Shown: in pieces, positions 1 to 64,000 of the stretch
Layout: every line of letters begins with the position of its first letter
How positions within the stretch are numbered: the first letter of the stretch is position 1
Source of the DNA: Sphaerolaimus hirsutus
Taxonomy: Eukaryota; Nematoda; Chromadorea; Monhysterida; Sphaerolaimidae
DNA length: 64,000 bases
Assembly (NCBI GenBank): GCA_964036195.1
Contig: OZ038460.1
Coordinates: forward strand, 15,069,504-15,133,503
Direction of reading: 5' to 3'
Translations under genes and position numbers: made by a program
Notes under the pieces: model-generated
Told to the model about the DNA's origin: nothing
What the model saw: the letters and a program-made list of their open reading frames with translations, nothing else
Database searches by the model: none

Positions 1-185
1 TGGGTATTGTGATGTTGGAGTGGTGTGATTGGCATTCAAAAATCTCTAGAATTTATATTTTTTCAAGAAAAAAAAAAAAAATCTTGATAGAGTAATGTAA
101 AATAACAAATGATAATTTAAGATGACTGAAAATACGGATAACTGAGTATACTGATAATTGAACAAATGATACCGTATTACCTCTA

Positions 186-632
186 AAGTGGGAATTAGAG
201 CTCAGCGTCAATTCGACGTGAAATGATGACGTGAAATGTCGTCGTGAAATTAATTACACGAGTGTGGATCATGCTACGGGTCTACAATTTTCTAAGGATA
301 ATATATGAATCAATACCTTAATCGTCTCCAATACTGAGTGTTATCAGCCACAACTAGAGCGAATTGAAAAATTCAATTTTTATCATTTCGCGTCATCATC
401 ATTTCACGTCACAGTGTCAGGGAACAACTTGACATTTCACGTCAGACTGCTGCTTGCAATGAATTTTTCAATTCGCTCTAGTTGTGGCTGATAACACTCA
501 GTATTGGACACGATTAAGGTATTGATAGAAAATTGTAGACCCGTAGCATGATCCACACTCGTGTAATTAATTTCACGACGTCATTTCACTTCATCATTTC
601 ACGTCGAATCGACGCTGAGCTCTAATTCCGGC
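186..632. repeat. Foldback of ACGTGAAATGATGACGTG arms, decayed copy
   Basis: AATTAGAGCTCAGCGTC at the left pairs with GACGCTGAGCTCTAATT at the right; one arm has lost short segments relative to 19059-19587. Confidence 0.75.
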
Positions 633-1150
633 CTAATATAAGGTATACCTTATATTAATTTTTGTCAGTTTTTTTCGGCGTTTTGGTATACCTTATATTA
701 GAGGGTACCTTATATTAGAGGTATACCTTATTTTGTTATTGAAAGATTTTTCAAACATATTACCAAAACTGAACAAAAGTGAAATTCATTTTATTTAACT
801 GGAATGTAACGAAATGGTGAACCAGTGTCAATACAGAATGACCAGATCGGTTTTTGGATATCAATTTGACTTTGACAATGAATTTTCTGTTTGAGTGAAG
901 AGTTTCTCTTTGACATATTTACGTCATTGACATATGCCCTTTTTTCATTTTCGTGGCACCGTTTTCGTTGTTTTCCGCCATGTTTGACAATGGTTTGAAC
1001 GATTTTACGAGTTTTGGCATGCAGCCAGCTGTGCTTTATATTAGAGGCATGCCTTGTATTGATTCTGTCACGTTCAAAAAAGTTAAAAGGTGTACCTTAT
1101 ATCAGAGGGAACCTTATATTAGAGGCATACCTTTTATTGGAGGTAATATG
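633..1150. repeat. ACCTTATATTAGAGG repeat cluster
   Basis: Repeated TATACCTTATATTAGAGGTATACC units in both orientations at 633-735 and 1030-1145. No coding potential. Confidence 0.5.
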
Positions 1151-1417
1151 GTAACTGAATATTCTGATGAAAAAACAACCCCCCCCCCCTCGAACAACTC
1201 CCCCTTGATTAACTCCCCTCTCAAAATATTCTGATGAAAAAATAACTCCCCTGGGGACTTATTCGAGGATTTATGGTAATTGAAAATTTTAAAATAGTTT
1301 TAAAGAGATGGATCAATGCCACTAAAAAATTGCATCCATTGACATTTAGAATTATTCCAGCAGTTTTCGACCCTTGTAGACCCTATTTTGTGGCTCAAAT
1401 AAACTCAGAAAGGTGTA

Positions 1418-1607
1418 AACTCCAGCAACATTACACCTTACAATGAAATCTACCATATCCCATCTGAAAAAAAAACAAAAAATAAATAATTTTACAATAT
1501 ATTAATCAAAGCAATTTGATAAATGTGATGAAAAAAATTTTATGTTCGTTTTTTATTCAGATGAGATATGGTAGATTTCGTTGTAAGGTGTAACGTCGCT
1601 GGAGTAT
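1418..1607. repeat. Foldback with ACCTTACAATGAAATCTACCAT arms
   Basis: Left arm at 1418-1470 pairs with 1556-1607. The arm sequence is related to the paired elements at 41070 and 48035. Nothing is recognised in 1608-2590. Confidence 0.6.
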
Positions 1608-2599
1608 ACTTCTATTACGACACCGTTCTATTGGAGACCCACCCTTCTATTAGATGAAATATGGTATTTAATTTAGATTTTTTTTCGTGTATTTTCCACC
1701 ACTATTTTCATAACGCTATGACACCAAAAGTCGCTTCTTAAAAGTGTAAAATAATCAAGCAATGCTGTAAAAACATGCAGCATGGATAAAAATCATGAAA
1801 AGGTTCACTTTACACAATCGCCATGATTTTGCTTTTATCTTTGATTTTGCTATTCCACATTAATAATTTATGCATGAATAATTGGTTTCATTAATGTTTC
1901 TGACATTACAAGCAATGATATGCTCAATGATAGAAAACGTCATTCGAATACGCTTTTATATAGGTTTTTCAAGGCAGAGGGGAGAAAATGCTAACGAAAT
2001 ATCCTAAATAACTTTTTCTCAATATGCAAAAACACGTGAACTAGTCAATTTGACCGTGAAAAAGTTTGGAAATAAATGATTTTGAGTGAAAATGCGGTCG
2101 AAATTTCTCCAAAAAACCATAGATTCTCTCAAGAATCACGATAAAAAAATTCTTTCAAACTTTCAGTTTAAAAACTCCATTCTAGACCGACCCTCCACCA
2201 AACGATTTCGCAACAAATTTTTCTTTTTTAGACAAATTGGCTAGCATCCAAACCGCACAAAATTAAATTCTGGCACAATTTTTCAGTTAAACGTATGCGC
2301 GTAGAAGAACTTGGGCCTCATCCCAGTCACCAGTTGCGTATTATATGAATGAGTGAAAGCTCAAAATCGCTAACATTTGCTCTACTTTGCCAATTTCCGC
2401 CCTCGTAATCGCTATTTTCGTTTATTTACATTGTTATATAGCAAGTTTTGGCCTATTTTATTCATATTTATGGCGGATTTCGACGTTATGGCCGGCTGCC
2501 AAGTTCTCATACGGGGACTCTTCCGCACGATTCCAAGTCATTAACAAAAGAAAAAGCCGCGAAGGATAAAGGCTGGAAGCTAATAATTCCGCTGGACAC

Positions 2600-4120
2600 T
2601 AGGGTGTCAAAAAAATTTTTTTACGGAAAACGGAAAACGGAAAACAGAAAGGTAAAAAAAAATTTCTGCCGGAAAACGGAAAACGGAAAGGTAAAAAATT
2701 TTCACTCAGCGGAAAACGGAAAACGGAAAGGTAAAAAAAAATTGTCGGCCGGAAAACGGAAAAATGAAATGCCGGAAAACGGAAAACAGAAAGCAAAATT
2801 TTCACGGAAACGGAAAAAAATAAAGTGAAATTAGCACGGTAATAGACAAATTTGCAGAAGGAAAACCTGCATGCAGGTTTGCCTGTTTGGCTTTGATTGT
2901 GGTAGCTGTACATTCTGCAACTATGGATCATGCCTGTAACTTCACTTGTAGTTCAAGCTTAACTGAACCAACAAAAAATCATCAAAAAGTAGCCATAGTG
3001 GCCATAGGAAAGGAAACACTACAACAATTTCACAGTCTAGAAGCAGTGGGAATCACTGATGACCCCTATGCAATTGATGGCAACATTCAGGGCAGGCAAT
3101 CTAGCATTAATTGCCAATATTGAAAAAGCATCTTTGCAAATAGGATTGCATGACCAAGCTAGAGACTACACACGATTTTTCTGGCTGAAAGATGCCTCAA
3201 AACCAGTAACTGAAAGTAACTTAATAGTACTTTGTTTTAAATGCGTACTGTTTGGACTTGTCTGCAGCCCAGCAATTTTGGGAGCAGTCATAAAATACCA
3301 TTTTAATGTGACAATAAACAACATGAATGAATATGAAGAAAATGAAGGGGAACGAAACCAGTTGGCGATGATAATAAACAACATTTACGTGGATAACTTC
3401 ATCATGAGTGTCACAAATGAAGTTGAAGCTTTAGAACTATATTACAAAGTCAAAGCTTTATTTAACCAATGTTCTATGAACATGAGGGAATGGCTGTCAA
3501 ACTCCAGATCAGTCATGAATGAAATAGCAGAAAATGGCAGGAGTCCAAAGGTGAATAAAATTGTTGCAGTAATGGGCATGAAATAAAATCACCGAATGGA
3601 CATGCTGGCAATATCAACACCAAAATTGCAAATTGACAGCATCACAACACCAACCAGACGAAACTTGAATAAATTATTGGTGTCAGCATATGACCCAATT
3701 GGGTTCACAGCACCTGTTTCACTGACCCTGAAATCCCAGTTGTCAATGCTGCTCCAAGAGACAAAAACAACACAATGGGATGAGCCAATTGAAGATAAAT
3801 ACAGATTGGAAAAACAATGGAAAAATGCCAGAAAACTGAAAATCTAGCCAGAAAATGGAAAAATGGCCTGGTAAAATGGAAACGGAAAGGTAAAAATTTT
3901 TCAGCCGGAAAACGGAAAAATGGGCCGGAAAAACGGAAACGGAAAGGTAAAAAATTTTCAGCTGCCGGAAAACGGAAAACGGAAGGGTAAAAATTTTATG
4001 GCTGCCGGAAAACGGAAAGGTAAAAATTTTTCGGCTGCCGGAAAACGGAAAACGGAAAGGTAACAAATTTTCCTGCGGAAAGGCGGAAACGGAAAACGGA
4101 AACGGAAATTTGACACCCTA
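2600..4120. mobile_element. hAT-type element with GGAAAAC arrays and captured Pao fragment
   Basis: Terminal inverted repeats TAGGGTGTCAA / TTGACACCCTA are flanked by the 8-bp direct repeat CTGGACAC (2592-2599 and 4121-4128). Both subterminal zones are arrays of GGAAAACGGAAAGGTAAAA units in inverted orientation; the interior holds the BEL/Pao fragment. No transposase is present. Confidence 0.85.
2887..3847 (+). pseudogene. BEL/Pao retrotransposon pol fragment, broken
   Basis: Two overlapping-frame coding pieces (3059-3586 and 3596-3847, about 260 residues together) resemble the reverse transcriptase region of BEL/Pao elements. Visible: a hydrophobic run with LFGLVCSPAILGAVIKYH, the RT active-site-like IYVDNF, then a downstream SAYDPIGFTAPV motif typical of the Pao pol polyprotein. 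Gag, protease, RNase H, integrase and LTRs are absent and there is a frame break near 3586. The fragment lies inside a hAT-type element (2600-4120), so it appears captured rather than independently inserted. Confidence 0.8.
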
Positions 4121-4661
4121 CTGGACACTGGAAACTGTATCCAAATGTGGCTGCAAAATCAGGCGAACGTAATTTTGTCGCGAAAAATGCAAAAATTTCG
4201 GAATGTTTGAGCAATTTTCATCCCTGGGATTTGGATGCAGCGAATTTGGGTCGCGACGCTTTCGTTTGCGCGGATGAATCACGCAAATTGGCATAGTGCC
4301 AACAGGTGAGACGTTTTTTCTGATGTGATTAACTATTTTTTAAAAGCTGTTCGATTCATTTTTATTGTATCTTGTATTGTGGGGCAACTTAGCTAAAATG
4401 CTGGAAAAGAGTGTTAAGCAAAGTCGTCAGATGTGAGATTGTTTCGACTGTGCAAATCGAAAATTTCCTTCCTGTAGACAATGTTAACGAGACCCGAATA
4501 CATTGTCGAATACTAAAATTTTCTATTTCACCGCCGAGATTCCATTCGTTTCGCAGTTGATTTTATCGAGTCCGATCTTTTTGCGGAAAAAATCCGGTTT
4601 TCCGGCTCAGTGCCAACGTTTCGTAATGCGTTTGAAACGGGGCTGTTTTTTTGACTGTGAC

Positions 4662-5923
4662 TAGGGTTGGGACGATATATCGAATATCGGATATCGACTA
4701 TTTTTTCATATCGAATATCGATATCGAAAATTTTGAAAAAATATCGAATATCGATATCGAATATCGACCATTTTTTCGATATTTTTCGATATTCAGAAGT
4801 GAGATGGTAGGTTTCAGTGTGGACTGCAAAGTACAACATGTAGCACACAGAGAGCATTTCCATTCACTAGCAAAACTGGCAAAGTGGTATCTTGGTGCAC
4901 CAGCCTCAAGTGTTTGTTTTTGAATGCTTTTTAAGCTGTGCTGGGAATATTTATGACCACAAAACATCAAATTTGAATAAAATATTTAAATATGCTGATA
5001 TGCTGCTGTTTTGCGAAATGCCCTTGGGCCAGGGGTATCTTGAATTTTGACCCTCCGAGTGGTTGGATAGATAGCAAATCGCTCCTCCAGAGGGATAGAT
5101 AGCTGAAAAATTTTCTGGGGGGGGTTGAGGTTTGGGGGGGGTTTCAGTTCGATATATAGGCTTTTTCGGGGAATAGAAGGAAGAAAAGGGAGAAAAATCG
5201 CTAAAAGTAGGTGTAAATTAGCTCAAAATGGGTATACAAGAGCATATAGTACTTAAAATAGCTGAAAATAGGCAGTTAGACGCATGGACTAGTGATTTTG
5301 GAGGTGAAAATCTATATATAGGTATGAAAAATAGCGATTTTGAGTGAAAATTGGGGTATAGTTTCTGAAAAATTGCTCCAGATAGGTAGATAGCTGGGCG
5401 ATTTGGGGGGGGGGGGGGTTAGGGGGTAGTAGCCCAAAATTTTGCCTCCGGGATAGATAGATAGCTGAGCGGCCTCCGGGATAGAGCTGGGCGGTTTGGG
5501 GGGGGGGGGGTAACCCCCCCACCCCCCCCCATTCGAGACCCCTGCCTTGGGCAATTGGGTTACATTACAAGTATGAATTCCAATGTCTGCTAATTATTAT
5601 TTGGTTGATACAGTTTGATTCTTCATGTTTTTATAACATTTTGAGTGCTTGTTATATCACTTTAAACTTTGTTTTGATCACTTGTCCTATTTCCTATGTC
5701 AGTAAACAGATGATCAACCATGTTTGTGACCAAATCGAAATACAATATGACATTTGAAGTATGCCCTGCTATATCAGGAGGAAAATATCGAAAAATCGGT
5801 ATCGAATATCGAGCATAATTTCATATCGAATATCGAGGTTTCATATCGTATCAATATCGAATATCGAGTTTCAGAAAAAAATATCGAATATCGATATCGA
5901 AAAGTCATATCGTCCCAACCCTA
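4662..5923. mobile_element. hAT-type element with ATATCG arrays
   Basis: Ends TAGGGTTGGGACGATA and its inverse; 8-bp target duplication ACTGTGAC at 4654-4661 and 5924-5931. The subterminal zones are ATATCGA/ATATTCG arrays. It contains a second hAT-type element at 5030-5544. Confidence 0.85.
5030..5544. mobile_element. hAT-type element with GATAGATAGC and poly-G tracts, nested
   Basis: Ends CAGGGGT... / ...GACCCCTG flanked by CCTTGGGC at 5022-5029 and 5545-5552. The interior alternates GATAGATAGCT motifs with long G runs. It sits inside element 4662-5923, so it is younger than that element. Confidence 0.82.
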
Positions 5924-7266
5924 ACTGTGACTGCCATTCTCATTTTCACAGGAGCGGCACTGAGGAGACGCCAGCACGTTTCAAAAACAAGGAATTCAGG
6001 AACAGTGAGTTTTTGTGTGTGAAACAACTTTGAATTTTTTTTAAACCTTGAAAATTTCTCAGTTGAAACTAGGGGCGGCTAGCATCTTTTTCAATAATCT
6101 TTTTAAAGACAACCATCGTCAACGCCGTCTTTGTTCAAAGAAGACACCAAACAAAAATTTCCGAACTTATATACTAGTTAAAACGACCGTCTTTTTTAAG
6201 AAGATGTCATTTTTTAGACAAGAGTCAACAAATAGATATTCTAAATACAAATCCTAGTCAGAACTCCTGAATTGTTTTGTGTTTTTTTTCAAATTTCAAG
6301 AATTGCATGCAAGTTGTTAGCTCGTTGTCTGTTCGAGTTCGTGGTTGTTAGCTTTGTTTCAAATAACTGCCATCCAGTTGAATTTCAGCTAAATTTGTTT
6401 TGTAGAGATATGTTTTATCCGACAAACTAATCCTAGTTGTAAAACATTATTTAGATTTAGATTAAAATACTGAATAAAATTACCAAAATTCCATCAAATC
6501 AGTGAAAACAACCACCAATTTCAATTTGTGTTTCAATTGTGTTCTCGCATGCCAAAAATTCCAAAACACCTAGTCAACGAGTAATTTTTTTGTTTGGATA
6601 ATGACTTTTTTTAAGAATGTGTCTTAAAAAATTTTATTCAATACGAATGCCTTACAAACTCCATCAAACTTTCCACGATTTGTTTAAAAAGTCAAAGTGC
6701 ATACCTATATAACTCAAAATTGCGGTATGCCCTGATGTATTTACTGATCTTAACGGAGACGCCCCACTCGCTAGTAAATATATAAAGTGTGCGTCTTGTC
6801 CCAAAAAATCGCTTGTCAACTGTGCAGGGCCGTGTGGCGTGTGCAGCGGCGACTTGCGCAGTGGGCTGCAGCTGATTGGTGCGGCACACTCCCCGCCCAC
6901 AGACTCCGCCCACTGCGCGACGGCCGGCAGGCGCTTTGGCCCCGCCCAGCCGTGCGCCAGCGGCAACGCAGCACATGACTTTTTAGGTTGTGTTTTTTCT
7001 GTGTATCAGTACCATTTTCCTGAATTTCACCTGTGAAGGATTGTGACGGCACTTCAAGGGTATTTACATTTGGACCCCTGTGGGGGTTCATATGGATAGT
7101 AAATTGCTCCTCCAGTTTGGAGGTGGGGGGGGGGGGGTGGTTCGCGGAGGTTCAATATAAATATCGGCTTTTCCAGGGTATAGAAGGAAGAAAAGAGAAA
7201 AAAATTGCTGAAAGTAAGTGAAAAATAGCTATACTTTACACCCTGCACGCGTGATTCCAGGTATAT
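5924..7266. other. Gene-free stretch with a GC-rich patch
   Basis: No gene is supported. 6826-6985 is strikingly GC-rich with repeated CCCCGCCCAC-like boxes but no consistent frame or splice context; 7100-7220 is a partial poly-G repeat. Confidence 0.4.
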
Positions 7267-8342
7267 ATCCCCCATGGACTTCTTACCCCGGGGGATGATA
7301 TAGTCCTCAAGGACTATATCGCCCGACAGTCCTTGAGTTATGAGGACTATATCGACCCATTATAAATATATATATATATATGTAATGTATTACCTATTGT
7401 GTGTGTTACATTGACCCGCTGCCTGCGACCCGCTTGCATCAGATCAATAATATTTATTGACACGTGGCACGCCACAATTATGCACGTGTCTGTTAGGCCT
7501 ATTGGCATCGATTGCATGGGTAAATTAAGAACAATGCATTCAACTTAAAAACTCAATTTCTCGGCCATTTCTCAGCCGATTTTCACCAATGAACACTTAA
7601 AATGATCAGAATCAGATGGAGATTGCATTTTTATGTTCAGATTTTTAAGAATTTGGTAAACTCATGGTAATCATGACAGACAAATCGCCAATATACTACA
7701 GACAAAACGCCTATGCAACACAGACAAAACCCCAATGGATCACAGACAAAACGTCAATGCAACACAGACAAAACGCGAATGCAACACAGACAAAACACCA
7801 GTGGATCACAGACAAAATGCTTTGGCACTTGTGTTGCATTGTGTTTTGTCTGTGTTGCATTGGTGTTTTGTCTGTAGTATATTGGTGATTTGTCTGTCAT
7901 GATTACCATGAGTTTACCAAATTCTTAATGATCTGAACATAAAAATGCAATCTCCATGTTATTCTGATCATTTTAAGTGTTCATTGGTGAAAATCGGCTG
8001 AGAAATAGCCGAGAAATTGAGTTTTTAAGTTGAATGCATTGTTCTTAATTTACCCATGCAATCGATGCCAATAGGCCTAACAGACACGTGTATAATTGTG
8101 GCGTGCCACGTGTCAATAAATATTATTGATCTGATGCAAGCAGTGTTCTTGCATCACAATAAATAAAAGGAAATATCAAACACATTCCCATGGCCCAACA
8201 GATGCCCCAATAGTGTAATTAGATATTTTGTATGGAGGACTACATCATCCCACGTTATAAAAGTCAGGCTGAAGTAGTCCTCCGGATGGAGTAGTCCTCG
8301 AGGGCTATATCAACCCAGGGGGTAAGAAGTCCATGGGGGGAT
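7267..8342. repeat. Giant foldback with ACAGACAAAACGCC minisatellite centre
   Basis: CCCATGGACTTCTTACCCC at the left pairs with GGGGTAAGAAGTCCATGGG at the right. The arms (about 450 nt) stay paired through ATTTATTGACACGTGGC and GATTTTCACCAATGAACAC. The centre (7676-7890) is an array of ACAGACAAAACGCCAATGCA units, itself palindromic. Confidence 0.8.
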
Positions 8343-8718
8343 AGGGTACATAAGCCGTTTCTACCTGCCGTTCCATTGAAGGTGCCATTCTATTGGAGGT
8401 ATGCCGTTCTATTAGAAGAAATACAGTAATAAATTATGAAATTATCCCTAGGTTTTATTCATTAAATTACGGTAAGATTCTGCACTAATTAACTTTGCAT
8501 TCCGCCCAGTATACCAACAAAGATAAAAATGCCTATAACCATCAATAATGCCTTCACATTGTTGTCAATCTGAAATTATCTCATTCAACCAGTATTTTTC
8601 CATGCTCTGAATTACTTTTATTTGATCATTCATTTGGTTTTTGTAAAATGTGAGACCCATCCACTGGCAGACACACATGCCAATAAAAAGTGAAATTCAC
8701 ATGTAAAGAAATTAAAAC

Positions 8719-9149
8719 TACCGTATTACCTTGAATTATCCCCCCTTGAATTAACCCCCCCCCCCCCCTCGAATAAACCCCCCCTCAAAATGGGCTGGGG
8801 AAATAATAACCCCCCCCCTCGAAATACCCCCCCTCCGGAATGATGCACATCATGTATGCAATGTACATGATGTATTTATTACTACTTATTTGCATCGCAG
8901 CTACTCTTATACGCTCATTTGTGTACAGATGTACATCTATAGCCCCAATATAACCTATATTCTCACATTTATTACCGTTTTTGTGTAAGAAATAGCGTAT
9001 TCTTTACTACGAATTCCACGAAATTTTCTGCGAAATAATTAAAAAAAAAAAAACCTCGAATAACCCCCCCCCCCCTCGAATTAACCCCCCCTCAAATTTT
9101 GCTGGCGAAATAATAAACCCCCATGGGGGTATTTTGAGGTAATACGGTA
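8719..9149. repeat. TA-flanked CCGTATT foldback
   Basis: TACCGTATTACC ... GGTAATACGGTA with C-rich and G-rich inner arms. A second member is at 9179-9440. Nothing else is recognised in 8343-10159. Confidence 0.65.
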
Positions 9150-10159
9150 CTCTAAATGTATCATATAGTCGTATTACCTACCGTATTTCCTCGAAATACC
9201 CCCAGAGGGTTTATTTTTTCAGAGTGAGAATTTTCAGAGCGGTATTTCGAGGGGGTTATTCGAGGGGGGTTTATTATTTATCCACTATTTTTCTGAACTC
9301 CCAGTACTAATGACGTATGCAGACAACTTCAATAATTTTCACTAGAAAAATTCATTAAAAACCACTATGTATAAGAGTCTACAGTCTTATACATATAAGT
9401 ATGCACATTTTGAGGGGGGTATTTCAAGGAAATACGGCATATACAATCGTAGGCATACTGCAAAGGAGGGAACCCCCTAAAGATGGTCTGTGTTTTTAGC
9501 CATCCTTTGTAAATGTATACTTGCGTCGTAATACGCGTATACGAGGGAAACGAGATTAATGAAATCTTCCCGATAGACCTAGAAATTAAAAAACTATCGA
9601 TATATTTTACATTAATAATGTTGGAAGAGTTCATGTTTCCTAAACAAGAATGATTTTGCTCGTTTCGCAATGTTTAGGTTTTTGTTTACACAACTCTATC
9701 CGTATACCTTTCTTTATCTGCTTGTGGGTTTAGGATACATACGTGTTATTTTGGCACTGTGCCGCGTATATCTAACATTACGGTTCGATTTGAAACTTTG
9801 TCTTTGAGTTGAGAATGCAAAAATGGCTTGTTCTCACATCACATGGTCGCAGAAAGTAATATCGACCATGAACTGAGCGAAAATCATCTGTCTAAACTTC
9901 AACGTGAGACATAAGTATTAGGAATTAAGTCCAACAACATTGGGGAGTGTCATGTCCGCCCTGTATACGCGACTCCACCTTTTTATTTTAAAAATGTTTT
10001 TCTTTTTGTGAAAGTGCATATTTTACATAAAATTTTGAAAATATATACATTTATCTCCCACCAATATATATTTATAAAAGTTATATCTTTGAGAAATGTC
10101 AGAACAACCCAAGTCACCGTTTTGATCAATGTTATTACTTAGTCTTTATTGGAGTCCTC

Positions 10160-10275
10160 GGGCCACTCCCAGACCCTGTAAAATGTCAAATGACATGCAA
10201 AGTGTCAAAAGTCATAGAAAAATTCCCCTTCAAAATGGCAACTAGATTGCAATTTTGAAGGGGAACTTTCCATTA
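10160..10275. repeat. Truncated introner-family copy
   Basis: GGGCCACTCCCAGACCCTG followed by TGTAAAATGTCAAATG and a hairpin of AATTCCCCTTCAAAAT; the second terminus is lost. Another half copy is at 31356-31437, and a degenerate one at 47567-47740. Confidence 0.55.
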
Positions 10276-10588
10276 AGCCGGAATTACAGCTCAGCATTGT
10301 TTGACGTGAAATGATGACATCGTAAAATTGATTACATCAAAATAGACATAGGTACAGCATTGAAATTTCAGAATTAGATAGTTCTAGTAATTGTGTGTAA
10401 TGACCCAAAAAATTATACCAAATAATCATTATTTAAGTAAATAGTTATTAATTTAATGTCAAAATTTTTTGGTGACGTAAAATGTTTGACATGAAATATT
10501 GATGTAGAATGTGTAAATTTTGATGAATTAATAACTTATTAAATAATAATTTTTTTCTTAATTTTTTAGGTCATTACACACAATTACT

Positions 10589-11720
10589 AAACACCTTCCC
10601 GGTCACGTCCGGCACCCATTTTTTGATTTTACTTCTCACATCCTATCCCCAGTTCTAGGGCACCCCAGAGGCTGAAACTTGGGGGAGATATTGGCGCAAC
10701 CTCCCTCTACTTCGCATGAATTGGGGGGATCGCTGCGACCCCTCTCAGGGTGGGTCGCCCTAAGTGCAAAAATTTTTTTTGGCTTTTTTGGTGTCCCACA
10801 GCAGGTCCGGCACCCGCTGATTTCTGAGCTGTGAGAGGAGTATAAATCTAAAATTTTGGGGATGTGTTACCAACACCACTCCCCTACTGTACACTATTCA
10901 AAAATGTGAGATTTATGCAAAAAAATTCTCAAAAATTCGCTTATTCTCTAAAAAAAAACCACTCCCCAATAGATGGATGACAAAAAATTAACTTTTTGGA
11001 ACTTTTTTATTAGACACTTGAAGAGATGGTTTACAATACTTTAAAGGGAAGGGTTTGATGTTTAAAGTTACGTAAAGAACCATACCTCTAAAATGCCTGC
11101 ATTGCAAAATTTACTTGGGGGGAATTTCAAAGTGTAAATTTAGTAAATTTTTGTTCCTGCAATGATGTCATTATGATGTCATAAAATTAGCCCTTAGTAA
11201 ATTTTGTAATGCAGGCATTTTAGAGGTATGGTTCTTTACAAAACTTTAAACATCAAACCGTTCCCTTTAAAGTATCGTAAACCATCTCTTCAAGTGTCTA
11301 ATAAAAAAGTTCCAAAAAGTGATTTTTTTGTCATCCATCTATTGGGGAGTGGTGTTTTTTAAGAGAATAAGCGAATTTTTGAGAAATTTTTCACATTTAT
11401 TTCACATAATTGAATAGTGTATAGTAGGGGAGTGGTGTAGGTAACACATCTCCAAAATTTTAGATTTATCCCCTCCCACAGCTCAGAAATCAGCGGGTGC
11501 CGGACCTGCTGTGGGACACCAAAAAAGCCGAAAAAATGTTTGCACTTAGGGCGACCCACGCTGAGAGGGGTCGCCGCGACCCCCCAAATTCGTGCGAAGT
11601 AGAGGGGGGTTGCGCCAATATCTCCCCCAAGTTTCAGCCTCTGGGGTGCCCTAGAACTGGGGATAGGATGTGAGAAGTAAAATCAAAAAATGGGTGCCGG
11701 ACGTGACCGGGAAGGTGTTT
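10589..11720. repeat. 1.1-kb near-perfect palindrome
   Basis: AAACACCTTCCCGGTCACGT pairs with ACGTGACCGGGAAGGTGTTT; arms of about 540 nt with a short centre near 11140. A TA abuts each end. It is inserted into an older foldback whose arm starts near 10272. Confidence 0.8.
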
Positions 11721-11779
11721 ATAAGCACATCAGATCAATCATAAATATGACCAAATGAAAATAATAACTTAATTGAGGG

Positions 11780-11910
11780 ACACAATACAAGTTCGATATA
11801 TCGAAAAAATGGTCGGTATTCAATATTTTTTCAAAATTTTCGATATCGATATTCGATATTAAAAATGGTCGATATCCGATATTCGATACGATATATCGTT
11901 TGAACCCTAT
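11780..11910. repeat. Partial ATATCG element
   Basis: GATATATCG and ATTCGATAT motifs ending in GTTTGAACCCTA; a relic of the 4662-5923 type with a different end. Confidence 0.5.
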
Positions 11911-11989
11911 ATGTACCGTTTGTACTCGAATAAGACACCAGGATAGTTATTATTTGGACAGAAGTTTAGGAGGGGGTTATTTTTATCTA

Positions 11990-12315
11990 AGTGGTGGCAG
12001 TCGCAAAAGTCCTGTAAGGTGTCAAATGTTAAATCAAATGCAATGTCAATTGTCATGCAAAGTGTCAAATGTAACGTCAAATGCAAAGTAAAATGTCAAT
12101 TGTCATGTAAAGTGTCAAATCTAAAGTCAAATGTAAAGTATAGTATCAATTGTGTATCCAAATCTTCTGTCGACGAATAAGATTTGGATACACATGCGAC
12201 ACTTTACATAGGACTTTACATTTGACATTTTTCATGACAATTGACACTTCGACTTTGCATTTGACTTTAAATTTGACACCTCACTTTGCAGGACTTGGGA
12301 CTGGCTGGCACCAAG
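11990..12315. repeat. Foldback of TGTCAAATG units, introner-related
   Basis: GGTGGCAGTCGCAAAAGTCC ... GGACTTGGGACTGGCTGGCACC with arms of TGTCATGCAAAGTGTCAAAT units and a GTGTATCCAAATCTT hairpin centre. It lies just 3' of the last PEDS1 exon found. Confidence 0.6.
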
Positions 12316-12401
12316 CCAACGCGGGCAGTTATTCAAGAATGTACCGTAGTTATCCAATCAATTTCAAGACTACTGCCATCGGCACCCTCAAGGGCACTCA
12401 C

Positions 12402-15400
12402 ATGATGTATCTTGTGGTGCTGTCTGGGCAAGATCAAGTGTAACTTCTGCATGCACAGCACCATGGGATGCAAGCCGAAGTAGGTGTGCGCCCACTTGTG
12501 TATCTGATTGGTGATGGACACGTAGAAGCCGAGCAGCAGCCAGAACCAGTGCCAGTGGTAGTGCTGCGGTCGATTCCGAGAGTGGATAAGTGGAAAACCG
12601 GTTTGGAAGTGAGAAATTGAGAGCGAAGTGAATATAGAACTACCTAAGAAGCTAAAAGCGAAGTAAATTTATAAATGATAAGTTGAAAAGCTAAGTGCAA
12701 CTATAACTTTTCTTTTCAGTTTTTATTTGACTTTGCTTTTACCTTTTTTACTTCTCATTTCACTTCTAAATTAAGTCAATTTTATTTTAAATTTTCAATT
12801 AACACTTCCAAATTTTTATAAATCTAGCACTTGACTTCTCACTTCCAAAACATCTTTCCACTTCCCACAGACGCAATTGACACCTGGGCGATCTGCTCCC
12901 TGTCCATGGTGAGGTGCTGGTGCATGACTACACCGAGCTTGTAGGTGCACAGCATGAACGCGTCGCCGTTCACCTCGACGAAGTCGTGCCGGGTGATCGC
13001 CGTCGGGTCAAGGTGGTGCTCGCGGAATGGCCGGATGAAGTACTGAGATTGGTGGTCTTGAGTGTGCCGGGGTTGTGGGATTTTCGAATTTTCGGCGGCT
13101 TGTTTTGCAAGTTGAGAAGTAAAAATCAAGTGAAGGCGGTGAAAAGTCAAGTGACAAGCGTATCTAGGTATCTTCCGCGTATCTAGGTCTAGCATATGTC
13201 CCGGGGGTGATTGTTTCAGAGTGACAATTTATTATTTCGCCAGAAATTTTGGAAATTCCGGTAGTAAATTGTCGTCTGTAATGTACGCAGACGTAGAAAA
13301 ATGCAGCAATAATCGCTATTTTTGAGTCTATGGACTTAAATAAATGAGTAGATGACACAAAAACTGTTCTAACGTAACAATTCATTGTTTTTATGGTGTT
13401 TTGCATTGCCCGAATCACAAACCGCAGTTTTGTCATGTACGTTCTCTGTACACTCAATTTGGGGGGTATATCGGGGGGGGGGGGGTGATAAATTCATTGT
13501 GGCCATTTTGAGGGGGGGGGGGTATTTCTAGGAAATACGGTATTCTATTTCCTCGAAATACCCCCCTCTCGTTTTCCCACCCTCAAAATATGCACTATGA
13601 AAAAACCGGGGGGGGGGGGGGCGTGTAAATACGATATACAAGATATTATTTTTTTAAATTAAATTTTTAAATTATTTTTTTTACTTGTTATGCACTATAT
13701 TATCACTTTAATGTGGTCACTTGACGTTTTTACTTCTCAACCTGTTGAATTGGCCCCGGTTGTACTTACCGCTCCGAAAATCGGCATGTCGACGGTGCCC
13801 CACGTGTCCGACATCCAATGAACCAGGCCGCTCAGAAAATCCGCCGTCACTATGCCGAGCACTGCATTGTGCAAGCGCAGTAATGAATTCACAAGCGTTG
13901 CAATACTTTTGTCCATAACAATACTCACCAGCTGCCAACAGTACCGCCTCTACTCTGGCATTGAGCTCACGTCCTCTGTAGAGGAGAATGCTCAAGTCTG
14001 CCATCATTAGAAACATGCCAACGGTGACTGACACAAGTTCCAGTAGGCGCTTGTGCCATGAATACATCGATGCCTGTGAAATGCCATTCGCGTTTCAGGC
14101 GAGGGTTGAAGTTTTCAAGTGTTTTTTGCTATCTGACCACACCCTTTACACCGTATTTTCGTGTATAACGTCACGTGAAAAATTCAGAGTTGTTAGAAGT
14201 ACTGAACTTCATTCAAAGTAAACGTAAACATAAAGTATTCTTATTTTACTCACTGATGAGTACTAAAAAACTTTATATAAAATGTTTTTCGTAAAACGTA
14301 AAAGCAGTTTTTTCTCGCAGAAAACGTAAAAGTGAGTATTTTTTTCCTGTGGAAACGTAAACGTATTTACTCAGTACTCGAGTATACGTATTTTCGAGTA
14401 AACGTAAACACGTATTAACAACTATTGGAAAATCACGCACCAATCACCAAATTCACGCAAATCCAACCCCGAAACCTCCCTCAAACCGACCAACTGCCTA
14501 GCGCCGCTGTGTTTGGGCCCCCACCTGTCTCTGGTGTGTCCGGGCACCGGATTCACGTTACCGTTGGGGTCGTCCTCGGGCATCGAGTTGGCGTCGATCA
14601 GCTCGCGCCATTCCACGTAGCTAGACGTGTTGGCTTTGTTGTTGTAGTTGTTGTTGTTGTGGTTGTTGTTTGCGGCGGCTGAGTTGCCGGTGCAAAATGA
14701 AGTGCCGGCTGGGTGAGATGAGACTGCAAAGTGGCAACTAGGTAACTGTAGTGACTGTAGTTTTAAATATACCTAAGTGACAACTAGGTAAAAAAATAGT
14801 GGTGGAATGGTTCCATGGCGCCAAAGGGCACTGGCGCCATGGATCCATCTTTCCTGGCGCTTTCGCATGATTAGTGGCAATGGTAACTATGGACTTTTTG
14901 AGTTTTTTTGTCATTTCGCCGTGGCGCAACTGACGCTTGGCACCTAGGATGTGAAAAACCCATGGCTTCTTAGTCCCTTGTAGCCAAAGTCTTGGCGCTG
15001 TTCACACCACTAATTTATAGTCCGGTTGGTGAAGTATACCATCCGAATTTAGTATCATTTTTACCTATGTGGCATTTATTTTTACCTGCAGCCAGCCCGG
15101 CTCTGTTTGGCACAACGGATTCGGGTTGAATGACCAAAAGATGATTTGTCATCATTTTAGCGGCAGCTCTGGCACTGAGGGCACTACTCCCAGACCCCGT
15201 GAAATGTAAAATGTCATGCGAAGTGTCAAAAGCCATGTTAAATGACCTAGAAAATGGCACATTCGTTCGTTTGCCATTTTACATGGCATTTTCCTTGACC
15301 TTTGACACTGCATGACATTTTACAGGGTCTGGGAGTGGCACCTGGGCGACGCGGCATCCAGCGTGTCGTCAACGGATTTTTTATCTTCTCTTTGATTTGA

Positions 15401-15409
15401 CGTTGCCAT
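12402..15409 (-). CDS. PEDS1: Plasmanylethanolamine desaturase, 3'-partial, 7 exons found
   Basis: Exons on the minus strand: 15409-15342, 15174-15086, 14708-14476, 14073-13929, 13861-13770, 13042-12884, 12563-12402; all have GT-AG borders and the phases agree, giving 316 codons. The first ATG follows an in-frame TAA. The family desaturates the alkyl ether of plasmanyl lipids to the vinyl ether of plasmalogens in the ER membrane. Visible hallmarks are [52 protein letters not shown] and [11 protein letters not shown], carrying the metal-ligand histidines. The N-terminus is longer than the vertebrate protein and has an Asn-rich tract in exon 3. The last exon (HETYFC/TTGWLN region in relatives) was not found between 1 and 12401, so the gene is incomplete here, perhaps because the exon lies beyond position 1 or is disrupted. 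Intron 1 is an introner-like element; introns 5 and 6 hold AGTGAGAAGT-type repeats. Confidence 0.93.
12564..12883 (-). repeat. AGTGAGAAGT-type repeat filling PEDS1 intron 6
   Basis: Inverted arms of AAGTGAGAAGT/ACTTCTCACTT units span the intron, resembling the arms of 29718-29942. The same unit appears in PEDS1 intron 5 (13085-13165 and 13700-13745) and in SEH1 intron 5 (34348-34684). Confidence 0.6.
13190..13540. repeat. CCGTATT foldback relative in PEDS1 intron 5
   Basis: It shares GTCATGTACG, ACGTACG and poly-G segments with 63006-63444 but is more diverged. Confidence 0.5.
14130..14440. repeat. AACGTAAA/ACGTTTAC element in PEDS1 intron 3
   Basis: AAAACGTAAAAGTGAGTATTT and ACTCGAGTATACGT motifs ending TTAACAACTATTGG. 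Same family at 40255-40755, 48930-49050, 50395-50785 and 53583-54035. Confidence 0.6.
15175..15341 (-). mobile_element. Introner-like element = PEDS1 intron 1
   Basis: The 167-nt intron reads, on the minus strand, GTGCCACTCCCAGACCCTG... and ends ...CTGGGAGTAGTGCCCTCAG. The arms are inverted copies built of TGTAAAATGTCATG and GGCATTTT units; the splice sites are the element termini. Confidence 0.82.
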
Positions 15410-16356
15410 TCGTGTCTCAGTGTCTGATTAGTAAATTATTCAGGTGCTAAACTTTGCTGGTGAAGAAATTTTCGCTGTGGGTGTGTGGAATTTGGCAATC
15501 TCTTGACTAGTAATATCAGCCCGTTGTTGGGGAATTTTTTTATTTGCTGTCCGCTTTTTGTGACTTCACCGGCACATAAAAATGGTTTTTTTGTAGATTC
15601 TGTATGGGATGGTAAAGTGTGTTGTTTTTTTGGAAAAGTTGAAAAAATATACCTCAGTGATGGAAGCGTTGATGCAACACTTTCAACTTTAAAAATGCGC
15701 GGGTAAAACCCAATTTACTAAATACAGGGGGCTTTTTTGTTGAAAGAAGCTCGGCGCGTGGAGCTGGGGGGCTTGCTTAGTGCCGCTCCGAGCAAAGCAA
15801 TAACTTCTTGTCCATACAAGGTGGTTCATTTAGGCCTGCATGTTTGAATAAGTCCCCTTGAATTACCTGTTACTCTGACCTCAGTATGCACAAATCTAGT
15901 ACTAGTTTGATAAAAAATAAAGGTAAATTTAGTGGTAACAGATCGTCAACTCGATTCAATTTCATGGCGAAAAATGACTCCCCCGGAGACCCATTCACTT
16001 ATTTTTACCTACCTATTTAAATATATGCACGGCATGCACGGAGATGAAATAAAGCGTTAAAGTTAGCGCAGACAAAATCCCCCCCCGCCCTAAAAAAAAA
16101 TTTAGAGAAAAAAATAAGCACTTTTTCAGTTAGTCTGCCATCGTTAACGGCATGACCAGCTATTTATTCATGTTTACAGAGTCATTCGATGATATCCCAA
16201 ACAATTGCATGTATTACCTATTTTATCACCTAATAGAGCAATCTAGCTAGTTTATTCCCCGGACCGTTTTATTGCGAAAACAATTGTCTAAATTTGAAAA
16301 ACACACAGAGTACCTATTTGCTCCGCCCCAGGGTATGTTCTGAACAGTAAAACTAA

Positions 16357-16494
16357 TACCGTATTTCTTCTAATCGAAGGGCGGGTCTCCAATAGAAGGG
16401 CGTCTCCAATAGAAGGGCGTCTCCAATAGAAGGGCGGGTAAAAAAGTTGACGAAAAAAATAGAAGGGCGCCCTTCTATTAGAAGAAATACGGTA
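16357..16494. repeat. TA-flanked CCGTATT foldback, short
   Basis: TACCGTATTTCTTCTAAT ... ATTAGAAGAAATACGGTA with GAAGGGCG units. No gene is seen in 15410-16950. Confidence 0.7.
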
Positions 16495-16956
16495 ATATCG
16501 TTTTGACGCTTCCACAGCCGGCTGCATTTACATGCAATCGCAGTTGACATTTTCACAGGCACTAAAGCTTCAAAAGCTTCTTATAGGCCACACACAAAAT
16601 TCAGGGGCCACTTGTGGAAGTTGGCAAAGACAAGTAAAGTTTTAAGTGATAAGTTGGGTCGTAAGTGGTAATTAAAGTCACAAACACTTTCATCTACAAA
16701 GCTCCGAGCCACTTATATAGCTTTAGCCGTCACTGCCTTGCACAACATTGCTCATTAGCGAAGCTATTGCTTTTATATCCACTTGTCGTAACCGTTTGCA
16801 CTACTGTTTCTGTATCAACCGAATTATTTCCATATCCATATTATAATTAACGTATTTCTCGAAATAACCCCCCTTGAATTGACCACCGTCGAAAAACCCC
16901 CATTGAATTGACCCCCTCGAAATATCCCCAGGTCTGAGAGAGCTGCAGAGAAATAG

Positions 16957-17815
16957 AGACAGAGGCCTAGTACACATCTAAACCCATTACACATCTAAAC
17001 CCGCCATCCATCTAGTTCTACCGATGACACATCTATAATTAAGACATTAGCATATTATTAGACACGCCCGCTCTACAGTGGGTGGGAAACAGTATGCCTC
17101 TGTGTTTTCCACCCACTGTAGAGTGGTCACTAATATCACTATCATCCAACCAAAGCCAGTGCAGCTGAATAATGAGCTATGTCTGATTGTATGATAGACG
17201 TTTATCGATCCAACATGTAGATAATCTCTGTTTATCCGCAGACTCTGTCTAGATGTGTAATGGGTTTAGATGTGTACTTGCACAGGGCCAAAATAGACAT
17301 CCCTCGAAAAAATGAGTTGATGTAAGTAAACAATGTAATTATACAATCTACCTACATGATGTATTTATTGCTGCCAATATGCATCCCACCAGATACACTA
17401 GCAAATACACTGGAGCAATTAACCTACGTTGATATATCAAAATATACAATGTTTGATCACACCTATTAACTCTTTTGGCCCTGTGCCAGTACACATCTGT
17501 CTAGATGTGTAATGGGTTTAGAGTCTACAGATAAACAGTGATTATCTACATGTTGGATTGATATGCGTCTATCATATACATAGCTCATTATTCAGCTGCG
17601 CTGGCAGCAGGCATTGTTTCCATTGTCAGGGTGCCAGAATTTGGTTGGATGATAGTGATATCAGTTGACACACCCACTTCAGTGGTTTATGCCTTTGTGT
17701 TACCCACTCACTGGAGAGAAGGCTTGTCAAATAATATGCTGATGTCTTAATTATAGATGTGTCATGGGTAGAACTAGATGGGTGGTGGGTTTAGATGTGT
17801 ACTAGGCCTCTGTCA
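16957..17815. repeat. Foldback of ACACATCTAAACCC arms
   Basis: ACAGAGGCCTAGTACACATC at the left pairs with GATGTGTACTAGGCCTCTGT at the right; inner palindromes carry CACAGGGCCAAAA. Nothing coding. 17816-19058 shows only a decayed poly-C/CTCGAAA patch near 17900. Confidence 0.75.
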
Positions 17816-19058
17816 CTGTTTTGTGTATGAATATTTGTGTACGTGTATAGCCTATTCTTGATTACGTTTTTTTTCGCGAAAATTTCTGGCGGAATAATAA
17901 ATACCCCCCCCCCCTCGAAAAAGCCCCATACCTCAAATAGCACCCTCAAAATTTGCTGGCGAGATAACAAACTCCCTGGGGGTGGGGGTATTTGGAGGAA
18001 ACAAATTAATTAGTCATTGCCTAATAGCGATCGTCTGCTGTCCGAGCCTGAATCGAGTTGATCTCAAATCTGACCCATCTCAATCCCTTCTGATCTCTAT
18101 TAGATTTTAACCCATGGTTCGATCAGTTTCCTCAAGCAGGTACTTTTACAACATCGTTTATCAAGCAGAAAATAACAGCCATAGAAACTGAGTATAATAA
18201 ATGAATGGAAACGTGAAAGTAGCAGTAGTAGATTAAAAAGGATTAATTGATGCACACTTCCTGGGTAGTTAGATGTCTGTCTGTTTGTAGTCTGCACGAT
18301 TATGCTTATTCGCTGTGAGAAAGTATGAAAAAGCTGTGCTACGTTAGAAGAGTGAAATATGTTGTTTTATTACAGGTACCTGCATATTTACTTAGCTACC
18401 TATAAAATACTGTCAAAATGGTTTTCTTTTTATCAAACAACATTGCAAATCGATTCACTTTCTATTCTATGCTGATCTTGGTTTGGGAAAGAGGAAGGAA
18501 TGTGCAACAACAATTCTTCAACAATTTCCTTTCAACAATCCTCTCTTCATTCCTTAGAAGAAACACGATTTTTACTAGAAATGTGACCGCGCCAACTTTT
18601 TTTTCTGGCGTCTAGAGAATCACTAATATTTACCTAACCTACACACACTTTTATAAAAAGCGTGTAGTTTGAGCCAGTAGGTCTGAAACAATTGAACACG
18701 TACCACTCAAGATTAGGCAAATATTGCTGACATCCAGACAAACGATATAAAAACTGCAGTCAATAGCCACTTCAGTAATAAAACTTAGAAACCGATAAAA
18801 ATTAAAAACTGTAACATTGTTCATCAAAATACGGTAGTATTCATTGTAGAGGGTTCTGTCCGTTCAGTATACAATAACAAAGCCATGAAGTCAATTAAAA
18901 CGCGTTTCAATATATAATAAAAAATACTACGAGCTTAAAATAGACAAGCAAGAGTGGAGCTGCACCAAAATTGATTTAAAGCATAAAAATACATAATATG
19001 ATAGATATTGATAATTTATTTTTGACTTAGGTACTTAATAATTCTTAACTCATCCTTT

Positions 19059-19587
19059 AAGCGGGAATTAGAGCTCAGCGTCGATTCGACGTGAAATGAT
19101 GACGTGAAATGATGTCGTGAAATTGATTACACGAGTGTGGATCATGCTACGGGTCTACAATTTTCTAAGGATAATATATGAATCAATACCTTAATCGTGT
19201 CCAATACTGAGTGTTATCAGCCACAACTAGAGCGAATTGAAAAATTCAATTTTTATCATTTCACGTCATCATCATTTCACGTCACAGTGTCAGGGAACAA
19301 CTTGACATTTCACGTCAGACTGCTGCTTGCAATAGTCTGACGTGAAATGTCAAGTTGTTCCCTGACGTAAAATGATGACGTGGAATGATAAAAATTGAAT
19401 TTTTCAATTCGCTCTAGTTGTGGCTGATAACACTCAGTATTGGACACGATTAAGGTATTGATTCATATATTATCCTTAGAAAATTGTAGACCCGTAGCAT
19501 GATCCACACTCGTGTAATTAATTTCACGACATCATTTCACGTCATCATTTCACGTCGAATCGACGCTGAGCTCTAATTCCCGCTTTA
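19059..19587. repeat. 530-bp near-perfect palindrome, intact copy
   Basis: AAGCGGGAATTAGAGCTCAG pairs with CTGAGCTCTAATTCCCGCTT; arms contain repeated GACGTGAAATGATGACGTG. It is the intact version of 186-632. Confidence 0.82.
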
Positions 19588-20004
19588 TCAACAAAAAAGT
19601 CGCATCAAAAAATAAGCCCCCTCGAATAACACCCCCGCCCAAACGTTTTCAGGTGTTGCGGTCTGATATGTCATAAATAAACATGAATATGTCGATTTAT
19701 GTAAATATTTATGTATAAAGCCTTTCAAAACATCAAACAGTTGACATATATAGCAGACGAGCGCAAACAGAAGGTGGCCACGAAATGGAAGAAAATCTGG
19801 TAAAATCCAGTTGGCTACTCTACTTTAACAGACAGTGAATTTCCCCGGCATAATATACAGTCGTGTTCAATTACACTGGCTGGCTGGGACAACAGTCGTT
19901 GCAAAATTAGTTGTGCAGGATCGGAACTGCGCTACGAAATATTGTGCAAAAAACGCTACGCTTATTTCGTTGCAGAAGCGCTATAAAGAAACATTAACTT
20001 TGAA

Positions 20005-20167
20005 TACCGTATTTGAATAGGTAATACCTTCAAATAAAAGAGCGCCATTCTATTCTTCATCAACTTTTTTCCTGCCGTTCTATTTGAGAGTGCCGTTCTA
20101 TTTTTTACCGTTCTATTAGAGGTGCCCTTCTATTGGAGGTATGCCGTCCTATTAGAATCAATACGGT
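20005..20167. repeat. TA-flanked CCGTATT foldback, GCCGTTCTATT type
   Basis: TACCGTATTTGAATAGG ... ATCAATACGGTA with GCCGTTCTATT units. Nothing else is recognised in 19590-20470. Confidence 0.6.
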
Positions 20168-20472
20168 ACATAGTTACAGTCATACAGATAAGTTTTCGCA
20201 CAAGCGAATATTATGCGAACCTGCAGTGCACTTAAATTTGGAGGGCGGCATCTATTTTTCTATTTACATGCTAAATACATTAAACGCTTAAGAAATGGAA
20301 GCCAATCCACCCGGCATTTGGACATTTTTCGCGTGAGAAGGTGTTATTGTCAGTATATTATTTTAAACATTTACCTAGCGGCATTGGTGAAATCGAAAAA
20401 GTAACAATGGGTAGTGATTAGCACACGATAACGAAAAAATAATAACAATCAGTTTTGAAATTGAATTTTCTT

Positions 20473-20655
20473 CTACAGGGGGCCCTCCCAGACCCTGTAA
20501 AAAGTCCTGTAAAATGTCAAATGTCATGCAAAGTGTCGAAAGTCATGGAAAATGCCCTGCAAAATGGCAACTCGGTTGCCATTTTGCAGGGCATTTTCCA
20601 TGACTTTCGACACTTTGCATGACATTTGACATTTTACAGGGTCCGGGAATGTCAC
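20473..20655 (-). mobile_element. Introner-like element outside any recognised gene
   Basis: Minus strand: CTG|GTGACATTCCCGGACCC ... GAGGGCCCCCTGTAG. A near-perfect hairpin of CATGACTTTCGACACTTTGC arms. Flanking sequence could be minus-strand exons (open reading frame from about 20794 to 20656, continuing at 20472). Confidence 0.7.
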
Positions 20656-21363
20656 CAGATGAGTCTTGCCGAGTCGCTTCTCGCGTGCGCGTTATGAAGC
20701 TGAAAACACGTGTCGCCGGGACGAACTTTTTGCAGTTTTGAGTGAAAATAAACGCAGTTCGGGACGTCAGCCGGTGGATTTGAAGTTTTTGCATTATGAC
20801 TTTGAATTGGCCAAATGTTGTGTCGACAAATGGCGCGCTCAGAGCTACTAAAACATGGCTGCAGAGGTTTATGATCGTACTTTTTGTACCTTTTTCTATC
20901 CAATGAAACTAAATGCCATCTCCATACCTCATTTTGAGGTTGCAAAATAGGCGCTCCACACGGTGGTTGACGCTACTTTTTAGAAGTCGATTGAGTCAAA
21001 TCAGAGTCAACTGTTTTAAGTATAACTATTTTTAATTTTTTACCTGTGTTGATTAAGAAATATTGAGAAGTCGATTGATGTAGAATGAAAGAAGGGGATT
21101 TTTTGGATACATATTGTAAATGGCTCAAAGTCAATTGAATTTTTGACCAGTTGACTCTGAGTTGACGCTAATTTTGGCGTCAACTAGCGTGTGTGGGACC
21201 ATAGAAGTGGGGAGTTTTATTGAGCTCACTAAGGGTTGGTAAATGCTATAAAATCAAGAAATAGAAACGTGTGAATAAGACACGTGGTGATTATGATGAA
21301 TATTTTATTAAACTTACGTAAATAAAATAAAAACTAGCAATGAAGCTTGAGTAAAATATAAAT

Positions 21364-21535
21364 TTACCGTATTTCCTTGAAAAATTCCCCTCGAACAATT
21401 CCCCTATGTTCAACGACTGTGTGATAAATAATCCCGCCACGAATGATTTCCCCCCTTGAAATAGCAGCCCCCTCAAAAATGTCTTACGAAGAACAATTGC
21501 CCCGGAATTTATCTGAGCAAATACGGTCAAATGTA
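21364..21535. repeat. CCGTATTTCC foldback
   Basis: ACCGTATTTCCTTGAAAAATTCCCC ... CTGAGCAAATACGGT. Nothing coding is recognised in 20870-22520; 21747-21949 is another foldback bounded by GCGCACACTAGTTTTCACACG. Confidence 0.6.
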
Positions 21536-22522
21536 ATCTGAATCAATTTTTAGTAAGAAATTCCAATTAATCAACCGAGCACGCCAGCATGAATTTCTAA
21601 CTCTATTCATCATTGTATTTACATAGCTTTATATTATATTTAATTTTAATGTTATTCAAATCAGTACATCTTGTATCATAATTAGCATATAATATACCCA
21701 AACAATAAATAACCGTTTTTACCCAGATAAATATTTATATTGCATTGTGCCTGCGCACACTAGTTTTCACACGAAATTTCGAAAAAGTACACAAATCAGC
21801 TTAGAACGCATTTGAGTTTTCTACAAAGATTTGGCCGTCAACTACAGTTGACAGAGATTAAAAATAACTCATTGTGGAAAATTAAAACACGTTTAAAACT
21901 CATTTACGAGTTTTTGAAATTTCGTGTTAAAACTAGTGTACGCAGGGCCAATATGACATACAAGAAAAAGTGAACTTCTCAATCACGGTAAATGCAAAAT
22001 TAATCATACAGAGACGACTGTTCAAAAGTAAAGAACTTTGTAAATGCCAATGAGTGACAAAAACCAACACTCTTGCACAATAAATCAAAATGACCGGATA
22101 TACACGTATTTAACTATAAATAAACCAACTGTGTCCAAAACCGAAAAAAACTGATCACCGGTAAATTAAAAAATGCAAAACCGAAATAGCAACCGTATAA
22201 AGAAGTAATTATATTAATAATATTTTTTGGATTAATCCCTATGACCTGTTTTCTGAAACCATTTTGACTAAGATAAATTATTAAAGCGGGGGAGTGTCTG
22301 ATGATTTTTTCACTTTTAGCACATCAAATTGCATAAATATTTTGAATGGTTTGTGAATGCCATTGTCGTGTCAGTGGAAGAATCATAATGAGACATGCGA
22401 TTTTCCCCAAGTCACTTAAACGGGAAGTTGCTCAAAAATAACTGAAATTAACAAATCAATGCACCAGTAACTAAATAAATACCAGCCAGCACCCAATCAG
22501 CAGCTATCACCCAGACTCCGCC

Positions 22523-25500
22523 CTAATCTGGCAACTTGAGCACCAAACACTGGCAAGCGCCGCCAGACTTCATAAACTCGCTCATGTCCACTTCGATCCA
22601 TTTGAAGCCACGCTGTTCCATCTTTTGACGGGTCTCGTCACACCCGACCGGGGAGATTATCTGAATTTTTTTGAGACTGATTTGGTATTTTATGGAGGAA
22701 AATACGTGAAGTGGAATGGGGGTGGTGCCATTCTATATTTTGGGCACTGGTTTTCATTTTTTCTTCATTTTCTGCCGCTGTTGGAGTGTGGAGATCGTGT
22801 ACCAATGTGTGGAATTATGCAACACGCCACAGAATTCCAATTATGGCCCGACACACAATAAGTTGACAACCGAAACTTCCAAAGCTGATAAAACTGTTAT
22901 AAACACATTTGAGTTACCCAGAATGAGCAGTCCGGCAACTAATATTGATGGAAGTCCAAAACAATTCACTATGGTTAACTCAAATGTGTTCAAAACAGAT
23001 TTATCACTGTTGAATATTTTGGTTGTCAACTAGTGTGCGTAAGCACTTTGATACAAATTCACGCAGGTGTTCAGCAGGGCGGGAACTGTCCAGCCACCCT
23101 TTCCAGGCACCCAAGGGATCAATATCTGCTGAACCCCTCACCGGTGATAAATTGCCTTCAAGCTCCACAGCACCCCCGATTCCCCAAAACAGTTTTCTTT
23201 TTTAAATTCCATCTAATGTTAAAAAGTTTGAAAACATAACTGACCGCATTCTCCCCGCACGGCACCGCGTTGCACACAAACTTTTTCGCATCCCCTTCGG
23301 ACACCTCGACCAATTCAATATGTTTAGCCATTTCTTGTCTCGTTTCTTCACTGAAAGCACTGGGCAAACACAGCGCCAAATCGGCAGTAATCGGGCAGAA
23401 ACACGTGTCTAGATGGTAGAAGTTTTCGTTGATCAGCTCGCAGTAGATGGTGCGGAATGTGCCCAGCGGCGACATGTGCGAGTAGACCTGGCGGGATGTT
23501 GTGAGGGTTTCAGCGGATATGGGCGTTTGGAAGTTATTATGGGTAGGTAAATATAAGCAAATAAGTGAATATTTACCAGATATTTTACCCATCCCACATT
23601 GGCGACACACACACTAGTTGACACATGTTTGTCAACTGTTTCTGTAACATTTATTTTTCATCATTGCCGAATGTGTATTTGCAGATCGCTCTGCGACACG
23701 TGAAACCGAAATCTGAGTTGACACAGACCAATTGACAAACATGTGTCAACTAGTGTGCGGGACTGCGGGTAGCCATTATGTCAGATAAGGTATTTGAAAG
23801 TTCAAAATGTTTTTTAAACATATTAAAATCACCAAAACACCTCTTTCTGTGACCTGTATCCAAAACCGGCCCACAAGTGATCCTTATCAGAGAACACGGC
23901 GTCACCACCACCTTCAAAATGATTCGACTCATCGCCAAACACTTTGTAACCGTTATTTTTGAACCATTTTATGTAGTGCGATCGCTCGCCCCGGCGCTCG
24001 GGGTGCTTGAAATGAGCGCTGTACACCTGCGACGGAATTTAGGGAAGGGTTAAATGATTGGGGGTGTAAAAAACTGGCTTGTATTGATGGCGTTGATTCG
24101 AAAACAATGGTCCAATAAAGAATTGATGCAGTGAAACGACAAAAACGACGCCACTGGACGTCAACTGGCTTCAGTGTCAACTCGATTTTAGTTAAATTTA
24201 GGACGCATGACATGTAAACGTGTGGCAATCAGGGGTCTCCTAGGGGGGGGGGGGGCTGGGGGGGGGCTGCCCCCCCCCCCCAAATCGGCCAGCTATCTAT
24301 CTATCCCAGAGGCCGCTCAGCTATCTATCTATCCCGAGGCAAAATTTTTGGCTACTACCCCAAAAGACCCCCCCCAAATCGCTCAGCTATCTATCTATCT
24401 GGAGTGGTTTTTGAGAAATTTTGCCCCAATTTTCGCTCAAAATCACTAATGTTCGCACCTCTTTATAGTTTTTCACCTTCAAAATCGTGCTTTCCGGCTA
24501 TATACATGGTTATATACCTATTTTTAGCCATTTTATACCTACTTTTGGCTACTTTTAACTGATTATTAGCGAATTTTTCCCCTTTCTGCCTTCTTAACCT
24601 TGAAAAAGCCTATATATTGTGCCCCCGCCAGCCCCCCCCCCAAGCCCCCCCCCAGCCCCCCCCCAGAAAAATTTTCCAGCTATCTATCCCTCCGGAGGAG
24701 CGATTTGCTATCTATCCAGCCCCCGCGAGGGCCAAAATCCTGGAGACCCCTGGTGGCAATGTCGAAAAGGAATCAATATAGCCATGTGCACTTAAACTTG
24801 GTCTCAAAACCCATCAAGTCGGACTTATAATGGAAACCAGTCGACCCAGTTGACATGCGATGAAACCCGATGTCAACTGGGCTGACTCGTTGATTCCTTT
24901 TAGTTATTGCCGCATTTGCACTTGGAAATTGTCCTGTGAGCTAAATTGAACTAAAATCGAGTAGACACTGAGTCAGTTGACGTCGTGTGCCGCCAAGGTC
25001 ACGATGCAATTTAGTCAAAATCGCATTTTGTGGACTTGTCGACTTTTAAACGCCTCAATTTGAATACTTCATCTACCATGACAGCCAGACGTGCAAAGCA
25101 CATAAATACAAGCCACAACGAAAAAGACAATGTTCCAAAGGTCAGAAGTTACAAAACCACAACCTTATCCCCCAGAGCCAGCCCCGCATTGCACACGAAC
25201 ACCATGTCGGGCAGGCCCCTGACGGGCTCGATGGTGAGCACCTTGACGCCGTTGTGCTCCAGGGCGGACTTGAGCGCCGTCCACTGGGACATGGCCTTCG
25301 ACTGGTCCACCGTGCCGCCCATCCAAGGGTTGATGCTATGTGGACGATTGGGATCTGATGGATTGATAGCAGTGTTGTTTGGGTTCGCAGGGGATTCCGA
25401 TTCTTAATTCGGGAAAATTACTGTATTTCAAGCCCGATCCCGACGTTCCAGTGCAATCAATCGAATTATCAGTCCTGAACACGGCCCAATAACTAAACAG

Positions 25501-25766
25501 CTGGATAGTTCATATAAATATAGAACTAGTTTTACAGAATCAGCATTCATTACCAAAATCGGTCCACTCAAACTTATCGAAATAATTCACCAATTAACCT
25601 CCACCCTTACGGAACGCAACATGGCGAGACAACAGGAGACACTTTTACACCTTGGAAAAATGCCAAAATAAAATACCTATAACGAAAATGTGACAGCATT
25701 CTCAACGTACGCGTAATCGACGGTGAAATGCTTGGGCGGGCACATGAGTGCTTTCCTGTAACCCAT
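22523..25766 (-). CDS. DDAH/amidinotransferase-family hydrolase, complete
   Basis: Six exons on the minus strand: 25766-25711, 25335-25164, 24026-23841, 23487-23245, 23125-23063, 22660-22523 (stop TAG at 22525-22523). All phases agree, giving 285 residues, the usual family length. The family (guanidino-modifying, dimethylargininase-like) uses a Cys-His-acidic catalytic set. Visible motifs in order: ALMCPPKHFTVDYA, INPWMGG, GLPDMVFVCNAGLALG, FKHPERRGERSHY, FEGGGDAVF, FYHLDTCFCP (the expected catalytic His in HLD), FVCNAV, IEVDMSEFMKSGGACQCL (the expected nucleophile Cys near the C-terminus). The start used is MGYRKALMCPP; an in-frame ATG eight codons upstream is an alternative. Intron 2 contains a poly-G/GATA hAT-type element; introns 3 and 5 contain TTGACA foldbacks. 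The gene is tail-side neighbour of SEH1 on the same strand. Substrate (methylarginine or another guanidine) cannot be told from sequence. Confidence 0.93.
22850..23040. repeat. TTGACA-type foldback in DDAH-like intron 5
   Basis: CGACACACAATAAGTTGACAACC ends pair with GGTTGTCAACTAGTGTGCG; arms hold AACACATTTGAGTTA. A relative lies at about 23606-23762 in intron 3 and another at 20945-21205. Confidence 0.6.
24230..24752. mobile_element. hAT-type poly-G/GATA element in DDAH-like intron 2
   Basis: Ends CAGGGGTCTCC / GGAGACCCCTG; 8-bp duplication GTGGCAAT at 24222-24229 and 24753-24760. Same family as 5030-5544. Confidence 0.85.
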
Positions 25767-25897
25767 CACCGTGCGCCATGGAGGCGCCATTTTTCTGTGG
25801 CGTTTGTGCCAACTGACGTGGTGCAACGAAAGAAAGCTGTGCAAAACAGAAGAGCGAAAGTCTAATGTTTGTTACACACATACATGGCATTTCTGTT

Positions 25898-26622
25898 TAG
25901 GGTTGGGACGATATATCGTATCGAATATCGGATATCGACTATTTTTTTATATCGAATATCGAATATCGATATCGAAAATTTTGAAAAAATATCGAATATC
26001 GATATCGAATATCGACCTTTTTTGTCGATATTTTCGATATTCTATACTCCCTGGGCCTGACTTCAAATAAGCCAGGAAAAGCACTATTAGAAGGCGATTT
26101 CATAAGCAATTTTAACAAATTTTGCGCGCAAGCGCGCACTTTGTTTTCACATGACAGGTATTTTTGTTTCAGCACTTGCGGCAGCATCAAATCTTGTGCA
26201 AATGCTCTCTCAAATGTTCACATAAGAGTATATGTATGTTTAATAGCTACTTACACCATGGAAACATCAATGGCACCATGGCATGGCACCTATAAATGGG
26301 GCTGGCACCTTTTCCTTATCACATTTGTCACATTTTTAAATCATTTTCTCATTTTGATCATTGTGTGCCATTTAAATTTGTATCATCTACTTTTCAGTAG
26401 AGATGATCAGTTGGGTTTGTGATCAAATGGAAATGCAATATGCCAAATGAGATATGCCCTGCTACACCAAGAGCAAAATATCGAAATATCGATATCGAAT
26501 ATCGAGGATTTTTTAATATCGAATATCGATATCGAGGGTCCATATCGTATCGATATCGAATATCGAGTCTCAGAAAAAAATATCGAATATCGATATCGAA
26601 AAGTCATATCGTCCCAACCCTG
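25898..26622. mobile_element. hAT-type element with ATATCG arrays between SEH1 and DDAH-like gene
   Basis: Ends TAGGGTTGGGACGATAT / ATATCGTCCCAACCCTG; 8-bp duplication TTTCTGTT at 25890-25897 and 26623-26630. Same family as 4662-5923 but with a different centre. It fills most of the 1.17-kb gap between the SEH1 stop and the next gene start, with nothing else visible there. Confidence 0.85.
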
Positions 26623-26935
26623 TTTCTGTTATATATGTGGTGTTTTTATGCAGATAAATTAACTACAGTGGCTGGACAACACTAAATATATTTACTCCGA
26701 AAATATCTATAAAAACTGTGTCTGTGACAAATCCGTGTTCATTTATGCAAAATTACGTACAAATAAACCTATACAAATGCCTATACCTATACAAATGGGC
26801 ATATAATATTCACTGTTATATCATGTACGTATCACTAATATTCAAGTCACGTTAATAGGCTCAACGACGTGAATCAAAATAGTGATTTTTGCCCAAATAA
26901 TAAACAGAAACCACATTGCCACAAGAAAAAGCCGA

Positions 26936-29900
26936 TCAATACATGACTCTCATTTCATTGGCGCTGTGCTGCTCATTTTCGCCAGTGTGTTCTTCAGGTT
27001 TGAGTATCTTGGCCACAGACCACTGCCTGGTCGGCCCACCTGTAAAAATTCAAAAAAATTATATTTCTAAACGGCTAGGCAAATTCGACAAGGGAGGTAG
27101 GGTATGGACGACATGACTTTTTGCTATCTATATAGAGTTTCGATATCGATATTCAATGGGAAAAATGGTCGACATCCAACATTCGATATGAAAAATAGTC
27201 GATATTCGACGGGGGGGTTTTCTTAAAATATATCGATATGAATATTCGATATGGAAAAATATTCGATATTCTATGATATATCGTCCCAACCCTATGGGAA
27301 GGGGGTCACTGGAAGTAGTTGGAAGTTTGTGAAGCATAACAAACACTTAAAAGAAAAATGATCAAAAGATTGATTTCAAGCAGCGATGGTAGCTGATACG
27401 ACAAGCTACGACAAAAATTAATCCAGTGTAAAAAACGCCACGTAGAAGCGGGAGGGGGGCTACCAAAACCTACCTTTAATCAGACACACTTGCCCATTGG
27501 CTCCCGACGTGGCCAACATAGTCCCAGTACAGTTCCAGCTGACCCTCCAGGCGTGTCCCTGGGGGCAGTCTCGGACCCTGTAAAACGTCATGCAAAGTGT
27601 CAAAAGTCATGTAAAATGCCCTGCGAAATGGCAACCCGGTTGCCATTTCGCAGGGCATTTTACATGACTTTTGACACTTTGCAGGATATTTTCCATCTTC
27701 CAGGACATTTTACAGGGTCCGGGACTGGCACCTGGTGCACGTCCAACTTGGCCAGCTGCACGCAGTCGTACTGTTGCTGGGTGGTCGGTTGCCCAGCCCC
27801 TTGGATCTGTCCTCCAGGACCGGTGAGGGAGGCGGCGCTCGTGTTGACAGTGGTGAGGTCGGATTGAGAGCTGTGTTGAGGGTGGATTTGTGGCGCTTTT
27901 AAAGATCGTTATATTAAGGTAAAAATATAACTTTGTCGGTACTTCAGGTAACTTTCTTAAGTTAGAATTAGGGTTGGCCGATGTTTTTTTTTAAACGTTT
28001 TTTTAAAAAAAAAACATGACGTCCGAAATGTTTGTTTTTTTAAAAAAACATCGGCCGAAATTTTTAGTACTAAGCACTAGGTATTTTGCAAAATTTTTGC
28101 CAGTGTCTGATATACCTATATATGTTGACACTAGGTCATATCTGGGAGCTTTTAAAAAAAAAACGTTTTTTTTAAAAAAAAAACATCGAGTTAAAAAAAA
28201 ACGTTTTTTTTTCCAACCCTAGTTAGAATATATATGGCGTTCCATGGGCGTTCACGCTTAGGGGCGACCTGCCCCCAACAAGCTAAGCTTTACACACATT
28301 TTGGCTATCCTCTCCTAGTTTTTTTTTGAAAATGAAAGCTTAAGCAAGAAATGTCCCTCAGCCAAATAAAAATCCTACCGCATTTCCTCGAAATACCCCC
28401 CGGGGGTGATTGTTTCAGAGTGAGAATTTGGAGGGGGTTAAACGAGGGGGGGGGCTTATAAATTCATAGTGCCCATTTTGAGGGGGGTATTTCGCGAAAT
28501 ACGGTATGTGTTCAACCTATCTTCCGAATCCATGAAGGCACCGCGAGAACTGGCTGATCGAGAAAGTGCGCATCAGCTTTCATATTTCGGTTACTCGAAA
28601 ACCAACAAAAAACTCCACGAAGACACCACAAACCATCCAGGCAACCAAAATGAACCAACACAACAGGCTTCAGCGCGAACAGGTGCACGTGTCTGCTGGC
28701 GATGGCTAGCAAATGGTAGCTTCGGCCCAGCGACGGGGCGAACTGCGCGTCGAACACGGGCTCGCCGAAGTCGCACAGGGCGTCCATCAGGTTCCACGAT
28801 CTGAATGAGGGGGGTAATTGGGTTGCGATTTGACCATATTCAGAATTGCTTGGGTTGTTAACTATGTCACACTTCGATAAGGATTGTTTTCTTCAAAATT
28901 TTAGGTCTTTTTTTCACACATTTTTTCAACACAACTCAACATTCTTCCATCAACTTACACAATCACTCACAGTAAACACGCAGCACACTTTCCACCAGTA
29001 CGGCCACTATAAATCAACGACAAATGGCGCCCAAAACGCTCAAATCACTCATTAGCAGATCAGCGGGGAAAATAACTCTAGTCGACAGACATTGGCGCGG
29101 CTGCAATAAGTGGCGAATTATGCCCAACGGTTTCACAGTGGAATTTGAAGTTGGAGAGGTGATAAATATTAACGAGATAGTGTTAAACTATGCAAAAAAT
29201 CTTATCTCAAATTTGTGCGACCCCCCCCCCCCTTTAACTACGCAGCACAACGAATACATACCCGTTCCAACATCCGTTGGTAACGCACAGAAATTGGCAC
29301 CCAACCCAAATCCTACTCCGGCACCGACGCAAACGCCGCGAGCGAGTAGACGTATATCACGCCAGCGCCCAGTCCAGGTTTCCGACGCCAATAAAATGGC
29401 GCCAGCGCCAGTGAAACTAGCCGCGCCGGAAGTCAAGTGCTCAAAGTGCCAGCAGGGCTCCATCACGCTCACCCTGCAGGAGTACGGAGCGCTGGTGGAC
29501 TACTGCGAGAAGCTGACCGAGGCGCTAGCGTCAGTGGCACATTCAAAAACGCAGCGCAAAAAAATACGACGCAAAACACCCCCCCCCCCTAATTTCCAGG
29601 GCGTTCGAGCGTCGCTTCAAGGCGCCGGTCATCATGCGCTACACGGTGCACGTGCCCAAAAGCCAGGTGCGCAGCGGCACGGGCAGCCGCGCCATTGTGC
29701 AGCCCGGCGGCGACCAGGTGCCAGTTTCGCAAATTGAGAAGTGAGAAGTAAAATGGCAAATGAGAAGTGAAATGGCAAAAGTGAAGTGAAATGGCAAGTA
29801 AATTGGCAAAAGCGAAGTAAAAAATAAAATGTTATTTCTCTTCGCTTTTACCATTTTACTTCTTAATTTGCTCCGGTTTTGCCATTCCACTTCGCATTTG

Positions 29901-32900
29901 CCATTTTACTTCTCGCTTGTCTACTTGCGGAACTGGCCCCAGGTGTCCGAGAAGTTGAGCGCTGCCGGGCCACAGGGTGAGATTGGTCCGGTGAACTCGG
30001 CGATGTATATTTATATTTACATCAGCTGGGATTCGATTTTTACCGCGTGGCGTAGCTTTATATATCTAAAATATCACTCATAAACACCAATTGGGGTGAT
30101 TGAAAGGCGAGACACAACTAGGGTGTCAACAAAAACTTTTTGGCGGAAAACGGAAACGGAAAAATTTTGGCACTTGCCGGAAAACGGAAACGGAAACGGA
30201 AAAAGTTTGGCACTTGTCGGAAAACGGAAAACGGAAAAATAAAAGGCCGGAAAACGGAAACGGAAACGGAAAAATTTGCTGAAAGTATGCCGGAAACGGA
30301 AAAAATTTGCTGAAATTTTGCGGGAAACGGAAAAAAATTTGCTGAAATTTATCTGGAAATAAAATTTTTTGCAGAAATCTCACTAGAAATAGAAAAAATT
30401 CACATAATTGAGAACCTGCATGCATGTTTACCAGTTTGGCTACAACAGAAAACATAAAATTTAGCTAGAAGGTGGAAAAAAGTTGGAAAAACAGACAATT
30501 TAACCGAAAAATTGAAAAAAGCCGGAAAAACTGAAAATTTAGCCGGAAAACGGAAAATGAGCCGGAAAAACGGAAACGGAAAAAAATTTAGCAGCCGGAA
30601 AACGGAAACGGAAACGGAAAAAAATTTGCCTGCGGAAAGCGGAAACGGAAAACGGAAAACGGAAAGTTGACACCCTAGACACAACTGCTTGAAAGAGCAC
30701 TGCTTGAAAAAGGGCGCGTTAGAACAAGGCTGTCAACTAAATATCAACTCAAACGGCAAAATAGGTTCAAGTAGATGCGCCAAACTCACAATTGCTGCGC
30801 ACATGCTTTCGACTGCACGGGAAAAAAATTAGAACAATATTGACTTGCTCAACAGCACCAACATCAACAGATCCCCTAATTTCGCAACACCCCGCCCACA
30901 CAGAGGTCCAGCCGCGAGCCGGTCGCCCCGACCCCACAACCCATCCATCACCAGCTCCAAAGACGGCCGCGTCCACCTCCAGCGACCGGGGCAGCACCGG
31001 CACCGGCGACACGCTGGCCACCAGCGCCGCCGGGTGCGACTTCAGCGAGCGTCTCTCCGAGCCCAACAGCGAGCAGTACTACGGTACGGTGGAGCTGCAG
31101 CTGTTGCTCGAGGATGCGGAGAAGATGCTCGCAGCTACCGCGCTGGACTTGGAGACGGCTACTAAGCTGACTGGTTAGGTACCAGACCAGGGGTCCTAGG
31201 AGGGGCTGCACCCCCCAAAAAAAAAATCCGCCGGCTATCTATCTATCCTGGAGGCCGCTCAGCTATCTCTCTATCCAGCGACCCAATTTTTGGCTACTAC
31301 CCCCTGAGCCCCCCTCCCAATCGCTCAGCTACCTACCTATCCGGAGCTTTTGAAAGGCATTTTACATGACTGTATACGATTTGCATGACATTTGACATTT
31401 TTACAGGGTCTGGGCCTACCCCCAGGGGCAACCGCTAGCACAGTTAGCGTATTGTTTAAATGCCGCTCGGCTCCGCCCAGGTACCAAGGAACAGCACGCG
31501 TTGGGCCGGTACGACCACGAGGTGCTGCGCCTCAAAGAGCAGATGCGTCGCATCCGCGCACACCTCCGCGGCGAGTAAGTCTACAACGACAACCCCCCCC
31601 CCCCGCCAAGGACGTATCCAATTCCTTCTACGCGCAATTTCTTCCCCATTTCTTCCCCAATTTTACATTGTATTTTCAGCGGATAGGTCCCTTTAAACCA
31701 ATATCCTTGGAAATGAACACATTTTTGCGACTTTTCGCTGTAGATGTATGCATAATTACATACTTATAAAGCGGTTCCCGGCGGTGGCGCCGAGCCTGTG
31801 CCGCTGTGCATTTTTACCCGCTGTGCATGGTTACCCGGCGTGCATTTTTCGCTGCCCGGTGTGCATTGTTGCCCGGTGTGCATGGAGGGGCGGCCGCCAT
31901 GCACACCGGGCAACAATGCACACCGGGCAGCGAAAAATGCACGCCGGGTAACCATGCACAGCGGGTAAAAATGCACAGCGAGTCTAGCCCGTGGCGCCAA
32001 CGCCAATAGCGCCATGGCGTGGCGCCTTTGTATGGCGCTAGCGCCAAAACGCCTTTTCGTCCCTATATAGGAAAAAAACTTTATTTATTTTTTTTTTGGG
32101 GGGGGGGTGAGCCCCCCCCCCCGTTCGCCGGCCCCCGTAAACAAGCAGCCCCACCGCTCAAAAATCCTGGATACGTCCCTGCCCCCCCCCACCGAAACTA
32201 GGGATGGCACTTGATTTTTATCTGATTTTTCGACAGGGTCACAAAACACAACGCTTTTACACTAAAAATGCATCAAAACCCATGAAAACACCACCAACGG
32301 TAATGTATGTGAAATTGCGTGCTTGTGCAAAAAAAATTGTAAAATACCTTGTGCATGTCTACCAGAAACACGACCTTTTGATTTTTCAAAAATTAAAATC
32401 AGTTTCCACCTGTGATTTGAAAAAAATCAGATTTAAAAAATCAAATTTAAAAAAATCAGATTAAAAAAATCAAGTGCCAACCCTATCCACAAGTCAACAC
32501 AATAATCTAGAAACAGGCTTTCGAAGCACCTCATCCAACCACCTTAGCCACGGGTCGCGCAACGGCGACGGCAGCTCGACGGGCGGCAGCGACAAAAAGA
32601 GCCAGCCCTGCCCCAAGTTGGCCAGCGACGTGAAAGCGTGCGCTGGTGATGCGGCTAGGCTGCGCCATTGCGCCAACACCATCCTTGATGGGGCTAGTTG
32701 AACTTACCAGACGCATTTTTAAAGCCATCGCGGGTGTGAAGGGGCATGTGAAGGGGTTACCCCCCCCCCCAAATAGTCCAGTTATCTATCCCGGATGCAA
32801 CTTTTTTGTCAACTATCCCCAGAACCCCCAAATCGGCGGCTATCTATCAACATGGAGCGATTTCTGAGAAATTTCACACCAATTTTTGCTCAAAATCTCT

Positions 32901-35900
32901 AATTTTCATAGCTTCTCACCTGCAAATTACTGATTAATATCCTTTATTGCCTATTTTCAGCTATTTTTGTACTTTATATGCTTAAATACCAATTTTAGCT
33001 ATTATTCCCCATTTTTAGCTATTTCTCAATTATTGCTGGCGATCCCTACCCCCTTTCAACCTTCTACACTTTGAAAACTTATTGAAGAACCACACCCCCC
33101 CTCCCAAAAAAATCGGATATCCATCCAACCCCCGGAGGGGCAAAATTGGGAAACCCCCTGAAAGCCATGTGTGTAGGGTTCAAACGGGATTGACTTTTCG
33201 GGATCGGGATCGGGATCCACTTTTTGAGATTTCGGGATCGGGATCGGGATTGGGGTTTCGGGATCGGGATCGGGATTGGTTTTTTGAGATTTCGGGATCG
33301 GGATCGGGATCGGGATTGGCCGGGATTGGGGTCACGGGATCGGGATTGGCATTTTTCCGGGATCGGGATTGGGTTCTAGGGATAGAGATTTTGGCCATTT
33401 ATCTGGCATTCACAGTTGTTCATAAAGGTCTCAAAACACTGTTGAATGCCAGAAAAGTGGCATAAAATTGACACTGGGGGTTTGCAACCACTTTTTTTGC
33501 ATGCAAAAACGTCATTATTTCACTTTTTATAATTTCCACTAATTTTTCCGGGATCGGGATCCCGGATTTGGGAGTTTCTCGGGATCGGGATTTGAAAATT
33601 TTCGGGATCGGGATCGGGATTGGTATTTTTGGATTTCGGGATCGGGATCGGGATTGGGGTTTCGGGATCGGGATCGGGACTGGTAAATCCCGGAATTTCC
33701 GTTTGAACCCTACATGTGTGGCGATATTTACCTACACGCCAAACTCAAAACATTTTCCAGCAGAAGGGCAGCGCCTAAAAGAATGCGAAAGCGGATGTCA
33801 GGTCGACTAGCAAGCAACTAGATTCTATCAAATGGAACACAACAAATCTTGTGTATGATGTTTGTGCGATGTGAATAATACTTGTCGCGCGGTGAAATAA
33901 TAATGGTCGACAATTTTCACGGGAAATGAGTGAAGTGAAGTGTAATTGAAAATGGGTCGATAGGAAGGTAGAAAACTAGTACGGGAGTGGAAGGATTGGC
34001 AAAATCCTACTGAATTTGTAAAAAAAATCACACTGTCCGTGATATTGGTGCCGAAATGTAATTCCACAGTCATTCCATCGCACGTTGTGGAAACACCCGA
34101 GCTCTTTTACCGTATATCCTCGAATAAGTCGCGCGGGAAGTTATTTTTCGTCCGAATTTATTGAGGGGGGACTTATTCGAGGATATACGGTAGTCCACCC
34201 AATCGCGACTCCGCCCACCTGGCATCATTAGCCTTCTCATACACGGCGATCTGGCTGTTAGCTCCCTGCGGCGGCTTGGGCTCGTCGCAGCCGACCAGCA
34301 GCAACTGGGGGTGCAGCCTGCTCGTGCTCCAGGCGAGCGCGCGGCACCTGGGGGGATTGAGTGATGGAGTAGTGGAAAACAATTTTAGATGTGAGAGGTG
34401 AAAAGTGAAAGGCGGAGTCAATTTTGAAGTGAGACGTGAAATGATAAGTGAGAATTTATTTAAAAAAAGTAATTTTGGAAGTGAGAAGAGCAATGAGATG
34501 TGAAATCTTGAAATAAAAGTAAATTTAGAAGAGAAGTGAAAAGAGAAGTAAAACGTTAAAAGTTAGTAAATATTCAACTTTTTCACTCAACACTTTCAAA
34601 TTACCTTTTTTTACTTCTCATTTCCAAATCTACTACCCACATCTCAGATGTTTATGTTCACTCCCCTACTAGCTCCACTAGCACCTGAGCTTGTGTCTGT
34701 GCATTGGCCGGCCGGTGTCCATCTCGTGCTGCAGGTGCCACGCGTGCAGGTTCATCACGTCGGGCGCCTCGTACACGCGCACCACACCGTTCGCAGAGCA
34801 CGTCGCCTGGGGGGAATGGGGGTCTCCAAGAGGGCTGGGGGGCTGCCCCCCCCCCAAAGTGGCCAGCTATCGATCTATCCCGGAGGCCGCTCAGCTATAT
34901 ATCTACACCGAGGCAAATTTTTTGGCAATCTTTCCCGAAATAGCTCAGCTGTCATTCAATGTGGAGCAAATTTGGAGACTTTTTCACCCAAAATCGCTAA
35001 TTTTTGCTCCATTTTTCTAATTTTCACCTTCAGAATCGCTATTTTCGGCAATATACATGATTATATGCCTGTTTTTAGCTATTTTTAAGCGATTTTGTCG
35101 ATTTCTAACAAATTTTTAGTATTTTTTTCCCGCTTTTTGCATTCTATAGCTGAAAAATTTATTTATTCGCCAATTTATTTTGCCCCCTCCAGAAAAACAT
35201 TGAAGCTATTTATCCCCCAGGAGGAGCGATTTGCTATCTATCCAGCGAACTCTTACAAACTCACCAAAACCAAGCCGAGATGATGGGGTCCGAACTTGAC
35301 ATCGGTCACATCTGAACGACTATCGACCAGCTGACACTTTTTCACCCAGTGCGTCGGCCGCTGCGCCAGCATGGCCGCGTTCGGCCCGCTCAGCTGACTA
35401 GTGTGCGAGCCGCCTGGGGGGGGGGTGTGGGGGTGTTGGGGCATCACAGTACGGGATCGCTTACGGGTTTTTTTCAAAGGTTTTTTTTGTGTTCAAAAAA
35501 ATGTCCAGATGCTTGTAGGGTTGGAAAAAAATCGATTTTTTAACGACCGCGATTTATGAAAACAATCGCTTGCCAACCCTAGATGCTTCCAACTTTGCCC
35601 ATTTCGTACTCAAACAACTGCACACACCGCAAACTATGTTTAATGCTAGAGAAAACATTTACTATAAATGCGAAGCCCCTCCAAGGTTCAAATCCAAGGG
35701 AAGCGTACTGAACCTATGTACTCATTTTTCGCATTAACCAGACCTTTGCCAGACACCGTGTAGATTATTAACGTTCAAACAATAAACGCAATGATCAGCA
35801 AAGAGATGTTTTCCTGAAGCGACAATCAATACACCCACAGAACCCACCAACCGGCATTCATTTCCTGCCAAATAGCCACAGTACGATCGAAACTGCAGGT

Positions 35901-36531
35901 GGCCAGCACCTGACCGAATTCCGGGTGCGCCCAGTCGACGCGCCACACGCTGCCGCTGTGGTACTTCCAGGGTTGGAAGTTATATAGCCCGACACGTTTT
36001 CGGACAGCCCGGCAAGTCGATTCATTGGGCCTACACACACTAATTGACATCGACACCAAATATCAACTGGTTCCGATCCAAATTGAAAGCTTGCTGACGA
36101 GCCAACGAACGGCGTTCAAATGAAAGCTTCAAATTGGGAATGGACCCAGTTGACATTTGGTGTCGATGTCAACTAGTGTGTGGGGCCATTAAATCGAGCA
36201 GCGTTAATTCGTTTCAGATGTAAATACACTAACAAAGAAATCGGCCGTTCCGAAAAACGCGTAGGTCTAGATAAATTTCGCACCAGGATGCAGTGCAGCG
36301 CCACTCGCCCGACTGCGTGCAGTCCCACACCTTCACTGACTGGTCTGGAAAACATGGGGCATTCTTATCGTCAACTTTGGCACTCTGCCAAAACACTGAG
36401 TACATTAATGCGGAATAAAACGCGTTACCGGAAGAACAGGTGGCTATGCGGCGGCCGTAGAAATCATAAGATATGTCATGAATTATGTCGTTGTGCCCGT
36501 GCATTACAGGCCAGAATGTGAAAGAGGCCAT
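26936..36531 (-). CDS. SEH1L: Nucleoporin SEH1 (WD40 beta-propeller), complete
   Basis: Ten exons on the minus strand: 36531-36429, 36344-36284, 35967-35852, 35413-35265, 34806-34685, 34347-34219, 28800-28660, 27870-27732, 27558-27474, 27039-26936 (stop TGA 26938-26936); about 382 residues. SEH1 is shared by the Nup107-160 nuclear pore subcomplex and the GATOR2 complex. Landmarks: [117 protein letters not shown]. The ATG follows an in-frame TGA. The start of exon 3 is odd: strict homology joins TGG to AAG and needs a GT-TG intron; an alternative canonical AG at 36031 adds 21 residues. The exon 7 donor was set by phase and is weak. The last WD repeat is divergent (NGQVCLIK). Intron 6 (5.4 kb) contains another gene on the opposite strand; intron 8 is an introner-like element. 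Confidence 0.95.
27120..27296. repeat. Partial ATATCG/CCCAACCCT element
   Basis: The right end GTCCCAACCCTA is clear, the left end decayed; ATTCGATAT motifs fill it. It lies in SEH1 intron 9. Confidence 0.6.
27559..27731 (-). mobile_element. Introner-like element = SEH1 intron 8
   Basis: The 173-nt intron starts GTGCCAGTCCCGGACCC and ends GGGTCCGAGACTGCCCCCAG on the minus strand. It is a near-perfect hairpin centred on AACCGGGTTGCC-like sequence. It splits a codon-exact junction of the conserved [13 protein letters not shown] stretch. Confidence 0.88.
27969..28221. mobile_element. hAT-type element with TTTAAAAA/AAAACG interior
   Basis: Ends TAGGGTTGGCC / CCAACCCTA; 8-bp duplication GTTAGAAT at 27961-27968 and 28222-28229. 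It lies in SEH1 intron 7. Confidence 0.85.
29024..32701 (+). CDS. Unrecognised six-exon gene nested in SEH1 intron 6
   Basis: Proposed exons: 29024-29523, 29600-29717, 29943-29976, 30871-31173, 31481-31574, 32548-32701 (stop TGA). Phases agree through all junctions and give about 400 residues. I do not recognise the family. Visible: a basic and Pro-rich N-terminal half, a CSKC pair followed by [18 protein letters not shown], then [20 protein letters not shown], a Ser/Thr/Pro-rich linker, a probable coiled coil ([20 protein letters not shown], then [19 protein letters not shown]) and a short Gly/Ser-rich tail ending ILDGAS. Exons 2-6 are GC-rich at third positions, unlike the surroundings. The first intron fits only a GC-AG (or GG-AG) pair at 29524-29599; exon 4 could instead start at a later AG. 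Intron 2 is an introner-like element and intron 3 carries a hAT-type element. The N-terminal 120 residues are the least certain part. Confidence 0.6.
29718..29942 (+). mobile_element. Introner-like element, second type = nested-gene intron 2
   Basis: The intron begins GTGCCAGTTTCGCAAATTG and ends CTTGCGGAACTGGCCCCAG. The termini match the first type but the arms are GAAGTGAGAAGTAAAATGGC units, inverted. The host exons read through in phase. Confidence 0.75.
30119..30677. mobile_element. hAT-type element with GGAAAAC arrays
   Basis: Ends TAGGGTGTCAAC / GTTGACACCCTA; 8-bp duplication GACACAAC at 30111-30118 and 30678-30685. Interior almost wholly CGGAAAACGGAAA repeats. It lies in intron 3 of the nested gene. 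Confidence 0.85.
33174..33712. mobile_element. hAT-type element with GGGATC arrays
   Basis: Ends TAGGGTTCAAACGG / CCGTTTGAACCCTA; 8-bp duplication CATGTGTG at 33166-33173 and 33713-33720. Both arms are GGGATCGGGATT arrays. A small relic of the same family is at 59840-59925. Confidence 0.85.
34109..34193. repeat. Short foldback TACCGTATATCCTCGAATAAGT
   Basis: 85-bp perfect-arm palindrome just downstream of the SEH1 exon 6 donor, in intron 6; flanked by TA. Confidence 0.65.
34807..35264. repeat. Poly-G/GATA element filling SEH1 intron 4
   Basis: Almost all of this 458-nt intron is a member of the 5030-5544 family (GGGGTCTCC, CAGCTAT, CTATCCAGCGA motifs). Terminal duplications were not resolved. 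Related partial copies are at 31190-31350, 32740-33165 and 62870-63000. Confidence 0.65.
35516..35581. mobile_element. Tiny 66-bp hAT-type element
   Basis: Ends TAGGGTTGG / CCAACCCTA; flanks GATGCTTG and GATGCTTC (7 of 8 identical). It lies in SEH1 intron 3. Confidence 0.7.
36027..36187. mobile_element. TTGACA foldback in SEH1 intron 2
   Basis: Inverted ends GGGCCTACACACAC / GTGTGTGGGGCC with TAGTTGACATCGACACCAAA arms; 3-bp ATT on both sides. Copies of the same size are at 60942-61103 (flank AAT) and 56260-57109 (interrupted). Confidence 0.75.
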
Positions 36532-36704
36532 CGCGTAGAGTTTAACGCGTACGGCGGGACGATTTCAAAAATTTATTTTTTTTATTTTTTGCATAGGTGA
36601 AACCGAATTTTGCGGAGATACCCCGTATGACAAGTTGGCAGCCAGCCAAATATTTCGCAATCACTATAAATGTAAATAGGTAGGTAAAATTGGCTAGAAA
36701 TAGG

Positions 36705-36781
36705 TACCGTATTTCCTCGAAATACCCCCTCGAAATAGCCCCGTCTCAAAATAACCCGTGGTAATTCGAGGAAATACGGTA
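36705..36781. repeat. 77-bp TA-flanked CCGTATTTCC foldback
   Basis: TACCGTATTTCCTCGAAATA ... TTCGAGGAAATACGGTA, upstream of SEH1. 37150-37790 holds nothing recognised. Confidence 0.65.
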
Positions 36782-36914
36782 TCTAAACGAAAACAACGAT
36801 TATGGAGGTGAAAATTAGCAAAATGGAGCAAATTTTAGTTATTTTGAGCAAAAATTGGGGAATAATCGCTCAAAGTACAATACGCTACCGGCAACTTGAA
36901 CGTGGGCGAAGTTG

Positions 36915-37149
36915 TCATACGTGAAAAAAATTTTTACGGAAAACGGAAAGGTAAAAATTTTTCACTTTACGGAAAACGGAAAACGGAAAGGTAAAAAATT
37001 TTCACTTTACGGAAAACGGAAAACGGAAAGGTAAAAAAAATTTGGCTGCCGGAAAACGGAAAGGTAAAAAAATTTCAGCTGCCGGGAAACGGAAAACGGA
37101 AAGGTGAAAAAATTTCCTGCGGGAAGGCGGAAACGGAAATTTGACACCC
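36915..37149. repeat. GGAAAAC-array element lacking its left end
   Basis: The right end TTTGACACCCTA is followed by TACGTGAC, and TACGTGA also precedes the array near 36929, so the left terminal repeat seems lost. Same family as 2600-4120. Confidence 0.65.
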
Positions 37150-37793
37150 TATACGTGACCCGATCCAACCGAAATTTGCAAAATTGTACAAAATTGATTT
37201 TTATTCACGTAAAATGGGGAAAATTACTGGATACCGGCGATTTGCGAACCGCCTGGAGCGCCTTTCCACTTTTCATCCGATACACTTTACATTCCCACGA
37301 TTTTGATGCTGTAGTGTCCCAGTTCACTTATGAATTGGCAGTTCTTACGCCAAATATTTGTGACACTTTATTTTCAACCCATGGTACTCATTTGCAACCT
37401 GTAAATATGCCACTTTACTAGCCGGCGCTAGTCAAAAATACATAAATATGTCTGCCAACCTAATCAAGTATATTTTACAAACTGCATTTCAATTGAAGGT
37501 TAAATTCCGAAAGTATTTAAATACATCCCCACACATTTAAATCGCATTTTAAGTTTCTGGTGCAAATGTTTGAGGGTCAAAGCTTGTCTCATACGTTATA
37601 GATGAGTAAATAGACATTTGTCTACATTTTTTGCATAAACTAATTTTTTTCATCCGTGCAATCCACGGGGAGTTACGTCCAGATTTTTCAATCCATCCAA
37701 ATTAGGTAATAAATCAGAAGCTCAGCTCAGACCTAAACCAATTACACCATTGAATAACCCATGTCGGAAATTACCCAATCTACAATTTTCAGA

Positions 37794-38246
37794 TACCGTA
37801 TTTCCTCGAAATACCCCCCCCCTCGAAATACCCCCCCCCCTCGAAATACCCCCCCTCAAAATGGACACTATGAACTTATAACCCCCCCCCCTCGAAATAC
37901 CCCCCCCCCCAAATTTAGTGTATAGAGAACGTAAATGACAAAGGCTGCGGTTTGTCATCCCGGCAATGCAGAACACACCTTAAAAACGATGACTCTGTTA
38001 TGTGAGAACAGTGTTTGTACGTCTACACACTTATAAATGTCTTTAGAGTCTTATAAATGGCTATTTTTGTTGCATTTTTCGACGTCTGCGTACGTTTCAG
38101 ACGACATTTTAGTACTGGGATTTCAAAAAATTTCTGGCGAAATAATAAACCCCCCCTCGAAATACCCCCCCCCCTCGTTTAACCCCCCTCAAAATTCTCA
38201 CTCTGAAACAATAAACCCCCCGGGGGTATTTCGAGGAAATACGGTA
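37794..38246. mobile_element. TA-flanked CCGTATTTCC element, recent copy A
   Basis: TACCGTATTTCCTCG ... CGAGGAAATACGGTA, 453 bp. The interior is nearly identical in inverted orientation to 63006-63444. No transposase. Confidence 0.75.
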
Positions 38247-38662
38247 TATGGATAAATCCATTTTTCAAATATGACTCCAAATCCAAACACATTTAGAAAT
38301 CTCTGGGTGTACTTTTAGTGTGAAAAATCATCTCCAGAGCCACATGGTCGATTACACTGTTTTTTTTCTGTTTGCAGCTATGTGATGAGCAGCTAAATTA
38401 CCGTATTATCTCGAATTAACCTCCCTTGACTTAACCCCCCTCGCAATACCCCTCTAAAACTTTGGTTTTGGCGCCAAGCGCCAAAAGCACCATGGCGCTT
38501 TTCCATTACTACTCAACAGGCTTCCCCTTCAACTTGGTTTATTTCGGTTATTTCGACTTTTCACTTGGTTTATATCCATCGCGATTTTCTGAAATATTTT
38601 CAGTCAAAAAAAGATTGCCTGAAACCGTGCAAAGTTACAACTTCCAAGTCAAGTGTTGCAAC

Positions 38663-39727
38663 CAGGGTTGGCAAAATCTCAGAAAAAAATAAAAATAAAA
38701 TAAAAATAAAATGGAATATTCAAGAATAAAATAAAATAAAATAAAATGGAAAATTTAAGAATAAAAATAAAAATTGTATAAAAATTTGAATTTTTGTAAA
38801 TTTTTTGTAAAATTGTATAAAAATTCGTATTTTTGTAAAATTGTATAAAAATTCATATTTTTTGTAAAATTTTATCTCGTTGCTTGAGTTTCTACCTGTT
38901 TATTCATGGATCTGGGAGCAGTCCCAAGTGTAAAGTGACAAATGTCATGTAAAATGTCATGCAAAGTGTCAATTGTCATGACAAATGTAAGGTAAAGTGT
39001 AAATTGTCATGACATGTAAAAATAGAGTATCAATTGTCAAACAAATTGTGTCCAAATCTTATGTTTTATATCTAAATGTTTTGTTTTGTATCCAAATTAT
39101 GTTCTTGTTGAATCCAAATCTTATGTGAACATTTGGATACAAAAACATAAGATTTGGATACAAAACATACTATGGATACAAAAACACAAGATTTGGATAC
39201 ACAATTTACACTTTGCATGACATTTGTCATGACAATTGCCACTTTGCTTGAAATTTGACATGACACTTGACATTTTGCATGACAATTGACACTTTACTTT
39301 ACATTTGTCATGACAATTGACAAATTGCATTACATTTTACAAATGTGCCCAGCACATTCCACTAGTCCTTCTACTGAAAATGCAAACCATTCTTATCAAT
39401 AATTGTAACTTTACACTCGCAGCTAGCTAACAATACATACTGCATGCAACTTTTGAAGAGTAAGGGAAAAAATTTTCCCAGGTTATTCATGTATAGGTCT
39501 AATTATAACATTTATCTGGCCTTGCATGCATTATTCTGATTTTTTGTAAAATTTTTGTACAATTTTTGTAAAATTTTTGTAAAACGTGTCATTTTATTTT
39601 ATTAATAACTTTTGGGAATAAAATAAAATAAAATAAAATGAAACAAGAATAAAATTAAAATAAAATAAAATTTTTATACAATTTTTATACAATTTTACTA
39701 AAATGAATTTTTATAAAACCAACCCTG
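38663..39727. mobile_element. hAT-type element with AAATAAAAT arrays
   Basis: Ends CAGGGTTGGCAAAAT / CCAACCCTG; 8-bp duplication GTTGCAAC at 38655-38662 and 39728-39735. AAATAAAAT repeats fill both arms. A TGTCATG/ATCCAAATCTTATG foldback (about 38908-39362) is inserted in its centre. Confidence 0.85.
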
Positions 39728-39764
39728 GTTGCAACTATTAGTTGCTCACCACATGATTCACAAC

Positions 39765-39860
39765 TAGTGATGTAAAAGCGCCATGGTGCCCTTGGCGTCA
39801 TTCATCTGTGGCTCTATTGGCGCTTGGTGCCACACTCTTGCGCTTTTTACATCACCACTA
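39765..39860. mobile_element. Short hAT-type element with GGCGCC/CCATGG core
   Basis: Ends TAGTGATGTAAAAGCGCC / TTTACATCACCACTA; flanks TTCACAAC and TTCACAGC (7 of 8). Related short copies at about 14802-15012, 38460-38500 and 57808-57882. Confidence 0.7.
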
Positions 39861-41069
39861 TTCACAGCACTTTGCTTTGTTAAAACTATGCAAAAAGGAA
39901 CTAGCGCCGTGCTTGTGAGCAACGATTATTTTCGTCAGAAACTGCACCTGAGCCAATTCAACATGTCGTTGTGTGATAAGTGAGTCTGTAAGTCACCAGA
40001 TTAGTGATGGGTTTACTTATCACTTTTCATTTTACTTATCGATCGTCAAAGTCGCTTCCCTCCTGCCTGGCTGTTACTCAGGTCAATTTCATGCCCCCAC
40101 TTGGTAATTGTGCACTTTTTCAATACTTGGTTTGTGTTCGTATTTTATTAATTTATTTAATTAGGTAGATAGGTAAATCACCTACCAAAATGCATTTGAA
40201 TACCTAATTATAAAATTTACTGATGATTTTACCAAATCGTCAGTCAGGCATTGTTGTTAAAACGTATTTACGTTTACTTGATAAATACGTATACTCGCGT
40301 ACTGCGTAAATACATTTACGTTTCCTCCCGACAAAAGTACCGGTACTCACATACTCGCGTACTTTTTGAAAGTATGTGAGTACAGAAAACGTATTTTAAG
40401 GGGACAGAAGATGTCATTTTGCCAGACAGAAAGTGACAAACATTGGACATTTTCCGAAGAAATACTCATCAGGAGAGACAAACACATCTTTTATTTATTT
40501 TAGAGTACCTAAAACTTGAAACAAACACCAATTTTTACGTTATTTTTGTCAGAAAAATACTCACTTTTACATTTTCCCTGGATAAAATACTCATTTTTAC
40601 GTTTTCTCTGGAAAAAAGTATTTTACTCACCTTTTACGCAGTGTAAAAGTAAAATAAAATACTTTACGTTTTCTGTACTTAGGTGTGAGTAAAATAAAAA
40701 TCACTTTACGTTTACGTTTACTTTCAAAAAAGTTCAGTACATTTAACAACTCTGCAGTCAAGAATTTCTTGGTACATCGCAACGAAAACGCACCACGTTT
40801 TTCCATGCCCCCAAAATATTTACGTAAAATTTCCCACTATCAAACAACCCACAATGCTCCCAATTGCCTCACCGAACCCTCTAAAACAGAACAGAACACA
40901 TGCACACACATTAGCAGGTGCACATGAACGTGACCCCCGGAGGCGGCTGGCGGCGGCTCCAAACGTACAACGAACGCACGTGTGTGAGATAAATTGCAAA
41001 TGAGATATGGAGGCTGTGCGCTACCATTGCAGTGCACTGCAATGCAGTGAAATGTACATGTATTTACGT

Positions 41070-41271
41070 GGGTATAGCCGGCGGACATCACACTTGGTAT
41101 GGAAACCTACCATAACCCATCTGAATAAAGAACCAGAAATTATACAGTTTTTTCATCATAATATTTCGTTTTTACTATGGAATAATTAATTACGAAATTT
41201 ATCACAATATTTTATTCATTAAATTATGGTAGGTTTTCATACTAGGTGTGCTATCCGCCGAATATACGTGA
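41070..41271. repeat. 200-bp foldback CCGGCGGACATCAC, copy 1
   Basis: GGTATGGAAACCTACCATAA pairs with TTATGGTAGGTTTTCATAC; a second copy lies inverted at 48035-48245 and shares ATTTCGTAATTAATTATTCC. 41272-41764 holds nothing recognised. Confidence 0.7.
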
Positions 41272-41772
41272 ATATAAATACCTAGGTATGTGAGGGACAC
41301 TAAAATACAGGAGCACCGCCACTTTCGTTTTCCAAGGTTTCATGGTTGACGATGGAAAGTGAAATTCGAATATAGAGTTTTCGACCTTTATCAACTTATA
41401 TGAACGATTTTCTCGAAGTCTGAGATAAAATCGGTTGTTTATCACGAAAGAAATATTAGAAAATAAAATTTCTGAAATGATTTTTTGGAGAAATGTGAGA
41501 AAACCGTTTGTGTGTGGAGATTGAAATAGGAGTCTCTATAAGGAGAATACAGAGGACCCAAACTAACGAGGCAAATACCTAAACGTTCAAAATGCAAAAT
41601 AAGATAGGTAAGGAATGTTTTTGTGCCTCGTATTTTTTCTCGACTTTAACTTGATAATTGAGAACAATCAAAACCATAACGATATGCTCAATCAAAATGA
41701 GCAAAATTTATTCACATTAAATGTAACTTTAAATTTAAACCTTTAAATTTTCCATCGTTCTTCATAGCTGAC

Positions 41773-43826
41773 TAGTGATGGAATGGCGCCATGGCGCTGG
41801 CGCCATTTGAGGGCGCCAAAGGGCGCCGCGCCATGGCGCCATTGGCGCTTGGCGCCCTTTCTCTGTGGCGCCCTTGGCGCCTGGCGCCCACATTCTGAAA
41901 GGCGCCATGGCGCCCTTGGCGCTTGGCGCCCTTTTTCCGTGGCGCCCTTGGCGCCTGGCGCCCTGCTTTTAAAGGGCGCCAAAATGGCGCCAGCAGGGTT
42001 TCAAGGTGAGTGCTGTATAAATAGAAAAAAAGATGAAAAACGCATTCGTGGATGATCTGAATTCGCCAGAAAAATGGACGAAGTGGTGTAAGTGGGTATA
42101 AATCTTTTGTGCAACGGTTCATCAGATGTGTCTGACAGATCAGAAGACGAGAATGATGGAACGTTGAACTTGCAAAATCATAAATCAACGGATTCAAATC
42201 GTTGCAATTCCGTTTTTTTTCCATTTCGAGGAAACATGATTGGAAAAGTCAATTTGCAGTGAATGGATTGTTGCCAAATGACAATATCCATTGTGTTTGA
42301 ATTGTCATGTGAATTTTACTCGAATTTTTTTGTTGCTAGTGTTGTCTTTGTTCATTACACCCTGGAGAACGCAAATTAAGTAGTTAATGCATGTACTAGG
42401 GTCAACGATGGGTAAGTTCTCAAATAAAAAACACTTTCTGTGTTTTGAGTTTTTCAAAAATGAATACCTGTGTTTTGAGTTTTTTTCATGAAAAAAACTT
42501 GAGTTTCTGTGTTTTATTTCAGTGTTTTTTGAAAAAACTCAAGTTTTCCTGTAAAAACTCAAGTTTTTTGGTAAAAACTCAAGTTTTTTGGTAAAAACTC
42601 AAGTTTTTTTGGTAAAAACTCAAGTTTTCTAACAAAAAGTTGCATTTTACAGCATTTTGATGTGAAAACAGGGGTTTTCTTATCATATAAATATAGGTTT
42701 TGCTGATATAGATGTTCCACATATTGAGGATCTGCATATTTGTTCATGTGTCAAAAAGTCCACAAAAATGTCCACTACAGTCCACAAAATCAAAAAATAA
42801 GCATGTCCACACCACAGCATAGCATCAACAAAATGTCAAAAAAACGTTAATTCACACTGTACAATAAAATATGTCAATGGATGTGCACTGTATGTTGTAC
42901 TGTGTGATTTAACTGCAACTTTATTTGAACATGCACATCGCTGAAGCCTTCAACATATCTGAACTACTTACCTGTCCCAAAACACCTCATATTAAATTTC
43001 AACAAAAAATCACGTTCAAGAGAAAATGGGTTCATATGGAGATGCCTAGCGCCCAATATCCTGGGCACTGGCTTAAGGGACCCTCCATCCACACTGTCAG
43101 TGGACACTGGCATGCTAAGTAAATACACCGCCTTGTCTCCAAAACCACACCAAAACTTGACAGCAGCAAAATCTTTTTTTTCATCAAATCATCACATTCT
43201 TTTGCAAAAACCATGTCAGCTCATCAGAAACATGTTTATTGAGAGCCTGATAAACTGACTCATGCAAATACATATAAAAATACTACACACACATACATTA
43301 TGTATGTTCATACTCACATTGTTCAGTTCAAATCATGTGCCTGAAAAAAACTCAAAAAACATTTCCGTATTTTCTGTGTTTCCGTGTTTCCGTGTTCTCT
43401 GAAAAAAAACTCATTTGAGTTTCCGTGTTTTTCAAAATTGCTGAGTTTCCGTGTTTCCGTGTTAAACAAAAACACGGAAACTCACTGAGTTTCCGTATTT
43501 AATATGTGTGTTTTCGCCATCGTTGACTAGGGTGCTGTAGAAACACTTTTAGCACACGCAGGGTGTTGCATGCACTTATTTATCCTGGCGCCCTTGGCGC
43601 CTGGCGCCCTATTTTTCAAATGGCGCCATGGCGCCCTTGGCGCTTGGCGCCCTCTTTCCGTGGCGCCCTTGGCGCCTGGCGCCCGCTTTCCGAATGGCGC
43701 CATGGCGCCCTTGGCGCCTGGCGCCCTTTTTCTGTGGCGCCCTTGGCGCTTGGCGCCCACTTTCTGAATGGCGCCATGGCGCCATTGGCGCCTGGCGCCC
43801 TTTTTTCTGGCGCTTTTCCATCACTA
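41773..43826. mobile_element. hAT-type element with GGCGCC-rich minisatellite arms
   Basis: Ends TAGTGATGGAA / TTCCATCACTA; 8-bp duplication TAGCTGAC at 41765-41772 and 43827-43834. Arms of about 220 bp are arrays of GGCGCCATGGCGCCCTTGGC. The 1.6-kb centre contains a further foldback (about 42400-43530) bounded by TCAACGATGG and made of CTCAAGTTTTTTGGTAAAAA and TTTCCGTGTT units. Confidence 0.85.
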
Positions 43827-44182
43827 TAGCTGACTAAGTGCATGTTCTGATGCTGATATCAAATTTACAGGGCATTTATGTGCATGAAATTCACGTTCTA
43901 AAAAACTTATCCTGTAATGGACCCATATGTTTAAAAGTCCAAACAGTTAAAACATCCTGAAAAAAAATTCAGTCATCCAAAAAGAGCCACCCTGTAATTT
44001 CCATCTGAATGAGTCATGCATTCGAGGGAGAGAGCAGAACACTCATCCGGAGGCTTGAAAGCATGGATCACATCACATTCACATCACTTGACTGTGCCCG
44101 GACAATATTCAGTGCCTCTGGGGGACGATGGGCCTCTTTTGTACCTTTCGGGTGAATGGCAGGAAATCCTGTTGGATGTGTA

Positions 44183-44359
44183 CTAGGGACCAGTCCCAGA
44201 CCCTGTTAAATGCGCTGTAAAATGTCAAATGTCATGCGAAGTATAAAAAGTAATGTAAAATGCCTGGTAAAATGGCAACCGTACGTTTGCCATTTTACCG
44301 GGCATTTTACATGTCATTTGACATTTTACAGCGCATTTTACAGGTTCTGGGAGAAGCAC
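44183..44359 (-). mobile_element. Introner-like element outside any recognised gene
   Basis: Minus strand: CCTG|GTGCTTCTCCCAGAACC ... GGGTCTGGGACTGGTCCCTAG. Arms carry TGTAAAATGTCAAATG units. Confidence 0.68.
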
Positions 44360-46057
44360 CAGGCTATTTGTTGGACATCTGCATTCGGATCTTGGTTTTA
44401 TGACAGCTTAGATCTCGATTCTCAGCATTTCTATGCAAATTTTCAATTGCACATCGCATTTATTCTTATTGGCGCATAAACGGCGCCGGTTCATTTCATT
44501 CTTGTTTTTTTTCTTGTCTCCTCAAAAAGCTCCTACTGTGAGTTAAGCAATTTAAATCTGAATGGGAAAACTAATTCCGCCATTTTCCAAGGACATTCAC
44601 GATCCTATCACATTCGCATGCGAATAACACAGCGCGGGGACAGATGTTATCATGAATTTCAATGTCCATACATTGGTGTGTAATCATCAAAAGAGACAGC
44701 AATTTCAATTACTCTTTAAATCCCAAGTTAAATCGCCCCAATCCAAACTGTTCACAACTATTTTTCTTCATTTTTTGGCCATTTTCCAGCAAAGTCACTT
44801 ATATAGCCACCAGTGGGCCAAGAGGATGCTTCATGGTCATTTTAGCTGCCAGCTGTATGTGCAATGCATGCATGACTCCTCTAGCCATTCCTGGATGCGT
44901 TTAGACAATATTGGGATGATTTGATTTTGAACAGATCTGTCTGAATAATTAGATGAAAAGGGAGTTATATTTTGATAAATAATTAGATGAAAAGTGATTC
45001 TGTAGAGAACGTGGCTTTCAAAAAATTTCTGATAGATTTAATGTGCTGAAAAATATCTTCTATATGAAACGCCATGGAGAATTCATTCAAGGCTAAATGC
45101 CCAAGATTATATAAAAAAATTTATGATAATTATTTGGATGCTTACAGATACAGATAAAAATTGAGAGAACAACATTTTTATAATGCTTTTACAGATATTT
45201 TGTTGACTTAGTAGATTCAAAAGAATTGGATTCCTAATGCTCATAGTAACTTGCGGTTAGGTATTTGAACTTAATATAGTATATTGTAGTGTTTGAAGGA
45301 GTTTCTGTGCAAAAGAACTGTTGTTTACTTGCCATATCGCTTACCACTTATAAATTTTCATTATGTTTCTATCTGAACCAACGCCAATAGACACAGAGTT
45401 GCACCCTTTATCTCACAAAAATCCAACTTCAGCCATAAAATTCTCTCAAATTTCTAATTGAATCGTGCAAAATCGTCCCCAAACTGCCAAACCGCAGCTG
45501 CAACGTGGCCTCATGCATTTGCTCAGCGCAGCGCGTAGCTGTACGGGTTTTGTTTCAGTTCAAAAGCTGGTATCTCATGAAAATGTGCATGTGTTGCGTA
45601 TACTCAGCCGGCCCGCTCGAATGCATTCTCTGAACATTCCAAATTGGGTGTAAGATTACGTTTTGGAGAGGCGCTCCCGTGGGTTGTGATAGTGTTTTTG
45701 TATTTTTCAATTTGTGGAAATGAATGTTCCGCTGGAAATTGTTTTCTGTGTAGAGCATCGATTTTTCTCGTGACTCATCGCTGTTATGTTGTAGTTTGTG
45801 CTTTATTTAGCTTTTGTGGCATCTTGCTTCATCCCGAACGTTCATTACGTTTTTTTAAATCAAGTTTTTCATGACCAATTCGAATTTTGTTCTCTGATTG
45901 TCAAGGCGTGTTCCAAATTTGCGCAGCGTTATTTGGCAGTGTAACAAGATTTCGCAAGTTTCTAAAAAATATAAATTTCCCCGTTTGTTTCATCGTTAGG
46001 CGCTGTGCCAATTTTCCACCATGTTTCACCGATAATTTTCCGTATTTGTTTCAGCTC

Positions 46058-46070
46058 TCATATTTATAAA
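46058..46070 (+). promoter_or_regulatory. Possible TATA box upstream of PLEKHH-like first exon
   Basis: A TATTTATAAAAC stretch lies about 50 bases before the candidate start ATG at 46117. It is only a base-composition match in AT-rich DNA, and depends on 46117 being the true first exon. Confidence 0.2.
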
Positions 46071-46116
46071 ACCAATTACACTACCTGGTCAGCTTAACAA
46101 AAATACCCGAAATAAA

Positions 46117-49100
46117 ATGTCGGCGGGCCCTTCGCGGGCCGAACTTTTGCGAGATGGCCCGCCTGGAAATCAAGTGCGTTTGAACATTTTCGTTTTTTTA
46201 AAGATGGCGTCACAAATTGTCCAAAAGAATGGTGCCGTGCCATGGCATGTATGGTGGCATAAGCTCTGCAGTTTGTATTTATTATTAAATTTAACACGTT
46301 TGGCTCTTGGCGCCGTGTAAAAATCGTGAATGTAGGAGCTATCCAATCGTGACGATTTCTTTGTGTCTGCGCGTGATGTTTTTGTGTGTAAATTGATTGA
46401 CAAAAGGCGTGGCCTCATTTTTTGAATGTTTTTTTTCGCTCGTAAATACGATTCCCCCTCACAGGTTACCGAGAAAACGGACAGAATCAAGCGTTGGGTT
46501 GCGGCTAGGCTGCAGGAGGTGAGCTTTTTTTCGTATTTTGGGCTAAATTTTTTTGATGCGAAACATAACTTTCAGTCCACTTCAGGGCCGTATCCAGGGG
46601 GGGGGGCGGGGGGGGCTGCAGCCCCCCCCCTCCCGGGGCGAGACCTGAAAGTGACCGGAAAATGCGACTTTTTCAACTTCAGCGTAAAAAATTTTGCGCG
46701 CCAGCGCGCATTCTTCACCAGACATAAGGTATTACCATCAGATTTGCTCCATGTGACCGCAAATCATTATAAATACACTGAATGTTGTGCTTTTTGCTGT
46801 TTTGTATGCATATTTACATACTTATACAGCGTTCCATGGCGCTGACGCCAACGCCAATGGCGCCATGGCGTGGCGCCTACTAATGGCGCCAGCGCCATGG
46901 CGTCATTCCGCCACTATGTACCTAAAATTTTAGGGGGGGGGGCTGAGCCCCCCCCTCGCCGGCCTCCGTAAACAAGCAGCCCCCCCCGCTCAAAAATCCT
47001 GGATACGTCCCTGGTCCACTTTGCTATGCCACCGTTTTGACACCAACTGTGTAGGTAGTCAGTAAATTTATTTTGTGTCTATTATTATTGTTAGAGTGAT
47101 TGTGATAGGTTCTTGATATTTTGACGATTATCTATCACTCCAGTAAAAATTTTTCTCTTGTGAAAACTGACACATTTTATCTTAATCTTTGTGATAATTA
47201 TTTTCCCGGAGGGTTATTTCAAGAGTGGCAATACTTATGGTGTGACGCATGACCCCATCTAAATTTTCACCAACATCCATTTATCAAAGATTGAAGATAA
47301 AAGTGTAGGTTCGAATAAATAAGTGTTTCTGACCCACTAACAAATTCCGAAGCTGCTACTCGTGGCATTTTGTAATTTATGCATCATAGATAAAGCACAC
47401 AAATCAGAGTATGGATACATAATGCGTAATGGCAGGGAAGTTAAGATATTTACACACACAATTTGTTGTGCAGAGGGTAAATATTTGTGTACAAGATAAT
47501 ATAGACTGACTTTACCTAATGCTGCTTTTGTTTTATCCAATGTATTTGGCACTTGATTAAATTTGCACCCATTGGCCAGTCTCGCACCCTGTAGAATGTC
47601 ATACAAATTTGTCAACTGTCAGGGAAAATGTTTAACGCCCGGGAATTTTTTTGCGTTCTACTGTTCATTCTATATTTTACTTGACACTTGACAAATTTCG
47701 TCTGTCGCTGTCATTTACATTTGACGCGCGCGGGACTGAAAACTCAATGTTTTCAATTCCGGGACAGACCGAGTACGTTCAGTATTTTCAATGTTAGAAA
47801 CAGTTTAACCCCAACAATTCGCATTTTCTCTGTATATCTCTGTTTAGGTATTATGTCCATCCGCGGGTGAACTTTTCACCGGAAGACATTTATCACTACG
47901 CGTTGTTTCACGCAAATGCTGGCATTTTCATATATTTTTTTGTTGCGAAATAGAACATTCCTGTTTGGCGTTCCTTTCTTTGTGTGTGCGTAAAAAAGCG
48001 TAAAATGTCACAGAGATATATACATATACTCAGCGGACCGCAAAGTATGCGCTGAATCCTACCATGATTTAATGAATAAAATCATGTGATAAATTTCGTA
48101 ATTAATTATTCCATAGTCAAAACGAAATATTTCGATGAAAAACTGTATATTTTTTGGTTCATTATTCAGACGGGTTATGGTAGGTTTCCATACTACGTAA
48201 ATGTGATGTCCGCCGAGTATACCAAAGTCGTATACAGACAACTAGCGCGAAAGAACCAACTATCACAATTATATATGATTTATAGCATTCGCTTTATGTC
48301 CCCAGATTGTATTTTGATTGATGGTATAGTTCAGTTCAGTGCGGCCATTCACAGCGACAAAAAGTATGAAATTTCTCGGTGCCAGATGTTTCTAGCCCTT
48401 GGGCACATTTTTAGCGGGTGTAGTCTACTTTTTTATTAGTTCAAAGATGAGCAGTAAAGCAGGTGTTTTTCCCCGGCGGCATGACGAATGTGTTTAGAAT
48501 AAATGCTTTAAAAATGTTGTTTTGAATTTTTGGTTTTGAGTTTTAAGTTTTATATTTGTTCCTTAAAATGTGGAAATTATTTTCTTGTTTTTTTTTTTGA
48601 TGATTTGAAAAACTGCTGCTATAGAACTTCCTCAAATCCCAACACTACAAATTTTGATTCATCATTCAAAGTACCAATTGACCCTAATGACTCTGTGTCA
48701 TTGCATAGGCACTAAGTCAAATTATTCGCATTCAACGTGCATTTTGCACTGGCAATATGCGCGATGGCAGATGGCCCATGTGCCCCCATTTGCTTTGATA
48801 CACACATTTGTAAAGTGCACAATGATTTGGGTGATGTGATATTTAGTGGTTGCTTTGGTTTGGTTTGGTTTGTGATGACTGCTTCTTTTTGATACACTGA
48901 TTTCGATTTTGGGGGAGAATTTTCACTTGTTCAGTTGTTAAAAGTACCGAGAACTTTTTTCAAAGTATACTTAGGTAAACGAAGTATTATTTTTTACTCG
49001 TCCCCGAGTACAGAAAACGTCAAGTAAAGTTTTTCCCCATGAGTAAACGTGAGCAGGGTTGGTTTTAGTAAAATTCTTTTTACTAAAATTGTATTTATTT

Positions 49101-52100
49101 TTATTAAAATTCTATGTAATTTTACTTTTATTCTTCTATATTCCATTTTATTTTTATTTTATACTTCAGTTTTCCGTTTTATTTTTATTTTTCATTTTAG
49201 TTCGTGACCTGGCCCCAGATTTAATTGGGCAGGCAGATTTCTTGCCTACCTGCCTGGCGCCTGACACGCCCGTCACGCCTGCCAGGCGCTTGACAGTACG
49301 TTGAGCCTGCCAGACATGCCCTCACTCGTGTCAGATTTGCCCAAAAACAGGCAAACGAGATTTAATTGTGACGGCATGACAGGCAAAACTGAAAAGAAAA
49401 GGAAATATCTGCCCTGCACCCTGGGGGTGCAGGGCAGACATAATTTACTACAAAAACGTGTGAAGACGTACAAAAAAAAACGTGAGAAAGCTTGGCAGCC
49501 GGCCAAAATTTGAAAATCGCCTAAAATATTTAAGTAAAGTAGGTTAGATAGAGCTTAAAAGGGTTATAACTATGTAAATAAACGAAAATAGTGATGTTGA
49601 CGGTGAAAATTTGCTCCCTCAACAGACTTTCACCTTCAAATTCGCCATTTTCAGGTACATAAATGGTTATTTACCTATTTAAATTGTATTAGTAGCGATT
49701 TCGAAATTTTGGCCAGCTGCCAAATTCACTTCTTCCATTTTCCTTTTTCTTTTCGGGAGTAAAATCCCGCCAGACTCGCCCGTTGCGCCAGGCACCTGAC
49801 AGCTGCCGCCCGGCACGCAATTGAATCTCGGTCTGCCTGGCAGTCGGGCGGCGGCTGTCAGGTGCCTGGCGCGAGGGCGGGTCGGGAGGGATTTTACTCC
49901 CGAAAAGAAAAAGGAAAATGGAAGATGTGAATTTGGCAGCCTGCCAAAATTTTGAAATCGCCATAAATACAATTTAAATAGGCAAATTACCATTTACGTA
50001 GATGAAAATGGCGATTTTGTAAGTGAAAGTTTGTTAAGGCAGCAAATTTGAGCGGTTTTGATGAAAAAAAGGGGCGGGCGGGCGGACGCGGGCATGCCTG
50101 CCCAATCAAATCTCGACTTGCCAGACACGCACATCATGTCCTCCCTCTCAGGGATAATCTGCCCAATTAAATCTGGGGCCAGGATTGGTTTTAGTAAAAT
50201 TCTTTTTACTAAAATTGTATTTTATTTTTACTCAAATTGTATATCATTTTTATTTTATTCTTAAATTTTCCATTTTATTTTTATTTTATTCTTAAATTTT
50301 CCATTTTATTTTTATTTTATTCTTAAATTTTCCATTTTATTTTATTTTATTGAGATTTTGCCAACACTGAACGTGGGTAAAATACTTTTTCCACCTAGAT
50401 AACGTAAAAGTGAGTATTTTTGAGAGCTTTTGCCCCAATTTTCAGTCCAAAGCACTAACTTTCATATTTTTTGCCCATTTTCACCTAATTACAAATGCGC
50501 CTATATTCAGGTTTTAGGCTATATATGATCTTAAATGCCCATTTGTGGATATTTTTCTCTATTTTTAGCCTTTTTTCATTTTTTCCTCCCCGCCACGTAA
50601 ACGATATAAACGCCTATCAGAAATACGTTTTAAGTACTCAAACACTTTCAAAAAGTATACGTAAAAGCGAGTGCATGAACATGAACACATAAATAGATGA
50701 ACTAGTTTCGGAGGAAACGTAAACGTATTGACGCTGTACTCGAGTATACGTATAAAACGAGTAAAAGTAAATACGTTTTAACAAATGTGCTGCCGTGGAT
50801 AGCATTTTGTATTTAACATCGTTTCCATGAAATTCCGCATTGTGCAATTTTTTGAGAATAATGTCTTATAATTAGATGGGGTAATAACGAGAATGTGCCC
50901 GCGCGATACTAATTACAGTATGGAAGAAAATAGCTACAACAAATAAGTACTCACAAATAGGTACTACAACAAATAGCTCACTGGATATAGGTAATAATCA
51001 CGCCCCACGAATAGATAGGTATCTATTTTGTCGGATATTTACCTAAAATTAGCCATAAATTAGATTCATTTGTATTCAACCGAAAAGCTTGCTAACTAGA
51101 TTTTCATGCACTTGCATCATTGATCAGTACAAATTGTAAGCATATCTTACCTTTGCATTAAATTAGCTATCACTTCGTTGATACATATGCCGTATTTCCT
51201 CGAAATACCCTACTCCCTTGAATAAAACCCCCTCGAAATACCCCCAGGTGTTTCCGAGCTGAGGAAAAATAAACCCCAGGTACATCATGTAAATATGTAA
51301 TGAACATGATGTATTAATTGATGTCAATTTGCATCGCAGTTACACATAGACTGTTATGTGTAGCTATCTACATCGATATGTCTTAATATATCTTGTTCGA
51401 TCACGGTTATTATCAGTTTAGGTTATGCAAAACGCTACTCTTTACTACGATCCTTACCAAAACTTCCTGGCGAAATATTACCCCCCTCGATATCCCCCCC
51501 CCCCCTCGTTTAACCCCCCCTCAAAATTTCCACTCTTAAAAAATAAACCCCCCTGGGGGTATTTTGAGGAAATACGGTACTTATAAAATATACATATCTT
51601 TATTTACCTGACAGCAAGCCGTCTTGCTTAATGGACAGGTAACATCTAGGTCACTAACATATCCATCCATCCCCATACGCGTACATGCAAATGGTATATC
51701 CAGTGCCCAGGGCCCAGATTCAATTGGAAATTAGGGCGCAGAGCAGGGGTCTCCTAGATTTTGGCCCTCGCGGGGGTTGGATAGATAGATCTCGAGGGGT
51801 AGATAGCTGATAATTTTTCTGGGGGGCTTGGGGGGGGGGCTCGCAGGTGCAAAATATGTAGGCTTTTACAACGCATAGAAGGCAGAAAGGGGAAAAAATC
51901 GCTAAAAACAGGTTCAAAGTACCCAAGGGCTAAAGTAGGTATATACTCAAGTGTATAGGCGAAAGCCGTGATTTTGAAGGTGAAAAACTATAGAAGGGTA
52001 TGAAATTTACGATTTTGAGCAAAAATAGGGACTAAATTTCTCAAAAATCGCACCAGTGGCTGAGCGATTTGGGGGTCTCAGGGGATAGTAGCCAAAATTT

Positions 52101-55100
52101 TTGCCTCGGGATAGATAAATAGCTGAGCGGCCCCGGGGATAGATTGCTAGCTGGCGGATTTGGGGGGGGGTCACCCCCACCCCCCCCCGTAGTAAACCCA
52201 TGGCGCAGAGTAAATGCAGAATGCGCAAAATTCCATAAATTTTCTCGCGTGTGTAGCGCCTTATCTTCCAATTGAATCTGGCCCCAGCGCAGTCCCGCGC
52301 GCGGCTATCTCCGAGGGTGAAATTGTAACTGTAACTGTGCATAGCTAATGTGGCTGGCTCACGCTTTCGGGGGGCCCCACCCGGCGTGCTTAGATGCTCG
52401 CGTCCAGTCCATGCTCGGGTGTCATGCATTTTGGACACGTGTTTGTGTGTTTCTTGGCTGGGTGGGGGGTAGTAGCAGGGGTGTCTCGGGGGGGGGGGGG
52501 GTGGTGGAACCACCTAGCTGAGATTGTGACAGTCTGGGTGAGTTTTTGGACAATTGGGTTATTGTTTTAGTGGACAGAGTAATTTGGCATCCTCGTTCGT
52601 AGGATTTTATATGGCTCTTCGGCATCAGAATTCGATATTTTAAACTATTTCTGATGACATTCGAATGTATCCATATTCAGTTGAATGTATAATGTACCTG
52701 TGTCAGTTATAACCCTAAAATATTTATTTGTTGGCCAATCCTCTGAAATTTTTCCCCACCGAAAAATTCACTAGTAAAAATTAGTAAAATGTCACTTTGC
52801 AAAATTTAGCGGACACTTCTGCATGATTTTGTGCAAATAGAATAGAATAGAATACACAGTCTTGCCTGGAAGGATAAAACCGCGTTCCAAATAAGCCCAT
52901 GTGATACCTTCGCGGTAAATGGAGTTTTTGTGCACTGGCGTGAGACACTTTGCTGATAAGTTTTTGCAGCAATGAAACTGAAAGGCAAATTAACATCACA
53001 TTCCTGTAGCTGTGCAGATTTCTGCCGCGCCTCGCTTGGAAGCGTTTTTGCTTGTTTAGCGCAAAGCGCGACATTGTGCACCTGGGGCCAGTTCCAGACC
53101 CTGTAAAAAACCTGTAAAATGTGAAGCGTTATGTAAAAGACCCTGTAAAATATAAAATGTCTTGCAATGTGCTTAAAGTTTCACTTTCCGGCAAACAAGT
53201 TTCACTTTCCGGCGTCATGTAAAATGACCTGGAACATGGCAAACGGTTAGCCGTTTCCCAGGACATTTTGCACGACTTTAGAGACTTTGCATGACATTTC
53301 ACATTTACAGGTCTTTTACATGACCTTTCCAATTTTACAGGGAATTTGACATTTTACAGGGTGCGGAACTGGCACCAGTGTCACCCAGATGAGGTTCTCA
53401 TCATAAATATTTACCGTTTCTTCTTTATTGTATTTATTTGTTTATATGTTTAGGTGCCGACATTGTGTTAGTAACGATGTTCGCTTTCGCTGGACTAACC
53501 ACTAATGCATGTGAATTTCATGCATGCCTATATTTGTGATTGGCTAGTGTGCGGCGGTGGCACTTTAATCTGAATATTATACCAGAGTTGTTAAAAGTAC
53601 AAAACTTTTTTCAAAGTATATGTAAACGTAAAGTAATAATTTTTTACTTTTACTCATGAGTAAACACGAGTAAAATACTTTTCCCCCCAGAAAACGTATA
53701 CATGAGTATTTTATTAGGAATTTTGTCCTAATTTTCACTCAAGATCACTTAATTTAACCTTCAAATTCACTAGTTTATGTCTTATGTGCCTATTTTCAGC
53801 TATGTTTGCCAATTTTTTTCCTATTTTTCACTCCTTTCTCATTTTTTTCCATCTATGCCTTGAAAAGCCTGTCACAAAGCATATCTAAAATACGTTTTCT
53901 GTACTCGAGTACTTTCAAAAAGTATACGTAAAAGCGAGTACAGGTACTTTTTCAAAGTATACGTAAACGTATTTACTCAGTACTCAAGTGTACGTACTTT
54001 TTGAGTAAACGTAAATAAGTTTTAACAACTATATGTATTATACTCGGCAGTAGTTAAGAAAGTCGGTGTAGTTTCAGCGCAGAATATTGTTCGCTGCTTT
54101 AATCGCAGCTAATAGATATCTTTGTACACCAACTGGTGTATAGCCACAAGGGGTTGAAATGGGATATCGAAAAAAACTGCTTGGCTATTTATTTGTTTTC
54201 CCATTTATTTACATATTTTTTAAGCTGTTTATGTGTTTATTTATGTGCCCGTTTAGCTGCGGCATTTTTCTATCTGCACCTTGTAGAAGCGTATTCAGCG
54301 TATTTCCCGCGCCAATTTTTATGCTTTTGATTTATCGGTCGGGAAACGCGATTTGTCATCTTATACACCCCCACAAAGTTCAAATTTTGTTTAGCCGTGG
54401 CTGTAGCCAGGGTCACCGTGAATTCTATGCGCTACTTTAAAACGATTTACCGAATGATGAAAATTATTTTCTTGAAATACCCCCTTAGTGGGTTTATTAT
54501 TTTTCCAGAAAATTTTGAGGGGGTGATTTCGAGGGGGGTTTATCATGTCGTCATAATTTCCCTGAAAGTTCGTGGCAGATTTGTTACGTTAACGTACTCA
54601 GATAAGAATAATAACAACACGGTTTATACTGAACTTGTATTCATCAATCCATGTAATATTTACTACGGTACTCAAATTTATTTAATGAATCCTTCCCCAG
54701 GTTTACTCATTTGTCCGCAATGTTACATTTCACATTATTTATATGCTGAGGAATATTTCAACCGGGGGTGGTAGGGATAGTTTGAGGAGTGGGGTTAATT
54801 TTCCCCCAGCTCACCGAAAACTCCTATTTCTGGGACTCATGCATCTCCATAAGCGCGATATTACATGAAAGGGCGGCCCACCATAAAGCATTTTGAAAAT
54901 ATTCAGTTTTCTACTGCTCATCTCTCATCTGTCTTTGTAGATCCCTGTAAAGCACTTTGTATTATTTATTGCCCATGGTTTTATTTTGCCTGATAAATTC
55001 TTGTTTGGTTAAAATCGTATGATGTATGATGGTTTTTATTCGGGTTGTTTTTAATATTGAACTTTGTTTGTAGTTTTTTTTTGGATAGGGTTTCTCTCTA

Positions 55101-58100
55101 AAAGTTTTTTTTATCGTGGTGTTTTTGCGTGGTGTTTCAAAAATAGGCGACTGGGTATTCTACTTAGAAGCAAACAAAAATAGTAATTTTAAGTGATTTA
55201 TGTACCGCCACTAAGCCAGTAAGCTAAACCGACATATTTAATTCAACTCTTTTTGCGTATCCAAATATACCACCAACATACCACACCCTTCAATTTGTCC
55301 CAACCCAACCCAAAATACCCCCCCCCATAACAGTTGGATACGCAATCGACAATCCTCCATCGACAGCACCGCCTATGCAAGGAACGAGTGACGCTGCTCG
55401 GCCACGCGCAACAAACGGCTGATATTCGTCGGAGTTCTGCCGCGCTGCTGGCGGGAGCTGCGAGGGTTTGTTGGGGGGGGGGGAGTTGTTTGAGGGGGAA
55501 GGGTTGGGTTGTGATGGGGGAATTATGGGCCGTGAGTGACCCTTGAGTGCTGCGCTGCTATGCTGGTGCTCGTCGATACAGTCTATTCATTTGGATACTG
55601 GTGGGGTAGCCGTGCCCGTGGGTAGGGTGGCCGTGGCAGAAATTAGCGTACCGTACCGCGTACCGCACTTTACGATCTACCGTACTACTTACCGCAAAAT
55701 AGAAAAGTTACCTTACAGTACCGCCCTTACCTAAGTGTACCGCAAAGCCGTATCATTTACCACCCAACCTGTGGCCCGAGCACTAGGGTGGCAGACGGTA
55801 CGGCCTTGCGGTATACCGTTCCTGGCGCCAATCCCAGACCCTGTAAAAGTGTAAAGTAAAGTTTCATGCAAAGTTCAGCAATAACTTTTTTGTTTTGATT
55901 GACATTTTACGTGACATTTGACCCTTTACTTTACACTTTACAGGGGTTGGGACTGCCCCCTGACTCATTTTCACATTCTTTTCTCCCAAACACCCCCCCC
56001 CCCCTCTCAGTGTACCGCTGCACATGCCCAAGTAAACATAATGGAATCTTCCTGCCCGCCCTGCTACAACGCGACGGGCAACAATTCGCCCGACAGTGGC
56101 GCGCCCTGTTCGGAAACGGAATTTCGAATTTCCGAATTTTCGAACAACGCTACGCAGCGCGTATTGGATTATGGAAATGTGATGAGTTTGAGCGTGGATG
56201 CGGCTAATCAGATGGGGTTGGTTTTCTTTTTTTTTGGGGGGGGGGGGTTGTGCGTCAATGGCCCCACACACTAGTTGACATCGACACCAAATGTCAACTG
56301 GTTCCGATCCCAATTCAAAGATTGCTGACGAGCCAACGAACAACGTTCAAATGTGAACTTTGAATTGGGATGGGAACCAGTTGACATTTGGTGTCGATGT
56401 CAACTAGTGTGTGTGGGTAGGGTTGGCCGATGTTTTTTTTTAAACGTTTTTAAAAAAAAAACAACGTTTTTAAATAAAAAAAACATGACGTCCGAAATGT
56501 TTTTTTTTTAAAAAAAACATCGGCCGAAATTTTTAGTACTAAGCACTAGGTATTTTGCAAATTTTTTGCGCGCAAGCGCGCAATTTCACACACAAATTGA
56601 CATTGGTGGTTGTTTTCATTGGTTTTGTTGCATTTTTAGTATCAAAACATCCATTTCTATGTGCTACCATGGGTGAATAAGCCGACATATGTTGCTGTAA
56701 TATATAATATTGAGGTAATGTGCGTCCATGTACCTCCACAGTGTGTAACTTCACTCCCAAAGTAACAACCTCCTTTTATAACCTTGTTTGATCACCATTC
56801 CGTGCCAAACTTTACCTGAAGTCACGAACATTCGACTATAAGGCGATATACAAACAATATGTCGACGAAAAATGGATATTTTTGACACAAATCACCACTT
56901 ATAATGCTATCCCATGGCTCCACAGCCATTATATGGTCATATTTAACATCACTGAGTATTGCCAGTGTCTGATATACCTATATATGTTGACACTAGGTCA
57001 TATCTGGGAGCTAAAAAAAACGTTTTTTAAAAATAAAAAAAACGTTTTTTTTAAAAAAAAACATCGAGTTAAAAAAAAACGTTTTTTTTCCAACCCTATG
57101 TGTGGGGCCTAGTTTAAGGTGGGATAGTGTCGGCTGTATTATGAGAATTATGAAAAAAGTTTAAAAAAAGTGGAAAAATGAAGAATAAATTGTCAAATAA
57201 TGTTGCTTTATTTCACTCAAATGTTAAGGTATTTTTGCGTTGTTATCTTAAACCAAAGTGGCTATTAAATTTGAATAAATGAAAAATGTTTATTCTATAA
57301 AATATTAGTCAATTCATTTTTATAAAACAACAAAAGAATCCTAGTACGACAAGTCGTAAAACATTCCTAACCTCGGATCTTTTTTCTCACGTCAAAATTT
57401 TTGAGCGTATTTGAGCTAATCCAATTATGTTCGCCGCGCGGCAACATCTGTTCGTATCCAAAATACAAAGTGATTCTTTGGCCCGTTTCACACACACATT
57501 ACTAAATACAGATTTGGACAATTTCAAGATCACATTCCTTTTTGCATTTCAGACACTGTGATGCGGAAGGTGCACTAGAGGCGTATTTTCAGGTAATTTT
57601 TAGTGTTGTATGTTTTTACGCATAATTTTAAAAAGATTTTTGCTGTGTGTTTGCTACGTACAGTCCTGTGGATGTAGTACACTTTCCATTAGAATTTTTT
57701 ATTTTCTGCTAAACTATGAAAAATCTCCATTCAAAAAATCACAAAACGTGAACAATTAACCTGTGAAAATCTCTGTTGATTACCGATTGTTAAATTGTCA
57801 TAAGATCTAGTGATGTTAAAGCGCCATGGTGATGGCACTAGCGCCAACGCAAAAAGCGCCATGGCGCTTTTTACGCCACTAGCCCTATCAGTTCGACACA
57901 TTCAGCTTCCAAAAAGCCTAACATTTCTTTCAATTTTTTCAATGACTCATAATATATTTTTGTGACATTTGTGTCTTGTCGCAGCACAACTGCGTACGAT
58001 TAGTGGGCGTGGCTCAAACTCCCGAGACGCCAAAGAAAAAACCTATACCGGTGCCGCGCACGCTGACGCACAAACCGAATGTGCTTGAATTGGATCAAAT

Positions 58101-61100
58101 CCAAAACGGGTTTGTGGTTATTTTTGCATTTTATTGCTGGATATGAGTTATAATAATTTAAAGTTCCAGTTTGTTATTATTTCAAATAAAAAAATACCTG
58201 CCAAATGATAATTGACATTGCAGTGGCGTTCTCATCGTGCACTGCGTACGCACGCTTGTATTTACGTTTGCAAAGTTCAGTAGCTAGAGTAAAACTTTCT
58301 CGTTTAAAATCGACCGCCACCCATTTATATACTTTTGCAAGATCGGTCTTGCACATGCAAATATCCCAGCTCGCGACCGCACTTCCACCGATAACCCCAT
58401 ATAACCCCACCACCCTCATACAGGTCGCAAATCCCGCCAGACACCTACCTAATAATCGAGCGAGACTCTTTGGACATCACTTCGTCGCAGCACCATCACC
58501 AACAACACACGGTGCACGAGTGCGACTATGTGAATGTGCACGAACTCGGCTGCCATGTCGCGGACATGCGGAACGAGTGTGGGGGTGTGGCAGATTTTGG
58601 CAACGCCCCGCCGCCGCCGCTGCCAAAACATGGATGTCCCAGTGTGCAGGTACAGGTTTTTTGCAAAGGACGGGTGGCAGTCCCGCACCCTGTAAAGTGT
58701 AAAGTGTAAAGGATGTCAAATGTCATGTAAAATGGCATACAAATTTGTCAAGTGTCACGAAAAATGTAAAAAGTTCAATAATAAGAATTTTTTATATTAT
58801 AAACGACATTTTTACATTTGGCTGTCTACTTTACAAGGTGCGGACTCCCCCCCCCCGGGTCAGATTCAATTAGAATGTAAGGCGCGAGTAAGGTGCGCAA
58901 CATATGCTCACATCGTGCGCCTTATGCGCTAGTTGAATTTGGATCCTAGTGTTTGATTATGATTAGAAATCTTTTCGCAGTTGTCTGATTTGCGTCTAAC
59001 CACGCTGGCCAGCCAGTGCTTCAATGCTGCGTGTTCCGCGAGTGATGGGACTGAAAATTTTGACAATCAAAATTTGCATTGTGCCAGATTAATGCCGAAG
59101 CGACAGAACAGCGAGAACAGCAGGTACATTTTATAGCCTTTCTGGTGGCAGTCCCGTACCCTGAACTTTTCCATGTAATATTTCAAATGTCACTATTTTA
59201 CACCAAATTACATGTACAATATTGTGTGACGTTTTACATTTTACAGGGCTCGGGATTGGCCCTTTGAATTAGTCTCACATTTTCTCATATTTTTTCAATT
59301 TTTATAATTTCACAGGAACACCCAGTCCTCCGAGGGGCAGTGTGCTGAAAATGTCGCTAGGAATACAAGCGATTCGAGTAATATGTTGCTGCCTGTGTTC
59401 ACTACCAGACATGCGGTCCGTTTTGGCATTTGACTTTTTGTTACAGTAAATAAATATATTCTGCCGATGGGTGAAATAAACTGTGCAAAAGCATATCTTG
59501 AAGTGAAAACTATTCAATTCAAAGTATTTTGCAAATTTTGTTATGCGTTTTTCTTAAATGCCAGATTAGATATGTTTGTGCAAATGTGTACCCGAATATG
59601 TGTTATAAATCACTATAATAAAGCATGATATGTACAAAAAAGGCTCAAACTTACTGGTATATAATAGGATACCAATAAACACATATTTTGTCTTGTTTTC
59701 AGTCATCGTCACGGGCATGCAGCACTAGCAGTTCCACCCAGAATCAAAAAGAAAAACTGCGCGATTCCGATGGCGCCAGTGACCAAGTGCACACAGTTGA
59801 GGTGTGTTTGGAGTATTGTGTTTTACGACTGAAGCTAGTATTCTAACGGGATCGGGATTGGGGCTTCGGGATCGGGATAGCTGAATCCCGAAAAATATCG
59901 TGATCGGGATCCCGTTTAATCCTAACTGAAACAATCAGTTTTTAGGGCTGGACTGCACTACTTCCATCAGCATCAGCATTTTTGAGTTGAAAAATCTTCT
60001 GTTTTGGACGCAACAACTAATTTTAACATGTGGAGTAATTTTCAGATCGGCAATTTGGACCAGAGCCAATTGCACTATGCCAGCACTAGTCTGTATGTGG
60101 ACAGAAATAAGACAATGGGACTGGGCGGTGGAAAGTGCAGAAAGGTTAGATTGTGCCATTATATTATGCAATTCAGTCGATTTAGAATTTGAATAATGTT
60201 TTTATGCTAAAAATAACAGTTAAAAAAGCCAACAAAAACTGTCAATACTGCAATGTCGATATACCCATTTACTTTTAAAACCCCCCAAATTTCAACAATT
60301 GACGCATTTCAGAATGGGCCACCCTGCTCATACAACAGTGTGGACGACAACAGCAGCGACGATTACGCCCTGCCTCCTGACGCTTGTGACAACAAAAGTT
60401 TGCACATGAGTTTGATGCATGGATATGGAAAGGCGATACAGGGTGAACCAAGTAAGAAATGTTGTTGTTTTTATTGGGGTTTTTGCAGAGGGGGGGGGGG
60501 GGGTGTTTGTTCATGATGGGAACCTTGCAAACTCGAAATGTTTGGAATTTCAAGTTCTGTACCGTTGCTTTTGCAATGCAATTAAAACAGAATAAATTAT
60601 TGCACGCAATGCAAAAAATGTTCAATCACCAATGATTTTCAGGTAGCAGTAAAGTGCACCTGCAATCGCCTGCTAAATCTGGCTTGGTGCCAATGAAATC
60701 AGGCTACTTGCAGCTGGGCACCGAATCTCGTTTCCGCAGTCTGAAACGCAGATGGGCCGTGCTTGAATCGTCTGGCAGATTCTCACTTTATAAGAGTCAT
60801 GTGAGTCAACGTTTTGTACAATTTAATAATCACTGAGTCAGCCTGACAACTGGCAATAATGTGGCGCTATAACTTGAAAATGCTCCATGGCGCTTAGCCC
60901 CCACTTCAAGTCTAGTCTTCAAGTCTGAGCCTTCGCTCAATGGCCCCTCACACACTAGTTGACATCAACACCAAATGTCAACTGGTTCCGATCCCAATTT
61001 CAAGCTTGCATTTGAACGTCGTTCGTTGGCTCGTCGGCAAGCTTGAATCGGGATCGGAACCAGTTGACATTTGGTGTCGATGTCAACTAGTGTGTGTGGG

Positions 61101-63748
61101 CCCAATCCGGCGACCTTTGCTCCATTTACTGTGGGTTATTGGCGCCATTAATTTTGAATTTATTTGCACCATAGTGCAAGTATAGCGCTCGTTCATCGCC
61201 ACACAATGTGATAATTTGATTTAAGTTTATAAACACATTTATCATCGTTTTTTAGAAAGACGAGAAGTCGACAAGGGCGGTGTATCAAGTTTCCGCCGCT
61301 GACATGTCCGCCCTTCACACGAACCCGAAATCACCGTGCACTTTTGAGGTGACTTTTTTTACCATTTTCTTGATCATTTATTCTCCAATTTCAACAAATA
61401 TTCATTTTTTAGCTCGTGACAGTGTCTGGCAAGCAAACGTTTACATGCGAAAACGTCACCGTATGTCAGAGTTGGCAAAAAGCCATAAATAAGTGCATGA
61501 AGGCCGGAGATCAGAGCAATAACGCATTTCTGTGCACTGAGGGTGGAAATGGAAAATCTGGCGATTTACAGCATTTGGGTGAAGCCAGTGTATATGGTGA
61601 GTTTGGTATACTCCAGTGACATAACACTCTGCACGCGCACATATTTATGTCTCACGTTGGATGCCTTGATAATTGAACGTGTGCCTTTTGTGAAAGATGA
61701 AAATTTGATTTTGACACGTAAAACGTATAACATCAATGATTTTTTTCGTTTTTTTATATGAAAATTGCATGCGTTTAATATATTTGGCACGCTTCCAGCG
61801 TGAACCACGCGTGCAAGGTGTAAAGTCACTGAATTATAATGTTGTGAACTTGAATTATTTTAAATTGGTTTACGAAATCGCGCACATTGAAACTCAGGCT
61901 GGCTGACACGCGTCAAGTGTGCGGAATCGAAACGCTGCTTTGCGGCCATCATCGGGGACCAACTCCATTTTTACAAGGCGCCTCACCACAAGGTTTGTTT
62001 TTGCCGAAAATTCTGATGAACATATCCATGCTATTTTCAAAATTCAGTATTTTTGTAATATTTTTGTCGATAATCGTAAAAAATGAAATGACACAAAATG
62101 CGGTATCGATATTTTAATGTCGATATTCGGTATTTTGTCAAACTAGATGGACATACACTCAATAACCCTATCATCACACCTATCATTCTAACAACCCCCA
62201 ATCGCCATTCAAATGAACCCCCCCCAGGTGCCCTTCACCAGCCTACCGTTGCAAGGCACCAACATCACCCTGGCCACCAACAGCAGCAGTTCCTCAAGCG
62301 ACAACGATTCCGACCAACCCTGCGCATCAAACCAGGCGACCGACTGCCCCCATGCGCACAGGCCTGATCAGCATGGTTGGGACAGCATGACTTTGTGCGT
62401 GCATACTGGTGCCGTTGGACAGAGTATGCAGCAGCCGGTGTACTTGGTGCTCGCGTGTAGGGAGGAGAAGGTAGGTTGAGGAGGTTTTGGAGGTTCGGAT
62501 GAGAGGTTCTTTCTTTGATTGAAGAAATTTTTCAGTACAAGTGGCAGTATCACCTGACGCTTGCCTCGAATGGAATTTTCCTGAATTCGTCATCGAACAG
62601 CAGTGGTAGCCCGAATAAAACGGCCAAAAATTGCACCGACTATGAGAATTTAATAAGGAAAATGATGCATCCAACAATAAATGGTGTACCAGAGTCTGAA
62701 CTTTGGTCTGATCCCGTTTTGACACCCAGTTTGGAGGCCATGGGGCAGGCGCCGAAAACGACTTTGATTTGCAAAAATGTCCGAATGCAGAATCTACAGA
62801 ATTGTGATGCTGAAGTGAAGAAAGCTCTGGAAATCTCAAAAGTGAGTTTTTATCGTCATCTAATTCAGTGTAGGCTATATTTTGACCCTTCGGACGGATA
62901 GATAGCTGAGAAAAACATTTTTTTGGGGGGGGTCGCGTGGGTTCAATATAAAGGCTTTTTCAAGGTGTAAAAGGATGAAAAGGTAGAAAACTCGCTTAAA
63001 GTAGGTACCGTATTTCCTCGAAATACCCCCGGGGGGTGAGAGTGAGAGTGAGAATTTTGAGGGGAGGGTTAAACGAGGGGGGGGGGTATTTCGAGGGGGG
63101 GTTTATTATTTCGCCAGAAATTTTTTGAAATCCCAGTACTAAAATGTCGTCTGAAACGTACGCAGACGTCGAAAAATGCAACAAAAAGCGCCATTTATAA
63201 GACTCTAAAGACATTCATAAGTGTGTAGACGTACAAACACTGTTCTCACATAACAGAGTCATCGTTTTTAACGTGTGTTCTGCATTGCCCGGATGACAAA
63301 CCGCAGCCTTTGTCATTTACGTTTTCTATACACTAAATTGGGGGGGGGGTATTTCGAGGGGGGGGGGGGGGGTTTATAAGTTCATAGTGTCCATTTTGAG
63401 GGGGGTATTTCGAGGGGGGGGGGGTATTTCGAGGAAATACGGTAGGTATTTTAAGTGAGTATTTTTATTTAGTGATTAACACACCCCTTTCCTACCTCTA
63501 ATCTAATTTTACAATTCGAATGAAGCTTTGATCTTCATTAGAATATCCCACTATACTACACCCCCAAAACGCAGGCGTCACATCTATTCTGCACTGTCTC
63601 GATGCAGCCGGCCAGCGCTCTACATTATCACATTGACCTGGCGCAAACCGCTTTGAACGCCGCTTTGCACTGTCCGCACGTTTGCGACGAGTTGTATGCG
63701 ATATTGATAAGATTGAGCTTGGCCAAAGCTTTGAGGGTTGCGCTGCAG
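46117..63748 (+). CDS. PLEKHH/MAX-1-type PH-MyTH4-FERM adaptor, 3'-partial
   Basis: Exons: 46117-46173 (possible first exon), 46465-46518, 55334-55465, 56011-56216, 57553-57592, 57985-58109, 58424-58649, 58981-59123, 59316-59415, 59703-59801, 60046-60144, 60313-60451, 60643-60800, 61256-61348, 61413-61596, 61898-61992, 62228-62470, 62536-62841, 63575-63748 and onward. All are GT-AG and in phase, 891 codons so far. The coiled coil (DRIKRWVAARLQE, LDTQSTILHRQHRLCKE) aligns with the vertebrate PLEKHH1 helix. DDYALPPDAC is the conserved motif just before PH1. PH1 runs over 60643-61596 (SGYLQLG, RSLKRRWAVLE), PH2 over 61898-62841 (GWLTRVKCAESKRCFAAIIG, YKWQYHLTLA). MyTH4 begins late in exon 62536 and includes YHIDLAQTALNAAL. 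FERM lies beyond the window. Homologues act in axon guidance and actin/phosphoinositide signalling. The PH2 loop has a Ser/Asn/Asp-rich insertion. The 46117 exon rests only on ATG, phase and donor; more upstream exons may exist. Confidence 0.92.
46583..47013. mobile_element. hAT-type element with poly-G/poly-C arms
   Basis: Ends CAGGGCCGTATCC / GGATACGTCCCTG; 8-bp duplication GTCCACTT at 46575-46582 and 47014-47021. It contains a GGCGCCATGG core copy. A related relic is at about 31780-32195. It lies just after the PLEKHH-like exon ending 46518. Confidence 0.82.
48035..48245. repeat. 200-bp foldback, copy 2, inverted
   Basis: Relative of 41070-41271 within the 8.8-kb PLEKHH-like intron. 47100-48030 and 48250-48930 show nothing recognised. 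Confidence 0.7.
49054..50369. mobile_element. hAT-type element, AAATAAAAT family, with central insertion
   Basis: Left end CAGGGTTGG, right end CCAACACTG; flanks AACGTGAG and AACGTGGG. The arms are TTTTATTTTTA arrays. The centre (about 49205-50180) is a separate foldback bounded by GGCCCCAGATTTAATTGGGC and its inverse. Confidence 0.75.
51188..51580. repeat. CCGTATTTCC foldback in PLEKHH-like intron
   Basis: GCCGTATTTCCTCGAAATACC ... GGAAATACGGTAC with C-rich arms; same family as 37794-38246 but diverged. Confidence 0.6.
51744..52202. mobile_element. hAT-type poly-G/GATA element in PLEKHH-like intron
   Basis: Left end CAGGGGTCTCC, right end decayed; the flanking duplication GCGCAGAG (51736-51743 and 52203-52210) is intact. 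It is inserted into an older foldback whose arms (TTCAATTGGA / TCCAATTGAA) lie at about 51718 and 52268. Confidence 0.8.
53082..53375 (-). mobile_element. Introner-like element inside the PLEKHH-like 8.8-kb intron, antisense to it
   Basis: Minus strand: CTG|GTGCCAGTTCCGCACCC ... GTCTGGAACTGGCCCCAG. 294 nt, longer than other copies because of a TTTCACTTTCCGGC duplication in one arm. Confidence 0.7.
53583..54035. repeat. AACGTAAA/ACTCGAGTA element
   Basis: AGTTGTTAAAAGTAC at the left pairs with GTTTTAACAACT at the right; the interior repeats AAAGTATACGTAAACG. 54036-55333 contains one decayed CCCCTC/GAGGGGG patch (about 54470-54545) and nothing else recognised. Confidence 0.6.
55822..55966. repeat. 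Introner-family copy nested within a PLEKHH-like intron
   Basis: CTGGCGCCAATCCCAGACCC ... GGGGTTGGGACTGCCCCCTG. It lies inside intron 55466-56010, not at its borders, and its acceptor end is mutated (CCTG instead of CCAG). Confidence 0.7.
56418..57098. mobile_element. hAT-type element, longer relative of 27969-28221
   Basis: Ends TAGGGTTGGCCGATG / CCAACCCTA; 8-bp duplication TGTGTGGG at 56410-56417 and 57099-57106. It interrupts the right end of an older TTGACA foldback (56260-57109), giving a relative insertion order. Confidence 0.85.
58671..58856. repeat. Introner-family copy nested within a PLEKHH-like intron
   Basis: GTGGCAGTCCCGCACCCTG ... AAGGTGCGGACTCCC; it carries TGTAAAATGGCATAC and TGTCAAGTGTC units and lies inside intron 58650-58980. 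Confidence 0.65.
59145..59264. repeat. Introner-family copy nested within a PLEKHH-like intron
   Basis: GGTGGCAGTCCCGTACCCTG ... CAGGGCTCGGGATTGGCCC, short and degenerate, inside intron 59124-59315. Confidence 0.6.
60942..61103. mobile_element. TTGACA foldback in PLEKHH-like intron
   Basis: Ends GGCCCCTCACACAC / GTGTGTGTGGGCCC, flanked by AAT on both sides; arms nearly identical to 36027-36187. Confidence 0.75.
63006..63444. mobile_element. TA-flanked CCGTATTTCC element, recent copy B
   Basis: 439 bp, in the intron before the MyTH4 exon; shares with copy A the segments for ACGTCTGCGTACGTTTCAGA and GCGGTTTGTCAT-type sequence. Confidence 0.75.
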
Positions 63749-64000
63749 GTTTGCTTTTGGGTTCATGCTGATTATGAATGGGAGAATTGAAAGTTTGATT
63801 GTTTTAGTGTTGGTGGGGACTTGATACTGATTTGTGGACCGATCCGATGATCAGATGAAATTGTGTAAATATAAATGTAGAAGATTTATGTTGCGTCAAT
63901 GTCGACTTTTTTCAAAAAAAATTTTCTCGAAAATAAATGTAAATTGTGAAAAAACGCTCGAAATTCTCAATCCAAATAAACATTTAACTCAAAATAGGCA

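Follow-up and report, generated by a model that had tools for sequence, protein, structure and literature searches.

A probable palindromic introner in SEH1 of Sphaerolaimus hirsutus and the copies of its family that end without AG

Introners have been described in Micromonas, Aureococcus, and other organisms as non-autonomous DNA transposons with inverted ends, which generate target duplications of 3-9 bp and whose insertion creates an intron (Gozashti et al. 2022, PMC9860276). The 2022 survey places introners in just two groups when animals and land plants are considered, and both of these are animals. In the pattern drawn in its Fig. 2C, one splice site comes from the element and the other from the duplication, as is the case here, although the family in that figure has no terminal inverted repeats. 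The family described in this study is distinguished from the surveyed introners by the combination of an animal host, an element that is palindromic over its whole length, a CWG duplication, and many copies without AG (PMC9860276).

Two other systems resemble the family in part. The introners IE-B and IE-D of Micromonas have been reported with GT-TG splice sites (PMC3879977), as is proposed here for copies flanked on both sides by CTG. However, they have 25 and 6 members in an alga, range from 100 to 6,494 nt, and some carry a long ORF; unlike in the present family, neither a palindrome nor a CWG duplication is mentioned in that report's account of them (PMC3879977). The introner elements of Amoebophrya have hairpin-forming inverted repeats, direct repeats of 3-5 nt at the intron boundaries, and non-canonical splice sites, but according to their description they belong to many families with no fixed inverted-repeat motif and no clear donor dinucleotide, whereas here there is one family with a fixed GT (PMC7789003). 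Because of these reports, neither GT-TG introners nor hairpin introners are unprecedented. The TG 3' splice sites of human genes are of the U2-type GT-TG and can be likened to the GT-TG introns suggested here; in the human set as reported, however, the TG acceptor is always an alternative to an AG within 28 nt and never the sole acceptor, unlike in our reading of the CTG/CTG copies (PMC2374985). Our literature search found no report of an animal that harbors one large palindromic introner family whose GT is fixed and whose targets are a natural mixture of CAG and CTG. Taken alone, SEH1 intron 8 is an introner of a known type, and the novelty lies in the family with its non-AG copies.

The SEH1 insertion and its predicted removal

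The DNA analyzed (the window, 64,000 nt) carries SEH1 on its minus strand. The exons of the gene were first placed with a human SEH1 sequence, and the join was then checked against solved SEH1 chains. Intron 8, a number given in an earlier note on this DNA and consistent with the present gene reading (in which the start of the upstream exon is approximate), spans 173 nt (27559-27731) and is composed of a near-palindromic element of 170 nt and a CAG, which is one of the two copies of a 3-bp target duplication (Table 1). Read on the minus strand, the exon end GTGCACCAG is followed by the intron, gtgccagtcccg...gagactgccccCAG, and then by the exon start GGACACGCC. The element ends in CCCC, the CAG beyond it is a duplication copy lying outside the element, and the other copy is the end of the upstream exon. 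The insertion codon is thus CAG (Gln), with the order exon ...CACCAG, element, CAG, GGACAC, and the insertion is in phase 0. The predicted GT donor is formed by the first two bases of the element, and the predicted AG acceptor lies within the second CAG copy. The earlier note had taken the intron to be a whole palindromic element running from terminus to terminus. The palindrome was confirmed, but 3 nt of the intron belong to the target duplication and not to the element, and GACTGCCCCCAG, which the note gave as a terminus, does lie at the intron end but takes in the duplication.

The 173 nt form a single hairpin with a folding energy of −79.8 kcal/mol as DNA, compared with a mean of −19.4 for shuffled sequences (z = −19.2; none of 200 shuffles folded as well); in this hairpin the two arms are 87% complementary and separated by a 1-nt spacer. 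Folded as RNA together with 30 nt of exon on either side, the intron gave z = −18.4. An Rfam search of the whole 64,000-nt window returned 0 matches.

Table 1. Positions in the window of the SEH1 introner, its neighboring exons, and the other copies with both ends recognisable
Feature	Position	Strand	Basis
Introner body, 170 nt, near-perfect palindrome (hairpin MITE)	27562..27731	-	fold, arms, family copies
Target duplication copy 1 (CAG), the Gln codon that closes the upstream exon	27732..27734	-	sequence and CWG rule
Target duplication copy 2 (CAG), AG = predicted 3' splice site	27559..27561	-	sequence
GT of predicted 5' splice site, first two element bases (GTGCCA, weak donor)	27730..27731	-	sequence
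5' terminal inverted repeat GTGCCAGTCCCGGACCCTGTAAAA	27708..27731	-	sequence
3' terminal inverted repeat, end = GAGACTGCCCC	27562..27585	-	sequence
Palindrome arm 1	27568..27636	.	arm comparison
Palindrome arm 2	27638..27706	.	arm comparison
SEH1 exon upstream of introner, 5' limit approximate	27732..27870	-	SEH1 comparison
SEH1 exon downstream of introner, then next donor GTAGGT	27474..27558	-	SEH1 comparison
Copy with both ends, CTG/CTG in listed orientation, flanks without gene assignment	20479..20655	-	end search
Copy with both ends recognisable	15181..15341	-	end search
Copy with both ends recognisable, diverged	44187..44359	-	end search
Longer copy, left CTG, right CAG	53085..53375	-	end search
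Copy, CTG/CTG	55825..55959	+	end search
Short diverged copy	59145..59262	+	end search

Exact removal of the intron left no gap across the join in alignments with solved SEH1 chains (7vci_C, 3.9e-9; SEH1-A), in agreement with the in-phase exon join proposed earlier; the match of the joined peptide to Pfam WD40 was weak (E 0.0013, below the curated cut-off). Use of the inner acceptor TTTTACAG, alone or together with the inner donor GTAAAA, causes a frameshift in SEH1. The inner donor, which lies 18 nt further in, keeps the frame when it is paired with the outer acceptor and adds the six residues VPVPDP, and it is therefore a second candidate donor in SEH1. In a genome search for an empty site or retrocopy of SEH1, the joined flanks matched their own locus only.

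By eye, introns 1, 3, 4, 5, 6, and 9 of SEH1 are GT-AG. Intron 2 (window 36283-35968, minus) was seen to have GT...TG ends with CCTGG at both boundaries, and its removal gives ...TASW/K YHSGS; it cannot be recognised as a member of the introner family, and a different inverted-repeat element seemingly lies inside it.

Copies of the element and their place in coding sequence

At no more than one mismatch, the 24-nt 5' end of the element occurred 4,664 times in the genome searched (348 Mb, 762 contigs), compared with 0 for a reversed-pattern control. In gene orientation the element starts with GTGCCAGTCCC and ends with GGGACTGCCCC, and the similarity among copies extends to the splice boundaries. 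The element is short, lacks coding capacity, has terminal inverted repeats and a target duplication, and is present in high copy number, as a MITE is. BLAST of the SEH1 element against the window gave many matches, and both ends were recognisable at seven places, SEH1 included (Table 1). Searches for the element end in viral_contigs and genome_contigs gave 0 and 0.

Other repeats were seen in the window. Two longer arrays (12004-12293 and 38929-39341) are akin to the inner repeat of the element, which is about 19-20 nt long (TGTAAAATGTCAAA-like), and are perhaps older or related subfamilies. Short repeats translating to FSISIFDI- or YRISISN-like strings recur at several places (e.g., 4531-4863, 11777-12088, and 25762-26067), and an open frame of 181 codons on the plus strand (3041-3583) appeared retrotransposon-like by eye.

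To gauge coding potential, codon use across the join was scored for either strand, with each locus left out of its own model and the model seeded with sense loci supported by homology. From 128 loci, 14 without a 3' end were dropped, as were 23 of the other 114 as duplicates or overlaps, leaving 91 distinct copies. These loci comprised the fetched copies nearest to the SEH1 copy (L001-L028), copies chosen for a CAG end (L029-L058) or a CTG end (L112-L131), and 50 of the 4,664 occurrences, the first on contig C1, which were the only loci picked regardless of duplication (L059-L108). Among the 91 distinct copies, 34 were apparently coding in the sense orientation, which is that of SEH1, and only one in antisense (L028), while 8 were ambiguous and 48 non-coding or unclear. 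The ratio of 34:1 (p = 2e-9) is as splicing predicts, because in the opposite orientation the element presents GG instead of GT on the gene strand. The scores are noisy: L025 and L006, which are sense by homology, scored higher in antisense, although neither locus reached the threshold, and the score of L099 came out ambiguous. The sense copies are in phase 0 (24), phase 2 (9), and phase 1 (1), and GTGCCA is unvarying at their 5' ends, by which many of them had been fetched. Retention of the element as a protein insert was rejected, since with the element left in place the reading frame stays open in none of the 34; the length is divisible by three in 18 of them, but all of these contain stops.

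Exact joins were also found in other genes. They were gapless for a CAG/CAG copy in a Frizzled gene, for both introners of a Na,K-ATPase alpha gene (L049; the selected copy and one 5' of it at about 640-825), each flanked by CAG/CAG, and for a CTG/CAG copy in a cyclin-like gene. Two further introns of the Na,K-ATPase gene are GT-AG by eye. Pfam gave no match for six antisense and four further sense peptides, and several sense peptides overall were without a match.

Of the 44 unselected copies with two ends, twelve belong to the 34 sense-coding copies, and four of these twelve are represented there by the id of an overlapping locus. The same share of all 4,664 ends would amount to about 1,270 coding introns; the estimate is rough, being extrapolated from a single chromosome end, and an interval of 15-43% gives roughly 700-2,000. 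The flanks of one copy (L017) have a second place with 99% identity (C174:34122-34513 and C2:24464564-24464936) and an insert at the same site in both; the aligned flanks enclose 188 nt in one case and 169 nt in the other, which suggests alleles or duplicates whose hairpins differ in length. A genome search with the flanks of SEH1 and L017 found no allele without the insert.

SEH1 has other introns, and it might be supposed that the element entered or replaced an older intron at the same place with no intron gained. However, an element lodged in an old intron would still be flanked by remnants of it, whereas the boundaries at SEH1 and at seven other homology-checked loci correspond to the base with the element plus one duplication copy, and we regard this supposition as highly improbable. 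Even less credible is removal of the element from the DNA by programmed elimination, as in ciliates, instead of from the RNA. Elimination would accommodate exact removal together with a short repeat regardless of the acceptor dinucleotide, but the sense-only bias and the unvarying GTGCCA (with the reservation that many copies were fetched by it) point to RNA, and we know of no animal with programmed DNA elimination inside genes.

We therefore suggest that SEH1 intron 8 is very probably an introner: a short, non-autonomous hairpin MITE whose insertion into a coding CAG duplicated this codon and which is removed from the transcript by splicing. The earlier note had reached the same reading, and the genome search it proposed supports this: copies of the element number in the thousands, and 34 of the 91 distinct copies scored are apparently coding in the orientation of SEH1. 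The family also has terminal inverted repeats, a CWG duplication, a sense bias, and exact joins.

Target duplication and the putative transposase

When four exact whole-element patterns were searched genome-wide without shifts (elements of about 165-194 nt), the left and right trinucleotides were CAG/CAG in 225 copies, CTG/CTG in 120, CTG/CAG in 60, and CAG/CTG in 23. The association between left and right is strong (p = 7e-37), and these counts therefore identify the target duplication as CWG. A 3' end was found in 44 of the 50 unselected copies, and the flanking trinucleotides were identical in 30 of these (CAG 15, CTG 12, CGG 2, and CAT 1), a count slightly biased toward agreement, since the flanks were allowed to shift a little in search of a match; the non-identical flanks were CTG/CAG in 5 copies, CAG/CTG in 1, and other in 8. 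Two other duplications were considered and rejected: for a hAT-like duplication of 8 bp the flanks mismatched by eye, and a 5-bp CCWGG duplication fits SEH1 but not most copies, which CWG does fit.

The NuwaI group of the PHIS (PIF/Harbinger-ISL2EU-Spy) transposons, found mainly in animals, has been described with 5'-CWG-3' target duplications, which it has in common with the introner family (PMC4482050). That group was defined from its transposases. We infer that a transposase of the CWG-targeting NuwaI type moved the element; no paper pairing "introner" with "NuwaI" was found in the literature search. A genome search for DDE_Tnp_4, the Harbinger-type domain, gave at least 163 matches, many of them near-alike copies (e.g., L109 and L110). 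An autonomous partner with introner ends was not found at the three of these loci read or in six end-only copies: among the matches listed, L109-L111 had no introner ends (best 15 of 25), and no transposase was evident by eye in the six copies in which the introner 5' end had no 3' end nearby.

Copies without AG at the 3' boundary

The right boundary of the 34 sense copies has AG in 23 and none in 11, of which nine are CTG/CTG, one is CCG/CTG, and one is CTG/CGG. The earlier note missed the non-AG copies of the family, which are an addition to it. All nine CTG/CTG copies that passed the coding thresholds were in sense (p = 0.004). Of ten CTG/CTG sense peptides compared with Pfam, five matched at the curated cut-off, namely to DEAD box (L025), OSCP1 (L070), E1 dehydrogenase (L097), permease (L099), and short-chain dehydrogenase (L020). 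The OSCP1-like gene is interrupted in sense by its CTG/CTG copy and rejoins exactly, without a gap. The joins were gapless against structures of DDX47 for L025 (9.5e-30), BCKDHA for L097 (1.9e-13), and IFT70 for L016 (1.8e-23); in L020 there are alignment gaps, which lie away from the join. For a CTG copy, GT-TG is the only removal that restores the proteins while keeping one canonical end. The CTG/CTG copies would thus imply GT-TG splicing, perhaps aided by the hairpin, with TG as the putative 3' splice site, as judged from the orientation bias and the exact joins.

The CTG/CTG copies in genes might instead be unspliced, being recent, harmful insertions that segregate and were caught in the one haplotype assembled. 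Their boundary has no AG, GT-TG is rare, and they are fewer than the CAG/CAG copies (120 vs 225). However, a sense orientation in nine of nine coding copies is unexpected for unspliced insertions, and some lie in genes expected to be essential (DDX47- and BCKDHA-like). We consider this possible but unlikely. Somewhat less likely still is that the CTG/CTG copies are removed through other splice sites, such as an AG in the downstream exon or the inner TTTTACAG; most of the 34 sense copies have this sequence or a variant of it about 16 nt ahead of the target copy on the right. The inner acceptor would shift the frame in SEH1, and its spacing to the element end is equal in the others; the distance to a downstream AG differs from locus to locus, with none within 60 nt in L020, and conserved residues directly after the join would go missing.

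Splicing at the outer sites, including TG, is the reading that we prefer. Insertion into CWG should produce equal numbers of CAG/CAG and CTG/CTG copies, but they occur at 225:120 (p = 2e-8), and CTG/CAG exceeds CAG/CTG at 60:23 (p = 6e-5). AG looks favoured, not required, at the 3' boundary of the introner. The presence or absence of AG on the right was 23:11 in coding and 24:24 in non-coding copies, a difference short of significance (p = 0.12), in a sample enriched for both types by design.

According to the mechanism that we propose, a CWG-targeting transposase would move the element, and insertion into CAG would duplicate the target so that it flanks the element on both sides. The spliceosome would then take the element's own GT as the donor and the second target copy as the acceptor, and removal of the element with one target copy would leave the coding sequence as it was before. 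In the RNA, the arms would pair over most of the length of the element and bring the weak outer sites together at the foot of the stem, which would also hide the better-looking inner GTAAAA and TTTTACAG sites. With the outer sites brought together by the stem, CTG may therefore be tolerated like CAG, and part of the family would make GT-TG introns. The precision of the outer join and the acceptance of TG could thus both follow from the pairing of the hairpin.

In its widest form, to which we give an even chance, the interpretation is that a palindromic transposon with CWG targets has given an animal genome many introns, some of these ending in TG without AG, that the hairpin joins the ends so that the spliceosome needs GT but not AG, and that AG was later gained by selection, as the excess of CAG/CAG and of CTG/CAG would reflect.

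Introners are the best-supported source of new introns, and a large, fairly recent-looking family in an animal makes the birth of introns observable amid ordinary, intron-rich genes. The mixture of CAG and CTG targets provides hundreds of near-identical introns of one family that differ in the acceptor dinucleotide, which is a direct test of the extent to which the AG rule can be relaxed when RNA structure joins the ends. If the interpretation is true, animal GT-TG introns with no need of an alternative AG would be contrary to what has been stated as the rule in human genes.
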